In this document: positions 1 to 64,000 of the stretch, piece after piece | Layout: each line of letters begins with the position of its first letter | Position numbering within the stretch: the stretch's first letter is position 1 | Source of the DNA: Cystobacter ferrugineus | GTDB taxonomy: Bacteria; Myxococcota; Myxococcia; Myxococcales; Myxococcaceae | Direction of reading: 5' to 3' | Assembly: GCF_001887355.1 (NCBI RefSeq) | Contig: NZ_MPIN01000003.1 | Location: 1-64,000 of the forward strand | Length of the DNA: 64,000 nucleotides | Made by a program: the position numbers and the translations under genes | The notes under the pieces: model-generated | Told to the model about the DNA's origin: nothing | Seen by the model: only the letters and a program-made list of their open reading frames with translations | The model's database searches: none

Positions 1-808
1 GGGCCCGCTCCACCTCGTGCGCGGCCTCCTGGTAGGGCGCGGGCAACTGCTTCCACCGCGCGGACAATTCGCTGTACCGCCCGCCGTCACTCGTCGGGCT
101 GGTGGCGAGCGCATCCCGGGCCGCGCGGCCCAGTCCCCGCAGCACGTCACGGGGCCGCTCGGCCCGCTCCGGATGGGCCGACAGCGGCAGGCCTCGCAGC
201 TCCAGCTCCTCGCGCACGGTGGGCATGAGCCCCAGCGTCTGCCCCAACTGCTTGTCCCGGGCCAGCAGGCGCAGCAGCGCGCCCACCTCGTCGTCATGCG
301 CCGTGTGCAGCACGAAGAGGGCGAACACCTCCGCGTGGTAGTGCCCATAGCGCTCGGTGACCTCGAGCAGGAAGGCGGCGCGCTTGCGGGTGAGGATGTC
401 GGCGGCGTCCGCGCGCACGGGCCCCAGGGCCCCCAGCCGCACGGCGCTCCAGCCATCCAGTGCCTCCACCAGCCGGGGCATGTCCACGCGCTCCTGCAAC
501 GCCACGTAGTCGCCGGGCGAGGCACATCGCAGGAAGGGGGCCAGCAACGCCTCGGCATCACCCGAGGCCAGGTCGGGCCACCCCGGAGGCACGGCCTGCT
601 CTCCACACGCGAGTGCCTCTCCCAAGGAGGCGCCGGACCCGCCTGTCCCCTCGGCCAGGACACTCGGCGGGGAGATCCGCCAACCCCCCGTGCGCTGGCG
701 CAACGCCGGGCCGCCGAGTGGAGCGCTCGCGGCACATCCCGCCAGCACGACGAGGGCCAGGAGCAGCAACGGCCCCCCGCGCCCTCGCGTCGTGACAGAA
801 GCCCTCAC
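1..808 (-). CDS. Predicted lipoprotein, cut by the left window edge
   Basis: I do not recognise the family. Reading leftward from a GTG at 808, the protein opens with Arg residues, a Leu/Val-rich stretch and an LAGC lipobox with the Cys near residue 25, so it should be a lipid-anchored envelope protein. About 269 codons are visible and the frame is still open at base 1, so the C-terminus is missing. The visible part is mostly helical, with acidic and Arg-rich segments and no catalytic motif I can name. It starts 18 bp after the stop of the 2OG-oxygenase-like gene and is probably the last visible member of the chemosensory transcript. The GTG start is chosen because it places a signal peptide directly at the N-terminus; no strong ribosome site is evident. 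Confidence 0.75.
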   Translation of the reverse strand, partial: MRASVTTRGRGGPLLLLALVVLAGCAASAPLGGPALRQRTGGWRISPPSVLAEGTGGSGASLGEALACGEQAVPPGWPDLASGDAEALLAPFLRCASPGDYVALQERVDMPRLVEALDGWSAVRLGALGPVRADAADILTRKRAAFLLEVTERYGHYHAEVFALFVLHTAHDDEVGALLRLLARDKQLGQTLGLMPTVREELELRGLPLSAHPERAERPRDVLRGLGRAARDALATSPTSDGGRYSELSARWKQLPAPYQEAAHEVERA

Positions 809-826
809 GGGCACCCCGAGGACACT

Positions 827-1630
827 TCAGCGCCGCAGCAGCACGGAGGCGGCCGACACGGGGGGCGGCTCGACGGCGGTGCCCTTGCGGCGCTGCGCGG
901 GCGCGTCCAGGAAGGTGCCGAGCAGCACCCAGCGCCGTGCGTCCTCGTCGCGACCCGGCCGGGCCATGAGCGGCGTGGTGTAGTGCCAGAAGGGCAGCCG
1001 GTACACGGTGATGCCGCCCAGCGTGTTCACGCTCTTCATCTCCGAGAAGTGTCCCTGCTTGGAGTAGATGAGCCACTGGTGCGCCACGGCGGGCGTGGCG
1101 AACGTGAGGTGCATGTCCACGTAGCCGTCGCGCGCTTCCTCGTCCTCGGGGTGGTGATCGTTGTGCGGCCCCGCGTAGTCCCCCGGGCCGTAGCACAGCA
1201 CCTGGATGCCCCACTTGCGCCGCAACGGGCGGCCACTCACCGCCGCCGCGAACGCCGCGAAGCTGTCCGAGCGCATCATCTCCACCAGCCCCACCCGCTC
1301 CGCGGCCGCATACGAGCGCGAGCGCCGGCTCTCCAACATCGCCGTGCGCACCCGCACCGTCTTGGGCAGCAGCTCCTCGTAGTTCTCCGTCATCCCGAGG
1401 ATGCTCTCGGGGGGGATGGGGTCCTCCATGGGCGAGAGCGTGTCCGGCAGCGCCGCCTCCAGCGCGTCCCGACATGCCGCCGCCTTGTGTGCGTCGATCA
1501 CCCCACTGAGCGCCACGAAGCGCTGGCCCGGCTTGAGGAGCGCGCTGCACGCCTCATTGTCACGGCCCTCCAGGATGCGCCGCCCCCGGGGCGTGAGCAG
1601 ATCCGCGAACTGCGCGGGAAAGGTCTTCAT
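827..1630 (-). CDS. 2OG-Fe(II) oxygenase-like protein, 267 aa
   Basis: The ATG at 1630 overlaps the cheB stop by 4 bp (ATGA), which fixes the start and suggests translational coupling. The central part carries an HND (H-x-D) pair in a GPHNDHHP segment, and about 55 residues later an FWHYTTPL segment with a second His. A trailing Arg (RRWVLLGTF) follows. This H-x-D...H...R order is that of the double-stranded beta-helix of 2-oxoglutarate/Fe(II) dioxygenases and prolyl-hydroxylase-like proteins. The N-terminal ~90 residues are not recognisable. The substrate is unknown. Its place at the end of a chemosensory operon makes a protein-modifying role imaginable, but nothing in the sequence shows it. 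An alternative is a non-catalytic cupin-like fold. Confidence 0.7.
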   Translation of the reverse strand: MKTFPAQFADLLTPRGRRILEGRDNEACSALLKPGQRFVALSGVIDAHKAAACRDALEAALPDTLSPMEDPIPPESILGMTENYEELLPKTVRVRTAMLESRRSRSYAAAERVGLVEMMRSDSFAAFAAAVSGRPLRRKWGIQVLCYGPGDYAGPHNDHHPEDEEARDGYVDMHLTFATPAVAHQWLIYSKQGHFSEMKSVNTLGGITVYRLPFWHYTTPLMARPGRDEDARRWVLLGTFLDAPAQRRKGTAVEPPPVSAASVLLRR

Positions 1631-2664
1631 GTCACCCGTCTCTTCCGTGCCAGCTCCACCAGCGCCGGGCCAATCTCCCCCAGCGGCAGCACCCGGCTCA
1701 CCGCGCCGGTGGCCACCGCTTCCTGGGGCATTCCGTAGATGACCGCCGTGCGCTCCGACTCCGCCCACACCTCGCCGCCCGCCTTCCGGATGCTCTTGGC
1801 GCCCAGGGCTCCGTCCGAGCCCATGCCCGTCAGTACCACACCCACCGCCTTGGAACCGAACACCTCGGCCAGGCTCATGAAGAGCCGGTCCACCGAGGGC
1901 GCGTGCTTGTCCTGCATCGTCGGCGGTGGTGTCCCGAGCGTGTACTGCCCGCCCTGCCGGTACACCACGAGCTGCCGTCCACCCGGGGCGATGAAGACAT
2001 GGCCCGGCTGGAGCGTGTCGCCCTCCTGCGCCTCGCGTACCGTGAAGGGGCCCAGCCGATCCAGGCGATCGGCGAAGGCGCGGGTGAACTGCTTGGGCAT
2101 GTGCTGGCACACCAGCAGGCTCATCGAGGGCTCGGGCGCGAGCGACTCCAACAGCCGCTGCACCGCGGGCGGTCCACCCGTGGAGGCGCCCACGCCCACC
2201 ACGAACGAGGGCTCCAGGGGAATGACGCGCTGACGGCGCACCACGGGCTGCAGCTCCGCGCGCACCCGCCGCGCGGCGTGGACCTTCTCGTGCAACTCCC
2301 GACGCAGCCGCTCCAGCGCGTCGGGCGTGGGCTTGGAGGGCTTGGCGATGAAGTCGAAGGCCCCCAGCTCCAGCGCCTTGAACACGTCCGCCTTGTGCGC
2401 GTAGCTGGAGATGACGATGACGGGCGTGGGCGCGGCGCTCTTGAGCAGGCGCAGGAAGGAGTAGCCGCCCAGCCGCGGCATCTCCAGATCCAACGTCACC
2501 ACGTCCGGGTGCAGCGCCATCACCTGGCGCAGGCCCTCGTTGCCATCGGCGGCGGTGCTCACCACGCGCACGTCCGGCGAGGACTCCAGCAGCTCCGTCA
2601 ACAGCCGGCGGTTGGGTGCCGAGTCGTCCACCACCAACACCTTCAGGGGTTCCTCGGCGCTCAT
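1627..2664 (-). CDS. cheB: Chemotaxis response regulator/protein-glutamate methylesterase CheB
   Basis: CheB removes methyl groups from (or deamidates) glutamate/glutamine residues of chemoreceptors during adaptation. The 345-aa protein has an N-terminal receiver domain (VLVVDD near residue 9, acceptor Asp in the TLDLEMP segment, Lys in FIAKPS) and a C-terminal methylesterase domain. The catalytic triad is visible: Ser in GVGASTGG, His in CQHMPKQF, and Asp in LTGMGSDG. Length and domain order are normal. It overlaps cheR upstream (2661-2664) and the oxygenase-like gene downstream (1627-1630), each by 4 bp, so it sits inside one tightly coupled operon with cheA, cheW and cheY. Phosphorylation by the neighbouring CheA is expected from the family. 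Confidence 0.95.
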   Translation of the reverse strand: MSAEEPLKVLVVDDSAPNRRLLTELLESSPDVRVVSTAADGNEGLRQVMALHPDVVTLDLEMPRLGGYSFLRLLKSAAPTPVIVISSYAHKADVFKALELGAFDFIAKPSKPTPDALERLRRELHEKVHAARRVRAELQPVVRRQRVIPLEPSFVVGVGASTGGPPAVQRLLESLAPEPSMSLLVCQHMPKQFTRAFADRLDRLGPFTVREAQEGDTLQPGHVFIAPGGRQLVVYRQGGQYTLGTPPPTMQDKHAPSVDRLFMSLAEVFGSKAVGVVLTGMGSDGALGAKSIRKAGGEVWAESERTAVIYGMPQEAVATGAVSRVLPLGEIGPALVELARKRRVT

Positions 2665-3533
2665 GTGCCCCCTCCCCCGCCCAGCTCGGGCCGGCGGTAG
2701 ACGAGATCCCCGCGCAGGTGCACCAGTTCGAAGTCGGCGCTCAGGTTGATGAGGTTCTCCGAGTGCCCCAGCATGAGGTAGCCGCCGGGCACCAGCTTGT
2801 CGTAGAGCAGCCGCAGCACGCGCTGGCGCGCGGGCGCGTCGAAGTAGATGAGCACGTTGCGGCAGAAGACGGCGTCCACGCGCGAGGTCAGTGGGACGGT
2901 GTCCACGTCACGCAGGTTGTGGTGCCCGAAGGACACCATGGCGCGGATGTCGTCGCGCACGCGCACGCGGTTGGGCCCCACGTGGACGAAGTAGCGCGCG
3001 AGCTTGTCCGGAGACGTGGAGCGCAGGGCACTCGGGCCGTACTCGCCCAGGCGCGCCACGGAGAGCACCCGGCGGGAGATGTCCGTGCCGTACACCTCGA
3101 GATCCCACCCCTCGAAGCGTCCGCTCTCCAGCAGGAGCATGGCCACGGTGTAGGCCTCTTCCCCGGACGAGCAGCCCGCGGACCAGATGCGCAGGCGCCG
3201 CGTGCGCGCGTTGCGGCGCTCGAGCACCGGCAACACCTCCTCGGAGAAGGCCTTGAGCTGGCGCGGCTCGCGGAAGAAGTACGTCTCGTGGGTGGTGAGC
3301 GCCTCGACGGCCGTCTCCAGCTCGGAGCGGCGCTGGGCGTCGAAGCGCAGGTAGCGGTAGTAGGTGCTGAAGTCCGTCAGGCCCAGGGCTTCCAGCCGGG
3401 GCCACAACCGGCGCTCCATGACGTACTTCATGTCGTCGCGGACCAGGATGCCGCAATAGGCGTAGACGAAGTCCCGCAACAGGCGGAACTCCTCCGCGGT
3501 CATCTCCGGCCTGCCTGTATCGAAAGGCATCAC
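2661..3533 (-). CDS. cheR: Chemotaxis protein methyltransferase CheR
   Basis: CheR transfers methyl groups from S-adenosylmethionine to receptor glutamates and is the adaptation partner of CheB. The 290-aa protein has the N-terminal helical CheR domain, then the SAM-binding domain with SAGCSSGEEAYT, a DISRRVLSVARLGEY segment and FCRNVLIYFD, all family hallmarks. There are no TPR repeats or C-terminal extension. It begins 23 bp after the HEAT-repeat gene and overlaps cheB by 4 bp. The first codons offer two ATGs (MMPFDTGRPEM); the outermost is kept because it lies closest to the upstream gene. Confidence 0.95.
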   Translation of the reverse strand: MMPFDTGRPEMTAEEFRLLRDFVYAYCGILVRDDMKYVMERRLWPRLEALGLTDFSTYYRYLRFDAQRRSELETAVEALTTHETYFFREPRQLKAFSEEVLPVLERRNARTRRLRIWSAGCSSGEEAYTVAMLLLESGRFEGWDLEVYGTDISRRVLSVARLGEYGPSALRSTSPDKLARYFVHVGPNRVRVRDDIRAMVSFGHHNLRDVDTVPLTSRVDAVFCRNVLIYFDAPARQRVLRLLYDKLVPGGYLMLGHSENLINLSADFELVHLRGDLVYRRPELGGGGGT

Positions 3534-3556
3534 CCGCGCGGCCCTCCCCCCTTCAC

Positions 3557-5536
3557 TCAGCGTCCCGACAGCCGTTCCACCGCGTCCACCAGCGCCCGGC
3601 GCGCCAGCGCATCCGTCTCGGACAGCAGCGCGTTCAACAGCGGAGGCAGCAGCCGCTCCTCGCGGGAGTCCGCCAGCACCCGGGCCGCCGCGGCGCGCAC
3701 GTCCCAGTGGGCATGGTCGAGCAGGCCCAGCGCCAGGGCCTCGCCGCCCCCGGAGGCCGCGCCCGCCAGCAGCGCCGCCTTCACCACCTCGTGGTCCTCA
3801 TGTCCTACCGCCTGTTGGATGACCTCGTCGCGCAGCACGCCCAGCCGGGCCAGCGAGCGCACCGCCCGGAAGGCGATGGCCCCATCCGGATGCCGCACCA
3901 AGGCCTCCAGGTCGGCCGCGAGCGCCACCGCGCCGCACTCGCCCACCGCTTCCAGGGCGGCCAGTCGCACCTCCAACGCGTCATCGGCCAGGGCCCGTTG
4001 CAGCAGCGGCGCCAGGGAGACATCCCCCACCTGGCCGAGCACCCGCACCGCGGCGGCACGCACCCGGGGCGCCTCGTCCACCAGCGCCACGCGCGCCAGC
4101 TCCAGGCCCCCGGAGGGGTCCACCGCGGCGAGCACCTCCACGGCGGTGGCGCGCAGGGGCACGGACGCTTCCCGGGCGATGCGCCGCACCAGGGGGAGCT
4201 GGGAGGTGCCGCCCACGCGCACCAGGGCGTTGAGCACCACGGGCTCCGCCCCCCGCTCCAGGGACGTCTGCAGCGCCTGGAGCACCTGCGCACGAAAGCC
4301 CGCCGACAGCGCCACCAGGGCGCGAGCGGCCACCCCGGCGAGCTCCGGAATGGACAGGAAGCCCGCCAGCGGCTCCACGGCGTCCAGCGCGCCCGTGCGT
4401 CCGAGCGCCCGCGCCGCCACGCCCTTCAAGTCCACCTCGCCCCAGTCGAGCATCTGGACGAGCTCGGGCACGAAGGACGGGTCCACCATGTCCACCAGGA
4501 CCTGTCCGGCCGCCTCGCGCGCCGGGAGGGACAGCCGGTCCATGCTCGCGAGCAGCTCGCGTCCCGTCTCCGGGCCGAAGCACGCGAGCGTGCGCATGAC
4601 CTCGGGCACCAGCCGCTCCTCCTGGGCCACCTCCGCCACCAGGGGCGCCAGCCGGGGCTCGCGCAGGGCCGCCGCGGCGACGAGCGCGCCGGTCTTCACC
4701 TCGATGTCTCCGGACTCCAGCGCGCTGGCCACCCAGCTCACCGCCCCGAGCAACCGCCGGAGCGCCTCGCCCACGGCCGCGTACATCGCGGGGCGCCCGC
4801 CATCCGCCATCCGCGCGGAGTGCTGGCCGAGCGCCACGAGCGCCGCCTCCCGGGTGGAACGAGACTCGGACGCCGCCAGGCCCCGGCACACCAGCGCCAC
4901 GACCTCGGGGCGCTCGATGAGGCCCAGCACCCGGTAGGCGCTGCGCTTGAGCAGGGGGTTGTTGAGCAGGGGCACCACCTCGGCGAGCGGAGGCGGATGG
5001 CGCAGCGCCGCGAGCGACTCCAGGGCGCTCAGGCGCAAGAGGGGCTCGGGATTGGACAGCACGCGCTCGAGCGCGAACGCCGCGCCACGTCCTCCCACCC
5101 GGCCCAGGGCCTCCGCCGCCGCCACCCGGACGTTGAGATCCCCGTCCTCCAGCAGCACGGCCACCAGCGCGCCTTCCGCTTCCGGCAGCGCGAGCTGGCC
5201 GAGGATGTCCGCGGCGAACTTGCGCTGATCCGGATCCGCGTGCCCGAGCAGGTGCACCAGGGGATGCACCGCCGAGGCGCCCATGCCCGAGAGCGCCTCC
5301 GCCGCGGCGTTGCGCGCGCCCGTCTCGTCGCGCTCGCCCAGCACGGCGATGAGCCGCTCCACCACGGCCCCGCGCTCCGGCAGCCGCACGAGCCCATCGG
5401 CCGCCGCGCGGCGCACCCGCCAGCTCTCGTCGTGCAGGCCGGTCACGAGCTCCTCTCGGGCTTCCGGGCGCGACACGTCCAGATCCAGCAGGGCCCGGTA
5501 ACGCACCTCCTCGGCGTTCCGCCCCTCCTCGCTCAT
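3557..5536 (-). CDS. HEAT-repeat (PBS-lyase-type) protein in the che operon, 659 aa
   Basis: Almost the entire protein is built from about 20 helical repeats of 30-35 residues with the pattern D...VR..AA.AL..LG, the HEAT/PBS-lyase-like type. No enzyme motif, signal peptide or membrane segment is seen, so it should be a curved cytoplasmic scaffold for protein-protein contacts. It overlaps cheW by 4 bp (5533-5536) and precedes cheR by 23 bp, so it is made together with the signalling array. HEAT-like proteins occur in some Myxococcus chemosensory clusters, where they modify the output of the pathway. That this one binds CheA, CheW or CheR is inference from position. Codon use matches its neighbours. 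Confidence 0.88.
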   Translation of the reverse strand: MSEEGRNAEEVRYRALLDLDVSRPEAREELVTGLHDESWRVRRAAADGLVRLPERGAVVERLIAVLGERDETGARNAAAEALSGMGASAVHPLVHLLGHADPDQRKFAADILGQLALPEAEGALVAVLLEDGDLNVRVAAAEALGRVGGRGAAFALERVLSNPEPLLRLSALESLAALRHPPPLAEVVPLLNNPLLKRSAYRVLGLIERPEVVALVCRGLAASESRSTREAALVALGQHSARMADGGRPAMYAAVGEALRRLLGAVSWVASALESGDIEVKTGALVAAAALREPRLAPLVAEVAQEERLVPEVMRTLACFGPETGRELLASMDRLSLPAREAAGQVLVDMVDPSFVPELVQMLDWGEVDLKGVAARALGRTGALDAVEPLAGFLSIPELAGVAARALVALSAGFRAQVLQALQTSLERGAEPVVLNALVRVGGTSQLPLVRRIAREASVPLRATAVEVLAAVDPSGGLELARVALVDEAPRVRAAAVRVLGQVGDVSLAPLLQRALADDALEVRLAALEAVGECGAVALAADLEALVRHPDGAIAFRAVRSLARLGVLRDEVIQQAVGHEDHEVVKAALLAGAASGGGEALALGLLDHAHWDVRAAAARVLADSREERLLPPLLNALLSETDALARRALVDAVERLSGR

Positions 5537-6114
5537 CCGTTCACCCTTCGGTTGGGGTTGGAGTTGGAGTGGGAGTTGGATTCGGCCAGCATCTCCGCCA
5601 GCAGCAGGGCCTTCACGTCCAGCAGCAGCCTGAGGCGCTCGCTCCCGGGCGCCGAGGCGTCGCGGCCCTCCGGCGCACCATAGACACCCACCACGAAGGG
5701 CGCCGGGCCCACCGCGCCGAGCGCGGGTTTGATGTCACTTCTGCGCAGCCGCACCACCTCGGACACGCGGTCCACGGTGAAGGCCACGCGCCGGCGACCC
5801 AACCAGCACACCAGCAGCCGCGTCTTGGGGGTGTCCACCGGCGAGGACAGGCCGATCAGCCGCTTGCGCAGGTCCACCACCGGGAGGATGGCGCCGCGCA
5901 GCCGGATGACGCCCTCGATGAAGGAGGGGGCGCCGCGCAGGGGCGTGAGGCGCTGGGGCTGGAGGATCTCCTCCACCCGCATGATGTCCACGGCGTATTC
6001 CTCGGTGCCCACGAAGAAGGCGCACAACTGCACGAGCGGATCCCGCTCCGCCGCGGCCTCTTCCTCGGCGCGCGATTGCGTCACGCGGGTGAGGACGTTG
6101 ATTCGCTGTCTCAT
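5533..6114 (-). CDS. cheW: CheW-like coupling protein, first of two
   Basis: CheW couples receptors to the CheA kinase. The 193-aa protein has the CheW fold: a C.F.VG.EEYAVDI segment, then a GVIRLRGAILPVVDLR core typical of the family, then a VDRVSEVVRLR segment. The last ~15 residues are a Ser/Asn-rich tail (SNSHSNSNPNRR), unusual for CheW and probably disordered. It overlaps the second cheW by 4 bp upstream (6111-6114) and the HEAT gene by 4 bp downstream. Two different CheW proteins in one operon suggest either two receptor classes or an alternating array architecture; the sequence does not decide. Confidence 0.93.
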   Translation of the reverse strand: MRQRINVLTRVTQSRAEEEAAAERDPLVQLCAFFVGTEEYAVDIMRVEEILQPQRLTPLRGAPSFIEGVIRLRGAILPVVDLRKRLIGLSSPVDTPKTRLLVCWLGRRRVAFTVDRVSEVVRLRRSDIKPALGAVGPAPFVVGVYGAPEGRDASAPGSERLRLLLDVKALLLAEMLAESNSHSNSNPNRRVNG

Positions 6115-6677
6115 GAAAGGGCCTGCCAGAGATCGAGCAGAATGAAGAGTTCCTGTTTGCGCCGTCCGAGCCCCACCACGCAGTCACGCTCTCCGCCGCC
6201 CACGCCGGGCGGGGCCAGCTCCAGCATCGAGGGACGCAGGCGCACCACCTCGTTGACGGCGTCCACCCAGATGCCGGCGAGCCCGTCGGAGGCCTGCACG
6301 ACGATGATGCGCGTGCCACGCGGAGGCGTCACGGTGGCGTCCGGGCCGGCCACCAGGGGGGCATTGTCGGCCAGGCGCAACTTCACCTTGATGTCGTAGA
6401 CGGGCAGCACCTCGCCGCGCAGGTACATGACGCCCAGCAGGTTGGGCGCGGCGCGAGGCACCTCGGTCAGGGGCGGCACCTTGACGATCTCCCGCACGCC
6501 GTGGATGGGGACCGCGTAGAGCTCGCCCTCCAGTTGGAAGGCCAGATACTCCTCGGGCACCTCTTCGGCGACGGGCTCGAGCGACTCATCGGTCCCGGCC
6601 ACCACTTCCTGGATGAGGCCCACGTCCTCATCGGGGCGGTAGAAGAAGCTGTCGAGCAGGACGGACAAGGAAGGCAC
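6111..6677 (-). CDS. cheW: CheW-like coupling protein, second of two
   Basis: This 188-aa protein has an acidic N-terminal leader of ~50 residues (DEDVGLIQEV...EEVPEEY) and then a complete CheW domain: YLAFQLEGELYAVPI, LLGVMYLRGEVLPVYDIK, and a VDAVNEVVRLR segment. I place the start at the GTG at 6677, 38 bp after the cheA stop. A longer open frame exists upstream but runs antisense to nothing useful and overlaps cheA out of frame. The acidic leader is absent from the other CheW and may bind a specific partner. It is followed by the first cheW with a 4-bp overlap. Confidence 0.88.
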   Translation of the reverse strand: MPSLSVLLDSFFYRPDEDVGLIQEVVAGTDESLEPVAEEVPEEYLAFQLEGELYAVPIHGVREIVKVPPLTEVPRAAPNLLGVMYLRGEVLPVYDIKVKLRLADNAPLVAGPDATVTPPRGTRIIVVQASDGLAGIWVDAVNEVVRLRPSMLELAPPGVGGGERDCVVGLGRRKQELFILLDLWQALS

Positions 6678-6715
6678 GGCGCCCAGAATAGCAGGCCCAC
6701 GGCCCCGGGAGCGAT

Positions 6716-9004
6716 TCAGGCCCGGCGGCGCTCGGAGCTCATTCCCTCTTCGAGCAGGGCGCCCACATCCAGCACCAGCACGGTGCGCCGGTTGGCCAGG
6801 TCGGCGGCACCGGAGATCCCCCGCACGCCCTGCAGGCGTCCACCCAGCGACTTGACGACGATGTCCTGCTGGCCCTGGAGCTCGTCCACGGCGATGCCCA
6901 GGCGCTCCTGGGCCAGCCCCGCCACCACCACGAAGTAGCGATCCGTGGGACGCTCGGGGTGGTTGAACACCCGTGCCAGGCGCATGAGCGGCAGCGTGGT
7001 GCCTCGCAGGTCCAACACCTCGCGCCGCTCCACGGTACGGATCTCCGCCGGCTTGACGGAGAGGATCTCCAGCACGCTGTTGAGGGGCACGGCGTAGGTG
7101 CGCCCGCTCACCCCCACGACGAGCGCGCGGATGATGGCGAGCGTGACGGGCAGCGTGATGTGGAAGGCGGTGCCCATCCCGCGCTCGCTCCACACGTCGA
7201 TGATGCCGGACAGGTTGCCGATGTTGTTCTTCACCACGTCCAGGCCCACGCCCCGGCCCGACAGCTCGGACACGCTGCGCGCCGTGGAGAAGCCCGGCAG
7301 GAAGATGAGGTTGAGCAGCTCGCGCCGGCTCATCTCGCGCGCCTGCGCCTCGGTGATGAGGCCCTTGCGCAGCGCGAGCTCCCGCACCCCCACTTCGTCG
7401 ATGCCCGCCCCGTCGTCACTCACCTTGATGAGGACGTGGTTGCCCTTCTGCTCGGCCTGCAGCGACACCCGGGCCCGCCGCGGCTTGCCCGCCGCCAGCC
7501 GGGCCTCGGGCGACTCGGCGCCGTGGTCGATGGCGTTGCGGATGATGTGCATGAGCGGATCGCTCAGCTCCTCGACGATGAGCTTGTCCAGCTCCACGTC
7601 GCCGCCGCCAATGATGAAGTCGATCTCCTTGCCCACCTCGCGCGCGATGCGGCGCACCAGCCGGGCCAGCCGGTCGAACACCTGGCCCACCGGCACCATG
7701 CGCGCCTCGAGCAGGCCCTCCTGGAGCGCGTCCAGCTTGCGCTCGAGCTGCCGCGTCTCGCGCGAGAGATCCTGGCCCCACATCTTGGAGAGCGTCACCC
7801 CGGCATCCACCCGGGCGCTCTCCGCCATGCGCTGCAGGTTCGCCTTGATGAGCAGCAGCTCGCCCACGGTGTTCATCAGCGCGTCCAGGCGGCTGATGTC
7901 CACGCGCACCGTCTGCGTCAGGCTGCGCGCCGACTCGCTCTCCGCCTTGGGACCGCGCGGCGTCACCGGCTCCTCGGTCAGCGTGCGCACCGCGGGCAGG
8001 GAGGAGGTGTCGGACGCGGGCTGCGCCGGAAGGACCGGCTCGATGGCGCGCAGGGAGGTGGCCTTCACCAGAGGAGGGTCCGCGGGCGCCGCGGCCTCCG
8101 CCGGCGTGGGCGTCCCGGCCCCCGTCTTGGGCGCGCGAGACTTGCGCCGGGTCGTCTTCTTCGCCGCGGGCGCCTCGGCGGATGGGGGCGCGAGGGCGAG
8201 TGGCGCGGCCGGCATCTCCGGGGTGGGCTCGGCCGGGGCCGGGGACGCGGAGCTCGGACGGACGGCGAGCGCGAAGAGCTGCGCGGGCGTGCCTTGCAGC
8301 TTCGCCGCCAGCTCCGCTTCGGACACCCGGGAGCCGAAGATGAGATCGAACGCGATGCCCGACAGGCCCCCGGGCTCCGACGAGGGCAACGTGCTGACGA
8401 CCTCGCCCAGGGGCTTGAGGCGCACGTTGAGATCGGTGAGCCCGGTGTCGAAGTCGGACAGATCGAACGCGGCCCGGATGCGGAAGAGCGCCACGCCCCG
8501 GCGCACGTTCTCGCGCAGGCGGTGCTCCTCGTACTCGGTGAAGACGGAGCGCACCTGCGGGTCCAACTCCAGCCGATCGAGCGGATCCTCATCGGCCGCG
8601 GACGAGGCGGAGCCCAGGTTGGCCAGGCGCTCGCCCAGCACCTTCACGCGCTCGTTCAGGGCGTCCGAGGACTCCTCGCGCGCGGCCTCCCCCAGGAGCG
8701 CCTGGAGCACGTCCAACGACTCGATGAGCAGGTCGAGCACCTGATCATCCAGCGAGATCCGGCCCAGCCGCAGCCGATCCAGCAGATCCTCGGACTGGTG
8801 GGCGAGCTTCGCGATGCGCTCCTGGCCGAAGAGCGCCGCCAGTCCCTTGAGCGAGTGCGCCGCCCGGAAGATGCCGTTGATGATGTCGGGCTCGGGTTCC
8901 ACCCCGCGCTGTTGATCCAGCACGAGCAGTTCCTTGCCCAACGACTCGAGGATTTCCGTTCCCTCGGCGACGAACTCCGCCAGGGCCTTACCCGCGGCGT
9001 TCAC
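6716..9004 (-). CDS. cheA: Chemotaxis histidine kinase CheA
   Basis: CheA autophosphorylates on a histidine and passes the phosphate to CheY and CheB. The 762-aa protein starts with an HPt (P1) domain with RAAHSLKG, His at about residue 50. Next comes a middle region, then a Pro/Ala/Lys-rich linker, then the dimerisation domain (LDALMNTVGELLLIK). The ATP-binding domain follows, with an N-box around IRNAIDHG, SDDGAGID and SGRGVGLDVVK, and last a CheW-like regulatory domain. No receiver domain is fused. The GTG start at 9004 overlaps the cheY stop in a GTGA, which fixes the start. It is the kinase for the whole operon. Confidence 0.95.
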   Translation of the reverse strand: MNAAGKALAEFVAEGTEILESLGKELLVLDQQRGVEPEPDIINGIFRAAHSLKGLAALFGQERIAKLAHQSEDLLDRLRLGRISLDDQVLDLLIESLDVLQALLGEAAREESSDALNERVKVLGERLANLGSASSAADEDPLDRLELDPQVRSVFTEYEEHRLRENVRRGVALFRIRAAFDLSDFDTGLTDLNVRLKPLGEVVSTLPSSEPGGLSGIAFDLIFGSRVSEAELAAKLQGTPAQLFALAVRPSSASPAPAEPTPEMPAAPLALAPPSAEAPAAKKTTRRKSRAPKTGAGTPTPAEAAAPADPPLVKATSLRAIEPVLPAQPASDTSSLPAVRTLTEEPVTPRGPKAESESARSLTQTVRVDISRLDALMNTVGELLLIKANLQRMAESARVDAGVTLSKMWGQDLSRETRQLERKLDALQEGLLEARMVPVGQVFDRLARLVRRIAREVGKEIDFIIGGGDVELDKLIVEELSDPLMHIIRNAIDHGAESPEARLAAGKPRRARVSLQAEQKGNHVLIKVSDDGAGIDEVGVRELALRKGLITEAQAREMSRRELLNLIFLPGFSTARSVSELSGRGVGLDVVKNNIGNLSGIIDVWSERGMGTAFHITLPVTLAIIRALVVGVSGRTYAVPLNSVLEILSVKPAEIRTVERREVLDLRGTTLPLMRLARVFNHPERPTDRYFVVVAGLAQERLGIAVDELQGQQDIVVKSLGGRLQGVRGISGAADLANRRTVLVLDVGALLEEGMSSERRRA

Positions 9005-9375
9005 TCGAGCTTGAGGTAGCGCCGCACGAGCCCTTCCAGGCTCTGCGGGGAGAAGGGTTTGACGAGGTACTCCGCCGCCCCCAACGCCAGTCCCCGGTCG
9101 CGGTCCTTCTCGCGGCCCTCGGTGGAGACGATGAACAGGGGCGTGTCGCGCAGGGAGGGGTGGGTCTTGACGAAGCGGATGAGCTCCAGCCCGTTGATGT
9201 CGGGCATGTTGATGTCGGTGATGATGAGCGCGAAGGTGTGCTGGGGCAGCAGCTTGAGTGCCTCCAGACCGCTGCTGGTGGCGATGGCCTCCAGCCCGGG
9301 GATGGACTCCACCGTCGCGGAGATCAACTCCCGCGAGGCCTTGGAATCCTCCACGATGAGAATCTTGGACGTCAT
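9001..9375 (-). CDS. cheY: Single-domain response regulator CheY
   Basis: This 124-aa protein is a bare receiver domain: acidic pair in ILIVEDS, phosphoacceptor Asp in IITDINMPD, Thr/Ser switch in LFIVSTEG, and Lys in YLVKPF. It has no output domain, as in CheY, and is the first gene of the che operon, overlapping cheA by 4 bp. In myxobacteria such proteins steer gliding or gene expression rather than a flagellar motor, and no flagellar gene is in the window. A 50-bp gap separates it from the M17-like gene upstream, so the operon may either start here or continue the nusB transcript. Confidence 0.93.
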   Translation of the reverse strand: MTSKILIVEDSKASRELISATVESIPGLEAIATSSGLEALKLLPQHTFALIITDINMPDINGLELIRFVKTHPSLRDTPLFIVSTEGREKDRDRGLALGAAEYLVKPFSPQSLEGLVRRYLKLE

Positions 9376-9425
9376 TCGTGCGACCGAGCCTCACATCCTA
9401 TCAGAAGGACGAGAGGGGGCGAGAT

Positions 9426-9914
9426 TCACCCCTTGCGGCCGGAGAGTCTGCGAGCGAGTTCCTTGTCCGCCAGCACGGCGACCTTCCTTCCATGGAAGGC
9501 CGGGAGGAAGCGCTCCTGGAGGGCCGAGAGGCGGACGGACTCGTCCAGTGCCTCCTGCCCGGGAACTTCCAGGGCGACCGACTCCACCTTCGCCCGGGTG
9601 AGCACCTTGCCCGCGGAGGCGAGCGCCTCGCCCAGGGAGGAGGAGTCCAGACCCCGCCGCCGTCCCAGGCCCATGACGAAGACGCGGGGGACGCTGAAGC
9701 GGCCATCGGTGGGCAAGAGGAGCGAGTCGTCCTGGGCACCCACGAAGAAGCCGGACTGGAGCACGCGCGACAGGGTGCCGCACAGGCGCCAGTCCACGTA
9801 GCCGGCGGTGCCGGGCAGGGGCCGGTCGTCCTCGCCCACGAAGAGGCACAGGGCGTCCACGTCCGCCAGCGAGTCCAACCCACCCAGGCCCAGCTCGTGC
9901 GCGGAGACGTTCAC
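9426..9914 (-). CDS. M17 leucyl-aminopeptidase N-terminal-domain protein, 162 aa
   Basis: The sequence resembles only the non-catalytic N-terminal domain of M17 leucyl aminopeptidases (GDLG...LDALCLFVGEDDRPL...DWRLCGTLSRVL...GVP.VFVMGLGRR). The catalytic domain with its metal ligands and the NTDAEGR signature is absent, so peptidase activity is not expected. At 162 aa it is about a third of a full enzyme. The start overlaps the nusB stop by 4 bp (9911-9914), so it is translated together with nusB. The function is unknown; in the full-length enzymes this domain is regulatory or structural. Confidence 0.75.
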   Translation of the reverse strand: MNVSAHELGLGGLDSLADVDALCLFVGEDDRPLPGTAGYVDWRLCGTLSRVLQSGFFVGAQDDSLLLPTDGRFSVPRVFVMGLGRRRGLDSSSLGEALASAGKVLTRAKVESVALEVPGQEALDESVRLSALQERFLPAFHGRKVAVLADKELARRLSGRKG

Positions 9915-10330
9915 TGCTTCCCCAGGGCGACGGCCACGCGATCCAGCAGGCCGTTGACGAAGGCGCTGGACTCCTCGGTGCCGAAGTTCTTGCCGAGCTC
10001 CACCGCCTCGTTGAGCGACACCTTCTTGGGGATGTCCGGGCGGTACTTCAGCTCGAAGACGCCCAGGCGCAGCACGTTGCGGTCGATGCGCGACATGCGA
10101 TCCAGGCGCCAGTTGTGGCTGTGCTGCTCGATGAGCCGGTCGATCTCCGCGCGGTGCGCCATGACGCCCTCGGTGAGCTCGCGGGCGAACTTCACCGCCT
10201 CGGGCTCCTTGTTCGTCACCTCGGCGGCGGCCCAGGCCGCTTCCAGGGCATCATGGACGGAGCCCGGGGTCATCTCCATCTGGTAGAGCGCCTGGAGGGC
10301 CCGCTCGCGTGCCGTTCTGCGCGCACCCAT
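9911..10330 (-). CDS. nusB: Transcription antitermination factor NusB
   Basis: NusB binds boxA RNA with S10 (NusE) and prevents early termination in rRNA operons. At 139 aa it has normal length. It shows the family pattern: ARERALQALYQMEMTP at the N-terminus and LDRMSRIDRNVLRLGVFEL in the C-terminal half, ending with an acidic FGTEESSAFVNGLLD segment. It lies 3 bp after ribH; the ribH-nusB pair is a widely conserved arrangement. It overlaps the downstream M17-like gene by 4 bp. Confidence 0.95.
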   Translation of the reverse strand: MGARRTARERALQALYQMEMTPGSVHDALEAAWAAAEVTNKEPEAVKFARELTEGVMAHRAEIDRLIEQHSHNWRLDRMSRIDRNVLRLGVFELKYRPDIPKKVSLNEAVELGKNFGTEESSAFVNGLLDRVAVALGKQ

Positions 10331-10333
10331 GTG

Positions 10334-10825
10334 TCAGCTCCTCTTCCCGTCCGTCAGCGTGGCGAGCTTCGCATGGAGGTTGACCATCTCGATGCACGCC
10401 GCGGCCGCTTCCGAGCCCTTGTTGCCGGCCTTCACGCCCGCCCGGTCGATCGCCTGCTCCACCGTGTCGCACGTGAGCACGCCGAAGGTGACGGCCGCCT
10501 GCGAGGTGAAGGCCACCTGGCCGATGCCCTTGGTGCACTCGCCCGACACGTAGTCGAAGTGGGGCGTGCCGCCGCGGATGACGGCACCCAGGGTGATGAT
10601 GCCCACGTACGCGCGCGTCTCCGACACGCGCCGCGTGAGCGCGGGCAGCTCATAGGTGCCCGGACAACGGAATACGTCGATATCCCCGTCGGCGACGCCG
10701 TGGCGGACCAGCGTGTCCAACGCGCCCTTCACCAGCTCCTCGGTGATGAACGCGTTGAAGCGGGCCACGCAGATGGCGAAGCGGCCCTTGGGGGGGAGGA
10801 AGTCACCTTCGATGTAGCGAGGCAT
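10334..10825 (-). CDS. ribH: 6,7-dimethyl-8-ribityllumazine synthase
   Basis: RibH condenses 5-amino-6-ribitylaminouracil with 3,4-dihydroxy-2-butanone 4-phosphate, the next-to-last step of riboflavin synthesis. The 163-aa protein shows the family segments RFAICVARFNAFITEEL, FRCPGTYELPALTRR, GAVIRGGTPHFDYV and the TCDTVEQAIDRAG near the C-terminus with the catalytic His (PHFDY). It sits 65 bp after ribBA and 3 bp before nusB, so the riboflavin genes and nusB form one likely transcript. Confidence 0.95.
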   Translation of the reverse strand: MPRYIEGDFLPPKGRFAICVARFNAFITEELVKGALDTLVRHGVADGDIDVFRCPGTYELPALTRRVSETRAYVGIITLGAVIRGGTPHFDYVSGECTKGIGQVAFTSQAAVTFGVLTCDTVEQAIDRAGVKAGNKGSEAAAACIEMVNLHAKLATLTDGKRS

Positions 10826-10890
10826 GTCCCGACCTCTCTACACCAGCCACCCGGCTGGCGTCCCGACAGAGTTATCCACGACCCCGGCGT

Positions 10891-12087
10891 TCAGGAGGCC
10901 TGGCGGCCCCGGGGGGGCCGGCGAGCGGCCACGCGCCGGGTGGGCGGGGCGGCCGGGGTGAGCGGCACCTGCTCCACCACCTCCAGCGAGTAGCTCTCCA
11001 ACCCCACGATCTTCTTGGGATTGTTGGTGAGCAGGCGCAGCCGGGTGAGCCCCAGGTCCTTGAGGATCTGCGCCCCCACGCCGAACTCGCGCAGGCGCGT
11101 CTGATCCTTGTGTCCGGGCACCAGCTCCTCGTTGGAGACATGGGTGCAGCGCAGCCGGTTCTTCTGCGCCGTGGCCCCCTGCAGGAAGACGATGACCCCC
11201 CGCCCGGCCTCGTGGATGGCCTGGAAGGCCCGCTCGAGCTGCACCCCACACTCGCACCCGGCGCTGCCCAGCACGTCCCCCGCCAGGCAGGTGCGGTGGA
11301 CGCGGGTGAGCACCGGCTCGCGGCCGGACAGATCTCCCTTGACCATGGCCACGTGCACCGCGCTGTCCACGTCACTGCCGTAGGTGTAGGCCCGGAAGCT
11401 GCCCTGGCCGCGACGCTCCAGCGTCGTCTCCTCGAGCCGCCGCACGAGCCGCTCGCGCTCCAGGCGGTAGCGGATGATGTCGGCCACGGACAGGAGCACC
11501 ATCTGGTGCTTGCGGGCGAACTTCACCAGGTCCGGCCGGCGCGACATGGTGCCGTCCGGGTTCATGATCTCGCAGATGACGCCCGCGGGGCGCAGTCCCG
11601 CCATGCGCGCCAGGTCCACGCTGCCCTCGGTCTGGCCGGTGCGCACGAGCACCCCACCCTGCCGGGCACGCAGGGGGAAGACATGCCCGGGCCGCGCGAG
11701 GTCCGACGGCCTGGCGTTCGGCGCCACGGCCACCTGGATGGTGTGGGCGCGGTCCGCGGCGGAGATGCCCGTGGAGACACCCTGGGAGGCCTCGATGGAG
11801 ACGGTGAAGGCCGTCTGGAAGGACGAGGTGTTGTCCTGCACCATGAGGGGCAGGTTGAGCCGCCGGATGCGTTCCTCGTCGAGCGCCAGGCAGATGAGCC
11901 CACGCCCGTGGGTGGCCATGAAGTTGATGTCCTGGGGCGTCACCTTCTCCGCCGCCATGACGAGGTCGCCCTCGTTCTCCCGGTCCTCGTCATCCGTGAG
12001 GATGACCATGCGGCCCTTGCGGATCTCCGCGAGCGCCTTCTCCACCAGGGAGATGCTGTCCGACTCGTGCTGCTTGCCGCGCGCCAT
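10891..12087 (-). CDS. ribBA: RibBA-type protein: active-looking DHBP synthase with a degenerate GTP cyclohydrolase II domain
   Basis: Residues ~1-205 are 3,4-dihydroxy-2-butanone 4-phosphate synthase, with the acidic [11 protein letters not shown] loop and the HVFPLRA and [14 protein letters not shown] segments. The rest is GTP cyclohydrolase II-like. The zinc cysteines remain (TCLAGD...GCECG) and the end aligns well ([13 protein letters not shown]). However, the stretch that should carry the QEGRGIGL catalytic motif and the following helix reads instead [14 protein letters not shown]... This matches the RibBX type described in proteobacteria, in which the second domain is not a cyclohydrolase. 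So RibB activity is expected and RibA activity is not. The protein is 398 aa from an ATG at 12087, with a basic Arg/Pro-rich tail. It lies 26 bp after ribE. Confidence 0.92.
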
Positions 12088-12113
12088 GCGTACTCCTGAA
12101 TGCTTCCCTGTGC

Positions 12114-12758
12114 TCAACCGCCGAAGCCCGCCGCCTTGATGACCGCCTCGGAGAGCCCGCCGCCCGGGCCCTGGCGCAGCGACACGAGCCGCGCCACGTA
12201 CTTGCCAATCATGTCGCCTTCCAGGTTCACCCGCTCGCCCACGCCCCGCGAGCGCAGCGTGGTGCGCTCCTGCGTCTCGGGGATGAGCTGGACGCTGAAG
12301 CGATCCGTGCCCACCGAGTTGACGGTGAGGCTGATGCCGTCGATGGCCACCGAGCCCTTCTCGATGAAGAACGGGGCGAGCTCGGCGGGGAGGCGGAACA
12401 CCATCACCCACGAACCGCCCTCGGCGCGCGTCTCCAGCACCTCGCTCACCGCGTCCACGTGGCCGGCGACGAGGTGGCCGCCCAGCCGGTCTCCCAGGGC
12501 GAGCGCCCGCTCGAGGTTGACGCGCGAGCCCGGCTGCCGGTCCCCCAGGGTGGTGCGCCGCAGCGTCTCCGGGGCGGCCTGGACGCGGAAGGAGTCTCCC
12601 GCGCGCTCCACCACGGTGAGGCAGGCGCCATCCACCGCGATCGATTCCCCGAGCGCGAAGTCGCGAGCCCCCAGCGCCGTGCGAATCCACAGGTCCGTCA
12701 TCCCTCCGGGGATGACCCGCTCCACCACGCCGATGTCCTGGATGAGTCCGGTGAACAT
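12114..12758 (-). CDS. ribE: Riboflavin synthase alpha chain
   Basis: The enzyme dismutates two 6,7-dimethyl-8-ribityllumazine molecules to riboflavin and the pyrimidine that is recycled. The 214-aa protein begins [10 protein letters not shown], diagnostic for the family, and contains two lumazine-binding beta-barrel domains. Each has its own conserved core: VDGACLTVV with GHLVAGHVD in the first, IDGISLTVN and EGDMIGKYV in the second. The order ribE-ribBA-ribH-nusB is conserved in many proteobacteria. Upstream, 109 bp separate it from the convergently unrelated terpene synthase gene, whereas ribD, normally a neighbour, is 6.5 kb away. Confidence 0.95.
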
Positions 12759-12867
12759 GCGGCTGGCTTATAACGAATTCGCGGCCGGGGGTCCGCACCT
12801 TCCCCTCGCGCCCTCCATCAAAAGCCAGAGTCCCTTCCCCGGACCCCCGGCGAGCGGCCTCGGCGGC

Positions 12868-13806
12868 TCAGGCCGCGGGGGCCTTGTACCGCTCGGACAT
12901 CAGCGACCAGTCCATGTTGGCGCGCATCCAGCACCGCAGCACGTCGACGTAGCGCCGCACCTCGGTGTCCAGGGGCTCGCCCCACGTGGGCAGCCGGGTC
13001 TCCAGCTCGAGGAACTCGAGCACCTCGTCGTCGTGCATCTTGGCCGCCTGCCGCATGGCCTCCTCCAGCGAGCACTTCTGCTCGTTCTGGATGATGAAGA
13101 CGAGGTTGTGCATGTCCCCGACGCGCATCTCCTTCTCCAGGGAGATGAGATCGTTGAACAGGGTGATTTCGTGGTTGGCCAGCTGGTTGAGCCGCTTGAT
13201 GGTCGGCTCCTCCAGCACGCTCGGAGGAATCTGGACGAGCCCGAGCACCCCCGCCAGCTCGAAGCTGGGCTGCACCGCGCCCGTCGCCTCGCGCTCGCGG
13301 ATGTAGGTGGCCACGTCGGGCACCTGGTGGTTGCTCTTGTTCTTGGCCTCCCAGACACAGGCCTTGAAGTAGGCCTCGAGGCTCTCGCAGAAGCGCGTCA
13401 TCCACGCATCGGTGCTGAACTTCATCATCCGCCGCCGCATGTCGCGCATCGCGTTCTCGAGCGGACCCTCCGGGGTGTCTCCCGGCGGCCGGCCCCACAG
13501 CGCCGCGAGCAGCGAGGCCTGCATCGACTCGAGCGCCTCCGGCGGAGCGTCGTCCCAGTGCTTGTCGAAGAGGTAGAACGCCGTCATGCAGTCGTTGATG
13601 AGGATCAACTGCTCGAGGTTCGCCTCCGGGAAGGCGTACGCGGACAGCCAGTGGTAGTCGAGCGTGCGGAAGTGGGGGATCACCTTTTCCGGCAACAGGT
13701 GGAAGCGCTTCACCCACTCCACCGTGTGCGGCCAGGCCTGCAGGTTGTGCGGATTGAGCTTCTGGGGGAACGGCAGACTGAGTGGGGGAAGGGGAATCGT
13801 TCTCAT
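12868..13806 (-). CDS. Class I terpene synthase, 312 aa
   Basis: Such enzymes ionise a prenyl diphosphate and cyclise the cation. Two magnesium-binding motifs are visible: an aspartate-rich site in the form FDKHWDD (D-x3-DD rather than DDxxD) at about residue 80, and the NSE motif NDLISLEKE at about residue 220. The RY pair closing the active site is present at the C-terminus (DWSLMSERY). Length is typical for a single-domain bacterial sesqui-/diterpene cyclase; there is no signal peptide or second domain. The product cannot be deduced. The ATG at 13806 is used, though the preceding ribosome site is weak. It is followed by a chemoreceptor gene and two P450 genes, which suggests a tailoring cluster. 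Confidence 0.85.
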   Translation of the reverse strand: MRTIPLPPLSLPFPQKLNPHNLQAWPHTVEWVKRFHLLPEKVIPHFRTLDYHWLSAYAFPEANLEQLILINDCMTAFYLFDKHWDDAPPEALESMQASLLAALWGRPPGDTPEGPLENAMRDMRRRMMKFSTDAWMTRFCESLEAYFKACVWEAKNKSNHQVPDVATYIREREATGAVQPSFELAGVLGLVQIPPSVLEEPTIKRLNQLANHEITLFNDLISLEKEMRVGDMHNLVFIIQNEQKCSLEEAMRQAAKMHDDEVLEFLELETRLPTWGEPLDTEVRRYVDVLRCWMRANMDWSLMSERYKAPAA

Positions 13807-14091
13807 GGAAATGGTCGTTCCGGGGGATTCAGCCGACACGGGCCACGGCGTTTGACGAAGAGGCAGGGGGGCGCTCGGGAACTCACGCGTCCCGGAGCGC
13901 CGCGCCCTCGGACAGCAGGAGGACCCGCTCGACGCGCACACCATGGCCTGGCGAGCGACCGTGCCCGTCACGCTCCCGCGCATGGCCATGGCGGGCCGGC
14001 CTCCAGACCGCGCGGAGGCCGACACCACCCTGCACCCAGACATGTTTCCTGATGATGCGATGAAGGAGGACGAGAGAAGGCGGAGCGCGAC

Positions 14092-15909
14092 TCAGAGAGC
14101 CTTCTGCTTGGCGCGCTCGGCGGCTTCCTTCCAGCCGTACGACGTGACGAGATCCGACACCTTGTCCGCCACGCTCTGCACCACGGTGGAAGCTTCCTCG
14201 GAGGTCTGCATCTGACCCATCGTCTGTTCCATCATGTTGTTCAGATCATTGACGGCCTGGAAGATCTGGCTGATGCCCACGTTCTGCTGGGTCACCGCCG
14301 CGGTGATCTGCCGGATGGAGTCCGCGTTGTCGCGCACGATCGAGGAGAGCTGCGCGATGCTGCCCTCGAAGCCCTTGACGCCCTTGAGGCTCAGCTCGAC
14401 CTTCTCGAAGCCCTTGGCCGTCATCGCCACCGTGGAGCGCATGGCGGTGCCGATGTCCAACAGGATGCTGCTCACGTTGTTGGTGGCGCGGATGGACTGA
14501 TCGGCCAGCGCGCGGATTTCACGCGCCACGACGCCAAAGCCCTTGCCGTGCTCGCCCGAGCGCACCGCCTCGATGGCGGCGTTGAGCGCGAGCATGTTGG
14601 ACTGGTCCGCCAGATCCTTCACCGTGCGGGTGATGCTGGCGATCTGCTGCGTCTTCTTCTCCAGGGACTGGATGGAGCTGGCCATCTTGGCCACCTGCTC
14701 GCCCACTTCCTTGATCTCCTCGAGGCTCGTGCGCACGGCCACCACCGCCTCGTTGCTGATCTGATTGGCGCGCGTGGTCTGCTGCAGCACGTTCTCCGCC
14801 TTCTGGGAGGCGAGCTCGGAGGTCTGCTTGATCTCCTGCGCGGTGACCTGCGTCTCCTGCAGCGCGGCGGCCTGGCGCGTGAGCACCGAACTCTGCTCGC
14901 TCGCGGAGGCCCCCAGCCGCTCGGCCGAGTGGCGCAGCGAGTTGGCCGACTCACCGAGCGACAGCGAGAAGGCACTGAGCTTCTCGAAGGCGCGCGAGGT
15001 GGAGCTCGCCAGATCGCCGATCTCGTCGGTGGAGATCCAGTCCGGCAGCTTGGGCGAACCGGACGCCAGTCCCTCGATGGCATCCTTGACGCTCCCGGCG
15101 CCCAGCTCCTGGCGGCGCGCCAGCAACCACGCGGCGATGGACGAGCTGATCAGCAGATAGCCACCCATGAGCGACAGCGGCACCGCGGCGCGCCGGACGA
15201 CCTGCTCGACGATCTGGTTGATGTGCGTGCCGATGTTCGCGGCATCCGTCTGCATCGCGAGGTTGAGCTCTTCGAACGTGACGAACACCTGCTTGGCGAT
15301 GATCGTCGTGCTGAGCATCAGCGTGCAGGCAACGAAGACGCCGAAGGCGTAGGGCAGGTACCACTTCTGCCGCGGCCAGAAGAAGCCAGAGCCCCGGATG
15401 ATGGCCTTGGGGTGCTTGTGGAACTCCGCGATGGCGAAGGGGCGGAAGATGTGCTCGTAGATCAAGCGCTCGGTGATGAAGTTGAGCATCAGCATCAGCA
15501 CCGTCGTGCTCACCACCCACGGCACCGGCGCGAAGCTCTTCTTGTGCACGAGCATCGGGATCGTGACGTAGAAGCTCGTTCCCGTGGTGGCGCACAGGAT
15601 GCACAGCGCCTCGAGCTGACCGGGGACCTTCAACAGCCGCTCGATCTTGGAGCCCTCGTGATCCCCCCGCTGTGGCGCGAACGCACGCTGGATCACGTAG
15701 TTCATCACCAGATACGGGATCAGCATGTTGAACACGCCGAACGTGATCGGGATCGTGAACTTGGTGACGCTCGAGATCTGCTCCTCCGTCAACCCCGACA
15801 GATTGTTGATGAGGTAGGTCAGAGGGGGCGACAAGATGATCATCGCGTAGAACTGCCGGAGGATGAAGATCTTGTTGATGGTTTGACGGATCTGTTTATC
15901 GGCGGGCAT
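14092..15909 (-). CDS. Methyl-accepting chemotaxis-like protein with multi-pass membrane domain
   Basis: The N-terminal ~300 residues contain about six hydrophobic segments (for example FYAMIILSPPLTYLI, FGVFNMLIPYLVMNYV, VSTTVLMLMLNFI, FGVFVACTLML, LMGGYLLISSSIAAWLL) and no large periplasmic sensor. A short linker follows, then a full MCP signalling domain with long coiled-coil heptads and the conserved hairpin tip around DQSNMLALNAAIEA and GFGVVAREIRALADQS. It should signal through a CheA/CheW array, possibly the che operon 5 kb away, which has no receptor of its own. The ATG at 15909 is preceded by GGAAGAAG at good spacing. It lies between the terpene synthase and a P450 in the same orientation. 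Confidence 0.88.
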   Translation of the reverse strand: MPADKQIRQTINKIFILRQFYAMIILSPPLTYLINNLSGLTEEQISSVTKFTIPITFGVFNMLIPYLVMNYVIQRAFAPQRGDHEGSKIERLLKVPGQLEALCILCATTGTSFYVTIPMLVHKKSFAPVPWVVSTTVLMLMLNFITERLIYEHIFRPFAIAEFHKHPKAIIRGSGFFWPRQKWYLPYAFGVFVACTLMLSTTIIAKQVFVTFEELNLAMQTDAANIGTHINQIVEQVVRRAAVPLSLMGGYLLISSSIAAWLLARRQELGAGSVKDAIEGLASGSPKLPDWISTDEIGDLASSTSRAFEKLSAFSLSLGESANSLRHSAERLGASASEQSSVLTRQAAALQETQVTAQEIKQTSELASQKAENVLQQTTRANQISNEAVVAVRTSLEEIKEVGEQVAKMASSIQSLEKKTQQIASITRTVKDLADQSNMLALNAAIEAVRSGEHGKGFGVVAREIRALADQSIRATNNVSSILLDIGTAMRSTVAMTAKGFEKVELSLKGVKGFEGSIAQLSSIVRDNADSIRQITAAVTQQNVGISQIFQAVNDLNNMMEQTMGQMQTSEEASTVVQSVADKVSDLVTSYGWKEAAERAKQKAL

Positions 15910-16100
15910 GGTCTTCTTCCAGATCTGCACCTACAGCAGGAATTCCCACGTCGGGGTGAGGGCTCAAGCACCAGTCCTTAGGCCATGGGGGTGGTCATGC
16001 ACCGGTACGCGCGCCCATCATCAATCGGTCGGGGGTCCTTGAGCAAGTCACGAGCCCGCGCCTGCCCGGCTCCCGACGCAAAGCGAGCCTCCCTGGTCGC

Positions 16101-16136
16101 TGGCCCGGCGTGGGGCCTCCCAGGGAGAACGGGCCA
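16101..16136 (-). terminator. Hairpin downstream of the minus-strand P450
   Basis: The sequence TGGCCCG at 16101-16107 pairs with CGGGCCA at 16130-16136, and the loop itself holds a small GC stem. It begins 12 bp beyond the P450 stop. There is no T tract, so factor-independent termination is uncertain; it may only stabilise the mRNA end. Confidence 0.3.
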
Positions 16137-16147
16137 GACCGGGGCGG

Positions 16148-17398
16148 TCACCACACCAGGTGCAGGGAGTTGAAGCTGCGGAAGAGCATCCCGTGCGTGA
16201 TCTCGGGCGTCTTCGTCTCGTCCAGGCGCACGTTGGGCAGGCGATCCAGGAGCATCTCGATGGCGATTTCCATCTCGCGGCGGGCCAGACCGGCTCCCAG
16301 GCAGTGGTGCGCGCCGAACCCGAAGCTGATGTGCTTCTGCTGGACACTGTCGCGGGTGATGTCGAACCGATCGGGATCCGTGAAGACCGCGGGATCGCGG
16401 TTGGCCGAGGCCAGGGACATGAACACGGTATCGCCCTTGCGGATCTGCTTGTCCCGCAGGGTGAAGTCCTGCGCGGCGACGCGGAAGGCGGAGCGCGTCG
16501 CGGGAGAGTAGCGGATGATCTCCTCCACGGCGCTGCGCAGCAGCGTGCGGTCGCTCTGCAACTTCTGGAGCTGATCGGGATGGGACAGCAGCGCGTAGAA
16601 GCCGTTGCTGAGCTGATCCGTGGTGGTCAGGTGGCCCGCGGTGAGGATGACCAGCGCGTTGGCCGACAGATCCTCCAGCGTCATCCGGCCCAGCTCCTGG
16701 GCCTGGACCATCAGGGAGAGCATGTCCTGGCCGGGATGGTGGCGGCGCGCCTCGATGACCTCCGCCAGGTAGGCGTTCATCTCGCGGGTGGATCGGCTCG
16801 CGCTGCGGGCCACCTCCTCCATGTTCGCGCCCTGCTTGGGACTGGAGAAGTCCGCCAGGGGCCGGGCCCAGGCCTGGAAGCGCTCCCGGTCCTCCGTGGG
16901 GATGTTGAGGAACTCGGCGATGACCATCGGTGGGAGCTGGTCCGAAATATCCTTCACCACGTCCATGTGTCCCTGGTCCTGCACGCGATCCAGCAACATG
17001 CCCATGATCCGGCGGATGGCGGGACGGTAGGTGTCGAGGCTCTGCGGGGTGAAGCCCGGGCTCGCCTGTCGGCGCACGCGGATGTGGTCCGCGCCATCGC
17101 GCATGGACATCTGCCGGCGGGCCGAGTCGAGGAAGTCGTTGGCGACTTCCTTGCCAAAGCCCTGGAGTTGCTGCTGGTAGAAGTTGGTGCGGTCGGCGCT
17201 CAGGCGCGGATCGCGCAAGCAGGCGAGCACGTCCTCGTAGCGAGTGAGGAACCACGCGTGCATGTCTTTCGACCAGTACACCGGCTCCTGCTCGCGTAAC
17301 ACCTTATAAAGCGGAAGAGGATCGGCGAGATTCTCGGGGCTGACGGGATTGAGTGAGAGTCCCTGCAACGACGAGTCTTGATTGGTCGGACTTTGCAC
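16148..17398 (-). CDS. Cytochrome P450 (bacterial class I type), 416 aa
   Basis: A heme-thiolate mono-oxygenase of typical soluble bacterial size. Visible landmarks are the I-helix region (LVILTAGHLTTTDQ, where the usual AGxxT is AGHLTTT), the K-helix EEIIRYSPATRSAFR, and the heme loop FGFGAHHCLGAGLAR with the axial Cys. There is no membrane anchor or fused reductase, so an external ferredoxin system is needed. I use the GTG at 17398 (VQSPTNQ); a longer frame exists but adds a low-quality extension. It is divergent from the second P450 across a 293-bp region and in line with the chemoreceptor and terpene synthase genes. That fits a terpene-oxidising role, but the substrate is not known. Confidence 0.92.
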   Translation of the reverse strand: MQSPTNQDSSLQGLSLNPVSPENLADPLPLYKVLREQEPVYWSKDMHAWFLTRYEDVLACLRDPRLSADRTNFYQQQLQGFGKEVANDFLDSARRQMSMRDGADHIRVRRQASPGFTPQSLDTYRPAIRRIMGMLLDRVQDQGHMDVVKDISDQLPPMVIAEFLNIPTEDRERFQAWARPLADFSSPKQGANMEEVARSASRSTREMNAYLAEVIEARRHHPGQDMLSLMVQAQELGRMTLEDLSANALVILTAGHLTTTDQLSNGFYALLSHPDQLQKLQSDRTLLRSAVEEIIRYSPATRSAFRVAAQDFTLRDKQIRKGDTVFMSLASANRDPAVFTDPDRFDITRDSVQQKHISFGFGAHHCLGAGLARREMEIAIEMLLDRLPNVRLDETKTPEITHGMLFRSFNSLHLVW

Positions 17399-17691
17399 GC
17401 GACCGACACTAGTAGCCGCCTCCTCGGCTGTCGAGAACTGCCATGAGGGGCACGTCGCATCCCCCCACCCCACCCGATGTTTGCCCGGCGGTCTGACACC
17501 TGTCCGGTGACCCGGTGACGACCACGCGACCCGGGTACGGCGAGCCGACTGGTGGGCGGTAGGACCCCTGTCCCTAGGTGCAATCAACTCAGATAAGGCA
17601 GAAAGGACGGAAAACCTGTATACCACCAGAACGTTCCTGGCCAATTTTTTCCGCCATTCTGGATCGGGAGTATCGTTTCATGGGGAGCCAT
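17399..17691. promoter_or_regulatory. Divergent intergenic region between the two P450 genes
   Basis: This 293-bp segment must hold the promoters of both divergent P450 genes. Its right half is clearly less GC-rich than the surroundings (AAAACCTGTATACC, AATTTTTTCC), as expected of a regulatory region. GGGGAG at 17682-17687 is a good ribosome site for the ATG at 17692. I could not fix -35/-10 boxes with confidence, and see no clear operator. Confidence 0.45.
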
Positions 17692-19203
17692 ATGAGCGAG
17701 ACCACGTCCCAGTCACCGTCCAAGCGCCCACTGCCGCCAAGGGTCTCTTCCTTGCCGCTGGTGGGATGTGTGCCGAGTCTGGTCGCCAACCCGACCGCCT
17801 TCATGGAGAAGGCCCAGCGGGAGCACGGCGACATCTTCATGATGGACCTGGGCATCACCCAGGCCATTGGCCTGTGCCATCCCCGGCACGCGCATCACGT
17901 CCTCGTGGAGCAGGCCCAGAACTACTCCAAGGGCGGTCCCTTGTGGATCTCGCTGCGGACCTTCCTGGGCAACTCGCTGACCGTGAGCGAGGGAGACTTC
18001 TGGAAGCGGCAGCGGCGCATGATCCAGCCCGCGTTCCATCATCATCGCGTGAGCGGACTGACGAGCGTGATGGTGGAGGCCATCGATGAGTGCCTGTCGG
18101 AGTGGGACGCGGCCGCGCAGGAGGGCAAGCCCTTCGATGTGTCGGTCGCGCTGAACCGGGTGACGATGACCGTGCTGGTGCGCACCCTGTTCGGCTGCGC
18201 GCTGGACAAGGGCGAGGCGGACCAGGTCGCCCAGGCGTTCAAGGTCGTCCTGGACTACTTGATGCTGGGCATGGCGACGCAGTCCCTGCCGAGCTGGGTT
18301 CCGGTGCCGGGCCGGCAGCGCTACCGCAAGTCGATCCAGATGATCGACGAGGTGCTGGAGCGGATCATCCAGCGGGGACGCCAGCACCGCTCCGACGAGG
18401 TCACCCTGCTCTCCCTGATGCAGGAAGCGGTGGATGGGGAGTCGGGCGAGCAGATGACCAACCAGCAACTGCGCGACGAGGCGCTGGGGTTCATCATCGC
18501 GGGCTACCACACGGCCGCGTCGGGCATGACCTGGGTGCTGCACTCGCTCGCCAAGTACCCGGAGATCACCGAGCGGGTACGGGCGGAGTTGGACTCCGTC
18601 GTGGGAGAGAGCAAGCCTGGCTTCGCGGAGTTGATGCGGATGCCCTACACCCGGAACGTGCTGCAGGAGTCGCTGCGCATCCACTCCCCCATGGTGTGGC
18701 TGCCGCGCCTGGCGGTGAACGAGGGCGAGATCGACGGCTACCGGATTCCGCAGGGCAGCGTGATGGTGATCTTCGCGCACCGCATCCACCGTCACCCCAG
18801 CGCCTGGGAGAATCCGCTGACCTTCGATCCCGACCGCTTCACGCCGGAGCGCTCCGCGGGGCGGCACAAGCAGGCGTGGCTGCCGTTTGGCGCGGGCCAG
18901 CGTCAGTGCATCGCCAAGGAGTTCTCCCTGATGGAGGGCACGCTCATGATGGCCCGCATCCTCTCGCGCTACGAGCTGTCGTCCGTTCCGGGACGCGTGG
19001 CCAAGGAGGTCGTCGGCGCCAACCTGAGCACCAAGGACGGCATGTGGTTGCACCTGCGGCCGCGCAAGCCCCAGGTCCAGGCTTCGGCCCCCCAGGTCCA
19101 GGCTTCGGCCTCCCAGGTCCAGGAGCCAGCGCCCCAGGCCCAGACTCCGGTCCCCCTGGTCCAGGCTCCGGAGCCCCAGGCCCGGATCACGGGCACGGTG
19201 TGA
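17692..19203 (+). CDS. Cytochrome P450 (CYP4/CYP102-like class), 503 aa, with a repetitive tail
   Basis: A second, unrelated P450. Landmarks: the heme-facing [12 protein letters not shown] in the C-helix region, the I-helix [14 protein letters not shown], the K-helix [10 protein letters not shown], the PERF-like DPDRFTPER, and the heme loop [14 protein letters not shown] with the axial Cys. These are closer to the CYP4/fatty-acid-hydroxylase branch than to the first P450. The last ~45 residues are Pro/Gln-rich repeats with no P450 homology. The ATG at 17692 follows GGGGAG; a longer frame to 17578 lacks such a site. It is divergent from the first P450 and convergent with ribD (45 bp between stops). 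Substrate unknown; a tailoring step on the terpene is inference. Confidence 0.92.
19069..19185 (+). repeat. 21-bp tandem repeats encoding the P450 tail
   Basis: About five and a half copies of a 21-nt unit encode the heptapeptide PQVQASA, decaying to [21 protein letters not shown] and PQAR. The first two copies are nearly identical in DNA. The tract lies wholly after the conserved P450 fold and would be a disordered Pro/Gln-rich tail. Confidence 0.85.
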
Positions 19204-19248
19204 GCGAGCGCGGGAACCGGGGGCGCCGCGAGCGCCTCCGGTAGAGGC

Positions 19249-20424
19249 TCAACGCGAGGGCGAGAGCCGGGCGCGCAGCAGCAGATCCTCGCCCACCTGC
19301 TCGAAGGCGAGCGGGCTGACCGTGAGGGCGCGGGCCATCTGCTTGACGCCCAGCGAGCCCGACCAGGACAGGCCCTCCCCGCCAATCAGCTTGGGGGCCA
19401 CGAAGAGCAGCAGCTCGTCCGCCAGTTCCTCGCGCAGGAACGAGCCGTACATCTCCGCGCCACCCTCCACCAGCACATGGTTGAGGCCCTCCTTGGCGAG
19501 CCGGCGCATGAGGGCCTCGAGATCCACCCGGCCCTGCTTCTCCGGGAGCTGCCAGACATCGGTGCCCGTCGCCAGGAAGCGCCTGGCCTTGCGGGAGGAA
19601 GGATCCTCCAGCGTGGCCACCACGGTGCGCGCGGGCGAGCGCTGGGTGAAGACCTGGAGCGTCGAGGGCAGGCGCAGGTGCGAGTCCACCACCACGCGCA
19701 CCGCGTCCTTCCCCCCGCCCCCGGGCAGACGCGTGGTGAGCTGGGGGTTGTCCCGGCGGGCGGTGGTGGCCCCCACGAGGATGACGTCCACCCGATCTCG
19801 CAGCCGGTGCACCCAGGCCCGGGCTTGCTCCCCCGTCACCCAGCGCGAGTCGCCCGTGGCGGTGGCCAGCTTGCCGTCCAGTGTCACCGCCGCCTTGAGC
19901 GTGACGAAGGGCAGACCGGTGCGCATCGCCTTGAAGAAGGGGCGGTTGAGCTCATCCGCCTCGTCCTTGAGCACCCCGGTGAGGACCTCCACGCCGGCGC
20001 GCCGCAGCCGGGCGACGCCCTTGCCATTCACCTTGGGGTTGGGATCCGACGAGGCGGTGATGACCCGGCGCACGCCCGCGTCGATCAGCGCCTGGCTGCA
20101 CGGCGGCGTGCGCCCGTAGTGATCACACGGCTCCAACGTCGTGTAGAGATCCGCGCCGCGTGCCTTGCTGCCCGCGGCCTCCAGCGCCACCACCTCGGCG
20201 TGCGCCGTACCGGCCCGGCGGTGATAGCCGCGCGCGATGATGCGGCCGCCCTTCACCAGCACCGCGCCCACCACCGGGTTGGGGCTGGTGCGGCCAAGTC
20301 CCTTGGCGGCCTCCTCCAGCGCCAGGCGCATGAAGAACTCGGCCACCGCCCGATCGAAATCCGCCGTGCGCTTGGCCCGGGGGGCGCGCCCCGCCTGCAA
20401 CCGCGCTCGCGTCAAGAGCCGCAT
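19249..20424 (-). CDS. ribD: Riboflavin biosynthesis protein RibD (deaminase/reductase)
   Basis: A bifunctional enzyme: it deaminates the pyrimidine produced from GTP and then reduces its ribosyl side chain. Residues ~30-175 are the cytidine-deaminase-like domain with zinc ligands in GTAHAEV and EPCDHYGRTPPC. The rest is the dihydrofolate-reductase-like reductase (FVTLKAAVTLDGKLA, DVILVGATTARRDNP, LVEGGAEMYGSFL). The 391-aa protein carries a basic N-terminal extension of ~28 residues before the usual start (DRAVAEFFMRLAL), so a later start is possible. It lies 6 bp after nrdR, an order conserved in many bacteria. Here it is separated from ribE by the terpenoid island. Confidence 0.95.
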   Translation of the reverse strand: MRLLTRARLQAGRAPRAKRTADFDRAVAEFFMRLALEEAAKGLGRTSPNPVVGAVLVKGGRIIARGYHRRAGTAHAEVVALEAAGSKARGADLYTTLEPCDHYGRTPPCSQALIDAGVRRVITASSDPNPKVNGKGVARLRRAGVEVLTGVLKDEADELNRPFFKAMRTGLPFVTLKAAVTLDGKLATATGDSRWVTGEQARAWVHRLRDRVDVILVGATTARRDNPQLTTRLPGGGGKDAVRVVVDSHLRLPSTLQVFTQRSPARTVVATLEDPSSRKARRFLATGTDVWQLPEKQGRVDLEALMRRLAKEGLNHVLVEGGAEMYGSFLREELADELLLFVAPKLIGGEGLSWSGSLGVKQMARALTVSPLAFEQVGEDLLLRARLSPSR

Positions 20425-20430
20425 CGCCCG

Positions 20431-20928
20431 TCACCCGTCCTTGTCCGGTGGACGCGGCGGCTTGTGCTCGCGCGTCCGGTCCGACAGCAAGTCCTTGAGC
20501 TCCTCCATGAACTCGGTGATGTCACGGAAGCTCCGGTACACCGAGGCGAAGCGCACATAGGCCACCTCGTCCAGCGCGTGCAGCCGACGCATCACCTCCT
20601 CGCCGATGACCGACGAGGCTACTTCCTTCTCCCCTACCCCTTGCAACAGCCGCTCCACGGCGACCAGCGTCTCCTCGAGCTGGTCCGCCGACACCGGCCG
20701 CTTCTCGCACGCCTTCTGCAGCCCCGCGAGCAGCTTGTCCCGATCGAACGTCTCGCGCCGGCCGTCCTTCTTCACGATGAGCGGGTAGATTTCCTCCACG
20801 CGCTCGTACGTGGTGAAGCGCCGCTTGCATTGCAGACACTCGCGGCGCCGGCGGATGACGGACCCCTCATGCGACTCTCGCGAGTCGATGACCTTGTTCT
20901 CGGGGTCCTGGCAGAAGGGGCAACGCAT
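20431..20928 (-). CDS. nrdR: Transcriptional repressor NrdR
   Basis: NrdR represses ribonucleotide reductase genes, sensing dATP/ATP. The 165-aa protein starts MRCPFCQ and holds the zinc ribbon (CPFC near residue 3 and CLQCKRRF near residue 31). The ATP-cone domain follows ([20 protein letters not shown]), with [11 protein letters not shown] near its end. A short charged tail ([11 protein letters not shown]) follows. It lies 8 bp after glyA and 6 bp before ribD. No ribonucleotide reductase gene is in the window. Confidence 0.95.
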
Positions 20929-20936
20929 GGCACGCG

Positions 20937-22193
20937 CTACTTCAGGCGCGAGGCGTAGAGCGGGAAGCTCCGGGTGAACTCCTGGATGCGGCCCCGGATG
21001 CTCGCGAGCCGCTGCTCGTCCGAGGCGTTGTCCAGCGCCTCGACCACCAGCGCGCCCACGGTGGCCATCTCCGCCTCCTTCATGCCGCGCGTGGTGAGGG
21101 CCGGGGTGCCGATGCGCACGCCCGACGTCACGGTGGGCTTCTCCGGGTCGAACGGAATCATGTTCTTGTTCACCGTGATGCCCGCCTTGCCCAGCACCTC
21201 CTCGGCCACCTTGCCCACGAGCTTCTTGGGGCGCAGGTCCACGAGCATCAGGTGGTTGTCCGTACCGCCCGAGCACAGCCGCAGGCCACCCTTCTGCAGC
21301 GCCTCGGCGAGCGCCTGGGCATTGGCGACGATCTGCTTCTGGTAGGCCTTGAACTCGGGGCTGAGCGCCTCGCGGAAGGCCACGGCCTTGGCGGCGATGA
21401 CGTGCATGAGCGGGCCGCCCTGGATGCCCGGGAAGATCTGGCTGTTGAGCGTCTTGGCGTAGGGCTCCTTGCTCAGCACGAGGCCGCCGCGCGGGCCGCG
21501 CAGCGTCTTGTGGGTGGTGCTGGTGACGATGTCCGCCAGGGGCACCGGCGAGGGATGCAGCCCCGCGGCCACCAGGCCCGCGATGTGCGCCATGTCCACC
21601 ATGAGCGCCGCGCCCACGCTGTCGGCGATCTCCCGGAACTTCGCGAAGTCGATGATGCGCGGATAGGCCGAGGCGCCCACCACCACCACGCGCGGCTTGT
21701 GCTCCTTGGCCAGGGCGGCCGCCTGCGCGTAGTCGATCGTCTCGGTGTCGCGGGTGAGGCCGTAGTGCACGGCCTTGTAGAGCTTGCCGGAGAAGTTGAA
21801 CGCGGAGCCGTGGGTGAGGTGGCCGCCCGAGTTCAAGTCCAACGCGAGCAGGGTGTCACCCGGCTTCATCAGCGCCATGTAGGCGCCCATGTTGGCCTGG
21901 CTGCCCGAGTGGGCCTGGACGTTGGCGTACTCGGCGCCGAAGAGCTCCCGGGCGCGGGAGATGGCGAGCGTCTCGGCCACGTCCACCACCTCGCAGCCAC
22001 CGTAGTAGCGCTTGCCGGGGTAGCCCTCCGCGTACTTGTTCGTGAGCACCGAGCCGGCGGCTTCCATCACCGCGGGGCTGACGAAGTTCTCCGAGGCGAT
22101 CAGCTCCAGGCCCTCTTCCTGGCGCCGCGTCTCGTCCTGGATGGCGCGGGCGATCTCGGGATCGACCTCGGCCAGAAGACGGGTGTTCTCCAT
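20937..22193 (-). CDS. glyA: Serine hydroxymethyltransferase
   Basis: GlyA converts serine and tetrahydrofolate to glycine and methylene-tetrahydrofolate using pyridoxal phosphate. The 418-aa length is standard. Signatures include [32 protein letters not shown] and [12 protein letters not shown], and the PLP-lysine motif is [15 protein letters not shown]. The ATG at 22193 is preceded by GAGGAG. It is 8 bp upstream of nrdR and 32 bp downstream of rpiB in one direction, so rpiB-glyA-nrdR-ribD is a likely operon. Confidence 0.97.
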
Positions 22194-22225
22194 GGATTGT
22201 GTCTCCTCGGTTGGAAGGCCGGCCG

Positions 22226-22666
22226 TTACCGGGACTCGGCCTCTCGAATCTTGTCTAGACGCCGCTGGTGCCGCCCGCCCTCGAAGGGAGTGGCCAGGAA
22301 GGCCTCCAGGATGCTGCGGGCGAGTCCAGCACCCACCACGCGCTGGCCCAGGCACAGCACGTTGGCGTCATTGTGGGCGCGCGCCATGCGGGCCACGAAC
22401 TCGTCCGTGCACAACGCCGCGCGGATGCCCGGGTGCTTGTTGGCCATGATGGCCATCCCCATGCCCGTGCCACACACGAGCACGCCCCGAGCAGCGCTTC
22501 CCTCGGCCACCGCCCGGGACACCAGGCGGGCATAGTCCGGGTAGTCCACGGACTCGGCGCTGGTGGGGCCCACGTCATCCACCTCGACGCGCAGCTCCTG
22601 GAGCGCCTTCACCAGCTCACGGCGCAGCTCCAGTCCCGCATGATCCGACGCGATGATGACCTTCAT
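22226..22666 (-). CDS. rpiB: Ribose-5-phosphate isomerase B
   Basis: RpiB interconverts ribose 5-phosphate and ribulose 5-phosphate. The 146-aa protein shows the LacAB/RpiB family pattern: [14 protein letters not shown] at the N-terminus, DYPDYARLV, the catalytic-loop [13 protein letters not shown] with the active-site Cys, and [14 protein letters not shown]. The ATG at 22666 follows GGAGGG. It provides pentose phosphate precursors used, among others, by riboflavin synthesis. It lies between fabF and glyA. Confidence 0.95.
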
Positions 22667-22741
22667 GAGAGCCCTCCTCCACCCGGGACTGGACCGGACA
22701 CGAGCCGAGCCCCCTCCCGACGAGCGAAGGGGGCGCGGGAA

Positions 22742-23998
22742 CTACCGGAAACGCTTGAACACCAACACCGCGTTGGTGCCACCGAAACCAAACGAGTTGC
22801 TCATCACCGCGTCCACGCGCTGCTCACGCGCCTGGTTGGGCACGTAGTCCAGATCGCAATCGGGATCCGGCGTGGTGAGGTTGATGGTCGGCGGGATGAC
22901 CCCGCGCAAGAGCGTCATCACGCTCACCACGGCCTCGGCGCCACCGGCCGCGCCGAGCATGTGGCCCGTCATGGACTTGGTGGACGAGACGGGCAGCTTC
23001 CTGGCGTGCGCGCCGAAGACCGTCTTGATGGCCTTGGTCTCGTTGGCGTCGTTGAACGGCGTCGAGGTGCCGTGCGCGTTGATGTAGCCCACGTCCTCGG
23101 GGTTCATCCCCGCGGAGGCGAGCGCCAGGCGCATGCAGCGCGCCGCGCCCTCGCCCTCGGGGGCCGGCTGCGTCACGTGGTGCGCGTCCGAGTTGGCCCC
23201 ATAGCCCACCAGCTCCGCCAGGATGTTGGCGCCGCGCTTCTTCGCGTGCTCCAGCTCCTCGAGGACGATGATGCCCGCGCCCTCGCCCATCACGAACCCG
23301 TCGCGCTCCTTGTCGAACGGACGGCTGGCGTGCGTGGGATCATCGTTGCGGCTGGACAGCGCCTTCATCACCGAGAAGCCACCCATGCCCAGCGGGGTGA
23401 TGGCGGCCTCGGCTCCGCCCGCGATGACCGCGTCGCACTCGCCCAGGCGGATGGACTTCCACGCCTCGCCGATGGCGTGCGCGCTGGTGGCGCAGGCCGA
23501 CACGGGCGACCAGTTGGGCCCCTTGCATCCATAGCGCATGGAGATGAGGCCCGGCGCCATGTTGATGATCATCTGGATGATGAAGAAGGGCGAGAGGCGG
23601 TCGAACCCCTTGTCCAGCCCCTTGCGGTGCTGCTCCTCCAGCGAGGAGATTCCACCAATGCCCGAGCCGACGATGACGCCCACCTTCTCGGCCTGGTAGC
23701 CGTGGGGGGCGTCCGGCCCGATGGGCAGCCCGCTCTCCTTCACGGCCATGTCCGCCGCGGCGAGCGCATACTGGGCGAACAGATCCATGCGGCGCACCTC
23801 GCGCCGGTCGATGAACTGTTCGGGCTGGAAGTCCTTCACCTCACCCGCGAAGCGGGTATCGATCTTCCCCAGCTCGAAGCGGGTGATGGGCCCGATACCG
23901 GATTGACCGGCGAGCATCGCCTGCCAGTTCTTCTCGGTGCCGGTTCCCAGTGCCGTGATGATTCCGGTCCCGGTGATGACGACTCGTCGGTTTGACAC
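22742..23998 (-). CDS. fabF: 3-oxoacyl-[acyl-carrier-protein] synthase II (FabF)
   Basis: FabF condenses malonyl-ACP with an acyl-ACP in fatty acid elongation. At 418 aa it has normal length. The catalytic Cys is in [12 protein letters not shown], and the two active-site His are in [12 protein letters not shown] and [15 protein letters not shown]. The start is taken as the GTG at 23998 ([12 protein letters not shown]) because GGAGAG lies just upstream; a TTG 12 nt earlier is possible. It is 75 bp after acpP, the usual partner and order. Confidence 0.97.
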
Positions 23999-24073
23999 GT
24001 GACTCTCCAAATACCGCGATGCTGCGTTGGAACGCTGGGCGGGACCAGCGCTCCCCGGCCCTTCGACTGCTGC

Positions 24074-24316
24074 CTACTTCTTGTGGGTGTTGACGTAGTT
24101 GATGGCGTCGCCGACGGTCTTGATGTTCTCGGCCTCCTCGTCGGGAATCTCGACCTCGAACTCCTCCTCCATCGCCATGACCAGTTCCACGATGTCGAGG
24201 CTGTCAGCGCCCAGATCCTCGATGAAGGAGGACTCAGGCTTGATCTCGTCCTCCCCCACGCCCAGCTGGTCGGCGATGATGGACTTGACCTTGGCCTCGA
24301 TAGCAGAAGTCGACAT
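24074..24316 (-). CDS. acpP: Acyl carrier protein
   Basis: This 80-aa acidic protein carries growing acyl chains on a 4'-phosphopantetheine. The attachment Ser is in the invariant [10 protein letters not shown] motif, and the surrounding helices ([34 protein letters not shown]) are standard. GGAGG lies just upstream of the ATG. A sigma-70-like promoter is visible in the gap between it and fabG, so acpP-fabF can be transcribed separately from fabG-fabD-plsX. Confidence 0.97.
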
Positions 24317-24384
24317 AGGTGTTGATTCCTCCGGAAACCGCGTGACGGTCCAGCATACTCCCCGGACCCTGTAAAGGCGGGCGC

Positions 24385-24413
24385 GGTATACTCCAGGCTC
24401 CGCGCCGATCCAA
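24385..24413 (-). promoter_or_regulatory. Likely sigma-70-type promoter of acpP-fabF
   Basis: On the minus strand TTGGAT (24413-24408), a 17-bp spacer and TATACC (24390-24385) lie just after the fabG stop and about 70 bp before acpP. Each box matches 4 of 6 consensus bases and the spacing is ideal. Confidence 0.5.
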
Positions 24414-24420
24414 CCCTTGG

Positions 24421-25167
24421 CTACATGTACATGCCGCCGTTCACCTTGAGGACTTCTCCGGTGATGTAGGCAGCGGCGTCACTGGCCAGGAAAAGCACGG
24501 CCTGGGCCACCTCCTCGGCGGACCCCAGACGGCCCAGGGGGATGGCGGCCAGCATCTTCTCGCGCGTCTCACCCTCCAGGTAGGACGTCATGTCCGTGGC
24601 GATGAAGCCCGGGGAAACCGCGTTCACCCGGATGTTGCGGCTGGCCAGCTCCTTGGCCACCGACTTGGTCAACCCGATGAGGCCTGCTTTGGACGCCGAG
24701 TAGGCGGCCTGTCCACCGTTGCCCATCTCCCCCACCACGGAGGTGAGGTTGATGATGGCGCCCCCCTTCTGCTTCATCATCGGCCGGCTGGCGGCGCGGA
24801 TGAGGGCGAAGGCGCCCCGGAGGTTGGTGTCGAGCTGCCGATCCCAGTCCTCGTCCTTCAAGCGCATGACCAGGCCGTCCACCGCGATGCCCGCGTTGTT
24901 CACGAGCACGTCCAGGCGGCCGTGCGTCTTGACGATGTGCTCCACGGTGCTCGCGCACGCGGCGGTGTCCGCCACGTCGAAGCGGATGACTTCACCCTGG
25001 GCACCCGCGGCCTGGACGAGCCCCAGCGCCTCCTGCGCCGCGGCTTCGTTGCCCGCGTAGCCGATCACCACCTTGGCGCCCTGCTTCGCGAAGCCCACCG
25101 CGATGGCCCGGCCGATTCCGCGCGAGCCACCCGTCACCAGCACCACCTTGTCCTTGAACGTGCTCAT
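24421..25167 (-). CDS. fabG: 3-oxoacyl-[acyl-carrier-protein] reductase FabG
   Basis: A short-chain dehydrogenase that reduces 3-ketoacyl-ACP with NADPH. The 248-aa protein has the nucleotide-binding [13 protein letters not shown], the NNAG motif ([11 protein letters not shown]), the catalytic Ser ([11 protein letters not shown]) and Y-x3-K (YSASKAG), and ends NGGMYM. The ATG lies 3 bp after the fabD stop. Length and motifs are normal. Confidence 0.97.
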
Positions 25168-25170
25168 CTC

Positions 25171-26106
25171 TCAGGCTCCCAGGGCCGCGAGGACCTTCTC
25201 CAGGCTCGCGGAATCTTCCACGTTGAACGACTCGAGGTCCTTGCTGATGCGCTTGGTGAGACCGCTGAGCACCTTGCCCGGGCCCAGCTCCACGAGGCGC
25301 GTGACGCCCTCGGCCTTGAGCGTCTCCACGCACTCGATCCACCGCACCGGCGCGCTGACCTGCTCGAGCAGGAGCGGCACCACGCGCGCCGCGTCCGCGT
25401 TGGGACGCGCCTCCACGTTGCTCACCACCGGCACGCTCGGGGCGGACACCTTCACCCCGGAGAACACCTGCGCCAGGCGCGGCTTGACCGGATCCATCAG
25501 CGCGCAGTGGAAGGGAGCGGACACGGGCAGGGGCATCACGCGCTTGGCGCCCAGCTCCTTGCACCGGGCCCCGGCGCGCTCCACCGCCTGGGCATTGCCC
25601 GCGATGACCGTCTGCTCGGGCGAGTTGTAGTTGGCCGGCGCCACCACCTGACCCTGGGCCGCCTCGTCACACGCCGCCTTCACCTTGTCCGGCGTCAGGC
25701 CGAGGATGGCGGCCATGGCCCCCACGCCCTCGGGCACCGCCTCCTGCATGAAGGTGCCGCGGGCGCGCACCGCCCGCACCGCGTCCGGCAGCGACAGCGC
25801 GCCCGACACCACCAGCGCCGAGTACTCACCAAGCGAGTGTCCCGCGACGAACGCCGGCGCCGGGCCCCGCTTGGAGAAGACGGCGTGCGCCGCCACCGAC
25901 ACCGTGAGGATGGCCGGCTGCGTGTTGGCCGTCAGCTTGAGCCCGGCCTCCGGGCCCTCGAACATGAGCTGGGTGAGCTTCTCGCCCAGCGCCTCGTCGG
26001 CCGCCTCGAAGACGGCCCGGGCCTCGGGGAACTTCTCGTACAGGTCCTTCCCCATGCCGACCGTCTGGCTGCCCTGGCCGGGGAAGATGAACGCGATCTT
26101 CGACAT
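25171..26106 (-). CDS. fabD: Malonyl-CoA:ACP transacylase FabD
   Basis: FabD loads malonate onto ACP. The 311-aa protein starts MSKIAFIFPGQGSQTVGMG, the family signature. It has the nucleophile Ser in VAGHSLGEYSALV and the catalytic His in VSAPFHCALM. The ATG at 26106 is chosen because it starts exactly at the conserved N-terminus; the open frame continues further without homology. It is 132 bp from plsX; fabH, usually between them, is absent. Confidence 0.96.
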   Translation of the reverse strand: MSKIAFIFPGQGSQTVGMGKDLYEKFPEARAVFEAADEALGEKLTQLMFEGPEAGLKLTANTQPAILTVSVAAHAVFSKRGPAPAFVAGHSLGEYSALVVSGALSLPDAVRAVRARGTFMQEAVPEGVGAMAAILGLTPDKVKAACDEAAQGQVVAPANYNSPEQTVIAGNAQAVERAGARCKELGAKRVMPLPVSAPFHCALMDPVKPRLAQVFSGVKVSAPSVPVVSNVEARPNADAARVVPLLLEQVSAPVRWIECVETLKAEGVTRLVELGPGKVLSGLTKRISKDLESFNVEDSASLEKVLAALGA

Positions 26107-26238
26107 GCGGCTTGCTCCCTCCCGATTCACTCCCGCGCCCCGCGCCTGTCGCCCTCCCGAAGGGGGCGTGCCCTCAGGCGTCGTGGCCAGGGTGGCGGAA
26201 ACGCCCTCTTGCCGCATTCGCCTGGCTTGGGCCAGCAC

Positions 26239-27312
26239 TTAACGTCTCGCCCCTCGTTGCTCCTCCGACAACCCCCGCGTCCCCCCACGTTGGCGTACGG
26301 GGAGCCATGAGGCCGCCTGGGCGATGCAACGCGTCAACTCGGCCCGCAGTCCCGCCTCGGCGTTGCGCAGGGCGGCAACCAGGGCCTGTTGGATGGCGCG
26401 GGGCGAGCTGCGGCCATGGGCCACGATGCCCACCCCCTCGATGCCGAGCAGCGGGGCGCCGCCGACTTCCGCGTAGTCCAACCGCGTCTTCAGCCCCGCG
26501 AAGATGGGCCGCAGCAGCAGGGCCCCCAGCTTGAGCGGCAGCCCTCCCCGCTCGATCGCCGAGCGCAACAGGCCCGTCACCCCCGCGGCCGCCCCCTCGG
26601 TCGTCTTGAGGACCACGTTGCCGGTGAAGCCATCGGTGACGACCACCTCCACGTCCCCGGAGAAGAGACTCCGGCCCTCGACATAGCCGGTGAAGTGCAG
26701 CTCCGAGCGCCGGAGCAACGCGGAGGCCTCGCGCGTGAGCGCCGTGCCCTTGGAGGGCTCCTCTCCATTGGAGAGCACCGCCACGCGGGGCCGCTCGATG
26801 CCCAGCAGGGCGCGCATGTAGGCACTGCCGAGCACCGCCCACTGCGCGAGGTGGACGGGGCGGCACTCCACATTGGCCCCGGAATCCAGCAGCAGACAGT
26901 GCCCCGCGCCCTTGAGCGTGGGCAGCAGCGTGGCGATCGCCGGGCGCTCCACCCCGGGCAGGCGTCCGAGCAACAACAACGCCCCGGCCATCACCGCGCC
27001 CGAGTGCCCCGCCGACACCAGCGCCTGGGCCTCGCCCCGGCGCACCAGCTCGAAGCCCACCCGCAAGGAGGAGTCCTTCTTGCGGCGGATGGCGGCGAAG
27101 GCGTCCTCCTCCATCTCCACCACCTCGGTCGCGGGGTACGGGTGCACGTTGCCCGGCGCCCCTCCCTCCCGGGCCAGGCACGCATCCAGGCGCGCGGGTG
27201 CCCCCACGAGCACCACCTCGTGCTCCGGGTGCTCACGCGCGAACAGGAGGGCGCCCCGTACGGGGGCCTCGGGGGCATGGTCACCCCCCATCGCATCCAG
27301 GACGAGCCTCAT
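26239..27312 (-). CDS. plsX: Phosphate acyltransferase PlsX
   Basis: PlsX makes acyl-phosphate from acyl-ACP for phosphatidic acid synthesis. It begins MRLVLDAMGGDHAP, the family N-terminus. GHSGAVMAGALLLLGR, the DSGANVECRP segment, the SNGEEPSKG segment and TDGFTGNVVLKTTEG follow. At 357 aa it is slightly longer than usual because of an Arg-rich C-terminal tail. It is the first gene of the plsX-fabD-fabG chain and is divergent from rpmF, with a 200-bp promoter region between. Confidence 0.95.
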   Translation of the reverse strand: MRLVLDAMGGDHAPEAPVRGALLFAREHPEHEVVLVGAPARLDACLAREGGAPGNVHPYPATEVVEMEEDAFAAIRRKKDSSLRVGFELVRRGEAQALVSAGHSGAVMAGALLLLGRLPGVERPAIATLLPTLKGAGHCLLLDSGANVECRPVHLAQWAVLGSAYMRALLGIERPRVAVLSNGEEPSKGTALTREASALLRRSELHFTGYVEGRSLFSGDVEVVVTDGFTGNVVLKTTEGAAAGVTGLLRSAIERGGLPLKLGALLLRPIFAGLKTRLDYAEVGGAPLLGIEGVGIVAHGRSSPRAIQQALVAALRNAEAGLRAELTRCIAQAASWLPVRQRGGTRGLSEEQRGARR

Positions 27313-27401
27313 CGCGGGCGCATCCTTCCATGGACGCTCCGGGGCGAGGGGGGCAGAATGGGCGCTCCCCCCGCTGGGATTGTCGTGGATCCACTGTCGC
27401 G

Positions 27402-27430
27402 TTGACTCACACGCCTTGAGCGGCTAGGGT
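27402..27430 (+). promoter_or_regulatory. Possible promoter of rpmF
   Basis: TTGACT, a 17-bp spacer and TAGGGT lie 82 bp upstream of the rpmF start. The -35 box matches 5 of 6, the -10 only weakly. Confidence 0.4.
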
Positions 27431-27512
27431 CCGCCGCCTTCCGAGCTTTTGCCGGTCGGGACCGGTGGGGATGCCCCGGTGGTCCAGGGCCGTGACGATA
27501 TAGAGGTGAGCC

Positions 27513-27698
27513 GTGGGTGTTCCCAAGAAGCGTACGTCCAAGATGCGTCGTGACCGCCGCCGTGCGGCCAACAACAACCTGCGCACCGCCGTGCAGGTGA
27601 TTCAGTGCTCCAACTGCAAGGAGCCCATCCTTCCCCACCGCGCCTGCTCGGCGTGCGGCCACTACAAGGGCCGTGAGACGGTGCCCGCCCAGGCCTGA
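27513..27698 (+). CDS. rpmF: 50S ribosomal protein L32
   Basis: The 61-aa basic protein begins with a GTG and reads GVPKKRTSKMRRDRRRA, the L32 signature. The zinc-binding cysteines of the C+ form are present (CSNC and CSACGHYKG). In most proteobacteria rpmF lies between the DUF177 gene and plsX in the same direction. Here it is the only one on the plus strand, so the block has been rearranged. A strong terminator follows. Confidence 0.95.
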   Translation: MGVPKKRTSKMRRDRRRAANNNLRTAVQVIQCSNCKEPILPHRACSACGHYKGRETVPAQA

Positions 27699-27727
27699 GT
27701 TCCCCTTCGCGGGACCAGGAAGGCAGA

Positions 27728-27775
27728 AAGGCCGCTCCCTCCAACACAACGGAGGGGCGGCCTTCGTGTTTTTGG
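27728..27775 (+). terminator. Rho-independent terminator of rpmF
   Basis: AAGGCCGC and TCCCTCC (27728-27742) pair with GGAGGGGCGGCCTT (27751-27764) around an 8-base loop with one bulged base; a run of T follows (GTGTTTTT). It lies 30 bp after the rpmF stop, in the gap convergent with the DUF177 gene. Confidence 0.85.
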
Positions 27776-27812
27776 GCTCCCGGCCCGAAGCCAGGAGCCC
27801 CCCGCCTCGGGT

Positions 27813-28397
27813 TCAGCTCTGGAGCTTGATGTTCTTGAGCGCCGCGAAGCGAGGATCCACGTACTTCTCCTGGCAGTCGCACTGCTTCTCGTTGAGGTTC
27901 TGGCCGCACTGCCCGCACAGGCCCTTGCAGTCCTCGCGGCACACGGCGTTCATCGGCAGCGCCAGCAGCACCTGCTCGCGCACGATGGGCTCCAGATCGA
28001 TCACCTTGCCGTCGAACAACTCCTCGTCGGTGTCCTCCAGGGAGAACGAGCCACCGCTCTCCCCCTGGCCCCGGTCCTTCTCCTCCAGCTCATCCTCGTC
28101 CAGGACGTCCTCGCCCCGGGCCAGGGACTCGGGCACCAGGTTGATCGTGAAGGAAGCGGGCAGCTCCAACACCGCGTCGGCCAGGCAGCGCTTGCACGCC
28201 GCCGCCACGCGCGAGGTGAACTGGCCCTGCAACAACACGCCCCCGCTCACCTTGCGCAGGTTGGCCGAGACCGCCAGGGGCTCGGTGGCACGGAAACCAG
28301 AGCCCTCGAGCGCGGTGCCGAGCTGCTCCAGGCTCATCCGCTCGTTCAACTTGAGCCCTTCGTCTCGAATCTCTTCAATCTTTACGCGCATCGACAC
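27813..28397 (-). CDS. DUF177 (YceD-like) protein
   Basis: DUF177 proteins accompany rpmF in most bacteria and are linked to 23S rRNA/ribosome maturation. The 194-aa protein has the conserved core CKRCL followed later by an acidic linker and the LDLEPIVREQVLLALPM segment. The cysteine-rich end CREDCKGLCGQCGQNLNEKQC is also characteristic. The start at the GTG 28397 fits an AGGAAG site 8 bp upstream; an ATG two codons later is possible. It is convergent with rpmF rather than upstream of it. Confidence 0.88.
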   Translation of the reverse strand: MSMRVKIEEIRDEGLKLNERMSLEQLGTALEGSGFRATEPLAVSANLRKVSGGVLLQGQFTSRVAAACKRCLADAVLELPASFTINLVPESLARGEDVLDEDELEEKDRGQGESGGSFSLEDTDEELFDGKVIDLEPIVREQVLLALPMNAVCREDCKGLCGQCGQNLNEKQCDCQEKYVDPRFAALKNIKLQS

Positions 28398-28554
28398 AGC
28401 AGTTTCTTCCTGTCCAAAAAGGGGCGCGCATCATGGGGAGGCCCCCTCCCGCAGTCAACGCGCCATAACACCCATAGATGTCGCCGGGCGCCTGGGGTTT
28501 CACCGCTGGTCCCAAACTAGAGCGGGGCCTGACCGTCTGCTAGGGTGCCGGCCA

Positions 28555-29472
28555 ATGGACGTTCGGTGGCAGCGCGTGGTGGCGAGCATCTTGATGGCGA
28601 GCCTGCTGACTCCTGGCGCCTCGCTGGCGAAGCCCTTGTTCCCGGGGCCCTTGTTGTTCCAGACGGCTCCCGCCCGCCCGGAGATCGCTCGCGCGCAGGA
28701 GCAGCTCGAGAGCGGCGAGTTCGAGGAGGCGGTCCGGACCCTGGAGGCCGGGCTCGACGCCCCCGACGTCACCGATGATCAGCTCGTGGAGCTCTACCGC
28801 CTGCTCGGTCTCACCTCCCTGTACCTGGGAGACGAGGCGCGGGCACGCGAGGCGTACGAGATGCTCCTGCAGGCGCGGCCGGACTACGAGCTGCCGCGCT
28901 CCGCGCCCCCGAAGATCCGCTCGCTCTACGCGCGCATCAAGGAGGACATCAAGAACCGGCGCGTGCGGCCCGTCACCCTCCAGGTGGATCCCCTGCCGGA
29001 CACCGAGGGCGGCGCGCCGGAGACGGCGGTGGCGTACATCCAGGACATGGCGCTCGGGGCCCGGGCGAGGCTGTTCTACCGGCGCGCGGGCGCGCAGGCC
29101 TACAGCTCGGTGGACTTCACGCGGGACAGGACGAACAAGGAGCGCTACGTCGCCACCCTGCCCGCCTACGAGATCCCCGCCAGCGCCTCCGCCTACGAGG
29201 TGGAGTACTACTTCGAGGTGGCGGACGCGGCCCAGCGGCGGCTCGCGGGCCGGGGTGATGCCTTCAACCCGCTCGTCTTCCAGGTGGCCCCCTCGCCCGG
29301 CGCGGTGGCCACGCCCGGCACGCGTCCCTGGTACAAGAGTCCCTGGCTGTGGGTGGCCGTGGGCGCCGTGGTGGTCGCGGGCACCGCGGGCGCCGTCGTC
29401 TACGCCACCTCCGAGGAGCGCGGCAGCGTTCCCATCATCATCCGCGTCGAGCCGGATGCCCCTGCCCCATGA
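28555..29472 (+). CDS. Secreted/anchored TPR-like envelope protein, 305 aa
   Basis: The family is not recognised beyond its parts. It has an N-terminal signal peptide (VASILMASLLTPGASLAKP). A tetratricopeptide-like segment follows (QLESGEFEEAVRTLEAGL, LYRLLGLTSLYLGDEARAREAYEML). The middle is beta-rich and Ig-like (ARLFYRRAGAQAYSSVDF...YEVEYYFEVADA). A transmembrane helix sits near the C-terminus (WLWVAVGAVVVAGTAGAVVYA). This layout recurs in myxobacterial envelope proteins. The stop overlaps the next lipoprotein gene in an ATGA, so the two are coupled. Confidence 0.85.
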   Translation: MDVRWQRVVASILMASLLTPGASLAKPLFPGPLLFQTAPARPEIARAQEQLESGEFEEAVRTLEAGLDAPDVTDDQLVELYRLLGLTSLYLGDEARAREAYEMLLQARPDYELPRSAPPKIRSLYARIKEDIKNRRVRPVTLQVDPLPDTEGGAPETAVAYIQDMALGARARLFYRRAGAQAYSSVDFTRDRTNKERYVATLPAYEIPASASAYEVEYYFEVADAAQRRLAGRGDAFNPLVFQVAPSPGAVATPGTRPWYKSPWLWVAVGAVVVAGTAGAVVYATSEERGSVPIIIRVEPDAPAP

Positions 29473-29972
29473 GCCCTCGTCCCTTCCTCTCCTTGCTGTT
29501 GGGTGCCACGCTCGCCCTGGGCTGCGGCGCCCCCTCCGAGTCATCCGGTACGGGCCTCGGCCTCGAGCTGCGCCTGTCGCAGTCGGTCGCCTCCGAGGTG
29601 GGCGCCTTCCAGGTGGTGGTGTTGCGCGAGGGCCGGCAGCGCCGGTGCGCCGACCTGCAGCGCGCCTGTGTCCAGCAACAGGTGAAGTCGGATGAACTGG
29701 TCGTCATCCAGGGGCCGGACGGCAAGAAGGGGCGCGCGCTGCGCTTCTCCGCGGCGCTGTCGGACAGCGGCACCCAGGAGATGAGCGCGGACATCCCCGT
29801 GGGCCGCGACTACGTCGTCATCATCGAGGCGCTCTCTCGCACCAACCCGCCGCGCTTCCTCGGCAGTTCCTGCAACTACCTGGACTCCGTCAGCGCCACG
29901 CGCAACGAGCCCCTCATCGCCGCCCCCATCACCCTCACGGCGGCGAACTGCGATCCCACGATCGCCCCGTGA
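29469..29972 (+). CDS. Small lipoprotein, 167 aa
   Basis: The signal peptide ends in a LALGC lipobox with Cys at about residue 19. The mature part is a beta-rich domain with four Cys (CADLQRAC, SCNYL, NCDP) that could form two disulphides. No family is recognised. The ATG overlaps the preceding stop by 4 bp; a coupled pair with the TPR-like protein is likely. The first Pho repeat begins 5 bp after its stop. Confidence 0.8.
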   Translation: MSPRPFLSLLLGATLALGCGAPSESSGTGLGLELRLSQSVASEVGAFQVVVLREGRQRRCADLQRACVQQQVKSDELVVIQGPDGKKGRALRFSAALSDSGTQEMSADIPVGRDYVVIIEALSRTNPPRFLGSSCNYLDSVSATRNEPLIAAPITLTAANCDPTIAP

Positions 29973-29976
29973 ACGC

Positions 29977-30019
29977 TTGTCACGAAAGCGTCACGACCCC
30001 GTCACCCACCATCTGGTAG
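29977..30019 (+). promoter_or_regulatory. Triple Pho box and -10-like element before the first PhoB-type regulator
   Basis: Three heptamers TTGTCAC (29977), GCGTCAC (29988) and CCGTCAC (29999) repeat at exactly 11 bp, the spacing of PhoB binding sites. After 6 bp comes TCTGGTAG (30012-30019), identical in spacing to the element before the GT21 gene. The start codon is 37 bp further. This suggests the regulator activates its own operon. Confidence 0.75.
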
Positions 30020-30055
30020 GCCATGTGGCGTGAAAGCGTGGAGCGTGGAGGAGCG

Positions 30056-30736
30056 ATGGCGCGCATCCTGATCATCGAGGACGAGCAGGATCTGGCCGGA
30101 CTGGTGGAGTACAACCTCCGAGCCGCGGGATTCGAGGCGGAGGCGGTGGGCTCGGGTGCGAGTGGTCTGGCCCGGGCACGCGCCCAGCTACCGGACCTGC
30201 TGCTGTTGGATTTGATGTTGCCGGACCTGGCGGGCAGCGAGGTGTTGCGCCTGTTCAAGAGCGACGCCGAGCTGCGCAAGGTGCCCGTCATCATCGTGAG
30301 CGCCAAGGGCCAGGAGTCCGATCGCATCCAGGGCCTGGAGCTGGGCGCGGACGACTACGTGGTGAAGCCCTTCTCCGTGCGCGAGCTGCTGCTGCGGGTC
30401 AAGGCGGTGCTGCGGCGCGCGGACACGGAGGAAGGACCGGAGGCCCAGCTCTCCGTGGGCGACATCCAACTGGACACCTCGCGCCACCAGGTGCGCGCCC
30501 GGGGCCAGGAAGTGGCGCTCACCGCACTGGAGTTCCGCCTGCTGCGCACCCTCATGGAGCGCATCGATCGCGTGCAGACGCGCGAGGTGTTGCTCTCCGA
30601 TGTCTGGGGCATCCAGGCGGAGATCCACACCCGCACCGTGGACACCCACATCAAGCGCCTGCGCGAGAAGCTCGGCCCCGCGGGCGACATCATCGAGACG
30701 GTGCGCGGCGTGGGCTACAAGCTCACCCCCGCCTGA
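30056..30736 (+). CDS. phoB: PhoB/OmpR-family response regulator (first copy)
   Basis: The 226-aa protein has a receiver domain (ILIIEDEQDL, acceptor Asp in LLLDLMLPD, Lys in YVVKPFS) and a C-terminal winged-helix DNA-binding domain (LTALEFRLLRTLM, RTVDTHIKRLREKLG, ETVRGVGYKL). The ATG at 30056 follows GGAGGA. It is followed 21 bp later by a PhoR-like kinase gene, and a triple Pho box precedes it, so it is probably the phosphate regulator of this locus. A second PhoB-type gene lies 3 kb downstream. Confidence 0.92.
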   Translation: MARILIIEDEQDLAGLVEYNLRAAGFEAEAVGSGASGLARARAQLPDLLLLDLMLPDLAGSEVLRLFKSDAELRKVPVIIVSAKGQESDRIQGLELGADDYVVKPFSVRELLLRVKAVLRRADTEEGPEAQLSVGDIQLDTSRHQVRARGQEVALTALEFRLLRTLMERIDRVQTREVLLSDVWGIQAEIHTRTVDTHIKRLREKLGPAGDIIETVRGVGYKLTPA

Positions 30737-30757
30737 GCAACGGAGGCCGCTCCGGCC

Positions 30758-32119
30758 ATGCCCCCGCGTCTCTTCTTCTTTCCCCTGCTGGTGCCCGCGC
30801 TCGTGGCGCTCGTGCTCTTCCTGCTGCTGGGCTGGAAGATGGACGCCGTCTACGTGGCGCTCAGCTCCCTGGTGAGTTCCGTGCTCACCCTGATGGCCGT
30901 GCGCGAGTTGCTCCAGCGCCGCCTCGCCCGGCTCGCCCGGCAGATCCTCCAGCGTCCCGAGGGCCCCGCGGCCCCCCTCCCCACCGAGGACAAACGGGAG
31001 CAGTTCGACGAGGTGACGCTCTTCCAGCGGTCCCTGGAGTCGCTCCACCAGCGCATGTCCGCGCGCAACGCCGGACTGAACCAGGAGGCGCGCACCCTCA
31101 CCGCCGTGCTGGACGGCATGGCCGAGGGCATCTGGGTGACGGACGCCGAGGGCACCGTGGTGCGCCACAACGACGCGCTGCGCGCCATGTTGCGCACTGG
31201 GGAGATCGTCGGCCAGCGTCCACTCGCGCTCCTGCGGCATGACTCGCTCAACGAGGCCGTGCTGCGCGCGTGCCGCGAAGGTGCCTCCACCCGGCTCGAG
31301 CTGACGCTGGAGGGCGTGCTCCCCCTCACGCTGGCCATCCGGGTCACTCCCCTGGGGGGCGACCTGCCGGGCAGCGCCGCCGTCTTCCACGACGTCACCG
31401 AGCTGCGCCACCTGGAGAAGGTGCGCAAGGACTTCGTCGCCAACGTCTCGCACGAGCTGCGCACCCCCATCACCGCCATCCGCGGCTATGCCGAGACGCT
31501 CCAGGGTGGCGCGCTGGGGGACCCCCAGGTCGCGGCCCGGATGGTGGACATCATCCACCGCCAGTCCGAGCGCTTGTCGGAATTGGTCGAGGATCTGCTC
31601 GAACTGTCCCGGTTGGAATCACGCGAAGTGAAGCTGCGGGTCCAGGACGTCTCCATGGCGCTCGTGTCCACCCGGGCCGCGGAGGTGGTCCGGCACAAGG
31701 CCCAGGGCAAGCGCATCGCACTGGAGCTCAACGTCCCCCCGGACCTCCAGGCCCGAGGAGACGAGCGAGGGCTCGAGCAGGTGCTGCTCAACCTGCTGGA
31801 CAACGCGGTGAAGTACACGCCCGAGGGTGGGCGCGTGACGGTGGTGGGCGGCCAGGAAGACGGGCGGTGCGTGGTGCACGTGCACGACAGCGGGGTGGGA
31901 ATCGAGTCGCGGCACCTGGCGCGCATCTTCGAGCGCTTCTACCGTGTGGACAAAGGCCGCAGCCGGGACATGGGGGGCACGGGCCTGGGCCTGTCCATCG
32001 TCAAGCACCTGTTGAGCGCCATGGGCGGAGAGATCAGGGTGGAGAGCCAACCAAACGAGGGCTCCACCTTCACGATTTTCCTTCCGGCAACGGTGCCCTC
32101 GGAGGCGACGGCGGGTTAG
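30758..32119 (+). CDS. phoR: PhoR-like sensor histidine kinase
   Basis: The 453-aa protein has two N-terminal membrane helices without a large periplasmic loop (LFFFPLLVPALVALVLFLLLG, VYVALSSLVSSVLTLMA), then a PAS domain (LTAVLDGMAEGIWVTDAEG). The kinase core follows: phospho-His in NVSHELRTPITAIRGYAE, N-box NLLDNAVKYTP, DSGVGI, and GTGLGLSIVKH. This is the PhoR arrangement, in which Pi status is read through the Pst-PhoU complex rather than a periplasmic sensor. It is co-oriented with both phoB-type genes and pst. Confidence 0.93.
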   Translation: MPPRLFFFPLLVPALVALVLFLLLGWKMDAVYVALSSLVSSVLTLMAVRELLQRRLARLARQILQRPEGPAAPLPTEDKREQFDEVTLFQRSLESLHQRMSARNAGLNQEARTLTAVLDGMAEGIWVTDAEGTVVRHNDALRAMLRTGEIVGQRPLALLRHDSLNEAVLRACREGASTRLELTLEGVLPLTLAIRVTPLGGDLPGSAAVFHDVTELRHLEKVRKDFVANVSHELRTPITAIRGYAETLQGGALGDPQVAARMVDIIHRQSERLSELVEDLLELSRLESREVKLRVQDVSMALVSTRAAEVVRHKAQGKRIALELNVPPDLQARGDERGLEQVLLNLLDNAVKYTPEGGRVTVVGGQEDGRCVVHVHDSGVGIESRHLARIFERFYRVDKGRSRDMGGTGLGLSIVKHLLSAMGGEIRVESQPNEGSTFTIFLPATVPSEATAG

Positions 32120-32131
32120 GATGCCGCAGCC

Positions 32132-33076
32132 ATGCGGGTCGCCATCCTCGCCGACATTCACGGGAACCTCCCCGCCTGCGAGGCCGTCCTCGAGGACATC
32201 GCCCGCGTCGCACCCGACTACATCGTCGCCGCCGGAGACCTGGCCCTGCGCGGCGCCCATCCGCGCGAGACGGTGGAGCTGCTCTTCGACCGCTGCCATG
32301 CCCTCATCATGGGCAACACCGACTGCTACCTCGCGGGCCACTACCTCGGCGGCGCCTACCGCGAGCGCGACCACTGGAAGACGGAGCTGTTGCAGTGGAC
32401 GAGGGATCAGCTCGGTGAGGCGTGGCTCAAGCGCCTGGGCGCCATGCCCTTCTCCACGCGCTACTCGCCGCGCCGCGGGCAGGATCTCTTCGTCTGCCAC
32501 GCCAACCCGCGCAACCTCGAGGACTCGCTGGATCCGACGCTCGACGAGAACACCGTGCGCCGCTACTTCCAGCACCTGGACGCGGCCGCGTGTGCCTTCG
32601 GCCACCTGCACTTCCCCTACCGCCGCCGCGTGGGCCGGCTGCTCATCGCCGACGTGGCCAGCGCCGGCATCCCCCGCGACGGAGACCTGCGCCCGGCCTA
32701 CGGCGTCTTCACCTTCACGCCCCGGGGCTGGCGCGTGCAGATCCGCCGCGTGCGCTACCCGGTGCGCAAGGCCACCCAGGCGCTCACCGCGCGCCGCGTG
32801 CCCGGCGGTCCGCTCCTCATCCACAAGCTCGTCGAGGCGCGCTACCGCCACCACAAGGCGCTGATGGAGGCCGCGCGCCGCCACTCGGGGCTGCCCCCGC
32901 CCGGGCCAGTGCTGCGTCCGCCCCCGGGCGCCAACCTCCCGCCCCGGCCCCTGCCCCTGGACATGCCCGCCGTGGAGCCCCCCCTGCCCCACCACCACGA
33001 GGGCGAGGACGGCCCGAACGTGCCCATCGACGAGGAGCCCCTGCCGCTGTCCACCGTGCAGGACCTGGACGGCTGA
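32132..33076 (+). CDS. YfcE-like metallophosphoesterase with a proline-rich tail
   Basis: Residues ~1-200 have the calcineurin-like metal ligands: LADIHGN, AAGDLA, MGNTDC (GNTD variant as in YfcE/MPP families), CHANP, and FGHLHFPY. The remaining ~110 residues are basic, then Pro/His-rich and acidic (LPPPGPV..., EPPLPHHHEGEDG), probably disordered. It starts 12 bp after phoR and ends 96 bp before the second phoB-type gene. Substrate unknown; placement among Pho genes suggests release of phosphate from an organic ester, but this is inference. Confidence 0.85.
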   Translation: MRVAILADIHGNLPACEAVLEDIARVAPDYIVAAGDLALRGAHPRETVELLFDRCHALIMGNTDCYLAGHYLGGAYRERDHWKTELLQWTRDQLGEAWLKRLGAMPFSTRYSPRRGQDLFVCHANPRNLEDSLDPTLDENTVRRYFQHLDAAACAFGHLHFPYRRRVGRLLIADVASAGIPRDGDLRPAYGVFTFTPRGWRVQIRRVRYPVRKATQALTARRVPGGPLLIHKLVEARYRHHKALMEAARRHSGLPPPGPVLRPPPGANLPPRPLPLDMPAVEPPLPHHHEGEDGPNVPIDEEPLPLSTVQDLDG

Positions 33077-33105
33077 GCCACTCGCCGCACCGCGTCCAGG
33101 GGCGG

Positions 33106-33134
33106 ATGTCACGCATTTGTCGCAAGCGTGCCAC
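33106..33134 (+). promoter_or_regulatory. Pho-box-like triple repeat before the second PhoB-type gene
   Basis: ATGTCAC (33106), TTGTCGC (33117) and GTGCCAC (33128) repeat at 11 bp in the same register as the other boxes; the last two carry one mismatch to NNGTCAC. It lies 39 bp before the start of the second PhoB-type regulator, whose transcript probably includes pstS. Confidence 0.6.
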
Positions 33135-33172
33135 GGGACCGCGAACAGCGCCGTCCAGAGTGCGCCGCCGTC

Positions 33173-33865
33173 ATGCCCCACGTCCTCATCGTCGATGACG
33201 AGCGAGACCTCGCCGAGCTCATCGATTTCAATCTGCGCTCCGCGGGCTTCTCCACCCGCGTGGCCACCACCGCGGAGGCCGCGCTCCAGGCCTCCCGCGA
33301 ACAGCCCGTGGATGTCGTCCTGCTGGATGTGATGCTGCCGGACATGTCCGGCGTGGAGGTCTGCCGGCAGCTACGCTCCTCCGCGTCCACGCGTGACGTG
33401 CTCATCGTCATGCTCACCGCGCGCGGCGAGGAAGCCGATCGCGTGCGCGGCTTCGAGATGGGCGCCGACGACTACGTCACCAAGCCCTTCAGCGTGCGCG
33501 AGCTGGTGCTGCGGCTCAAGGCCATCCTGCGCCGGGGCAACCCGGGCCGGGAGGAGGCCTCCGCCGCGCTCAAGCTCGGCCCCCTCACGCTCGACACCCA
33601 TGCCCACCGCTTCTACGTGGATGGCAAGGAGGTGCCGCTCACCGCGCTGGAGTTCCGGCTGCTCGAGCACCTGCTCAGCCGCGTGGGACGGGTGCAGTCC
33701 CGCGAGCACCTGCTCGAGGAGGTCTGGGGCCTGTCCAGCCACCTGGAGACGCGCACCATCGACACCCACGTCATGCGCCTGCGCGACAAGCTCGGCTCCG
33801 CGCGCGCCTACCTCGAGACGGTGCGCGGCGTGGGCTACCGCATCGTCGCCCCGGACGCGGCCTGA
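33173..33865 (+). CDS. PhoB/OmpR-family response regulator (second copy)
   Basis: The 230-aa protein is again receiver (LIVDDERDL, Asp in LLDVMLPDMSG, Lys in YVTKPFS) plus winged helix (LTALEFRLLEHLLSR, RTIDTHVMRLRDKLG, ETVRGVGYRI). It is clearly a paralogue of the regulator at 30.1 kb but diverged in the receiver. The ATG at 33173 is the one adjoining the conserved VLIVDDE start. It lies 48 bp upstream of pstS with no terminator, so it is likely co-transcribed with it. No second kinase gene accompanies it. Confidence 0.9.
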   Translation: MPHVLIVDDERDLAELIDFNLRSAGFSTRVATTAEAALQASREQPVDVVLLDVMLPDMSGVEVCRQLRSSASTRDVLIVMLTARGEEADRVRGFEMGADDYVTKPFSVRELVLRLKAILRRGNPGREEASAALKLGPLTLDTHAHRFYVDGKEVPLTALEFRLLEHLLSRVGRVQSREHLLEEVWGLSSHLETRTIDTHVMRLRDKLGSARAYLETVRGVGYRIVAPDAA

Positions 33866-33912
33866 GCCCCGCCCTTCCCTCCCTTTTGAGCCTTCCCAAG
33901 GAGACGTACCCC

Positions 33913-34734
33913 ATGAAGACGTTCATCGCCTCGCTCGCCTCGCTCCTCCTGCTCGTGCTCCCGGGCGCCGCCCGCGCCGGCACGGTCACCGTGAAGGGCT
34001 CGGACACCCTGGTCATCCTCGGCCAGCGCTGGGCCGAGGAGTTCATGAAGAAGAACCCCAACACCAAGCTGCAGGTGACGGGGGGTGGCTCGGGTGTGGG
34101 CCTGTCCGCCCTCATCAACGGCACCACGGACATCGCCATGTCCAGCCGCCCCATCAAGGACACGGAGAACAAGCAGCTCAGCGCGCGCACCAAGTCCAAC
34201 GCCACCGAGATCGCCGTGGCCAAGGACGGCGTCACGTTCTACGTCAACGAGTCCAACAAGCTCGACGCGCTCACCGCCGAGCAGCTGCGCGACATCTACC
34301 TGGGCGACATCACCAACTGGAAGGACGTGGGCGGCCCGGACGCTCCCATCGTCGTCTACTCGCGTGAGAACTCCTCGGGCACCTACGTGTTCGTCAAGGA
34401 CCATGTCCTCAAGGGCGAGGACTACACCCCGAGCGCCCAGACGCTGCCGGGCACCGCCGCGGTGGTGAACGCCGTGGCCAAGGAGAAGAACGGCATCGGC
34501 TACGGCGGCGCCGCCTACGCCAAGGGCATCAAGGAGCTCAAGGTGCTCCAGGGCAAGGAGGCCATCGCCCCGAGCGAGGCCAACATCAAGAGCGGCAAGT
34601 ACCCGCTCTCGCGCGACCTCTACTTCTACCTGCGCGCCAAACCCGAGGGCGAGGCCAAGGCCTTCCTCGACTACATCCTGTCGCCCGAAGGACAGGCGCT
34701 CGCCACGAAGGTCGGCTACTTCCCGGTGAAGTAG
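33913..34734 (+). CDS. pstS: Phosphate-binding periplasmic protein PstS
   Basis: The 273-aa protein has a cleavable signal peptide (FIASLASLLLLVLPGAARA) and the PstS fold: VTVKGSDTLVIL at the N-terminus, TGGGSGVGLSALINGTTDIAMSSR lining the phosphate site, SRENSSGTYVF, and YFYLRAKP near the end. It is the short PstS type (about 270 aa). AAGGAGA precedes the ATG. It delivers Pi to PstCAB, encoded next. Confidence 0.95.
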   Translation: MKTFIASLASLLLLVLPGAARAGTVTVKGSDTLVILGQRWAEEFMKKNPNTKLQVTGGGSGVGLSALINGTTDIAMSSRPIKDTENKQLSARTKSNATEIAVAKDGVTFYVNESNKLDALTAEQLRDIYLGDITNWKDVGGPDAPIVVYSRENSSGTYVFVKDHVLKGEDYTPSAQTLPGTAAVVNAVAKEKNGIGYGGAAYAKGIKELKVLQGKEAIAPSEANIKSGKYPLSRDLYFYLRAKPEGEAKAFLDYILSPEGQALATKVGYFPVK

Positions 34735-34758
34735 TCCCCCCCTCCCACGACGTCCTCC

Positions 34759-34776
34759 GCGTCACGCGATTGTCAC
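34759..34776 (+). promoter_or_regulatory. Pho box before pstC
   Basis: GCGTCAC (34759) and TTGTCAC (34770) repeat at 11 bp in the 60-bp gap between pstS and pstC, allowing separate induction of pstCAB-phoU. No TYTGGTAG element is seen behind it. Confidence 0.6.
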
Positions 34777-34794
34777 AAGAGTCCCGAGGCAAAC

Positions 34795-35811
34795 ATGGAT
34801 AGACAGGTGAGCATGCAGGGTCAGGGACTCGTGGGAATGGTGGCCGTGGCACCAAAGCTGTCCTCCGCGGCCCGGCGCAGACAACTGCGCGAGAAGGTCA
34901 TCGCCGGCGTCATCACGGCCATGGCCTTCACGGGCATCGCCGCGCTGGTGCTCATCCTCGTCTTCGTGGCCAAGGAAGCGCTCGCGCTCTTCCTGGACGC
35001 CGAGGCCCGGCACGAGGCGAGCCTCTCCAAGATGTTCCTGCCGCAGGTGACGCGCGCGGGCCGTCCCGCCACCTTCATGTGGCAGCCGGTGTCGTCGGTG
35101 CCCAAGGTGAGCATGATTCCGCTCTTCATCGGCACGCTCAAGACGACGCTCGTGTCCATGGTGGTGGCGGTGCCCGTGGGCGTGGCCGGCGCGCTGTTCG
35201 CGGCCGAGTTCGCGCCGCGCAGGCTGCGCGAGGTGCTCAAGCCCACCATCGAGCTGCTCGCGGGCATCCCCTCGGTGGTGCTCGGCTTCTTCGTGCTGAT
35301 GGTGCTCGCCAGCTTCATGCAGGACACCTTCCACGTGAGCTCGCGGCTCAACGCGCTGGTGGCGGGCCTGGGCCTGTCGCTCGCCATCGTCCCCGTCATC
35401 TTCACCGTCACCGAGGACGCGCTCACGGCGGTGCCGCGCAGCTACCGCGAGGCCTCGCTGGCGCTCGGCGCCACCCCCTGGGAGACGGCGTGGAAGGTGG
35501 TGTTGCCCGCCGCCGCCCCGGGCATCCTCGCCGCGTGCGTGCTGGGCTTCGGCCGCGCCATCGGCGAGACGATGATCGTCCTGATGGCCTCGGGCAACGC
35601 GGCCATCGTCTCCGCGTCGCTGACGGACTCGGCGCGCACGCTCTCGGCCACCATCGCCGCGGAGATGGGCGAGGTGGTGGTGGGCAGTCCGCACTACTCG
35701 CTGCTGTTCTTCCTCGGGGTGGAGCTCTTCGTCTTCACCTTCGTCCTCAACATGCTGGCGACCACCTGGACCCGGCGGGTCCTCAAGCGCTTGTCGGGAG
35801 CGGGAGCATGA
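34795..35811 (+). CDS. pstC: Phosphate ABC transporter permease PstC
   Basis: An inner-membrane permease of 338 aa with about six hydrophobic helices. It carries the permease EAA loop typical of PstC ([43 protein letters not shown]). After a basic N-terminus (ARRRQLREKV) the first helix is VITAMAFTGIAALVLILVFV. The stop overlaps pstA in an ATGA, so the two permeases are translationally coupled. A Pho box precedes the gene. Confidence 0.95.
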   Translation: MDRQVSMQGQGLVGMVAVAPKLSSAARRRQLREKVIAGVITAMAFTGIAALVLILVFVAKEALALFLDAEARHEASLSKMFLPQVTRAGRPATFMWQPVSSVPKVSMIPLFIGTLKTTLVSMVVAVPVGVAGALFAAEFAPRRLREVLKPTIELLAGIPSVVLGFFVLMVLASFMQDTFHVSSRLNALVAGLGLSLAIVPVIFTVTEDALTAVPRSYREASLALGATPWETAWKVVLPAAAPGILAACVLGFGRAIGETMIVLMASGNAAIVSASLTDSARTLSATIAAEMGEVVVGSPHYSLLFFLGVELFVFTFVLNMLATTWTRRVLKRLSGAGA

Positions 35812-36719
35812 GACACACCTGGCGCAGGGCCGTGGGCGGAGCGCTCACGTCCCTCACCGGCCTCGCCGCGCTGCTCATCGTCGCGCTGCTGGCCGTCATC
35901 CTCCTGGACGTGGTGCGCGGTGGCGCGGGCCACGTCACCTGGCAATTCCTTTCCGAGCCCCCCTCCGACGGCATGATGGGCGGCGGCATCTTCCCGGCCC
36001 TCTATGGCACGGCGGCGCTCACCCTGCTCATGACGCTCGCGGTGATGCCGGTGGGCGTGCTCACGGCGGTGTACCTGCACGAGTACGCGCCCCCGGGCTC
36101 GCTGCTCGCGCGCGCGGTGCGCGTGGCCGTGGTGAACCTGGCGGGCGTGCCCTCCATCGTCTTCGGCCTGTTCGGCGTGGGCTTCTTCATCCACTTCGTG
36201 GGCGGCAACATGGACCGGCTGCTCGGCTACCAGGAGTTGCACTGGGGCCAGCCGGGCATCCTCTGGGCCTCGCTCACGCTGGCGGTGCTCACCCTGCCCG
36301 TGGTCATCGTCTCCACCGAGGAGGCGCTCAAGGCGGTGCCCATGGATCACCGCACGGCGAGCCTCGCCCTGGGCGCCACCCAGAGCCAGACGCTCGTGCG
36401 CGTGGTGCTGCCCGGCGCGCTGCCCGGCATCCTCACTGGCGCCGTGCTGGCCATCTCCCGCGGCGCGGGCGAGGTGGCGCCCATCCTCTTCACCGGCGCG
36501 GCCTACTTCCTGCCCGACCTGCCCCACGCGATGAACTCCCAGTTCATGCACCTGGGCTACCACTCCTACGTGCTGGCCACCCAGTCCCCGGACGTGGAGG
36601 CCACCCGGCCACTGCTCTACGCCACGGTGCTGGTGCTGCTCGCGCTCACCTTCGCCCTCAACCTCGTCGCGGTGCTCATCCGCGCCCGCACCCGCCGGCG
36701 CGCCGCCGCGGCCCACTGA
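35808..36719 (+). CDS. pstA: Phosphate ABC transporter permease PstA
   Basis: The 303-aa partner permease has six hydrophobic segments and its own EAA-type loop ([52 protein letters not shown]), the last part being characteristic of PstA. The conserved SVVFGL-type segment reads [14 protein letters not shown]. The start overlaps the pstC stop by 4 bp. pstB follows after 13 bp. Confidence 0.95.
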
Positions 36720-36732
36720 CGCAAAGCGTGCC

Positions 36733-37512
36733 ATGCCCCACACTTCCCCTACTCCCGCGCGCATCAAGATGGAGTCGCGCGCCCTCACGCTGCGCTACGG
36801 CGCCAAGGTGGCCGTCCGCTCCGTGAGCCTCACCCTGCCCGAGCACCAGGTCACCGCGCTCATCGGACCCTCGGGCTGCGGCAAGTCCACCTTCCTGCGC
36901 TCGCTCAACCGGATGAACGATCTCATCCCGGGCTCCAGCCACGAGGGCACCGTGCTGCTCGAGGGCACGAGCATCCATGACCGCAACGTGGACGTGGTGG
37001 ACCTGCGCCGGCGCGTGGGCATGGTCTTCCAGAAGTCCAACCCCTTCCCCAAGAGCATCTTCGAGAACGTGGCCTACGGCCTGCGCGTGGGCGGGATGAA
37101 GGACAAGGCGGAGCTGGACGCGCGCGTGGAGAAGTCCCTGCAGGGCGCGGCGCTCTGGGACGAGGTGAAGGACCGGCTCGGCGACAGCGCCCTGGGCCTG
37201 TCCGGCGGCCAGCAGCAGCGCCTGTGCATCGCGCGCGCCCTCGCCGTGGAGCCCGAGGTGCTCCTCATGGACGAGCCCGCGAGCGCCCTGGATCCCATCG
37301 CCACGGCGAAGATCGAGGAACTCATCTACGAGCTCAAGGCGCGCTACACCATCGCCATCGTCACCCACAACATGCAGCAGGCGGCGCGCGTGAGCGAGCG
37401 CACGGCCTTCTTCTACATGGGCGAGCTGGTGGAGTGTGGACCCACCGAGCAGATCTTCACCAACCCGCGCGAGAAGCGCACCGAGGACTACGTCACCGGG
37501 AAGTTCGGCTGA
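36733..37512 (+). CDS. pstB: Phosphate ABC transporter ATPase PstB
   Basis: The 259-aa ATPase has Walker [21 protein letters not shown] (the RSLNRMND extension is specific for PstB), the Q-loop [12 protein letters not shown], the signature [17 protein letters not shown], Walker [14 protein letters not shown] and the H-loop [11 protein letters not shown]. It energises phosphate uptake through PstCA. It follows pstA and precedes phoU by 20 bp. Confidence 0.97.
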
Positions 37513-37532
37513 GGGCCGGGGGAAACGAACAG

Positions 37533-38225
37533 ATGCCGTCAGTGCATACCGACAAGGCGTTCGAAGCGGACCTGCGCGAGCTGCGCGAGAAGCTCCTGGC
37601 CATGGGCGCCAAGGTGGAAGCGCTCATCGCCGACAGCATGCGCGCGCTCATGGAGCGTGACACCCCCCTGGCCGAGGAGGTCACCTCCGGCGACAAGGAG
37701 GTCAACCGCCTCGAGGTGGAGATCGACGACGCGTGCCGCCGCATCCTCGCGCTGCGTCAGCCGGCCGCGAGCGACCTGCGCCTCATCACCACCGCGCTGA
37801 AGATCGTCACCGATCTGGAGCGCATTGGCGACCTGGCGGTGAACATCGCCGAGCGCGCCAAGGACCTCAACCAGGTCCCCCCGCTCAAGCCCTACGTGGA
37901 CATTCCCCGGCTGTCGGACCTGGCCCTTCAGCAGGTGAAGAAGGCGCTGGATGCCTTCGTGTCCTCGGACGCCGCCAAGGCCGAGGAGGTGCTCAAGGCG
38001 GATGATCACCTCGATGCCCTCTACCTGAAGATCTTCAACGAGCTGCTCGGCTTCATGATGGAGGACTCGAAGAACATCCGCCGCGCCACGGCCCTGATGT
38101 TCATCGCCAAACACCTCGAGCGGATCGGCGACCATGCCACCAACGTGGCCGAAATGGTCGTCTACATGGTGCGCGGCACCGATATCCGGCATCCGCGCAG
38201 CCGAAACCTGCCCTCGGGTTCCTGA
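37533..38225 (+). CDS. phoU: Phosphate signalling protein PhoU
   Basis: PhoU links the transporter to the PhoR kinase and keeps the regulon off in high phosphate. The 230-aa all-helical protein has two copies of the PhoU three-helix bundle with the metal-binding E/D-x3-D motifs (TDLERIGDLAVNIAERAKDL and KHLERIGDHATNVAEMVVYM). It is the last gene of the pst operon. Two GC hairpins follow within 60 bp. Confidence 0.95.
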   Translation: MPSVHTDKAFEADLRELREKLLAMGAKVEALIADSMRALMERDTPLAEEVTSGDKEVNRLEVEIDDACRRILALRQPAASDLRLITTALKIVTDLERIGDLAVNIAERAKDLNQVPPLKPYVDIPRLSDLALQQVKKALDAFVSSDAAKAEEVLKADDHLDALYLKIFNELLGFMMEDSKNIRRATALMFIAKHLERIGDHATNVAEMVVYMVRGTDIRHPRSRNLPSGS

Positions 38226-38239
38226 AAAAACGGTTTCTC

Positions 38240-38287
38240 GGGCAAGTGCTTGCCTGAACGCCCCCCAAGACATCACGGGGGCGTCAA
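38240..38287 (+). terminator. Hairpins after phoU
   Basis: GGCAAG and CTTGCC (38241-38254) form one stem; CGCCCCC and GGGGGCG (about 38259-38284) form another. Neither ends in a T run, and the second runs into the Pho box of the next gene, so termination may be partial and read-through possible. Confidence 0.4.
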
Positions 38288-38312
38288 ATTGTCGTCACAT
38301 ACCGTTTGGTAG
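38281..38312 (+). promoter_or_regulatory. Pho box and -10-like element before the GT21 glycosyltransferase
   Basis: GCGTCAA (38281) and TCGTCAC (38292) repeat at 11 bp; after 6 bp follows TTTGGTAG (38305-38312). Box register, 6-bp gap and TYTGGTAG element are the same as before the first PhoB-type regulator. The GTG start is 58 bp further. Confidence 0.7.
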
Positions 38313-38370
38313 CATCCTGCGCGCACCGCGCCCCCACCCCCGGGGTGACCTTCCTGCCCAGGAGCACGAC

Positions 38371-39621
38371 GTGTTCTCTACCCACGCCCTCGGTCTCGCC
38401 CTCCTCGTCGCAGCGGCCCTCGGAAGCTTCGTCCTCTGCGTCCAGCTCTTCTGTGTGTGGCTCCATCACCGGCGCCAGGCCCGCGTGGCCCCCGAGTCCA
38501 ACCCGTCGCGTCCCCTCAAGAGCATCTCCATCCTCAAGCCCCTGTGTGGGGTGGATGACGACCTGGAGGCCAACCTGGAGTGCTTCGCCACGCTGGACCA
38601 TCCGGCGTACGAGCTGCTCCTCGGGGTGAAGGACACCCGGGATGCGGCCTATCCCGTGGCCCAGGCGGCGGTGGCGCGCTGGCCGCACCGGGTGCGCCTG
38701 GTGGTGCAGCAGGGCGAGCCCGGCCTCAACCCCAAGGTGAACCAGCTCATCACCCTGGCGGCGGCGGCCCGCAACGAGCTGCTGCTCATCAGCGACTCCA
38801 ACACCCGCGTGGAGCCGGGCTACCTGGAGGAGATCTCCCGCACCTTCGAGGATCCCCGCGTGGGCTGCATGTCGCACCCCATCAGCGGGTTGGGCGAGCA
38901 GACGCTGGGCTCGCTCATGGACAACCTGTACCAGTGCACCTCCGCGGGCGCGGGGCAGATCTCCGCCAAGCTGGTCGCGGGCCAGGATCTCGTGGTGGGC
39001 AAGTCCATGGTGCTGCGCCGCTCGGTGGTGGACGCGCTCGACGGCTTCCGCGCGGTGGCCAACGTGCTGGCCGAGGACTTCGTCATCGGCCAGTGGGTGA
39101 CGCGGCGCATGGATCTGCGCTCGGTGGTGGCGCGCGCCCCCGTCTACAACGTGTCCCAGAAGAAGAGCGTGAAGACCTTCTTCAAGCGCTACGTACGCTG
39201 GAGCATCATCCACCACACCTGCATCCCCACGCCGCTGTACCTGGCGCAGTCCATCCTCAACCCCACGCCCTGGGCCCTGCTGGGCGTGATGCTGTCGCCC
39301 TCGGCCGAGGCGCTCGAGGCGGCCGGCGCGGTGGTGGGGGTGAAGCTGATGCACGACGTGGCCGTCTTCCAGATGATGCGGCCCGGACAGCGCACCCGGT
39401 GGGTGACGGTGCCCGCGGTGCTGCTCAAGGACATGTTGCTCTTCGCCGCCTGGGTCAATGGGCTGTTCGCCCGCTCGGTGGACTGGCGAGGGCACTCGCT
39501 CCGGGTCATGGCCGGCTCGCACCTGGTCGCGCCGCCCTCCGCCCTGCCCGCCCCCATTCCCCTGTCGGCCCCCCTGGCCGCGGCCGAGCCCGAGAACCGG
39601 GGCGAGCTGCTCGTGGGCTGA
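38371..39621 (+). CDS. GT21-type lipid glycosyltransferase (ceramide glucosyltransferase/Pgt/HpnI-like)
   Basis: The 416-aa protein has an N-terminal membrane helix (ALGLALLVAAALGSFVLCV), a family-2-like catalytic domain and C-terminal hydrophobic segments. All GT21 hallmarks are visible: Asp88 in VKDTR, the SDSN motif with Asp142, AEDF with Asp236, and RYVRW at 273-277 for the (Q/R)xxRW motif. Relatives are ceramide glucosyltransferases, HpnI and the rhizobial Pgt that makes glycolipids from diacylglycerol. A Pho box controls it, and a PlcP-like phosphoesterase follows 86 bp later. This points to glycolipid synthesis on phosphate limitation. The GTG start follows AGGAG. The acceptor (diacylglycerol, ceramide or other) cannot be read from sequence. 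Confidence 0.85.
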   Translation: MFSTHALGLALLVAAALGSFVLCVQLFCVWLHHRRQARVAPESNPSRPLKSISILKPLCGVDDDLEANLECFATLDHPAYELLLGVKDTRDAAYPVAQAAVARWPHRVRLVVQQGEPGLNPKVNQLITLAAAARNELLLISDSNTRVEPGYLEEISRTFEDPRVGCMSHPISGLGEQTLGSLMDNLYQCTSAGAGQISAKLVAGQDLVVGKSMVLRRSVVDALDGFRAVANVLAEDFVIGQWVTRRMDLRSVVARAPVYNVSQKKSVKTFFKRYVRWSIIHHTCIPTPLYLAQSILNPTPWALLGVMLSPSAEALEAAGAVVGVKLMHDVAVFQMMRPGQRTRWVTVPAVLLKDMLLFAAWVNGLFARSVDWRGHSLRVMAGSHLVAPPSALPAPIPLSAPLAAAEPENRGELLVG

Positions 39622-39623
39622 CG

Positions 39624-39652
39624 GGTTCACCGCGACGTCACCGGGTGCACCC
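39624..39652 (+). promoter_or_regulatory. Pho-box-like repeats before the PlcP-like gene
   Basis: GGTTCAC (39624) and ACGTCAC (39635) repeat at 11 bp; a third heptamer TGCACCC (39646) fits poorly. It starts 2 bp after the GT21 stop and lies 56 bp before the phosphoesterase. No TYTGGTAG element is present. Confidence 0.5.
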
Positions 39653-39707
39653 GGAAGAGTTACCTGGGGGCCATGGCCATGTTTCAGCCGGTGGGTACAT
39701 CCCCACC

Positions 39708-40544
39708 ATGCACCTGCGAACCCTGGCGCATCTGTCGGATCTCCACCTGGATCTCACCCCCGAGAGTGACACCACGGCCCGCGCGCTCGTGGAGAGCCTG
39801 CTCGCCGAGAGCGTGGACCATGTGGTGGTCACCGGGGATCTGACCCACCAGGGCAGTCAGCGCGAGTACAAGCGCTTCCGGGAAATCTTCGCCCCGCTGC
39901 TCGACGCCGGGCGGCTCACCTTCATCCCCGGCAACCATGATCGCACGGGCGAGGACGCGGGGAGCCGGTGGATGAACGGGCGCAAGGTGAAGGTCGAGCA
40001 CGCCGAGGGCCTGTACCTGGTGTGCGTGGACTCCACGGGCCCGCACAACCGCAACTACTTCGCCTGCCACGGCATGTTGACGCCCGGGGTGCTGGACGCC
40101 GTGGACGAGGCCCTGTGCGCCGCGCCGCGCGACGTGCTCACCGCGGTGCTCCTGCACCACCACGTGCTGCCCCTGCCGGAGGAGAGCTTCCCGGAGCGGC
40201 TGGCCACGCGCATGGGCTGGCCCAACGCCTCGGAACTCGCGCTGGGCGCCGAGATGGTGCAGCGGGTCCAGGGCCGGTGCGATCTCATCCTCCACGGACA
40301 CCGGCACGTGCCCCGCGAGTTCGACCTGGGGACGCCCCGGGGACGGGGCCTGCGCATCTACAACTCGGGCAGCTCCACGGAGATGGGGCGCTTCCGTGTT
40401 TTCTCGCATGCTGCGGGCCGGCTGACGGGGGCGCCGGTCTGGTACCGCGCCGCCCTGCCCCCCTCGCGCAAGCGCTCGTCGGCCCCCAACGTGGGACCAG
40501 CGTTGCAGTACCTGGCCTCGCAGTTGACGATGGCGCTCCTCTAG
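39708..40544 (+). CDS. PlcP-like metallophosphoesterase, 278 aa
   Basis: A calcineurin-like phosphoesterase with all metal ligands: LSDLHLD, VVTGDLT, IPGNHDR, LLHHHVLP and LHGHRH. There is no signal peptide or membrane helix, so it should act at the inner face of the membrane or in the cytoplasm. Size and the LAHLSDLHL start are like PlcP, the phosphate-starvation phospholipase C of Sinorhizobium that strips head groups from phospholipids. Other members of this large family act on cyclic nucleotides or UDP-diacylglucosamine, so substrate is inference from context: Pho repeats upstream and a lipid glycosyltransferase just before. The last ~30 residues are basic. Confidence 0.82.
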   Translation: MHLRTLAHLSDLHLDLTPESDTTARALVESLLAESVDHVVVTGDLTHQGSQREYKRFREIFAPLLDAGRLTFIPGNHDRTGEDAGSRWMNGRKVKVEHAEGLYLVCVDSTGPHNRNYFACHGMLTPGVLDAVDEALCAAPRDVLTAVLLHHHVLPLPEESFPERLATRMGWPNASELALGAEMVQRVQGRCDLILHGHRHVPREFDLGTPRGRGLRIYNSGSSTEMGRFRVFSHAAGRLTGAPVWYRAALPPSRKRSSAPNVGPALQYLASQLTMALL

Positions 40545-40782
40545 CCGGGCAACGCGCCGCCGGGCTGGAAGCTGGACCCCGTGGTTCGCACCACGCCCGA
40601 GGACGGGGCGCGGCTGGACGCGGCGGAGCGGCCTGGGTCCAGGCGCGGAGCCTGGGCGCCGCGACCCTGTGCCGCGTAGATGCCCGCCCGCCGCGCTGAG
40701 CCCTGGCGAGGCTGACCGTGCGAAATGGCGGTGCTGCGGCCCGTACCGTACATTCCCGCCCAACCTTCCCGGACAGGCCGTC

Positions 40783-42099
40783 ATGCTCCAAAGCATCACC
40801 CTCGAAAACTTCAAGAGCTACAAGTTCGCGACGCTTCCGCTCGCCGAGTTGACGGTGCTCATCGGCGCCAATGCGTCCGGGAAGAGCAACCTCATCGAGG
40901 CAATTCAACTGCTGGCATGGATCGCGAAGGGGCGCAGGTTGAGCGACTTGGTGATGGTACTCAAGGAGCGAGATCTCTCGGTGCGAGGCACGCCACTCAA
41001 CCTCACCCATGGGAACGCGGTCTCATTTGGCTACGACTGCGTCATCACGGATGAGTCAGGTCCTGACCTCCAGCTCCAGATGCAACTGGAAGTGGACGAA
41101 CTGGGCATGCGGATCGTGAATGAGACGCTGTGGACGCTGGGTGGTGATACAGGGATGCCGCTGTACCAGATCGAAAAGCCCGCGACGGAGTACAGCAACG
41201 AAATTCAGGTCGCCTACAACAACTTCGCGCGAGGAGGGAAGAAGCCACGGGTTGTCTGCATCGACCAACAGGCTGTCTTCACCCAACTGACAACGCCCGC
41301 GCGATTCGGAAGCACACACCCCCGTTCTCAGAAGGAGATTCCCAAGGCGGCCGAGCGGCTCAGGCGCACGTTGGAGGCGGTCCTCTTTCTGGATCCGGTT
41401 CCGGGCGGGATGCGCGACTATAGCTTCCTCGTGGAGCGGGTTTTGCGGGGAGATGGATCCAACGTCTCGGCGGTGCTTCATGGCCTCTGCGCGGAACTCG
41501 CAGGAAAGGAGCAGGTTCTGGAGTTCGTCCGCTCATTGCCCGAGCAGGACATTCTGGACATTGACTTCCTGGATGGGCCCCGGGGGGAAGTCATGGTGAA
41601 ACTGAGGGAGTCGTTTGGCGGACAGGCACGCGAGACGGATGCAGCGCTCCTCTCCGACGGCACGCTCCGTGTGCTCGCAGTCGCTGCGGCGCTCCTGTCG
41701 GTTCCCGAGGGGTCGATGGTGGTCATTGAGGAGATCGACAACGGAGTACATCCGAGCCGCGCCGAGAGTCTGCTCAATCGCATTCAGGCCGTGGCGAAGC
41801 AACGGGCCTTGCGTGTGCTCCTGACCACCCACAATCCCGCGCTCCTCGACGCGATTCCGGTGGAATCCATTCCAGACGTTGTCGCCTGCTACCGGGATCC
41901 AGAACAGGGCGATAGTCGGCTGATTCGGCTGCAGGATCTGGAGCGCTACCCGGACCTGGTGGCGCAGGGTCCTATCGGTAGACTCGTCACCCAGGGAATC
42001 CTCGACCGCTTCCTCAAGAACCCTCCGGATACCGAGCAGGCACTCCAGCGGACCCAGGAGTTCTTCGACTTCCTCCAGCAGTCAGAGGAGGAAACATGA
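40783..42099 (+). CDS. AAA ATPase of the AAA15/AAA21 (ABC-like, OLD-type) class, 438 aa
   Basis: An SMC/ABC-like ATPase that stands alone. Walker A is GANASGKS at 28-35 in the setting ENFKSYKFATL. An ABC-type signature LLSDGTLRVL lies at ~289-298, Walker B VVIEEIDNG at 313-321, and the His switch LLTTHNPAL further on. Such ATPases drive nuclease partners in antiphage systems (OLD, AbiL, PARIS-type). The stop overlaps the PIN-like gene by 4 bp, so the two are made together. No TOPRIM domain is fused, unlike OLD. Codon use is less GC3-biased than in the phosphate genes, as in acquired DNA. The ATG at 40783 is taken because the conserved N-terminus starts there. Confidence 0.85.
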   Translation: MLQSITLENFKSYKFATLPLAELTVLIGANASGKSNLIEAIQLLAWIAKGRRLSDLVMVLKERDLSVRGTPLNLTHGNAVSFGYDCVITDESGPDLQLQMQLEVDELGMRIVNETLWTLGGDTGMPLYQIEKPATEYSNEIQVAYNNFARGGKKPRVVCIDQQAVFTQLTTPARFGSTHPRSQKEIPKAAERLRRTLEAVLFLDPVPGGMRDYSFLVERVLRGDGSNVSAVLHGLCAELAGKEQVLEFVRSLPEQDILDIDFLDGPRGEVMVKLRESFGGQARETDAALLSDGTLRVLAVAAALLSVPEGSMVVIEEIDNGVHPSRAESLLNRIQAVAKQRALRVLLTTHNPALLDAIPVESIPDVVACYRDPEQGDSRLIRLQDLERYPDLVAQGPIGRLVTQGILDRFLKNPPDTEQALQRTQEFFDFLQQSEEET

Positions 42100-42581
42100 G
42101 CGCGAACGTGGTGCTGATCGACACCAGCGTCCTCTGTGAAGTTCTCGCGGTTCCCAGTCTGAATTCGAATCCCAGCAAGTTTCAGAAGGAACTGACGGAG
42201 AAGATCGGCTCGGGTGACACACTGCTGCTTCCGATGACATCCATCCTGGAGACCGGCAACCACATTGGCCAGTGTGCGATGAATGGTCAGATCAGACGGA
42301 GGGTCGCTCAGTCCTTCGTGCTCTTCGTGCTCCGGGCGCTCAAAGGCGAATTGCCGTTTCGCCCCACACCTTTCTTCCAGGCCGAAGAACTCGTGACATG
42401 GCTCGCCGAGTTTCCAGACTGGACCATGCGCTCGGACGCCAAGGGAAAGGGCAGCGGTCTGGGGGATCTGACCATCCAGAAGGAGTGGCAGCGGCAGTGC
42501 GGGCTCAATCCGGGGCGGCGGGTCTACATCTGGTCGTTGGACGCGCAGCTCCAGAAGTACGACAGACCCCCCACGGTGTGA
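42096..42581 (+). CDS. PIN-like domain protein coupled to the AAA ATPase, 161 aa
   Basis: The pattern of acidic residues fits a PIN-fold RNase: LIDTSV with Asp9, Glu52 in SILETGNH, Asp124 in GLGDLTI and Asp149 in WSLDAQL. PIN proteins cleave RNA and are best known as VapC toxins, but no antitoxin-sized gene is adjacent; the partner is the ATPase upstream, overlapping by 4 bp with GAGGAGG in its end. I infer a two-component effector: ATPase sensor plus nuclease. A structure-specific DNA nuclease is an alternative. The family as a whole is not one I can name. Confidence 0.7.
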   Translation: MSANVVLIDTSVLCEVLAVPSLNSNPSKFQKELTEKIGSGDTLLLPMTSILETGNHIGQCAMNGQIRRRVAQSFVLFVLRALKGELPFRPTPFFQAEELVTWLAEFPDWTMRSDAKGKGSGLGDLTIQKEWQRQCGLNPGRRVYIWSLDAQLQKYDRPPTV

Positions 42582-42669
42582 GCGCGAGTCGCGCGCGTAC
42601 CCCTCACGGCGTCATTTCTGGTCTCCCAAGCAGGTGAGGAGGAGGCGAGCGTGGCACCACAGAGGGAGG

Positions 42670-42838
42670 AAAGCAGGCCGACGAATCCCCCTGCCTCCAC
42701 CGAAGCCGCCGCCTCTCGGAATGTCGCGACGAAAGCCCGGTAGCGCTCGCGCAGCTCCTTCAACGCCTGCCGCGTGGAGGCATGCGTGGGAGGGCCCCCA
42801 TCCGTCCTATGCTCCAAATACCCGAAAACACGCGGGAA
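42670..42838 (-). pseudogene. Coding-like remnant, possibly the C-terminal part of a transposase-like gene
   Basis: The 370-bp gap 42582-42951 holds no intact gene. On the minus strand a stretch reads FPRVFGYLEHR...ASTRQALKELRERYRAFVATFREAAASVEAG, which looks like real protein. It resembles tails of repeated myxobacterial transposase-like genes as I remember them. It then runs into unrelated sequence, with no start or complete domain. Treated as a fragment; identity is a guess. Confidence 0.3.
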
Positions 42839-42880
42839 TCTACCGGGTCTGGCAGCGACGGCCGCGAGGCGCTCGCCGCA

Positions 42881-42907
42881 CGTCACAAATTCCGGCGCTC
42901 AATCGCT
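42881..42907 (+). promoter_or_regulatory. Possible ECF41-type promoter
   Basis: CGTCACA, a 16-bp spacer and CGCT lie 45 bp before the CMD gene. ECF41 promoters are TGTCACA-n16-CGTC, so the -35 matches 6 of 7 but the -10 only 2 of 4. Position supports autoregulation; the match is weak. Confidence 0.3.
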
Positions 42908-42951
42908 CGAAGGTTGTCGCGGCACCTCGCCGCCGGATAAAGGAGCACACC

Positions 42952-43383
42952 TTGAGTGAAACGAGCGCCGTCAAGTATGAGCGGGAGATCCCGAAGGTCT
43001 TGCAGGCCATGACCGACGTGCACCGTGCCATTGGCACCCACGGTTTCGAGCGACTGCTCCATCATCTCGTCCAGTTGCGCGCGTCGCAGATCAACCGATG
43101 CGCCTATTGCATCAAGATGCACACCCAGGAGGCGCGGCGGGACGGCGAAACCCCTGAGCGACTGGACCGTTTGATCGTCTGGGAGCAGGTGGACGACTTC
43201 AGCGAACGCGAGAAGGCGGCCCTTGCCTGGACGGAAGCGCTGACCGTGCTCGACGGGAAGGCCGACCTCGGAGCACTCCGGGCCCGATTGAGGGCGCACT
43301 TCACGGACCAGGAGATCGGGGTTCTGACCTCGATCGTGGCCATGATCAACCTGTGGAACAGAATCCAGGTGTCGAGGCACTGA
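42952..43383 (+). CDS. Carboxymuconolactone decarboxylase-family (AhpD-like) protein
   Basis: The 143-aa protein has the AhpD/CMD core with the redox pair and His: QINRCAYCIKMHTQEAR. The FSEREKAALAWTEALT helix typical of the family is also present. Such proteins reduce peroxides through the CxxC disulphide. The TTG at 42952 is the best start: AAAGGAG lies 6 bp upstream and no ATG fits. It ends 1 bp before the sigma-factor gene. CMD proteins are the standard partners of ECF41 sigma factors, so the pair is a known type of unit. Confidence 0.85.
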   Translation: MSETSAVKYEREIPKVLQAMTDVHRAIGTHGFERLLHHLVQLRASQINRCAYCIKMHTQEARRDGETPERLDRLIVWEQVDDFSEREKAALAWTEALTVLDGKADLGALRARLRAHFTDQEIGVLTSIVAMINLWNRIQVSRH

Positions 43384-43384
43384 A

Positions 43385-44272
43385 ATGCCGAATCGTGACG
43401 ACGCCGCCATCTTCGAGCAGTTCAGGCCCACACTCCTGGGGCTGGCCTATCGCATGCTTGGGTCGCGGGCCGACGCCGAGGATGCCGTCCAGGACACGTT
43501 CATCAAGTGGCGGAACGCCGACAGGGGCAAGATCGAGAATCCGGCGTCGTGGCTCACGGCCCTCTGCACGCGCCGATGCATCGACCTGGCCAGGTCCGCC
43601 CATAGAACCCGGGTGGACTACCTGGGACCCTGGCTGCCCGAACCGCTCCATACACCGAGCGAAAACGAGGCTGAAAACGCCTTGTCGATGGCGTCATCCC
43701 TGACGACCGCGTTCTTGTTGATGCTCGAACGGCTCACGCCGAAGGAGCGGGCCGCCTATCTGCTCCACGAGATCTTCGACGTCTCCTACACGGAAGCCGC
43801 GAAGACCCTCGATATCCAGGAGAGCACCTGCCGCAAGCTGGTTTCCAGAGCCCGAGCCAGCATCGAGCAGGCGAAGGTCAGGCACATCACTCCGGTTGAC
43901 AGGCAGGAGCAGCTGCTCGCCGCCTTCAAGGCGGCCGTCGTCGGCGGCAACACGGATCAACTGGCGGTCCTGCTCTCGGACGATATCGAGCTCAGCGCCG
44001 ACGGGGGAGGCAAGGTGCCCACCGTTCTCCGTGTGCTGCGCGGCAAGGCGGAAGTGCTGGAGTTCATCACGCAGAAGCTCCGCCAGTATTGGAGCGCCTA
44101 TCAATGGAGTGCGTCGGAAATCAACGGTGGCCGAGGAGTCATCCTTCACGAAGAGGAGCTGGCGACGGTGGCCGTCTCCTTTGCCTACGACGAAGCAGGC
44201 AGGACGACGAACATCTACATCGTGCGCAACCCCGACAAGCTCTCCCACTTGAATGGATTGCTCAAGCAATAG
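43385..44272 (+). CDS. ECF41-type (SigJ-like) RNA polymerase sigma factor
   Basis: The 295-aa protein has sigma region 2 (LLGLAYRMLGSRADAEDAVQDTFIKW, NPASWLTALCTRRCIDL) and region 4 (LTPKERAAYLLHEIFDVSYTEAAKTLDI). A C-terminal SnoaL-like domain of ~110 residues follows (LLAAFKAAVVGGNTDQLAVLLSDDIELSADGGG). This fusion defines ECF41: the tail regulates the sigma factor in place of an anti-sigma protein, and no anti-sigma gene is near. The CMD gene 1 bp upstream is the usual target. It lies in the less-biased part of the accessory region. Confidence 0.92.
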   Translation: MPNRDDAAIFEQFRPTLLGLAYRMLGSRADAEDAVQDTFIKWRNADRGKIENPASWLTALCTRRCIDLARSAHRTRVDYLGPWLPEPLHTPSENEAENALSMASSLTTAFLLMLERLTPKERAAYLLHEIFDVSYTEAAKTLDIQESTCRKLVSRARASIEQAKVRHITPVDRQEQLLAAFKAAVVGGNTDQLAVLLSDDIELSADGGGKVPTVLRVLRGKAEVLEFITQKLRQYWSAYQWSASEINGGRGVILHEEELATVAVSFAYDEAGRTTNIYIVRNPDKLSHLNGLLKQ

Positions 44273-44387
44273 CCATGCTGGCGAGGATTTCCGCGCACAG
44301 GCCGTGCAGACCTTCGAGAACTTGAAGGCGGCCTTGGATTCGCCCGCCCTCCTCGTGACACCTTCCACGAGGAGGAGGGAAAGGCGG

Positions 44388-45938
44388 CTATTGCGGCGGA
44401 TGAAAGCCGGTGTCCAGGCTGCCGTCTGGCAGAAGCTGAACAAGCTGGTGGAACGTCTTTCCGCCAGCCGAGTCAGGCGCGAAGCGATAGAGAAGCACGG
44501 TGCCGTTGGGCCTCACCGTGAGATTGAGAATGCTCGAGATCCCTTGCTCAGCGAACGCCGAACGGAAACGCTCGGCGACCGCCCTGTCGATCCGCCCGTT
44601 CGAGTCCAGGCGTGCCAGCACCTCTGGAGTCCGTCCGTCGAACGCGTTCGAGAGACCCACCCGGGCGACGATGAAGCCTCCGTCCGCAAGAGCGCTCAGG
44701 TGGTTGGCTTCGAAGGGAAGCGCCTCCCGCTGGAAGGTGTCGTCCAGGGTTCCGTCAGGGTTCAGACGCATCACCTCGGAACGAGCCTCACCCGTCACAA
44801 AAGCGGTGACGATCCTTCCGTCCGCCTGAACAGCCAGGGCTGTTGCCTGGCGCAACTCCTTCTCGCGCTGCATCCCCAAAAGCCGCTCATGAAAGACCTC
44901 GTCAGGCTGCCCTTCGGCGCTGATGGAGTAGACAGCCGGGAGGAGAGACTCCGCATATTCGGGATTGTCGGCGACGATGAAACGTCGCCCATTGGCACCG
45001 CTCGTGCTGGGAATGGAATCGGCCACATCCAGCCCTGGCATCTCCCTCCATGAGGACAGGTCTGGCAGCCCCTCGGGAGTGATCCGCAGGATGGGGCTCC
45101 CGGACTTGGAATCCGCCTCACGACGGAAGCCTCCATACATCAGCAGCCCGCCATCCGACTGGAGCTGGACCTCCGCGACCAGGCCCTCGACGTGCTGCTC
45201 GGCCGGGAGCTTGGGGATGGACACCCGGCGGAGTTCTTCTCCCTCCGGGCTGACGATCAGGGCCAGCTCGTCCTTGTCATTCGGAGAGCTGGAGATCGAC
45301 CCTGAGCCCAGGAGGATTTTTCCATCCGACTGAAGCCAGACGTGGCCTGGATGCGCGGGCGTGAGGCTCAAGCAGCGGTCCTGTCCCTTGAAGGTGGGAT
45401 CGATGCTCCCATCCGGCAGGAGCCGGGAGAGCTTCACGCCGTTCTTCCGCGTTCCTTCCTTGGAGATGAAGCCTTGGATGAGGATCCTGCCGTCGGGCTG
45501 GTACGTGACACCCAGGACTTCCGTGCTGAACCCATGCTGGTCGGCTTCCCACAGGGAAAGCTCGCAGGGCGAGGCGAACGCGAGCCCCGTCAGCTTGCCG
45601 TAAAGAGCATCCCCGGGCATGAACCACACGCCGAAGGACGCCACGCGCACCGTGACGTCCAGGAAGGGGACTCTTCGGGGCAGGGGCAGCACGGCCAGGA
45701 TGAGCAGGAGGACCCCAGGCACGAGCGAGCTGATGACCATCCTGCGTGCCTGGGACATGCGCATCAACCACACCGGCCAGGTGAGCGCGAAGTAGTAGAG
45801 CGTATAGGAAAACAGGCCCGTCACCAGCCAACCTCCACCGCCCGACCGGCCGGTGCTTTGGTTGGTGTGGCTCACCACGCCAATGGCCACGGGGATGGCG
45901 AGGACCAGCGGCCAGAACCACAGGAGACGTCTCATCAT
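44388..45938 (-). CDS. Membrane-anchored delta-60-repeat protein, 516 aa
   Basis: Residues 1-105 contain about three membrane helices (LLWFWPLVLAIPVAIGVV, GLFSYTLYYFALTWPVWL, SLVPGVLLLILAVLPL). The rest is made of repeats of ~55 residues with the delta-60 pattern (QPDGRILIQGF...RLLPDGSIDPTF; QADGRIVTAFV...RLNPDGTLDDTF; RPNGTVLLYRF...LLPDGSLDTGF), expected to form a beta-propeller. No enzyme motif. It probably presents a propeller outside the membrane; the partner is unknown. It is convergent with the sigma-factor gene and its start lies 9 bp from an IS91 remnant. Confidence 0.85.
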   Translation of the reverse strand: MMRRLLWFWPLVLAIPVAIGVVSHTNQSTGRSGGGGWLVTGLFSYTLYYFALTWPVWLMRMSQARRMVISSLVPGVLLLILAVLPLPRRVPFLDVTVRVASFGVWFMPGDALYGKLTGLAFASPCELSLWEADQHGFSTEVLGVTYQPDGRILIQGFISKEGTRKNGVKLSRLLPDGSIDPTFKGQDRCLSLTPAHPGHVWLQSDGKILLGSGSISSSPNDKDELALIVSPEGEELRRVSIPKLPAEQHVEGLVAEVQLQSDGGLLMYGGFRREADSKSGSPILRITPEGLPDLSSWREMPGLDVADSIPSTSGANGRRFIVADNPEYAESLLPAVYSISAEGQPDEVFHERLLGMQREKELRQATALAVQADGRIVTAFVTGEARSEVMRLNPDGTLDDTFQREALPFEANHLSALADGGFIVARVGLSNAFDGRTPEVLARLDSNGRIDRAVAERFRSAFAEQGISSILNLTVRPNGTVLLYRFAPDSAGGKTFHQLVQLLPDGSLDTGFHPPQ

Positions 45939-45946
45939 GCCCCCGA

Positions 45947-46080
45947 CTATAGCGGAGGGTCTCCACGCATAGGAGGGACAGGGGCAAACGTCTTCTTCAG
46001 GAGTTCCGCCCAGTCCACTCGCGGCGTCCTCTCCTTCAGCGGCTCCTTGCTGGCCGCTGCCTCAAGCGCCACGCTCGCCT
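45947..46080 (-). pseudogene. C-terminal remnant of an IS91-type transposase
   Basis: The 415-bp gap 45939-46353 has no intact gene. Its left part, minus strand, reads ...EPLKERTPRVDWAELLKKTFAPVPPM and ends at a stop at 45947. The segment PRVDWAELLKKTFA matches the tail of IS91/ISCR-type (Y2) transposases, where it precedes a CxxC motif that is missing here. The fragment has no start. The right part of the gap shows nothing I can name. A possible N-terminal counterpart lies at 54214-54321. Confidence 0.45.
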
Positions 46081-46353
46081 CCCCCTCCCGGCGAGTACCT
46101 CGTGTTCGCCAATTTCGCCAGGGATGACTCCCTTCGCGTCACCAGGTTCGGCGGAACCGAGATGCTCACTCCACGCCGAGTCTCGTTCGGGTTCAGCTCC
46201 CTCGTTTCAAATCCTTTGACACCTCTGGCTGGCGGGGTGCCGCCAAAGCATGCCAGGCCGACACGTAGACGCGAGCATGCGGGACGGGAACGGTGATAGA
46301 GAGGCTCCCTGGTGCCGCGCGCATCCCCGCGCGTGCATCTCTCGAGGAGACAC

Positions 46354-46809
46354 ATGGATTCACGTTCGTTCGCGCGTACATTCCTGGCGGTGGTGGGTGT
46401 TGCCCTGGCCTCATGTGGAGATCCGGCCTCGGAGCAGATTGCTCCCCTGGACTGCATCATGGATACTGGTACCTCTCAGATTCCCACGTTGATACCGGCG
46501 CCGGCGGGTTACTCCGTGAAGTACGAGGTCACCGGTAGCGGAGCGGGCACGATCACGAAAATCATCTACCGCGATGGTACTTCCACTCCGGTGGTCGTGG
46601 AGAATCCGGTCTTGCCCTGGACGGAGACCGTCATCCTCTATCCCGACATGGATGTGGGGATCGGGATGGAGGGCTCGGTGTCCAACGGGCGCTTCGAGAT
46701 GAAGTACAACGGTACGTTGAACTCCTCGTCAGGAGGGAGCATCGGCGCCAAGGTGTCGGGGAACAAGGTGTGTGAGCAGCAGCTCAGATCGAGCACGACC
46801 GTGGACTGA
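46354..46809 (+). CDS. Small lipoprotein, 151 aa
   Basis: The signal peptide (ARTFLAVVGVALASC) ends in a lipobox with Cys at about residue 22. The mature part is a beta-rich domain, YSVKYEVTGSGAGTITKIIYRDG...YPDMDVGIGMEGSVSNGRFEMKYNG. This pattern resembles the MmpS-like/immunoglobulin-type domains of small secreted proteins. Function unknown. The ATG at 46354 follows GAGGAGA; an upstream in-frame ATG lacks such a site. Neighbours are unrelated. Confidence 0.8.
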   Translation: MDSRSFARTFLAVVGVALASCGDPASEQIAPLDCIMDTGTSQIPTLIPAPAGYSVKYEVTGSGAGTITKIIYRDGTSTPVVVENPVLPWTETVILYPDMDVGIGMEGSVSNGRFEMKYNGTLNSSSGGSIGAKVSGNKVCEQQLRSSTTVD

Positions 46810-46887
46810 CTCGACCCGCCGTTGTGCTCCGTGCAGATTTTCGGCTTGTGATGGGACAAAGCATGATGTCCCATCAGGAGGAGCAGC

Positions 46888-48966
46888 ATGCCGCCCAGTT
46901 CATCGCGTTTGGTCTGTCGCCTGCTCTGCGCGGCGGCGGCCGTCTGCCTGACCGCCGCTTCGCCATCGGCGGCCGACGGCGCCTATGACCTCGTCATCCT
47001 CGGCTCCGTCCGCGGCGAAATGGTCGTGGCGAGCGACGCCAAGAGCCGACGGGTGAGTTTTCGCTACGACGACCGCGGACGCGGACACGATATGCGAACC
47101 GAACTGCGGGTTGATGCGGCGCGCCTGCCGACCGCCTATGCCGCGAGCGGCCTCAACTATCTCAAGGCGCCGATCGCCGAGACGTTCGAACACACCGATC
47201 AGGGCGGCCGCTGGACGAGCGCCGCCGACCAGGGCCAAAGCCCGGACAGGGGCTTCTACCTGCCCCATGAGGCCAGCCTCGACGCAAATACGACCCTGGC
47301 CCAGGCGCTTTTGCGCGCGCCGGAGCGCGAACTTGCCATTCTCCCGCGGGGGCGAGCCCGCATCGAGGAAGTGATGCGAACGCGCCTCAGCGGAGACGAA
47401 GCGGCTATTTTGTACTTCATCCACGGCCTGTCCTTCGGTCCCGCGCCGCTTTGGCTCGATGAGGCGGGCGATCTGATCTTGGAGGGCAACGGCTGGGCGT
47501 CGGCTCGCCGCAAGGGATTGGGCGCGCAGGCCGAAAAGCTCATCGAGCTGCAGCAAGAGGCGCTCACGCAGCGCGAGCGTCGAGATGCGCTACGCCTGGC
47601 GCAAAAGCCCTCGGGCCCCGTCGTCTTCCACGACGTCGCGCTCTACGACGCGACCAGGCGCAAGCTCGTCAAGGCCAGGAGCGTGATCGTCGACGGTCAG
47701 CGCATCCAATGGGTCGGCCCCGCGCGGCGCGCCAAGATCGCTCCGAACGCCCAGGTCATCAAGGGTCGCGGACGAGTGTTGCTGCCGGGTCTCTTCGACA
47801 TGCACACCCACCTGGCCGACAATATTGGCGGCCTGCTGGCGATCGCATCGGGCGTGACCAGTGCGCGTGATCTGGCCAATCAGATCGACCCGCTGATCAA
47901 GAGGGCCGCGGCCTGGGACGCCGGCGAGCTGATCGGGCCGCGGGTCTTTCGCTCGGCGATGATCGATGCGCGCCATCCGCTGGCCGGCCCCACCGAGCTC
48001 TTGGTGGCCACGCCTGATGAGGCTCGGTCGGCTGTCGAGCGGGCGGCAGCGGCGGGCTTCCCGGCGGTCAAACTCTACAGCTCGCTTACGCCCGAACAGG
48101 TCCGGGTCATCATCTCCGAGGCCAAGCAGCGGGGCTTGCGCGTTGGCGGCCACGTGCCGGCCGGCATGACCATGACGCAGGCCATCGAGGCCGGATTTGA
48201 TGAGGTCAACCACGCCAATTTCTGGATGCTGGGCTTCATGGGCCAGGAAGTGGTCGACAAGACCAATTCTCCGGTTCGTCTGACCGCCCTGGGCGAGCGC
48301 GGCCGCGACATCGATCTTGGTTCGAAGCCGGTGACGGAGCTGGTGGCGCTGGTCCGCGACCGAAAGATCGTCCTCGATCCCACTTTGAGCGTGTTCGAAG
48401 ACACCCTCGCCGCCAGGCGCGGCGAGCCGGCCCCCAGCATCGCCGCCGTCGCCGACCGGATGCCGGCCACGGTGGTGCGGTCGATGTCGGGCGGCGGCAC
48501 GGCGGAGACGGAGGCGCAGCTCGAACGCAACCGCCAGTCGCTCGAGCGGCTGGGCCAGATGTTCATGCTGATGCATCGCGCCGGCGTGACCATGGTGCCC
48601 GGCACCGACGGCATCCCGGGCCTCGCCCTCGTGCGCGAACTCGAAACCTATGTGGAGGCGGGTCTTGCGCCCACGGACGCCCTCTACATGGCCACGCTGG
48701 GCGCGGCGCGCGTGGCTGGCGCGCAAGATCGTCTCGGTTCGATCGCGGCCGGAAAGCTGGCCGATCTGGTGCTGGTGGAGGGCGATCCAACCCAGCAGAT
48801 CGCATCGCTGCGCAACACCCAGGTGGTGATGAAGGACGGCGTGCTATTCGATCCCGACGCCCTCTTCGCCGCCGCTGGCATGCGGCCCAGGCCCCGACCC
48901 AATAAGAGTGAGGGAGCCGACCGGGTTCCACCTGGCCGTAGACCCACTCCTCCAGAGCCTCCCTGA
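46888..48966 (+). CDS. Secreted imidazolonepropionase-like amidohydrolase, 692 aa
   Basis: A signal peptide (LLCAAAAVCLTAASPSAADG) leads a ~220-residue domain of unknown fold. A metal-dependent amidohydrolase barrel follows. It has DMHTHLAD with two metal His, VKLYSSLT around the bridging Lys, the GGHVPAG and NHANF His, and the catalytic Asp in PGTDGIPG. It ends with the LGSIAAGKLADLVLVEGDP segment typical of the superfamily. Substrates of relatives are peptides and cyclic amides; the one here is unknown. GAA and CGATCG are much commoner than in neighbouring genes, which almost always use GAG, so transfer from another proteobacterial group is likely. Confidence 0.88.
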   Translation: MPPSSSRLVCRLLCAAAAVCLTAASPSAADGAYDLVILGSVRGEMVVASDAKSRRVSFRYDDRGRGHDMRTELRVDAARLPTAYAASGLNYLKAPIAETFEHTDQGGRWTSAADQGQSPDRGFYLPHEASLDANTTLAQALLRAPERELAILPRGRARIEEVMRTRLSGDEAAILYFIHGLSFGPAPLWLDEAGDLILEGNGWASARRKGLGAQAEKLIELQQEALTQRERRDALRLAQKPSGPVVFHDVALYDATRRKLVKARSVIVDGQRIQWVGPARRAKIAPNAQVIKGRGRVLLPGLFDMHTHLADNIGGLLAIASGVTSARDLANQIDPLIKRAAAWDAGELIGPRVFRSAMIDARHPLAGPTELLVATPDEARSAVERAAAAGFPAVKLYSSLTPEQVRVIISEAKQRGLRVGGHVPAGMTMTQAIEAGFDEVNHANFWMLGFMGQEVVDKTNSPVRLTALGERGRDIDLGSKPVTELVALVRDRKIVLDPTLSVFEDTLAARRGEPAPSIAAVADRMPATVVRSMSGGGTAETEAQLERNRQSLERLGQMFMLMHRAGVTMVPGTDGIPGLALVRELETYVEAGLAPTDALYMATLGAARVAGAQDRLGSIAAGKLADLVLVEGDPTQQIASLRNTQVVMKDGVLFDPDALFAAAGMRPRPRPNKSEGADRVPPGRRPTPPEPP

Positions 48967-49050
48967 AAGCCATTCCTCGGGCGCCCGTGCAACGGCGGCG
49001 CGGCACGGGGTAGGCTCGGGACTTTCTCTCGTCGCCAGGAGCCGCCACGC

Positions 49051-50712
49051 ATGAGCCGGAGCCTCTTCGCCGTTGCCATCTTCACCCTGGCCACCGCGGG
49101 CTGCCAGGACGCGCCCGAGCCGAACATCGACAACCTGGCGGACGCCGGCACCGGCCCGTCGGATGGGGGAACGAGCACCAGCGCCTGTGAGGCATTCGGC
49201 CGGTTCGGCCCTCCGACGAAGACCTTCACCCTGCCCGGACCGGGTACGAGCGGAGAACTCTACGTTCCAGACGTGCAGACGCGCTTCAAGGAGGTGGACT
49301 GGAGCACGCTGGACCGGCTCTACATCCCCGCGGGCACGTACAAGCTCATCAACCTGGGCAACCTGCCACGGCGTAGCGCGGACCGGCCGCTGGTCATCAC
49401 CAACACGGGGGGGCAGGTCGTCATCCGTCCTCCCGCGGGCAGCACGCAGGGCTACATCTGGAGCATGAGCGGCGGCGCGAACTGGGTGCTCACGGGCCGG
49501 TATGACCCGGTCTCGGGGACCGGCCACGCGGACTTTCCGGGTCACCGGTGCGGAGCCTACGCCACGTCCCGGGCCCGCTACGGCTTCCTGAGCGACGACA
49601 TGTTCCTGAGCGATGGGCACATGGGCCTGGGCATCGGGGGAGCACACCAGTTCGAGGTGGAGTTCGTGGAGATCACCCGCGCTGGCTTCGCGGGGCTGCG
49701 CATCAACCAGGCGAAGAGCGGCGACACCGTGCCACCGCTGGATGGCCTCCGGCTGCATGATCTCTACATCCACGACACCGCGAGCGAGGCCCTCTATCTC
49801 GGCTCGACCCAGGGTGCGCCCACGCCCCTGGTGTCGGGTCTGAAGCTCTACAACAACCGGTTCGTGCGAACCGGAACGGAGGCCTTGCAATCGCAGAACC
49901 TCGGGGAAGGCACGGAGGTGCACCACAACGTCTTCGCCTTCGGCGCGTTGGACTGGCGCGCCGCCTTCCAGACCTACCAGGACAACAACTCCCAGGCCCA
50001 GGTGCGGGGTGGCCGCATCCACTTCCACCACAATGTCTTCCTCGGTGGGGCCGCCGCGCTGTTGAACTTCTTCGCGGGCGCGGAGACGGGGGACGCGCCG
50101 CTGGACGTGCGCTTCACGGACAATTACTTCGCGGACACACTGAACCTGGGCATCTACATGGGGGGAACGTCGGGCGCCGGCTCGAGCTATCTCTGGGAGC
50201 GCAATGTGTTCCGCGGGCTCGATTTCGGCTACACAGCCGTCTATCCCTCCTCGACGGATCCGGGCGTGGTCTTCCGCCTGGCCTCGGCCATCACGTCGCC
50301 CACGGCGCTGAAGGACAACAGGTGGGAGGGCAACCGCAAGCTCGTCTCGGGAATCACCGGGGGAAGCGGGAGCGCGGGCAACGTGACGGCAACGGGCAAT
50401 GTGAATGGCCCCGTGGCCGCCCTGCGTTTCATCGCCACCGGCCTGCCCGAGGGGACGCCCACCCGGGGGCTCGAGATGTGGACGGCTCGTGCCACCCTGG
50501 CCACGGGCTCACCCGAGGTCACGTATCCGGCGGGCGCGTTGGTGATGCACGACGCGGAGCTGTACCGGGCGCGCTCCACCCATACCAACAAGGTCCCCCC
50601 GGAGAATCCGACGATCTGGGAGCACCTGCCCCTGCCGGTGGATGACCTGCGCACGGCGCCCGGTACCGAGTGGGCGGAGCAAGGCGTGGGCCTCCTGGTG
50701 CCGGCCCCGTAG
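49051..50712 (+). CDS. Right-handed beta-helix lipoprotein with a carbohydrate-binding-like end
   Basis: A short signal peptide with a TAGC lipobox (Cys near residue 18) is followed by a Gly/Ser/Asp linker. A long region of parallel beta-helix coils comes next (LVITNTGGQVVIRPP, FEVEFVEITRAGFAGLRI, LKLYNNRFVRTGTEAL, THFHHNVFLGG-type turns). These are the PbH1 repeats found in polysaccharide lyases and hydrolases. The C-terminal ~45 residues look like a chitin-binding (ChtBD3/CBM5-12) module: YPAGALVMHDAELYRARSTHT and PTIWEHL. A surface enzyme or adhesin for polysaccharides is likely; no catalytic residues can be assigned. It is convergent with the 5'-nucleotidase gene. Confidence 0.82.
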   Translation: MSRSLFAVAIFTLATAGCQDAPEPNIDNLADAGTGPSDGGTSTSACEAFGRFGPPTKTFTLPGPGTSGELYVPDVQTRFKEVDWSTLDRLYIPAGTYKLINLGNLPRRSADRPLVITNTGGQVVIRPPAGSTQGYIWSMSGGANWVLTGRYDPVSGTGHADFPGHRCGAYATSRARYGFLSDDMFLSDGHMGLGIGGAHQFEVEFVEITRAGFAGLRINQAKSGDTVPPLDGLRLHDLYIHDTASEALYLGSTQGAPTPLVSGLKLYNNRFVRTGTEALQSQNLGEGTEVHHNVFAFGALDWRAAFQTYQDNNSQAQVRGGRIHFHHNVFLGGAAALLNFFAGAETGDAPLDVRFTDNYFADTLNLGIYMGGTSGAGSSYLWERNVFRGLDFGYTAVYPSSTDPGVVFRLASAITSPTALKDNRWEGNRKLVSGITGGSGSAGNVTATGNVNGPVAALRFIATGLPEGTPTRGLEMWTARATLATGSPEVTYPAGALVMHDAELYRARSTHTNKVPPENPTIWEHLPLPVDDLRTAPGTEWAEQGVGLLVPAP

Positions 50713-50748
50713 CGCATCCGCTGTCTGACGGCCTCCGGCTGATGGCAC

Positions 50749-52236
50749 TCAGGGCCTGTCCGCGCTCAACGCTCCGGCGAGCAGCGATTGCGAGTCCCAC
50801 GCGGTGCGCTGGGGCGAGGCCGCCCGGGCCCAGGCCTCCTTATAGTCCGGCGCCACGAACGCCTGGAAATCCGTCGTCGCCACGCGGTAGGTGCGCTCGG
50901 GCAGCACGGGCTCGAAGCCCGACCCGGGCGTCGCGGGATTCACGAGCACCCGCAGGTCCTCCACCCGGCCCTGGCGCACCGTGTAGCGCACCCCACTGGA
51001 CTGACTGTAGGAGTCCGAGCCCCGCTTCGACTCGCTCAACTCCACCCACGCCTGGAGCTGCGCCCCCGTCATCCTCGCCGTCACCAGCGTGTTGCGATAC
51101 GGGAAGGCCGCGAAGAAGGTTTCCGCCGCCACCGGCCCCTCGGGCAGTCCCGCCCGGAAGGTCGAGGCGGTCGCGAAGAAGGCATGGGCCCCCACCGTCC
51201 GGCGCCACACCTCGGTGGCCCAGACACCCACCTCGGACGGGCCCGTGGTGACGCCGTCGTCTCGCAGCGGCGTCCTCCGCCGGCCCATCTCCACGAAGAG
51301 CTCCGGGCGCTCCGCCACGAGCGCCGCTTGCAGCCGCGCCACCTCCGCCGCCGTCCGCGGGTCCTCGGGCTTCGAGGCATCCATCTTCACGAGGCCCCCC
51401 TCCACCCCCACGAGCCGCCCGGCCTGGAAGCGCAAGCGCACCTCGGACAGGTAGGTGAGGTACTGGTAGGGCGACACGAGGTACGTGTCCGTCCCGGGCA
51501 ACCGCCGCAGCCCTTCCTTCTCGTGCGAGTGCGAGCCGAGGATGAGATCGATTCCCGGCACCGCCCGCGCCAGTGCCATGTCGGCCTCGCGCTGCTGGTG
51601 GCCGATGAGGACCACGGCGGCCACGCGCTCGCGGTTGCGCAGGGTGTCCACCACACCGCGCGCCGTGGCCGTCGCATCCGTCCACCGCGTTCCGACGGGC
51701 AGGTGCTCGGGCGTCACCAGCCGCTGCATGTCCGGCCCCGCCACGGCGAAGAGCCCCACGCGCACGCCCGCCACGTCACGCACCACGTAGGGACGGCCGT
51801 CCACCTGGAAGTAAGGAAGGCCGTTCGCGCCGAGCAGGTTGGCGCTGAGCACCGGGTAGGTGATGGAGGCCCGGCAGCGAGCGAATGCCTCGGCGCCGTA
51901 GTCCAGGTCGTGGTTGCCGAGTGCCATGACGTCCACCACCCCGTTGAACCACGACCACTCCACGCACCCGTACATGTCGCTCCACACGGGCACCCCCTGG
52001 TTCATCATGTCGCCCCCGGACACCACCAGTGTGTCCGGCCTGGCCTTGGCCGCGCGCAGGTAGGCCATTGCCCGGGCCACACCGCCCTGCCCAGGCTCGC
52101 CCTCGGAGAACATGGGCAGCGCGTGCGAGTGGTAGTCCGCCATCCCCACCAGCGTCACCGTGCGCGTCGTCTGACAGGCGCTCAGCCACAGCAGGCTCGT
52201 GAGGACGAGGAGATTTTTCGAACGTGAAAGGAGCAT
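50749..52236 (-). CDS. UshA-like 5'-nucleotidase/2',3'-cyclic phosphodiesterase lipoprotein
   Basis: The 495-aa protein has a signal peptide with an LSAC lipobox. It carries the metallophosphatase domain of the 5'-nucleotidase family (ADYHSHALP in place of NDxHG, VSGGDMMNQG, LGNHDLDYG, LIGHQQRE, LGSHSHEK) and the C-terminal nucleotide-binding domain (TFRAGLPEG, FPYRNTLVTARMTGAQLQAWVE). It should release phosphate from nucleotides outside the inner membrane. The ATG at 52236 is chosen over a GTG at 52263 because GGAGGAAG lies between them. I found no proper Pho box upstream. Confidence 0.9.
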   Translation of the reverse strand: MLLSRSKNLLVLTSLLWLSACQTTRTVTLVGMADYHSHALPMFSEGEPGQGGVARAMAYLRAAKARPDTLVVSGGDMMNQGVPVWSDMYGCVEWSWFNGVVDVMALGNHDLDYGAEAFARCRASITYPVLSANLLGANGLPYFQVDGRPYVVRDVAGVRVGLFAVAGPDMQRLVTPEHLPVGTRWTDATATARGVVDTLRNRERVAAVVLIGHQQREADMALARAVPGIDLILGSHSHEKEGLRRLPGTDTYLVSPYQYLTYLSEVRLRFQAGRLVGVEGGLVKMDASKPEDPRTAAEVARLQAALVAERPELFVEMGRRRTPLRDDGVTTGPSEVGVWATEVWRRTVGAHAFFATASTFRAGLPEGPVAAETFFAAFPYRNTLVTARMTGAQLQAWVELSESKRGSDSYSQSSGVRYTVRQGRVEDLRVLVNPATPGSGFEPVLPERTYRVATTDFQAFVAPDYKEAWARAASPQRTAWDSQSLLAGALSADRP

Positions 52237-52279
52237 GGGGTTTCTTCTTCCTCCAAGCCTCACGCCGTCAAGCTGTTCG

Positions 52280-52969
52280 TCACCGGTAGAGCGTCACTCC
52301 CTCCCCTTGGGTGGAAGCGGTCCTGGATGGATCGAAGGAGTAGTCACGGGGAGAGAGGAGGGAGGTCCGCTCGAGAACAACAGCTCTATCTTCCTCGATG
52401 TTGATGCCCGCGACGCCCAGGCGCGCGACGGAGGTCACTTCCTCCGGCGTGTTGCCGAAGCCGCGCTCCATGTCGAGGGTCAGGGGCACATCGATGGCGC
52501 GGGTGATGGCGCTGGCGGTTTGCAGCAGGCGCTCGAGCGGCAGGGCATGGCCGTCCTTGTAGCCCCAGGCCCAGGCGACCCCGGCGCTGGTGGTGGCGAC
52601 GGCCTTGCCGCCCAGGCTCTCGACGAGGCGCGCGCTCCCGGCGTCCCAGGCGTTGGCCAGGAGCAGGAGTCCCCACCAGCCGCTCCCCAGCCACACCTCG
52701 CCAGGGCACACGCTACCGCCAGGCTCCCACGCGAGGCGTGACGCCAGGGAGCGCCAGATTCCGCCTTGGAATCGTGACTTCCGGCACATGTGCTCATGGA
52801 GGACAGACATGTAGACTGGAGGAGGCTCGATGTGCGGCTTTTGAATGACATATCCAGAAACCGCGGCGTCTCTCCAACGTCGGGTCTTTTGATTTCCTCT
52901 CTTTATTTTGGTGAAGGATTGGTCTACCAGATGGAGGGCCGTCCCTCCATCGCGAAGGTGAACGGCCAC
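52280..52969 (-). pseudogene. Truncated isocitrate lyase/PEP-mutase-family gene
   Basis: Only the centre (about 52370-52680) is recognisable: LLLLANAWDAGSARLVESLG, ATTSAGVAWAWGYKDG, LDMERGFGNTPEEV and GVAGINIEED. This is the PEP-mutase/isocitrate-lyase superfamily pattern. Normal members have 250-280 residues with a further ~120 after GINIED; here the frame ends after ~40 unrelated residues. The N-terminal 100 codons show no homology either. A loop before GVAGIN is also about five residues short. It is therefore a decayed gene, probably not functional. Confidence 0.7.
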
Positions 52970-52994
52970 ATCCCCTTTGACCGGGAGTCATGCA

Positions 52995-54146
52995 ATGCAA
53001 GGCACTACAAGAAGATGGATGACCAGACTACTGGGAGTCTGGCTCGGAGCGGTGATGGGCGCGGGCTGCGGTCAGCCCACGGTCGAGTCGGGGGATCAAG
53101 CGCAGCTTGGCGCTCCTCTGCGGGCCGCGCAGTCAGCCCGTCTCGCGGGGAGCGAAACTCGTTCTCTGGCATTGCGCCCAAATGGCATCGTCTGGGGCAC
53201 GGACTCCAACTCGAACTCGGCGCCGGTGCCGGAGCTGATCGGAGCGGTCGCCGTGGCCGATGGCGAAGCGCATTCGCTGGCGTTGCGTTATGATGGCACC
53301 GTGTGGTCCTGGGGCAGCAACGGCTACGGCGCGCTGGGGGATGGCACGCTGATCGACAGCGCGGTGCCGGTGCAAGCGCAGGGGTTGGACGGGGTGGTGG
53401 CCGTGGCCGCGGGCTCCTTCTATTCGCTGGCGGTGCGTTATGATGGCACCGTGTGGGCCTGGGGCTACAACGCCTACGGTCAGCTGGGAGATGGCACGAC
53501 GGACGAGCGCTTCGTGCCGGTGCAGGTGCAGGGGTTGGACGGGGTGGTGGCCGTGGCCGCGAACTACAGCCATTCGCTGGCGTTGCGCTCGGACGGCACC
53601 GTGTGGGCGTGGGGCGACAACTCTTCCGGACAGTTGGGAGATGGCACCACGAGCAGCCGCTCGGTGCCGGTGCCAGTGCCGTGGTTGAACGGCGGGGTGG
53701 TGGCCGTGGCCGCGGGCGTCTCGCATTCGCTGGCGGTGCGCTCGGACGGCTCCGTGTGGACCTGGGGCGCCAATTATCGAGGCCAGCTGGGAGATGGCAC
53801 CACGAGCAGCCGCTCGGTGCCGGGGCGGGTGCAAGGGGTTGGCGGGGTGGTGGCCGTGGCCGCGGGCGTCTCGCATTCGCTGGCGGTGCGCTCGGACGGC
53901 TCCGTGTGGGCCTGGGGCGCCAATTATCGAGGCCAGCTGGGGGATGGGACCACGAGCGAGCGCTCGGTGCCGGGGCAGGTGCAGGGGTTGAGCGGGGTGG
54001 TGGCCGTGGGCGCGGGCTTCAACCATTCGCTGGCGGTGAGTTCGGACGGCACCGCGTGGGCCTGGGGCGACAACTCCTACGGCCAACTGGGGGTTGGAGG
54101 AGCCACCTCGTACTCAACCACCGCCATTCCCTCTTCGCTGTATTGA
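52995..54146 (+). CDS. RCC1-repeat lipoprotein, 383 aa
   Basis: A basic N-terminus and hydrophobic stretch end in a GAGC lipobox. The rest is six RCC1-type repeats of about 50 residues ([28 protein letters not shown]...SVPV.VQGL). These should fold into a seven-bladed propeller with an incomplete blade at the start. RCC1-repeat lipoproteins are frequent in myxobacteria; their ligands are mostly unknown. The ATG at 52995 gives a normal signal peptide; a TTG 18 nt upstream and an ATG at 53019 are alternatives. Confidence 0.88.
53245..54127 (+). repeat. 150-153-bp tandem repeats in the RCC1 gene
   Basis: Units start near 53245, 53398, 53548, 53701, 53851 and 54001. The fourth and fifth differ by one base over their first 90 bp (the synonymous-region change TGGA/TGGG encodes Thr/Ala), showing recent duplication or gene conversion. 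The other units are clearly diverged. Confidence 0.9.
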
Positions 54147-54213
54147 GTGCAGTGCCGGGGGGGGCACCGCGCACGCTTGTTGATGGAAATTCGAACCGAC
54201 TGGTTGATGGGCA

Positions 54214-54321
54214 TCAGCAAGCCTTGCAACTCTCGCAGCGCACCCGCGCAAACCCGTGTGCCAGCACGCCGCATTCCAGGTACCTGGCGAAGTCCCGCTC
54301 CACGTATCGGGGCAGGCCGCG
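54214..54321 (-). pseudogene. N-terminal remnant of an IS91-type transposase
   Basis: The 316-bp gap 54147-54462 has no intact gene. On the minus strand GLPRYVERDFARYLECGVLAHGFARVRCESC reads exactly like the start of IS91/ISCR-type transposases, with the first CxxC of the zinc domain. The frame stops right after it (54214). The next conserved block (CKGRGFCPSC in intact enzymes) is absent. It is in the same orientation as the C-terminal remnant at 45947-46080. Confidence 0.6.
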
Positions 54322-54462
54322 TCGCCCGGAGCAAGGGTTGCCGGGAGAACCAGATGAGCCTGCTCCCCTGCCCTCCAGCCCGGCATGTCGGCGCGGGAGA
54401 ATGTTCCGTCCATCCGGGAGGGTTGATCCTCCGCAACGGGAGGACGAATCGCGGGAGGACGA

Positions 54463-54843
54463 TTGGATCCAACGGCTGCCCAGGATGTCACTCGCAAGGT
54501 GCTGGTCGTCGATGACGACGCGGACTGGCGGGAGTTCCTCCGCTTGTGCCTGGAGGATCTCGGCTACGAGGCCATTGAGGCCGCCAATGGCCAGGAGGCC
54601 CTCGAGTCGCTGGCGCGACAACGCTACCGGGTGATGCTCCTGGACCTGAACATGCCCGGGATGAATGGGCTCGAGGTGCTGGAGCGGATGCCCCGAAATG
54701 GGGAGCCACCCCGGGTGGTGCTGCTGACGGCCGCGGCGGTGCAGGACGTGGGCGGGGCCCTGCGCTCCGGGCCCCACTACTACCTGCCCAAGGGAGCGAG
54801 CAGGGATCAGCTCTCCCTGTTGCTCCAGTCGCTGGACGCTTGA
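54463..54843 (+). CDS. Stand-alone receiver-domain response regulator, 126 aa
   Basis: A single receiver domain: VLVVDDDADW, acceptor Asp in MLLDLNMPGMNG, Thr in VLLTAAA, and Lys in YLPKGAS (the usual KPF is KGAS). It has no output domain. The TTG at 54463 is used because GGGAGGA lies just upstream and no ATG suits. No kinase is adjacent, so it is an orphan; its partner could be any hybrid kinase in the genome. Confidence 0.8.
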   Translation: MDPTAAQDVTRKVLVVDDDADWREFLRLCLEDLGYEAIEAANGQEALESLARQRYRVMLLDLNMPGMNGLEVLERMPRNGEPPRVVLLTAAAVQDVGGALRSGPHYYLPKGASRDQLSLLLQSLDA

Positions 54844-54865
54844 TCTTCGAGCACACCGCGACGAA

Positions 54866-55174
54866 CTACACCTCCTTGAACTTCGTCCCCGTGGTCCCGA
54901 TGCGCTCCAGGGCCTCCTTGATCTCCTCGGAGACGAAGAGCGAAGCGACCTTGACGTGAACAACAGGAATGGCGCCAGCATCCGCGAGCGAAAAGTCGAG
55001 CGGTTTGCCAGGGCGATAAAGGGGGACGCGCAGCCCTCCCTTGACCTGAACGGGTTCCCCCCGCATGAACAGCCACGACCCATGAGCCTGTCCCGATGCA
55101 TCAATGGGCGTGCCCAGATGCCATCGGCCAGCAACGTGAACGTCATCGGATAGGTCGAAGTACCGCTTCGCCAT
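54866..55174 (-). CDS. Imm11-family immunity protein with an internal deletion, 102 aa
   Basis: The N-terminal ~80 residues follow the myxobacterial Imm11 (MXAN_0049-type) pattern: MAKRYFDLSDDVHVAGRWHLGTP, LFMRGEPVQV, GKPLDFSLADAGAIPVVHVKVAS. Directly after VKVASLF comes VSEEIKEALERIGTTGTKFKEV, which in full-length relatives is the very C-terminus. Relatives have about 190 residues, so some 85 central residues appear to have been lost in frame. It starts 15 bp after the reconstructed end of the toxin gene, as expected of a toxin-immunity operon. Whether 102 residues still protect is doubtful. Family assignment is from memory of the motif, not a search. Confidence 0.7.
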   Translation of the reverse strand: MAKRYFDLSDDVHVAGRWHLGTPIDASGQAHGSWLFMRGEPVQVKGGLRVPLYRPGKPLDFSLADAGAIPVVHVKVASLFVSEEIKEALERIGTTGTKFKEV

Positions 55175-55189
55175 CGTCAGTTCCTCGAG

Positions 55190-55425
55190 TCATGGGCTCC
55201 GGGTCACCAGCTTGTTGAGCCGTGAACCCGGGGTGGAGATCCGTCGTCCAAGTCGTTGGAGTTCGCTCGTCAGTGCCGCCCGGCACTCCTGGATGCTACG
55301 GCACTCCAGCGTCGCATCTCTCAGGCGTCGGAAGACCTCTTCGTGGTACGCCTGCGGGTGAGGTCCCTTGGCTTGGAAGCCGCTCCGCTCACGCTCTGAG
55401 CTGTCGAGGCAACCGCGTTGGGAGC
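55190..55425 (-). pseudogene. Out-of-frame C-terminal tip of the SitA-like toxin
   Basis: In the frame shifted relative to the toxin gene, the minus strand reads SGFQAKGPHPQAYHEEVF, RRLRDATLECRSIQECRAAL, TSELQRLGRRIS, TPGSRLNKLVTRSP and stops at 55190. This is ordinary myxobacterial toxin-tip sequence, with two Cys. It ends 15 bp before the Imm11 start, whereas the frame of the main gene stops early at 55321 in low-quality sequence. A one- or two-base indel between about 55390 and 55425 would join them. Confidence 0.65.
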
Positions 55426-56388
55426 CAGGGCGATGGTGACCGCATCAGCGGCCACGGTCACGGCTGCTACCTGAGCCACCTCGGTCAGCCGGAGTCCCGC
55501 CCGCGCCACACCCTTCACTGAAGCCTGAGCCGAGCCAGGCAAGGTGGGCACCTTGGCCGAGAAGCTGGCGGCCGTCTGACCGATGGCGACCGTGAGCAGC
55601 AGCGCGAACGCCCGTGCCGCATTCTTCCCCATCACCTTGCCATACGTCTTCCCAGCCTCGCGGATCGCGGCGAACGAAGTGGCGTGCTCCAACTCCTCCA
55701 CCAGCCGCCTCCAGCCCTGGATGAGCGTCCAGAACGTGTCCACTCCGATGTAGCAGACGAAGGTGGCCGTAACGACCGTCGCCAGCCCCTTGGAAAACAC
55801 CGGCTCGGGCGCCAGCCACATCGCGGCGTAGATCGCCATCGTCCAGTAGAGCGATGCCTTGAGCGCCTCCGGGTCCGCCATGCCCTTGAAGGACTGCATC
55901 ATCTCAGGAACGATCTCTTCGATGGCGAAGGACCTCCCCAGGGCGTAGCGGCCATCCCCGGTGAGCAGGGGGTTGTTCATCAGCACGTTCCGGCAATCCC
56001 CAGGCTTCCCGAGGGCCTCGCAGAACCGCAGGTACTCCTGGGTTACTCGCGTATTCATCTCGGCCCACGAAGAAGCCGGGAACTGCCCGTCCAGAGGAAC
56101 GACACCTTCGCGCTGGGTGTAGCGATACCAGCCACTGCGAGGGGGAACCTCGAACAGCGACCGCGCGGCTTCCTCGGGGTTGAGTGAGGGCCTCTTCTGG
56201 CGGAGTTGCTTCGCGATGGCCCGCGTGAACTCCTCCTCCTCCAGTTCCACCGGCTCGACATCGTCCGTGCTGGGGACGTGGATGACGGGCTGGCCCCGCA
56301 CCGTATCGAGGCGTACCACTCGGGTGGGGCTGCACGCGGTGGACAGGGCCAAGAACAAGACCGCAACGACCAGACGCCGAGGAGCCAT
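55321..56388 (-). CDS. SitA5-like polymorphic lipoprotein toxin, frameshifted near its C-terminus
   Basis: SitA proteins are lipoprotein toxins passed between kin cells by outer-membrane exchange in Myxococcus. The signal peptide has a STAC lipobox (Cys near residue 19). The conserved body follows: RVVRLDTVRGQPVIHVPS, a LTGDGRYALG segment, then MWLAPEPVFSKGLATVV, FWTLIQGWRRLVEE, YGKVMGKNAARAFALL and KVPTLPGSAQA. This order fits the SitA5-type family as I recall it. After about residue 325 the frame turns into Arg/Thr/Lys-rich text and stops. The true toxin tip lies in another frame (55190-55425). The 355-aa product would lack its toxin tip. GGAGGG precedes the ATG. No sitB is present. Confidence 0.75.
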   Translation of the reverse strand: MAPRRLVVAVLFLALSTACSPTRVVRLDTVRGQPVIHVPSTDDVEPVELEEEEFTRAIAKQLRQKRPSLNPEEAARSLFEVPPRSGWYRYTQREGVVPLDGQFPASSWAEMNTRVTQEYLRFCEALGKPGDCRNVLMNNPLLTGDGRYALGRSFAIEEIVPEMMQSFKGMADPEALKASLYWTMAIYAAMWLAPEPVFSKGLATVVTATFVCYIGVDTFWTLIQGWRRLVEELEHATSFAAIREAGKTYGKVMGKNAARAFALLLTVAIGQTAASFSAKVPTLPGSAQASVKGVARAGLRLTEVAQVAAVTVAADAVTIALAPNAVASTAQSVSGAASKPRDLTRRRTTKRSSDA

Positions 56389-56473
56389 GAGACGCCCTCC
56401 AGAGCGAGGAGGGTTCGAGTCTACGGGCAGAGTACCCCAGCGACGATGGGCCTGAGCCGTTTGGCGCTCCCGC

Positions 56474-57517
56474 TCACATCCCCGAGGCCTTCGGCCTCCA
56501 CGTGCGCCGGGCGATACGCGCCAGATCCTCCGCGGAACCATAGCGCTGATCCAAGGCCCTCGACGCCCGGGCCCAGTCCTGGATGGTGCGGATGGAGGCG
56601 TACTGCTCCACCACGAAGGGCTCGCCCCGCCACGCGAGCGCCCGCTCCCACAGCACCTCGAACGGCTCCTCGAGCACGGTGCCCACCTTGGCCTCGCACG
56701 TCTCGAATGCCCGGAGCTGCCCATCCGGCTCCAGGTGCGCGAAGGGCAGCCGGGGCGCGCCAGGCTCCCCGTACGAGTAGAACGACCGCACGTCGCTCAC
56801 CGCCACCCGCACACCATTGGACGCCAGCGACGCCAGCCGTGCCTCATCGGCCAGCAACGCCTGGCCCTCCTCGTGGGTGAGCAGCTCGCGCGCCTCGAAG
56901 TCCTCCTCGGCCGCGAGCCCGCTGGGAATCACCATCCCGAGCTGGATGGCTCCCAGGCCGGGAAAGCGCCCGGACAACTCCCGCACCAGCAGCTCCGTCT
57001 CCGCCAGGTTGCTGCGCATGACCGTCATCTCGACGCCCAGCGCATAACAGGGCTCCCCGCGCGCCAGGCGCTCCCGCCGCTCGCGCGCGAGCAGCTCCAG
57101 CGCCGCCATCGCCCGCTCGAAGGAGCCCACGCGGCCTCGAATCATGTCGTGGGTGCGCGCCTGGCCACCGTCCACGCTCACGCACACGCGCGCGAAGGTG
57201 TCCGCCAGCCGCCGCGCGAGGGCCTCGTCCATCATCCACCCGCTGGTGTACAGGCCCACCGGCAGCCCCGCCTCGCGCAGACGCTCGACCGCCTCCTCCC
57301 ACCCGGGCGCGAGCAGGGGCTCCCCTCCGCTCAGCGCCACGCCTCGCGGCTTCACCCGGGCGATCACCTCCGCGATCCGCAACACGTCCTCGCGCCGCGA
57401 AACCGCGGGCCGCCGTCCGGACTCGGAGTAGCAATGGTTACAGCGCAGGGGACACGCATAAGTCATGTCCCAGATGATGCTCTCGACCCGCACGAGCGTT
57501 CTCCACGGCTTTGACAC
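56474..57517 (-). CDS. Radical SAM protein, 347 aa
   Basis: The iron-sulphur motif CPLRCNHC (C-x3-C-x2-C, in the setting WDMTYACPLRCNHCYSESG) is at about residue 22, followed by the SAM-binding LSGGEPLL and a VCVSVDGG strand. The C-terminal part resembles the SPASM/twitch region of peptide-modifying enzymes (LEPDGQLRAFETCEAKVGTVLEEPFEVLWER) but has too few Cys for full auxiliary clusters. No precursor peptide or transporter is adjacent, so a RiPP role is unsupported. The GTG start at 57517 lies inside a 10-bp palindrome. An 85-bp gap separates it from the toxin gene. Confidence 0.88.
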   Translation of the reverse strand: MSKPWRTLVRVESIIWDMTYACPLRCNHCYSESGRRPAVSRREDVLRIAEVIARVKPRGVALSGGEPLLAPGWEEAVERLREAGLPVGLYTSGWMMDEALARRLADTFARVCVSVDGGQARTHDMIRGRVGSFERAMAALELLARERRERLARGEPCYALGVEMTVMRSNLAETELLVRELSGRFPGLGAIQLGMVIPSGLAAEEDFEARELLTHEEGQALLADEARLASLASNGVRVAVSDVRSFYSYGEPGAPRLPFAHLEPDGQLRAFETCEAKVGTVLEEPFEVLWERALAWRGEPFVVEQYASIRTIQDWARASRALDQRYGSAEDLARIARRTWRPKASGM

Positions 57518-57562
57518 GTGTCAGTCGAGTACGGCTATACAGTCCTACTGTCCATATACTGT
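57513..57562. promoter_or_regulatory. Palindromic operator-like cluster over the radical SAM start
   Basis: GACACGTGTC (57513-57522) is a perfect 10-bp palindrome covering the start codon. ACAGT-CCT-ACTGT (57539-57551) is an inverted repeat, and TACTGT recurs at 57546 and 57557, 11 bp apart. The sequence is AT-richer than its surroundings. It lies upstream of the radical SAM gene and 80 bp from the end of the MshEN-GAF gene. Confidence 0.4.
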
Positions 57563-57641
57563 GAGTCTGTCCTGGTACGAATCCGCCCAGGGTTCGAGGA
57601 CGGCGCCGGACTCCTGAAGCCACCCGGCCCCGAGCCCGCCC

Positions 57642-59531
57642 TCAGAAGCAGGTCTCGTGCAGCCGACCATAGGCCTCGGACGCCGCCGCGAGCAGGCGCT
57701 CCAGCTCGTCGAGTTCCTCGGCGCCAAAGGGCGCGGGTCCCCCGTCGATGACGACGAAGCCCACCGCGCGCTGGCGCAGCCGGATGGGAGCGGCCATCAA
57801 GTGCGAGGAGGCTCCGCCCAGCGCGGCGAAGAGCGCCTCGTCCGTCCGGCTCTCCGGCGCGCTGGAGACGACGGGCCCCCCATCCGAAGCCGCCTGGGCG
57901 AGCAGCGAGGGCGTCGACAGGTCCACCTTCAAGGCCGCCACCTCGGGCTTGTCGCTCCCCGTTCCGCACGCGAGCCCCACCCGGATGGCGCCAAAGGTCT
58001 CTCCCAACAGGTAGCTCCGGGGAAAGCGCCCATGCGCATAGGACAGCAGCGCCTGGCCCAACTGGCCCCGGGTCGTCGCCCGCCGCAGCGCCTCCATGGC
58101 CTCCGGGAGCTGCACCCACTGTGGCCCCTGGGTGCCCGTGCTGGACGGCAACGCCCCTTCCTTCTCGCCCTCGTCCCGTCCCAGGCGGGCTTCCCAGCGC
58201 GGGAGGAACTCATGGACGCGGGCGAGCGGCACTCCGTCCGAGTCATTGGCCGCCAGCGAGGAGAAGTCCACCTCGAGGCCCCGCTGGGCCCAGGACGCGG
58301 AGCCCGAATCCGACTCGATGTAGTCGATGTCCGAGGCCAACTCCCACGCACCGGCGGGGGCCTGGGGCAACTCCATCGCTTGGAGCCTCCACCCCGCCAC
58401 GCCTGGCGCCTCGAGGACCTCATCCGCCGAAAGCTCCACCAGCGGCAGAGACGAAGGCCTCACGTCCTCCTCGGAAGCGCGCGCCTCGTGGGAGGAGGAC
58501 GCCGTCTGCTCCTGCACCGAGGCGGACTGGGGAGGCGCCGGTACCTCGGGAAACAGCTCCGCCGTGCGCGGGGGAACGGCCACGAACGGCTCACCCCCAG
58601 GCCGAGAAGGCGTGGGGGGCGCGGCGAGCGGAACCGGCTCCGTCAACGGCCCGGCCCACACGTGCCGTGGAACCGGAACCGGTGGCGGGGTGGGCGCGGC
58701 CCGAGGGGGAGCGGAAGGGACCGGAGCCAGGAGCACCGCCGCCCCGGAGGCCATCACCGCGACCGGTGGGGCCGCCGCCAGACGAGCCCCCGCCGGAGCC
58801 CTCTGGAGTTGGGGAGACACACGGGGCGGGTCGACAGGACGAGCGGGGACCTGGGCCGGAGGAGGCACGCCCGGAGCCGCCGCGGCGCCCGTTGCCGGAG
58901 GCACCACGTGAAGCCTCGGAGCAACCGCCGTGCTTCGCTGCGTCAACCCCGGCGGATGGAGCGGAGCCACGGGAGCAGGGCCCGCGGAACCAGGGGCCAC
59001 CGCGGGAAGCGTCACGGCCGCCGGCGGCCGGGCCTTCGGAGACGAGGAGAGCGGGGTCGCCCCGGGCCGGGGCAGTCCCGGACGGGAGGGACGCACGGGC
59101 CGGGCAATGCCGTAATGCCGCTCCAACACCTGGAACAGGCGCGGCTCCGGAAGAATGGACGGCACGATGCGCATGCCCGTGGCGAACGCGAGCGCGTCCA
59201 CGTGCCGGGGATCCTGGGGCTCCGCCATGGCCACGCGCAGCCGACGGCCTTCCAGCGCCAGGGGGATCGCCAGGTGGTGGCGCGCGAGCTCGGGCCGCAG
59301 CAGGGCCACCGCCTGGGCCGACACCGCCGCCAGTTCCGCCTCCGTCACCAGGGGGAAATGGTAGGTGTCGGACAGGGCCTGCCCGAGCGTGGCCAGATCG
59401 AGCATGCCCAGCTCGACGAGGTTGGTGCCCAGACTCCCCCCGTAGATGAGTCGAGATTTAAGGGCCTCGTCCAGTTGCGTCTGGGTGAGGAGTCCCTTGC
59501 GGACCAGATGCGCTCCGAGCGGATCAACCAT
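57642..59531 (-). CDS. MshEN/GspE-N and GAF-domain protein with a long proline-rich linker
   Basis: Residues 1-140 are a GspE-N/MshEN module (LGAHLVRKGLLTQTQLDEAL, GGSLGTNLVELGMLD, HLAIPLALEGRRLRVAMAEP), a fold that can bind cyclic di-GMP. The usual leading Arg of that site is Pro here. Residues ~145-470 are Pro/Ala-rich and then acidic, likely disordered. The last ~150 form a GAF-like domain (FGAIRVGLACGTG, HLMAAPIRLRQRAVGFVVIDGGPAPFGAEELDELERL). There is no ATPase part, so it is a regulator rather than a secretion motor. It lies 101 bp after the EpsZ-like gene and may regulate exopolysaccharide synthesis; that is inference. Confidence 0.82.
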   Translation of the reverse strand: MVDPLGAHLVRKGLLTQTQLDEALKSRLIYGGSLGTNLVELGMLDLATLGQALSDTYHFPLVTEAELAAVSAQAVALLRPELARHHLAIPLALEGRRLRVAMAEPQDPRHVDALAFATGMRIVPSILPEPRLFQVLERHYGIARPVRPSRPGLPRPGATPLSSSPKARPPAAVTLPAVAPGSAGPAPVAPLHPPGLTQRSTAVAPRLHVVPPATGAAAAPGVPPPAQVPARPVDPPRVSPQLQRAPAGARLAAAPPVAVMASGAAVLLAPVPSAPPRAAPTPPPVPVPRHVWAGPLTEPVPLAAPPTPSRPGGEPFVAVPPRTAELFPEVPAPPQSASVQEQTASSSHEARASEEDVRPSSLPLVELSADEVLEAPGVAGWRLQAMELPQAPAGAWELASDIDYIESDSGSASWAQRGLEVDFSSLAANDSDGVPLARVHEFLPRWEARLGRDEGEKEGALPSSTGTQGPQWVQLPEAMEALRRATTRGQLGQALLSYAHGRFPRSYLLGETFGAIRVGLACGTGSDKPEVAALKVDLSTPSLLAQAASDGGPVVSSAPESRTDEALFAALGGASSHLMAAPIRLRQRAVGFVVIDGGPAPFGAEELDELERLLAAASEAYGRLHETCF

Positions 59532-59632
59532 ACAGCCCGGATGGTAGGAACAATCCCTGGCACCGGCTGTCCGCGACTTCCGGAGAAGTCAAGCACAACT
59601 CATATCATTTCACGGATGTCTGGCAGCCCACT

Positions 59633-61027
59633 CTAATAGGCATTTTTGGACAGGAAGCCCCCGAGGGCGGTACGCACCAGGATCTTCAGGTCCATCAACA
59701 GGGACCAGTTCTCGATGTAGTACAGGTCGTACTCGATCCGCTTCTGGATGGAGGTCTGTCCGCGCAGGCCGTTGATCTGCGCCCAGCCGGTGATGCCCGC
59801 CTTCACCTTGTGGCGCAGGTGGTAGCGGGGAATCTGCCGCTTGAACTCCTCGATGAAGACGGGCCGCTCGGGACGGGGGCCCACGAGGCTCATGTCGCCG
59901 GTGAGCACGTTGAAGAACTGGGGCAGCTCGTCCAGCGAGTACTTGCGCAGGAACGTGCCGATGGGCGTGCGCCGCGGGTCGTCCTTGCTCGCCATGAGGG
60001 CGCCGGACGCCTCGGCATCCGTGCGCATGGTGCGGAACTTGAGGATGTGGAACGTCCGCCCATCCATGCCCATGCGCTCCTGGGCGTAGAGCAGCGGCCC
60101 GCGGCTGGTGAGCTTCACCGCGATCGCCACCAGCACCATCACCGGCGCGCTCAACACGATCGCCACCAGCGCGAAGAGGATGTCGAAGACGCGCTTGGCC
60201 ACCATGTTCCAGCCCGTCATCGGATCTCCCTGGAGACTGATGATGGGCAGGCCGCCGAACTCCTCCAGGCCACCGTACAGGGTGACGTACTGGTAGAGGT
60301 CCGGCACCACCTTCACGTCCACGGTGCGCAGCGCGAGCTGCTCCATGAGCGGCTTGACGGCGGCCTGCTGCTCGAGCGGCACCGCGATGACGACCTGATC
60401 CACCGGACGCGCGTCCAGCACCGCGTCCACGTCCTTCACGTGGCCCAGCACCGGGATGTCCCGCACCAGCTCACCCGGACGCTCGTCGCCCAGCGTGAGC
60501 ACCCCCGACACCCGGAAGCCCAGCTCCTTGTGGCCCTCCACCGTCTCGATGACGCGCTGGCCCAGCTCCCCCGTGCCGATGACGAGCACGGTCTTGAGGT
60601 TGTAGCCGCGCCGGCGCACCTCGCTGAGCACCGCGCGCAGCGCCAGCCGCACCGCCGACACCCCCACGAACGCGTAGCCCGCGAAGAACGCCAGCATGAG
60701 ACGCGAGTAGCGCTCGCGCGTGAAGTACGTCAGCGCCACCACGATGAGCGTCGCCATCACCGTGGCCTTGAAGACCTCGAAGACCTCGCCGATGTGCGTG
60801 CGCGCCCGGTTGGTCACGTACAGCCGCGCCTGCTGGTAGGTGAAGGGGAAGACCAGCAGCACCGTCGCCAACGACAGCAGCGTCTCGTCCCAGGCCGGCA
60901 AGCCGTACATCACCGGAATGGGCCCCTCGAAACGCGTGACGTACGCGAGCACGAACGCCCCCGTGAGCATCACCACATCCGCCGCGACCTTGATGGACGT
61001 GTAGAAGCGCTGGAACCGGCTGAACAC
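59633..61027 (-). CDS. epsZ: Polyprenyl-phosphate sugar-1-phosphate transferase (EpsZ/WcaJ-like)
   Basis: It starts polysaccharide assembly by moving hexose-1-phosphate onto undecaprenyl phosphate. The 464-aa protein has four N-terminal membrane helices and a CoA-binding-like middle domain (VLVIGTGELGQRVIE). A fifth hydrophobic segment (FDILFALVAIVLSAPVMVLVAI) leads the bacterial sugar transferase domain: LLYAQERMGMDGRTFHILKFRTM, RKYSLDELPQFFNVLTGDMSLVGPRPERP, and KAGITGWAQINGLRG. This is the full-length PHPT family. The symbol reflects similarity to Myxococcus EpsZ and the nearby glycosyltransferases, not a search. The GTG at 61027 follows AGAAGGAG. Confidence 0.9.
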   Translation of the reverse strand: MFSRFQRFYTSIKVAADVVMLTGAFVLAYVTRFEGPIPVMYGLPAWDETLLSLATVLLVFPFTYQQARLYVTNRARTHIGEVFEVFKATVMATLIVVALTYFTRERYSRLMLAFFAGYAFVGVSAVRLALRAVLSEVRRRGYNLKTVLVIGTGELGQRVIETVEGHKELGFRVSGVLTLGDERPGELVRDIPVLGHVKDVDAVLDARPVDQVVIAVPLEQQAAVKPLMEQLALRTVDVKVVPDLYQYVTLYGGLEEFGGLPIISLQGDPMTGWNMVAKRVFDILFALVAIVLSAPVMVLVAIAVKLTSRGPLLYAQERMGMDGRTFHILKFRTMRTDAEASGALMASKDDPRRTPIGTFLRKYSLDELPQFFNVLTGDMSLVGPRPERPVFIEEFKRQIPRYHLRHKVKAGITGWAQINGLRGQTSIQKRIEYDLYYIENWSLLMDLKILVRTALGGFLSKNAY

Positions 61028-61218
61028 GTGAAGCTCCTTCTCTCGGACCCGCGCGCGAGCTGCAATCCTCGCGCCCCACACCCACGGCTCGTCCGCTACC
61101 GGACACCCTCACAGCCGGTGCGCTCGTAGCATGGAAAGCGCCCGGAATCCAAGGGGTTGCCCCCACTGGACCCGCCCCACCCGGTTCCCGGACCCTCTGC
61201 CCCGCCTCGGGGAAGCGT

Positions 61219-61246
61219 GCCCCCTCTGACAGCCCTGTCAGGGGGC
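61219..61246 (-). terminator. Hairpin directly after the GT4 gene
   Basis: GCCCCCT and CTGACAG (61219-61232) pair with CTGTCAGGGGGC (61235-61246) with a two-base bulge. It lies 1 bp after the glycosyltransferase stop at 61248. No T run follows, so it may act as an attenuator or mRNA-stabilising stem. Confidence 0.45.
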
Positions 61247-61247
61247 G

Positions 61248-62357
61248 TCATGCCTTCGAGAGGAGCGCGTCCACCTCGGCCATCACCGCGCGCTGGAAGG
61301 CGGCCCGGCTGAAGCGCTCGGCCTGCGAGCGAGCGTCCGAGGGCTGGAAGCCCGGCTCCCAGTCCTCGAAGCGGCGCACCGCGTCCGCGAGCGCCTCGGG
61401 GGTCTGCGCGTCGAAGAAGACGCCCGTGCGGGGGTTGACCGTCTCCAGCGCCCCACCCCGCCCGTAGGCGATGACGGGGCGGCCACACGCCTGGGCCTCC
61501 AGCGGGACGATGCCGAAGTCCTCCTCGGCGGTGAAGACGAGCGCGCGCGCGTCGCGGTACAGCCCGGTCAGCGCCTCATCCGCCACCGAGCCGAGGAAAC
61601 GGATGTTGGCGGGCGGCGGCCCCGAGGTGTGCCGCGCCGCCTCCTGACCCGTGCCCACCACCCACAGGGGGGCGCCCAGTTGGCGGAAGGCCTCCAGGGC
61701 GATGTCGAGCCGCTTGTAGGGAGCGAAGGCGCCCAGCCACAGGTAGTAGCCCCCCTGGCCGAGCCCCGTGAGCGGATTTTGACAGAAGCGCTCCAGGGCC
61801 ACGGGCGGGTACACCACCCTGGCCTCGCGGCCCCAGAAGCGCCGCACCTTGCCGGCGATGTGCTGGCTGTTGACGAGCAGCCGGTCCACCCCGGCGGTGC
61901 TCTCGCGATCCCACTTCTGGAGCCACGGCCGCACCGCGTGCGCCGCCACGCGCACCGGCGCGGAGGCCCGGCCCGGTCCGAAGTAGTCGTCGAACAAGTC
62001 CCACATGTAGCGCATGGGCGCGTGCACATAGGACAGGTGCCTGGCCCCGGGCGGCTTGCGGATGCCCTTGGCCACGCAGTGGCTGGAGGAGATGACCAGG
62101 TCGTAGTCCGTCAGCCGCATGGACTCGATGACCTGGGGGAGCACCGGAAGGAAATGCCGGTAGAGCTCGTGGATGCGGGGCACCCGCTGGAGCACCGACG
62201 TGTGGATGGGATGGGACTCGATGCGCGGGTGCACGGCGCCGGGGCGATGGACGAGGGTATGGATGTCGGCCCGCGGGAACAGCTCGCACAGTGCCTCGAG
62301 CACGTGCTCGCCGCCTCGCTGGGTGACGAGCCAGTCATGGACGAGGGCGACCTTCAC
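61248..62357 (-). CDS. GT4-family glycosyltransferase, 369 aa
   Basis: A GT-B-fold enzyme with N-terminal VKVALVHDWLVTQRGGEHVLEALCELF, the acceptor-side segment, and the donor-binding GYYLWLGAFAPYKRLDIALEAF. The E-x7-E motif is TAEEDFGIVPLEAQACGRPVIAYGRGG. Such enzymes use nucleotide sugars to extend lipid-linked oligosaccharides. It precedes the EpsZ-like gene in the same direction (220 bp, with a hairpin). The GTG at 62357 begins right at the conserved VKVALVHDW; a GTG at 62375 is an alternative. It is divergent from a second GT4 gene. Confidence 0.9.
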   Translation of the reverse strand: MKVALVHDWLVTQRGGEHVLEALCELFPRADIHTLVHRPGAVHPRIESHPIHTSVLQRVPRIHELYRHFLPVLPQVIESMRLTDYDLVISSSHCVAKGIRKPPGARHLSYVHAPMRYMWDLFDDYFGPGRASAPVRVAAHAVRPWLQKWDRESTAGVDRLLVNSQHIAGKVRRFWGREARVVYPPVALERFCQNPLTGLGQGGYYLWLGAFAPYKRLDIALEAFRQLGAPLWVVGTGQEAARHTSGPPPANIRFLGSVADEALTGLYRDARALVFTAEEDFGIVPLEAQACGRPVIAYGRGGALETVNPRTGVFFDAQTPEALADAVRRFEDWEPGFQPSDARSQAERFSRAAFQRAVMAEVDALLSKA

Positions 62358-62419
62358 GGGGCGGCCTTGTAGCACGCGAGTCCCCGCGGCGTCCCCGGGG
62401 TGTGCTAGTGCCAGCCACC

Positions 62420-63499
62420 GTGGCGAGCGTCCTCATCGATCTGCGCATGGTTCGTGGCCGGCTGCACGGCATCGCGCGTTACGCGCTGGAGCTGGCGTGC
62501 CGGTTGCCCGTGCTCGCGCCGGATTTGCGCTTCAGTGCTCTCACCGGACCCGAGGGGCTCCCCGCGGGCCTGGGCGCCCTCACCCCGCGCATCCCCCTGC
62601 ACCGCTGCCCGGCCCCATTCCTCTCGCCTCTGGAGCAGCCCGTGCTCGGCGCGTGGCTGGCGCGGCTCGACCCGGACCTGTTCCACGCCACCTCCTTCTC
62701 GCTACCCGCGCTGTGGCCGGGGCGGCTCGTGGCCACGCTCCACGACGCCAACCACCTGGTGCTCTCCGAGGAGTACGGCCCGGGCCGCCGCCTCTACTAC
62801 CAGCTCGTCGTGGGCCCCCGCGCACGGACGGCCCGGGCGCTCATCACCGTGTCCGAGTTTTCCCGGGAGGAGCTGGCGCGAGAGCTGAACCTGTCGCCCT
62901 ATCGCCTCCAGGTCATCCCCAACGGGGTGGACGCGCGCTACCAGCCGCAGACGGCCTCGGAGCTGAAGGACTTCCGCGAGCGCCGGGGCCTGCCGCCGCG
63001 CTTCCTGCTCGCGGTGGGCAACACCAAGCCCTTCAAGAACCTGGGGATGCTCGCGGAGCTGGCCGAGTCCCTGCCCGAGCCGCTCGCGCTGCTGGCGGGC
63101 AAGCGCGCGGCATGGGAGCTGGGCTTTCCGGACTCCACCCTCGAGCTGTCCGAGCTGCCCGAGGACGACATGCCGCGCCTCTACGGTGCCGCGACGGCGC
63201 TGCTCATGCCCTCGCGCTACGAGGGCTTTGGCCTGCCCGCGCTGGAGGCCATGGCGTGTGGCACCCCGGTGGTGGCCGCGCGCGCCACGTCCCTGCCGGA
63301 GGTGGTGGGCGAGGCGGCACTGCTACTGCCCCCCGACGACGCCCAGGCCTGGAAGGAGACGGCGATGAAGCTCGCTCGCGACGAGTCGTTGCGCCGGGAC
63401 CTCTCGGCGAAGGGCCGCGAGCGCGCCGCGCGCTTCACCTGGGAGGACTGCGCCCGGAGGACGCTGGCCACCTACCGCCGGGCGCTCGAGGCCCGCTGA
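62420..63499 (+). CDS. GT4-family glycosyltransferase, 359 aa
   Basis: Another GT-B enzyme: N-terminal VLIDLRMVRGRLHGIARYALEL, the hinge segment VIPNGVDARYQP, FLLAVGNTKPFKNLGMLAEL, and the E-x7-E motif SRYEGFGLPALEAMACGTPVVAARATSLPEV. It resembles mannosyl/rhamnosyl transferases of surface polysaccharides. Possible starts are GTGs at 62402, 62408 and 62420; the last is used because conserved sequence starts there. The gap to the divergent GT4 gene is only 45-60 bp, so their promoters overlap or one is fed from elsewhere. Confidence 0.9.
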   Translation: MASVLIDLRMVRGRLHGIARYALELACRLPVLAPDLRFSALTGPEGLPAGLGALTPRIPLHRCPAPFLSPLEQPVLGAWLARLDPDLFHATSFSLPALWPGRLVATLHDANHLVLSEEYGPGRRLYYQLVVGPRARTARALITVSEFSREELARELNLSPYRLQVIPNGVDARYQPQTASELKDFRERRGLPPRFLLAVGNTKPFKNLGMLAELAESLPEPLALLAGKRAAWELGFPDSTLELSELPEDDMPRLYGAATALLMPSRYEGFGLPALEAMACGTPVVAARATSLPEVVGEAALLLPPDDAQAWKETAMKLARDESLRRDLSAKGRERAARFTWEDCARRTLATYRRALEAR

Positions 63500-63584
63500 A
63501 GAGGCCACGAGTAGCAGTACGGCGGATTCGCCAGGGTCAACCGGGGGGAAATCCCGCCCGAGGATGTCGGATCGCTCCCTGGCG

Positions 63585-64000
63585 CTAGCGCTTGAAGCCC
63601 GGTGTCATACGGCCCAACGAATCGAAATCGAGGGGAACCGCCGCGTTCGCCAACATGCCAGGGATGAAGCGCGTCTGCGGGGCGACGTACAGGAAACCAG
63701 GAGTCGCCGCCTTCAGTGCGGTCAACTCCTGAGGGAAGGACGTGTCGGCGTTTTCGCATCCGCTACAGGGAAACAGGATCGGCTTGTAGTCGCGGTTCCT
63801 GTGCGTCTGCAGTCCTTGGGGCGTATGTTCGCCCCATACCTGGTCGCTCGCCTCGACACTCACTTCGCCGCAAATGCGGCGCATCGAGTCCTGACTGACC
63901 CCGCGAAACGCGGAGTAGAATCCGATCAGATTCGAAACAAGATCCTCGACGCTGAAACTGCTGGAGCCAGACACGATCGAAAACGGAAATGAGCCCTGCA
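63585..64000 (-). CDS. Unidentified protein, cut by the right window edge
   Basis: The frame is open to base 64000, so the N-terminus lies outside; about 138 C-terminal codons are seen. It reads FPFSIVSGSSSFSVEDLVSNLIGFYSAFRGV, then an acidic part, then KPILFPCSGCENAD with a CxxC, and ends TRFIPGMLANAA...GRMTPGFKR. A GTG at 63974 could be a start, but conserved-looking sequence continues upstream of it. It may belong to the DUF4056 group, which I recall having similar EDLxSNLIGFY text; this is uncertain. It is convergent with the GT4 gene (85 bp between stops). Confidence 0.6.
   Translation of the reverse strand, partial: QGSFPFSIVSGSSSFSVEDLVSNLIGFYSAFRGVSQDSMRRICGEVSVEASDQVWGEHTPQGLQTHRNRDYKPILFPCSGCENADTSFPQELTALKAATPGFLYVAPQTRFIPGMLANAAVPLDFDSLGRMTPGFKR

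Follow-up and report, generated by a model that had tools for sequence, protein, structure and literature searches.

The stretch of DNA analyzed here (the window) comprises the first 64,000 nucleotides of contig NZ_MPIN01000003.1 of Cystobacter ferrugineus (RefSeq assembly GCF_001887355.1). In this window, genes for a PhoB-like regulator, a PhoR-like kinase, a small phosphoesterase, and a second PhoB-like regulator are followed in a row, all on the plus strand, by pstS, pstC, pstA, pstB, phoU, a GT21 glycosyltransferase gene, and a metallophosphoesterase gene (Table 1). Between the GT21 stop codon and the last of these genes lie 86 bp. The four pst genes and phoU each scored above their NCBIfam cut-offs, which confirms the placement of the GT21 and metallophosphoesterase genes directly after pst-phoU in a first-pass annotation of the window. 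The two PhoB-like regulators and the kinase are named by their best matches, the scores of which lie below the respective cut-offs (296 for PhoB and 400 for PnpS).

Table 1. Features of the pst-phoU region and the adjoining GT21-phosphoesterase pair (positions are those of the window)
Feature	Position	Strand	Evidence
PhoB-like regulator, first of two	30056-30736	+	Best NCBIfam match PhoB, 246 bits
PnpS/PhoR-like kinase	30758-32119	+	Best NCBIfam match PnpS, 385 bits
Second metallophosphoesterase	32132-33076	+	PF00149/PF12850
PhoB-like regulator, second of two	33173-33865	+	Best NCBIfam match PhoB, 251 bits
pstS	33913-34734	+	Above NCBIfam cut-off
pstC	34795-35811	+	Above NCBIfam cut-off
pstA	35802-36719	+	Above NCBIfam cut-off
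pstB	36733-37512	+	Above NCBIfam cut-off
phoU	37533-38225	+	TIGR02135, 239.5 bits (cut-off 130.25)
Pho-box-like triple 11-bp direct repeat upstream of the GT21 gene	38270-38298	+	Matrix trained on pst/pho promoters
GT21 lipid glycosyltransferase, 416 aa, GTG start	38371-39621	+	PF13506 (E = 2.9e-39), motifs, model, tree
Weaker Pho-box-like pair between the GT21 and phosphoesterase genes	39624-39641	+	Matrix trained on pst/pho promoters
Metallophosphoesterase, 278 aa, distinct subfamily, Rv0805/GpdQ fold	39708-40544	+	PF00149 (E = 3.8e-17), alignment, model, tree

The glycosyltransferase had been described as an intact GT21 enzyme with all of its D, D, D, (Q/R)xxRW motifs, and our data agree, since residues D91, D142, E235-D236, and the RxxRW motif (R273, R276, and W277) are invariant across 20 aligned sequences. 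Its AlphaFold2 model (pLDDT 90.5) displays a long N-terminal helix, the glycosyltransferase domain, and several C-terminal helices. Among the 50 best Foldseek matches of this model were processive enzymes, hyaluronan synthase and cellulose synthase for example, but no GT21 structure; by sequence, a solved ceramide glucosyltransferase is a clear relative (E = 3.4e-29). GT21 is listed among the families of glycoglycerolipid synthases in passages of PMC8231724, and we infer that the acceptor of the window enzyme is diacylglycerol or ceramide.

The best NCBIfam model for the GT21 protein is HpnI (E = 1.6e-62), the nearest curated GT21 model, and HpnI is also the nearest known subfamily in a tree rooted at the midpoint only and built without Pgt of A. 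tumefaciens and M. loti. These matches would suit a hopanoid glycosyltransferase at a locus for hopanoid modification. However, the score of 211.5 bits lies well below the HpnI cut-off of 310, and the tree separates the HpnI references, as a starred clade of their own, from the window GT21, which belongs to a starred clade of ten myxobacterial sequences that also stands apart from the GT21s found beside PlcP. Neither hpnJ nor hpnK lies beside the GT21 gene in the window, and the search for HpnH in the same genome yielded nothing over the cut-off (best 44.9 bits versus 225); none of 14 control genomes passed either, which leaves this search without a positive control. HpnI identity was therefore rejected, and we consider a hopanoid role for the locus highly improbable.

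The first-pass annotation also held that 11-bp Pho repeats precede each of the two genes. We scored the window with a lineage matrix trained only on its own phoB, phoB2, and pstC promoters and on orthologous pst/pho promoters. The triple repeat upstream of the GT21 gene ranked 3rd among 127,944 places, the two higher ones being training sites, and the pair at 38281-38298 ranked 5th among 127,966, again with only training sites above it. The pair upstream of the phosphoesterase gene was weaker (rank 11 of 127,966), and four places unrelated to pho genes scored higher. Compared with 4000 random stretches, the GT21-upstream repeat reached p = 0.0025 and the phosphoesterase-upstream repeat p = 0.016, values that are conservative because the background stretches still include Pho promoters. 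With the E. coli consensus, the window sites did not stand out from 300 shuffles: the fraction of shuffles scoring as high was 0.63 for the pair and 0.033 for the triple at the GT21 site (this triple match covers the same repeat but lies on the minus strand), and 0.44 and 0.37, respectively, at the phosphoesterase site.

Of nine orthologous loci, most have repeats like those of the window 5' of GT21, and with the window counted, the GT21-upstream pair had p < 0.05 in 8 of 10 loci. The box upstream of the phosphoesterase gene is retained in some orthologous loci only (p < 0.05 for the pair in 3 of 10 and for the triple in 5 of 10, window counted). Thus, the proposed Pho box is solid in front of GT21 and plausible but weak in front of the phosphoesterase gene. 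Given its rank with the lineage matrix and the repeats at orthologous loci, the GT21 gene is very likely a member of the Pho regulon, as judged from sequence; the phosphoesterase gene may be transcribed from the GT21 promoter or from a weak one of its own.

Alignment of 19 phosphoesterase sequences, omitting one relative (L105) with an inner stop codon, showed no variation at D11, H13, D44, N76, H77, H150-152, and H200 and almost none at H198. We take these Asp, Asn, and His residues to be the metal-site residues of the superfamily. The alignment also revealed a DST..HNR stretch particular to this family, which the tree recovers as a separate, supported clade (97/99). The AlphaFold2 model (pLDDT 89.5) has Rv0805 as its top Foldseek match (E = 1.8e-16), and structure comparison by VIA gave a Z of 23.9 for Rv0805 (213 residues, rmsd 2.6), with Lmo2642 tied at 23.9. 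GpdQ follows closely (Foldseek E = 2.6e-13; VIA Z 23.4 over 217 residues, rmsd 2.7) at ~20% identity. LpxH ranked 19th in Foldseek (E = 1.5e-9) and was not among the 50 best VIA matches, an absence that excludes nothing. The nearest solved folds, those of the Rv0805/GpdQ type, act on cyclic nucleotides or glycerophosphodiesters, which counts against a lipid role.

Two alternative roles follow this structural likeness. A GpdQ-like glycerophosphodiesterase would suit the Pho regulon, and with GpdQ among the best structural matches, the phosphoesterase could salvage phosphate left by other lipases and not supply an acceptor to a GT21 that makes a Pho-induced glycolipid. However, its identity to GpdQ is low, and salvage leaves the recurrent pairing with a lipid glycosyltransferase unexplained; we regard this role as unlikely. 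Less likely still is a cyclic-nucleotide phosphodiesterase of the CpdA/Rv0805 type that tunes signaling in phosphate starvation. Apart from the top rank of Rv0805, this reading is favored by the match to E. coli CpdA, which has an E-value of 3e-7 or 0.04 depending on the direction of the comparison. Nevertheless, the protein scores only 35.5 against the cut-off of 225 for the CpdA equivalog in NCBIfam, it falls in its own supported clade, and a signaling role would not explain the pairing with GT21. In BLAST, the protein is closer to a Roseomonas phosphoesterase beside lipid genes (E = 1e-14) and to a CpdA-like phosphodiesterase of Ruegeria (E = 2e-9) than to PlcP. Its best NCBIfam match, the antiphage protein DS9_1, was taken as likeness at the superfamily level only (67.6 bits versus a cut-off of 420).

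The phosphoesterase has no evident signal peptide, and it probably resides in the cytosol. Its C-terminal 17 residues make up the most hydrophobic stretch of that length in the protein and are predicted to be mostly helical, with modest confidence (pLDDT ~70). According to the model, this C-terminal helix would fit contact with the membrane, although its modest hydrophobic moment (0.27) counts against this.

The phosphoesterase had originally been assigned to the PlcP type, and we compared it with four PlcP sequences, choosing references by gene context. The S. meliloti reference, which we take to be SMc00171, lies beside genes for a LuxR-type regulator and an acyl-homoserine-lactone synthase. 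The P. aeruginosa reference lies beside glycosyltransferase and cyclase-domain genes, and the two proteins are 46.6% identical. Passages of PMC8528852 give 46% for the PlcP pair of these species and place agt1 downstream of PA3219. All four PlcPs matched E. coli LpxH in BLAST (E = 2e-10 to 3e-5), and the window phosphoesterase showed no significant match to any of the four (E = 0.014 to 3.5). In the tree, a branch with full support (100/100) separates PlcP and LpxH from the window family, although several branches, that of LpxH included, are long and make finer placement unsure. S. meliloti PlcP has similar E-values against E. coli LpxH (3e-5) and CpdA (6e-5 or 1e-3); the superfamily is therefore continuous at that distance, and a split made by BLAST only is not clean.

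Together with a fold nearest to that of Rv0805 and GpdQ, the tree and the BLAST values led us to reject PlcP identity. A firm placement with cyclic-nucleotide or LpxH-type enzymes had been named as evidence against the original proposal. By fold, the protein leans toward the cyclic-nucleotide side (Rv0805), but it falls short of the CpdA equivalog, and the question was ill-posed because PlcP is itself LpxH-like.

When 58 genomes were searched with a single PlcP sequence, one match emerged, which was weak and partial (E = 5.6e-5). A PlcP profile matched at E ≤ 0.001 in 10 of the 58 genomes, the best match having an E-value of 4.3e-11 (44.5 bits, G025), followed by 6.5e-11 at two places in G035; no match at this threshold was found in the Cystobacter ferrugineus genome itself. 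Two of the ten matches (G038 and G049) belong to the phosphoesterase family of the window itself, and the best match (L164), read by eye, does not carry the HGDxxD stretch shared by all sequences in the PlcP alignment. By sequence and by profile, the latter run without a PlcP-bearing control genome, no convincing PlcP was found in the 58 genomes.

We then considered how widely the two genes of the window occur together in a survey of 59 genomes, its own included, based on the top 30 phosphoesterase and top 39 GT21 matches with weaker ones dropped. Among these matches, the phosphoesterase family occurs in 28 genomes, the GT21 family in 36, and both in 24. In 20 of these 24 genomes the two genes lie within 3 kb of each other among the matches listed, a count that does not represent independent events, as related genomes share ancestry. 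GT21 comes first in 15 of the close pairs and the phosphoesterase in 4 on the same strand, and 1 pair is on opposite strands. Twelve of the 59 genomes have a GT21 family member without a listed phosphoesterase, including one (G008) with a partial phosphoesterase match at a contig edge beside GT21. The reverse applies to four genomes (G005, G007, G015, and G021), and in G015 and G021 there are GT21 matches of 37-40% identity, just under the inclusion cut.

The genome collection was scanned for relatives of the phosphoesterase, and the best 80 of 318 were considered. Among these, the family comprises 28 loci at 42-80% identity; the match that follows has 38% identity, over half of the protein only (E = 8e-17). 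Twenty-six of these loci belong to Myxococcota (Archangium, Myxococcus, Pyxidicoccus, Corallococcus, Hyalangium, Citreicoccus, Anaeromyxobacter, and MAGs) and two to Uhrbacteria MAGs. The record of one locus (L106) is titled Deltaproteobacteria and is labeled Myxococcota in the tree. Orthologues of the window genes are found at the M. eversor and C. exercitus loci (L087 and L089). GT21 lies within ~1.4 kb of the phosphoesterase at 20 of the 28 family loci, and two of the other eight end near the gene; the neighbors at loci without GT21 have no common theme. A phoU gene is present at 10 of the 28 loci, several of which are short, and a PhoB-like gene without phoU at four more (L101, L102, L106, and L107).

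On the GT21 side, phoU lies within ~1.5 kb at 18 of 30 loci. At six of these 18 loci, GT21 has no adjacent phosphoesterase: the genomes of four of them (L039, L040, L041, and L044) have no listed member of the phosphoesterase family, that of L046 (G011) has two copies elsewhere, and that of L048 (G026) has one 14 kb away. GT21 therefore looks like the core of the arrangement and the tighter Pho neighbor, and the phosphoesterase like a frequent, not an obligatory, partner. Thus, the expectation that the two genes would co-occur next to pst-phoU across myxobacteria is borne out for a conserved pair (within 3 kb in 20 of the 59 genomes) that often has phoU nearby, but the partner is not PlcP.

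The nearest parallel is the PlcP-Agt system of S. meliloti, Phaeobacter MED193, P. aeruginosa, and SAR11, in which, as far as passages of the literature describe it, a phosphoesterase likewise stands beside a lipid glycosyltransferase, with Pho boxes and a low-phosphate logic. Sebastian et al. place PlcP beside several glycosyltransferases, including one studied by Devers et al. (passages of PMC4796936). Such adjacency, common in PlcP loci though not found in all, holds for the window phosphoesterase as well. The enzymes differ, however: PlcP is LpxH-like and Agt is a GT4 enzyme, whereas the window pairs a phosphoesterase of Rv0805/GpdQ fold with a GT21.

On alphaproteobacterial plasmids of Fuscovulum, Gemmobacter, and Pannonibacter, a GT21 annotated as ceramide glucosyltransferase adjoins a metallophosphoesterase, as in the window, but that phosphoesterase is PlcP-like and the GT21s form a separate starred clade with 24-26% identity to the window's. 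Pgt of Agrobacterium and Mesorhizobium resembles the window GT21 in being a GT21 with a predicted Pho box, and passages of PMC3972451 give diacylglycerol or ceramide as acceptors of the A. tumefaciens enzyme. Caulobacter Sgt1/Sgt2 and the Desulfovibrio Agt homologue similarly glycosylate ceramide or diacylglycerol at phosphate limitation; they are described as GT4-type or group I enzymes, unlike the window GT21, and the passages name no paired phosphoesterase. Both lipids are glycosylated in Caulobacter at low phosphate, with GT4-type enzymes acting on ceramide (passages of PMC6445935). Rv0805, GpdQ, and CpdA, which are class III-like phosphodiesterases, have the fold and the conserved Asp/Asn/His set in common with the window phosphoesterase, which differs from them in its ~20% identity, its DST..HNR stretch, and its pst-phoU/GT21 context.

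On balance, we lean toward the locus being a phosphate-starvation lipid module of Myxococcota, that is, a Pho-linked glycolipid module. Within this reading, the glycosyltransferase and its Pho box have good support, and the remainder of the scheme, including induction at low phosphate and the operation of both enzymes in one shared pathway, is what we infer. As phosphate uptake by Pst falls, a PhoB-like regulator would bind the 11-bp repeats and raise GT21 expression. At the inner membrane, GT21 would transfer the sugar of a UDP-sugar to a neutral two-chain lipid, diacylglycerol or ceramide, and thereby form a phosphorus-free glycolipid. The phosphate that the phosphoesterase would remove or recycle would come from the head groups of phospholipids or from an intermediate of lipid metabolism; the enzyme would most likely be a phospholipase C-like or lipid-phosphodiester hydrolase that gives the acceptor and frees phosphate. 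Remodeling of phospholipids to glycolipids thus remains a good hypothesis, one that draws on the similar layout and regulation and not on any homology between the phosphoesterase and PlcP. More tentatively, an Rv0805/GpdQ-type metallophosphoesterase might serve as an intracellular phospholipase C in place of PlcP, under Pho control and with its own GT21 clade; such a system would have arisen independently in myxobacteria, neither enzyme being orthologous to its proteobacterial counterpart.

Since phosphoesterase-glycosyltransferase operons with Pho boxes are established for PlcP-Agt, the layout is not new; what differs here is that both enzymes come from other subfamilies than PlcP-Agt, and in Myxococcota. 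A review of the Pho regulon mentions Myxococcus (PMC4415409). In an open-access library, we found neither phosphate-dependent glycolipids nor PlcP-type remodeling for myxobacteria themselves, which is no proof of absence, as subscription papers lay mostly outside the scope of this search. If the proposed module is real, predatory soil myxobacteria would also spare phosphate by exchanging lipids, with another pair of enzymes, and surveys that use PlcP as the marker gene would miss it. In addition, a calcineurin-like subfamily would gain a testable lipid role in culturable hosts, namely relatives of Myxococcus, Corallococcus, and Archangium. A lipid context is also seen at one of the GT21 loci (L047), where a gene of the cyclopropane-fatty-acid-synthase type lies right after GT21.

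Members of the phosphoesterase family can also be found without a GT21 gene. The family is otherwise myxobacterial, and two members (42-44% identity) occur in Candidatus Uhrbacteria MAGs, with no GT21 match at either locus; their presence there may reflect transfer or misbinning. At another locus (L101), a member without GT21 lies immediately 3' of a phoB-like gene and faces a Ppx/GppA-type (polyphosphate/ppGpp) phosphatase gene.

In one relative, the gene after GT21 encodes a protein of the cyclopropane-fatty-acid-synthase type (PF02353) in place of the phosphoesterase. A Roseomonas phosphoesterase sharing 28% identity with that of the window adjoins CDP-alcohol phosphatidyltransferase and diacylglycerol-kinase-family genes.

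Locations of the features described
Feature	Locus	Coordinates
Uhrbacteria phosphoesterase	L109	10001-10723
Uhrbacteria phosphoesterase	L110	7839-8618
Phosphoesterase region by phoB-like gene	L101	9680-12319
GT21 with PF02353 gene	L047	1426-3993
Roseomonas phosphoesterase region	L080	1887-4918
AAA ATPase gene and 161-aa ORF	window	40783-42581
Second metallophosphoesterase	window	32132-33076

Immediately 3' of the pair, the window carries an AAA ATPase gene, whose product is similar to an antiphage ATPase (76.5 bits with the MADS3 model, versus a cut-off of 420), and an ORF without an NCBIfam match. In L033 and L034, both from close relatives, the ATPase gene was not found within the ~590 bases covered 3' of the pair.

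A second metallophosphoesterase gene is flanked by the phoR-like and second phoB-like genes. The top curated match of its product, scoring below the cut-off, is a YfcE-type phosphodiesterase, and counterparts with 77-92% identity occupy the equivalent position at four other loci (L084, L086, L101, and L102).
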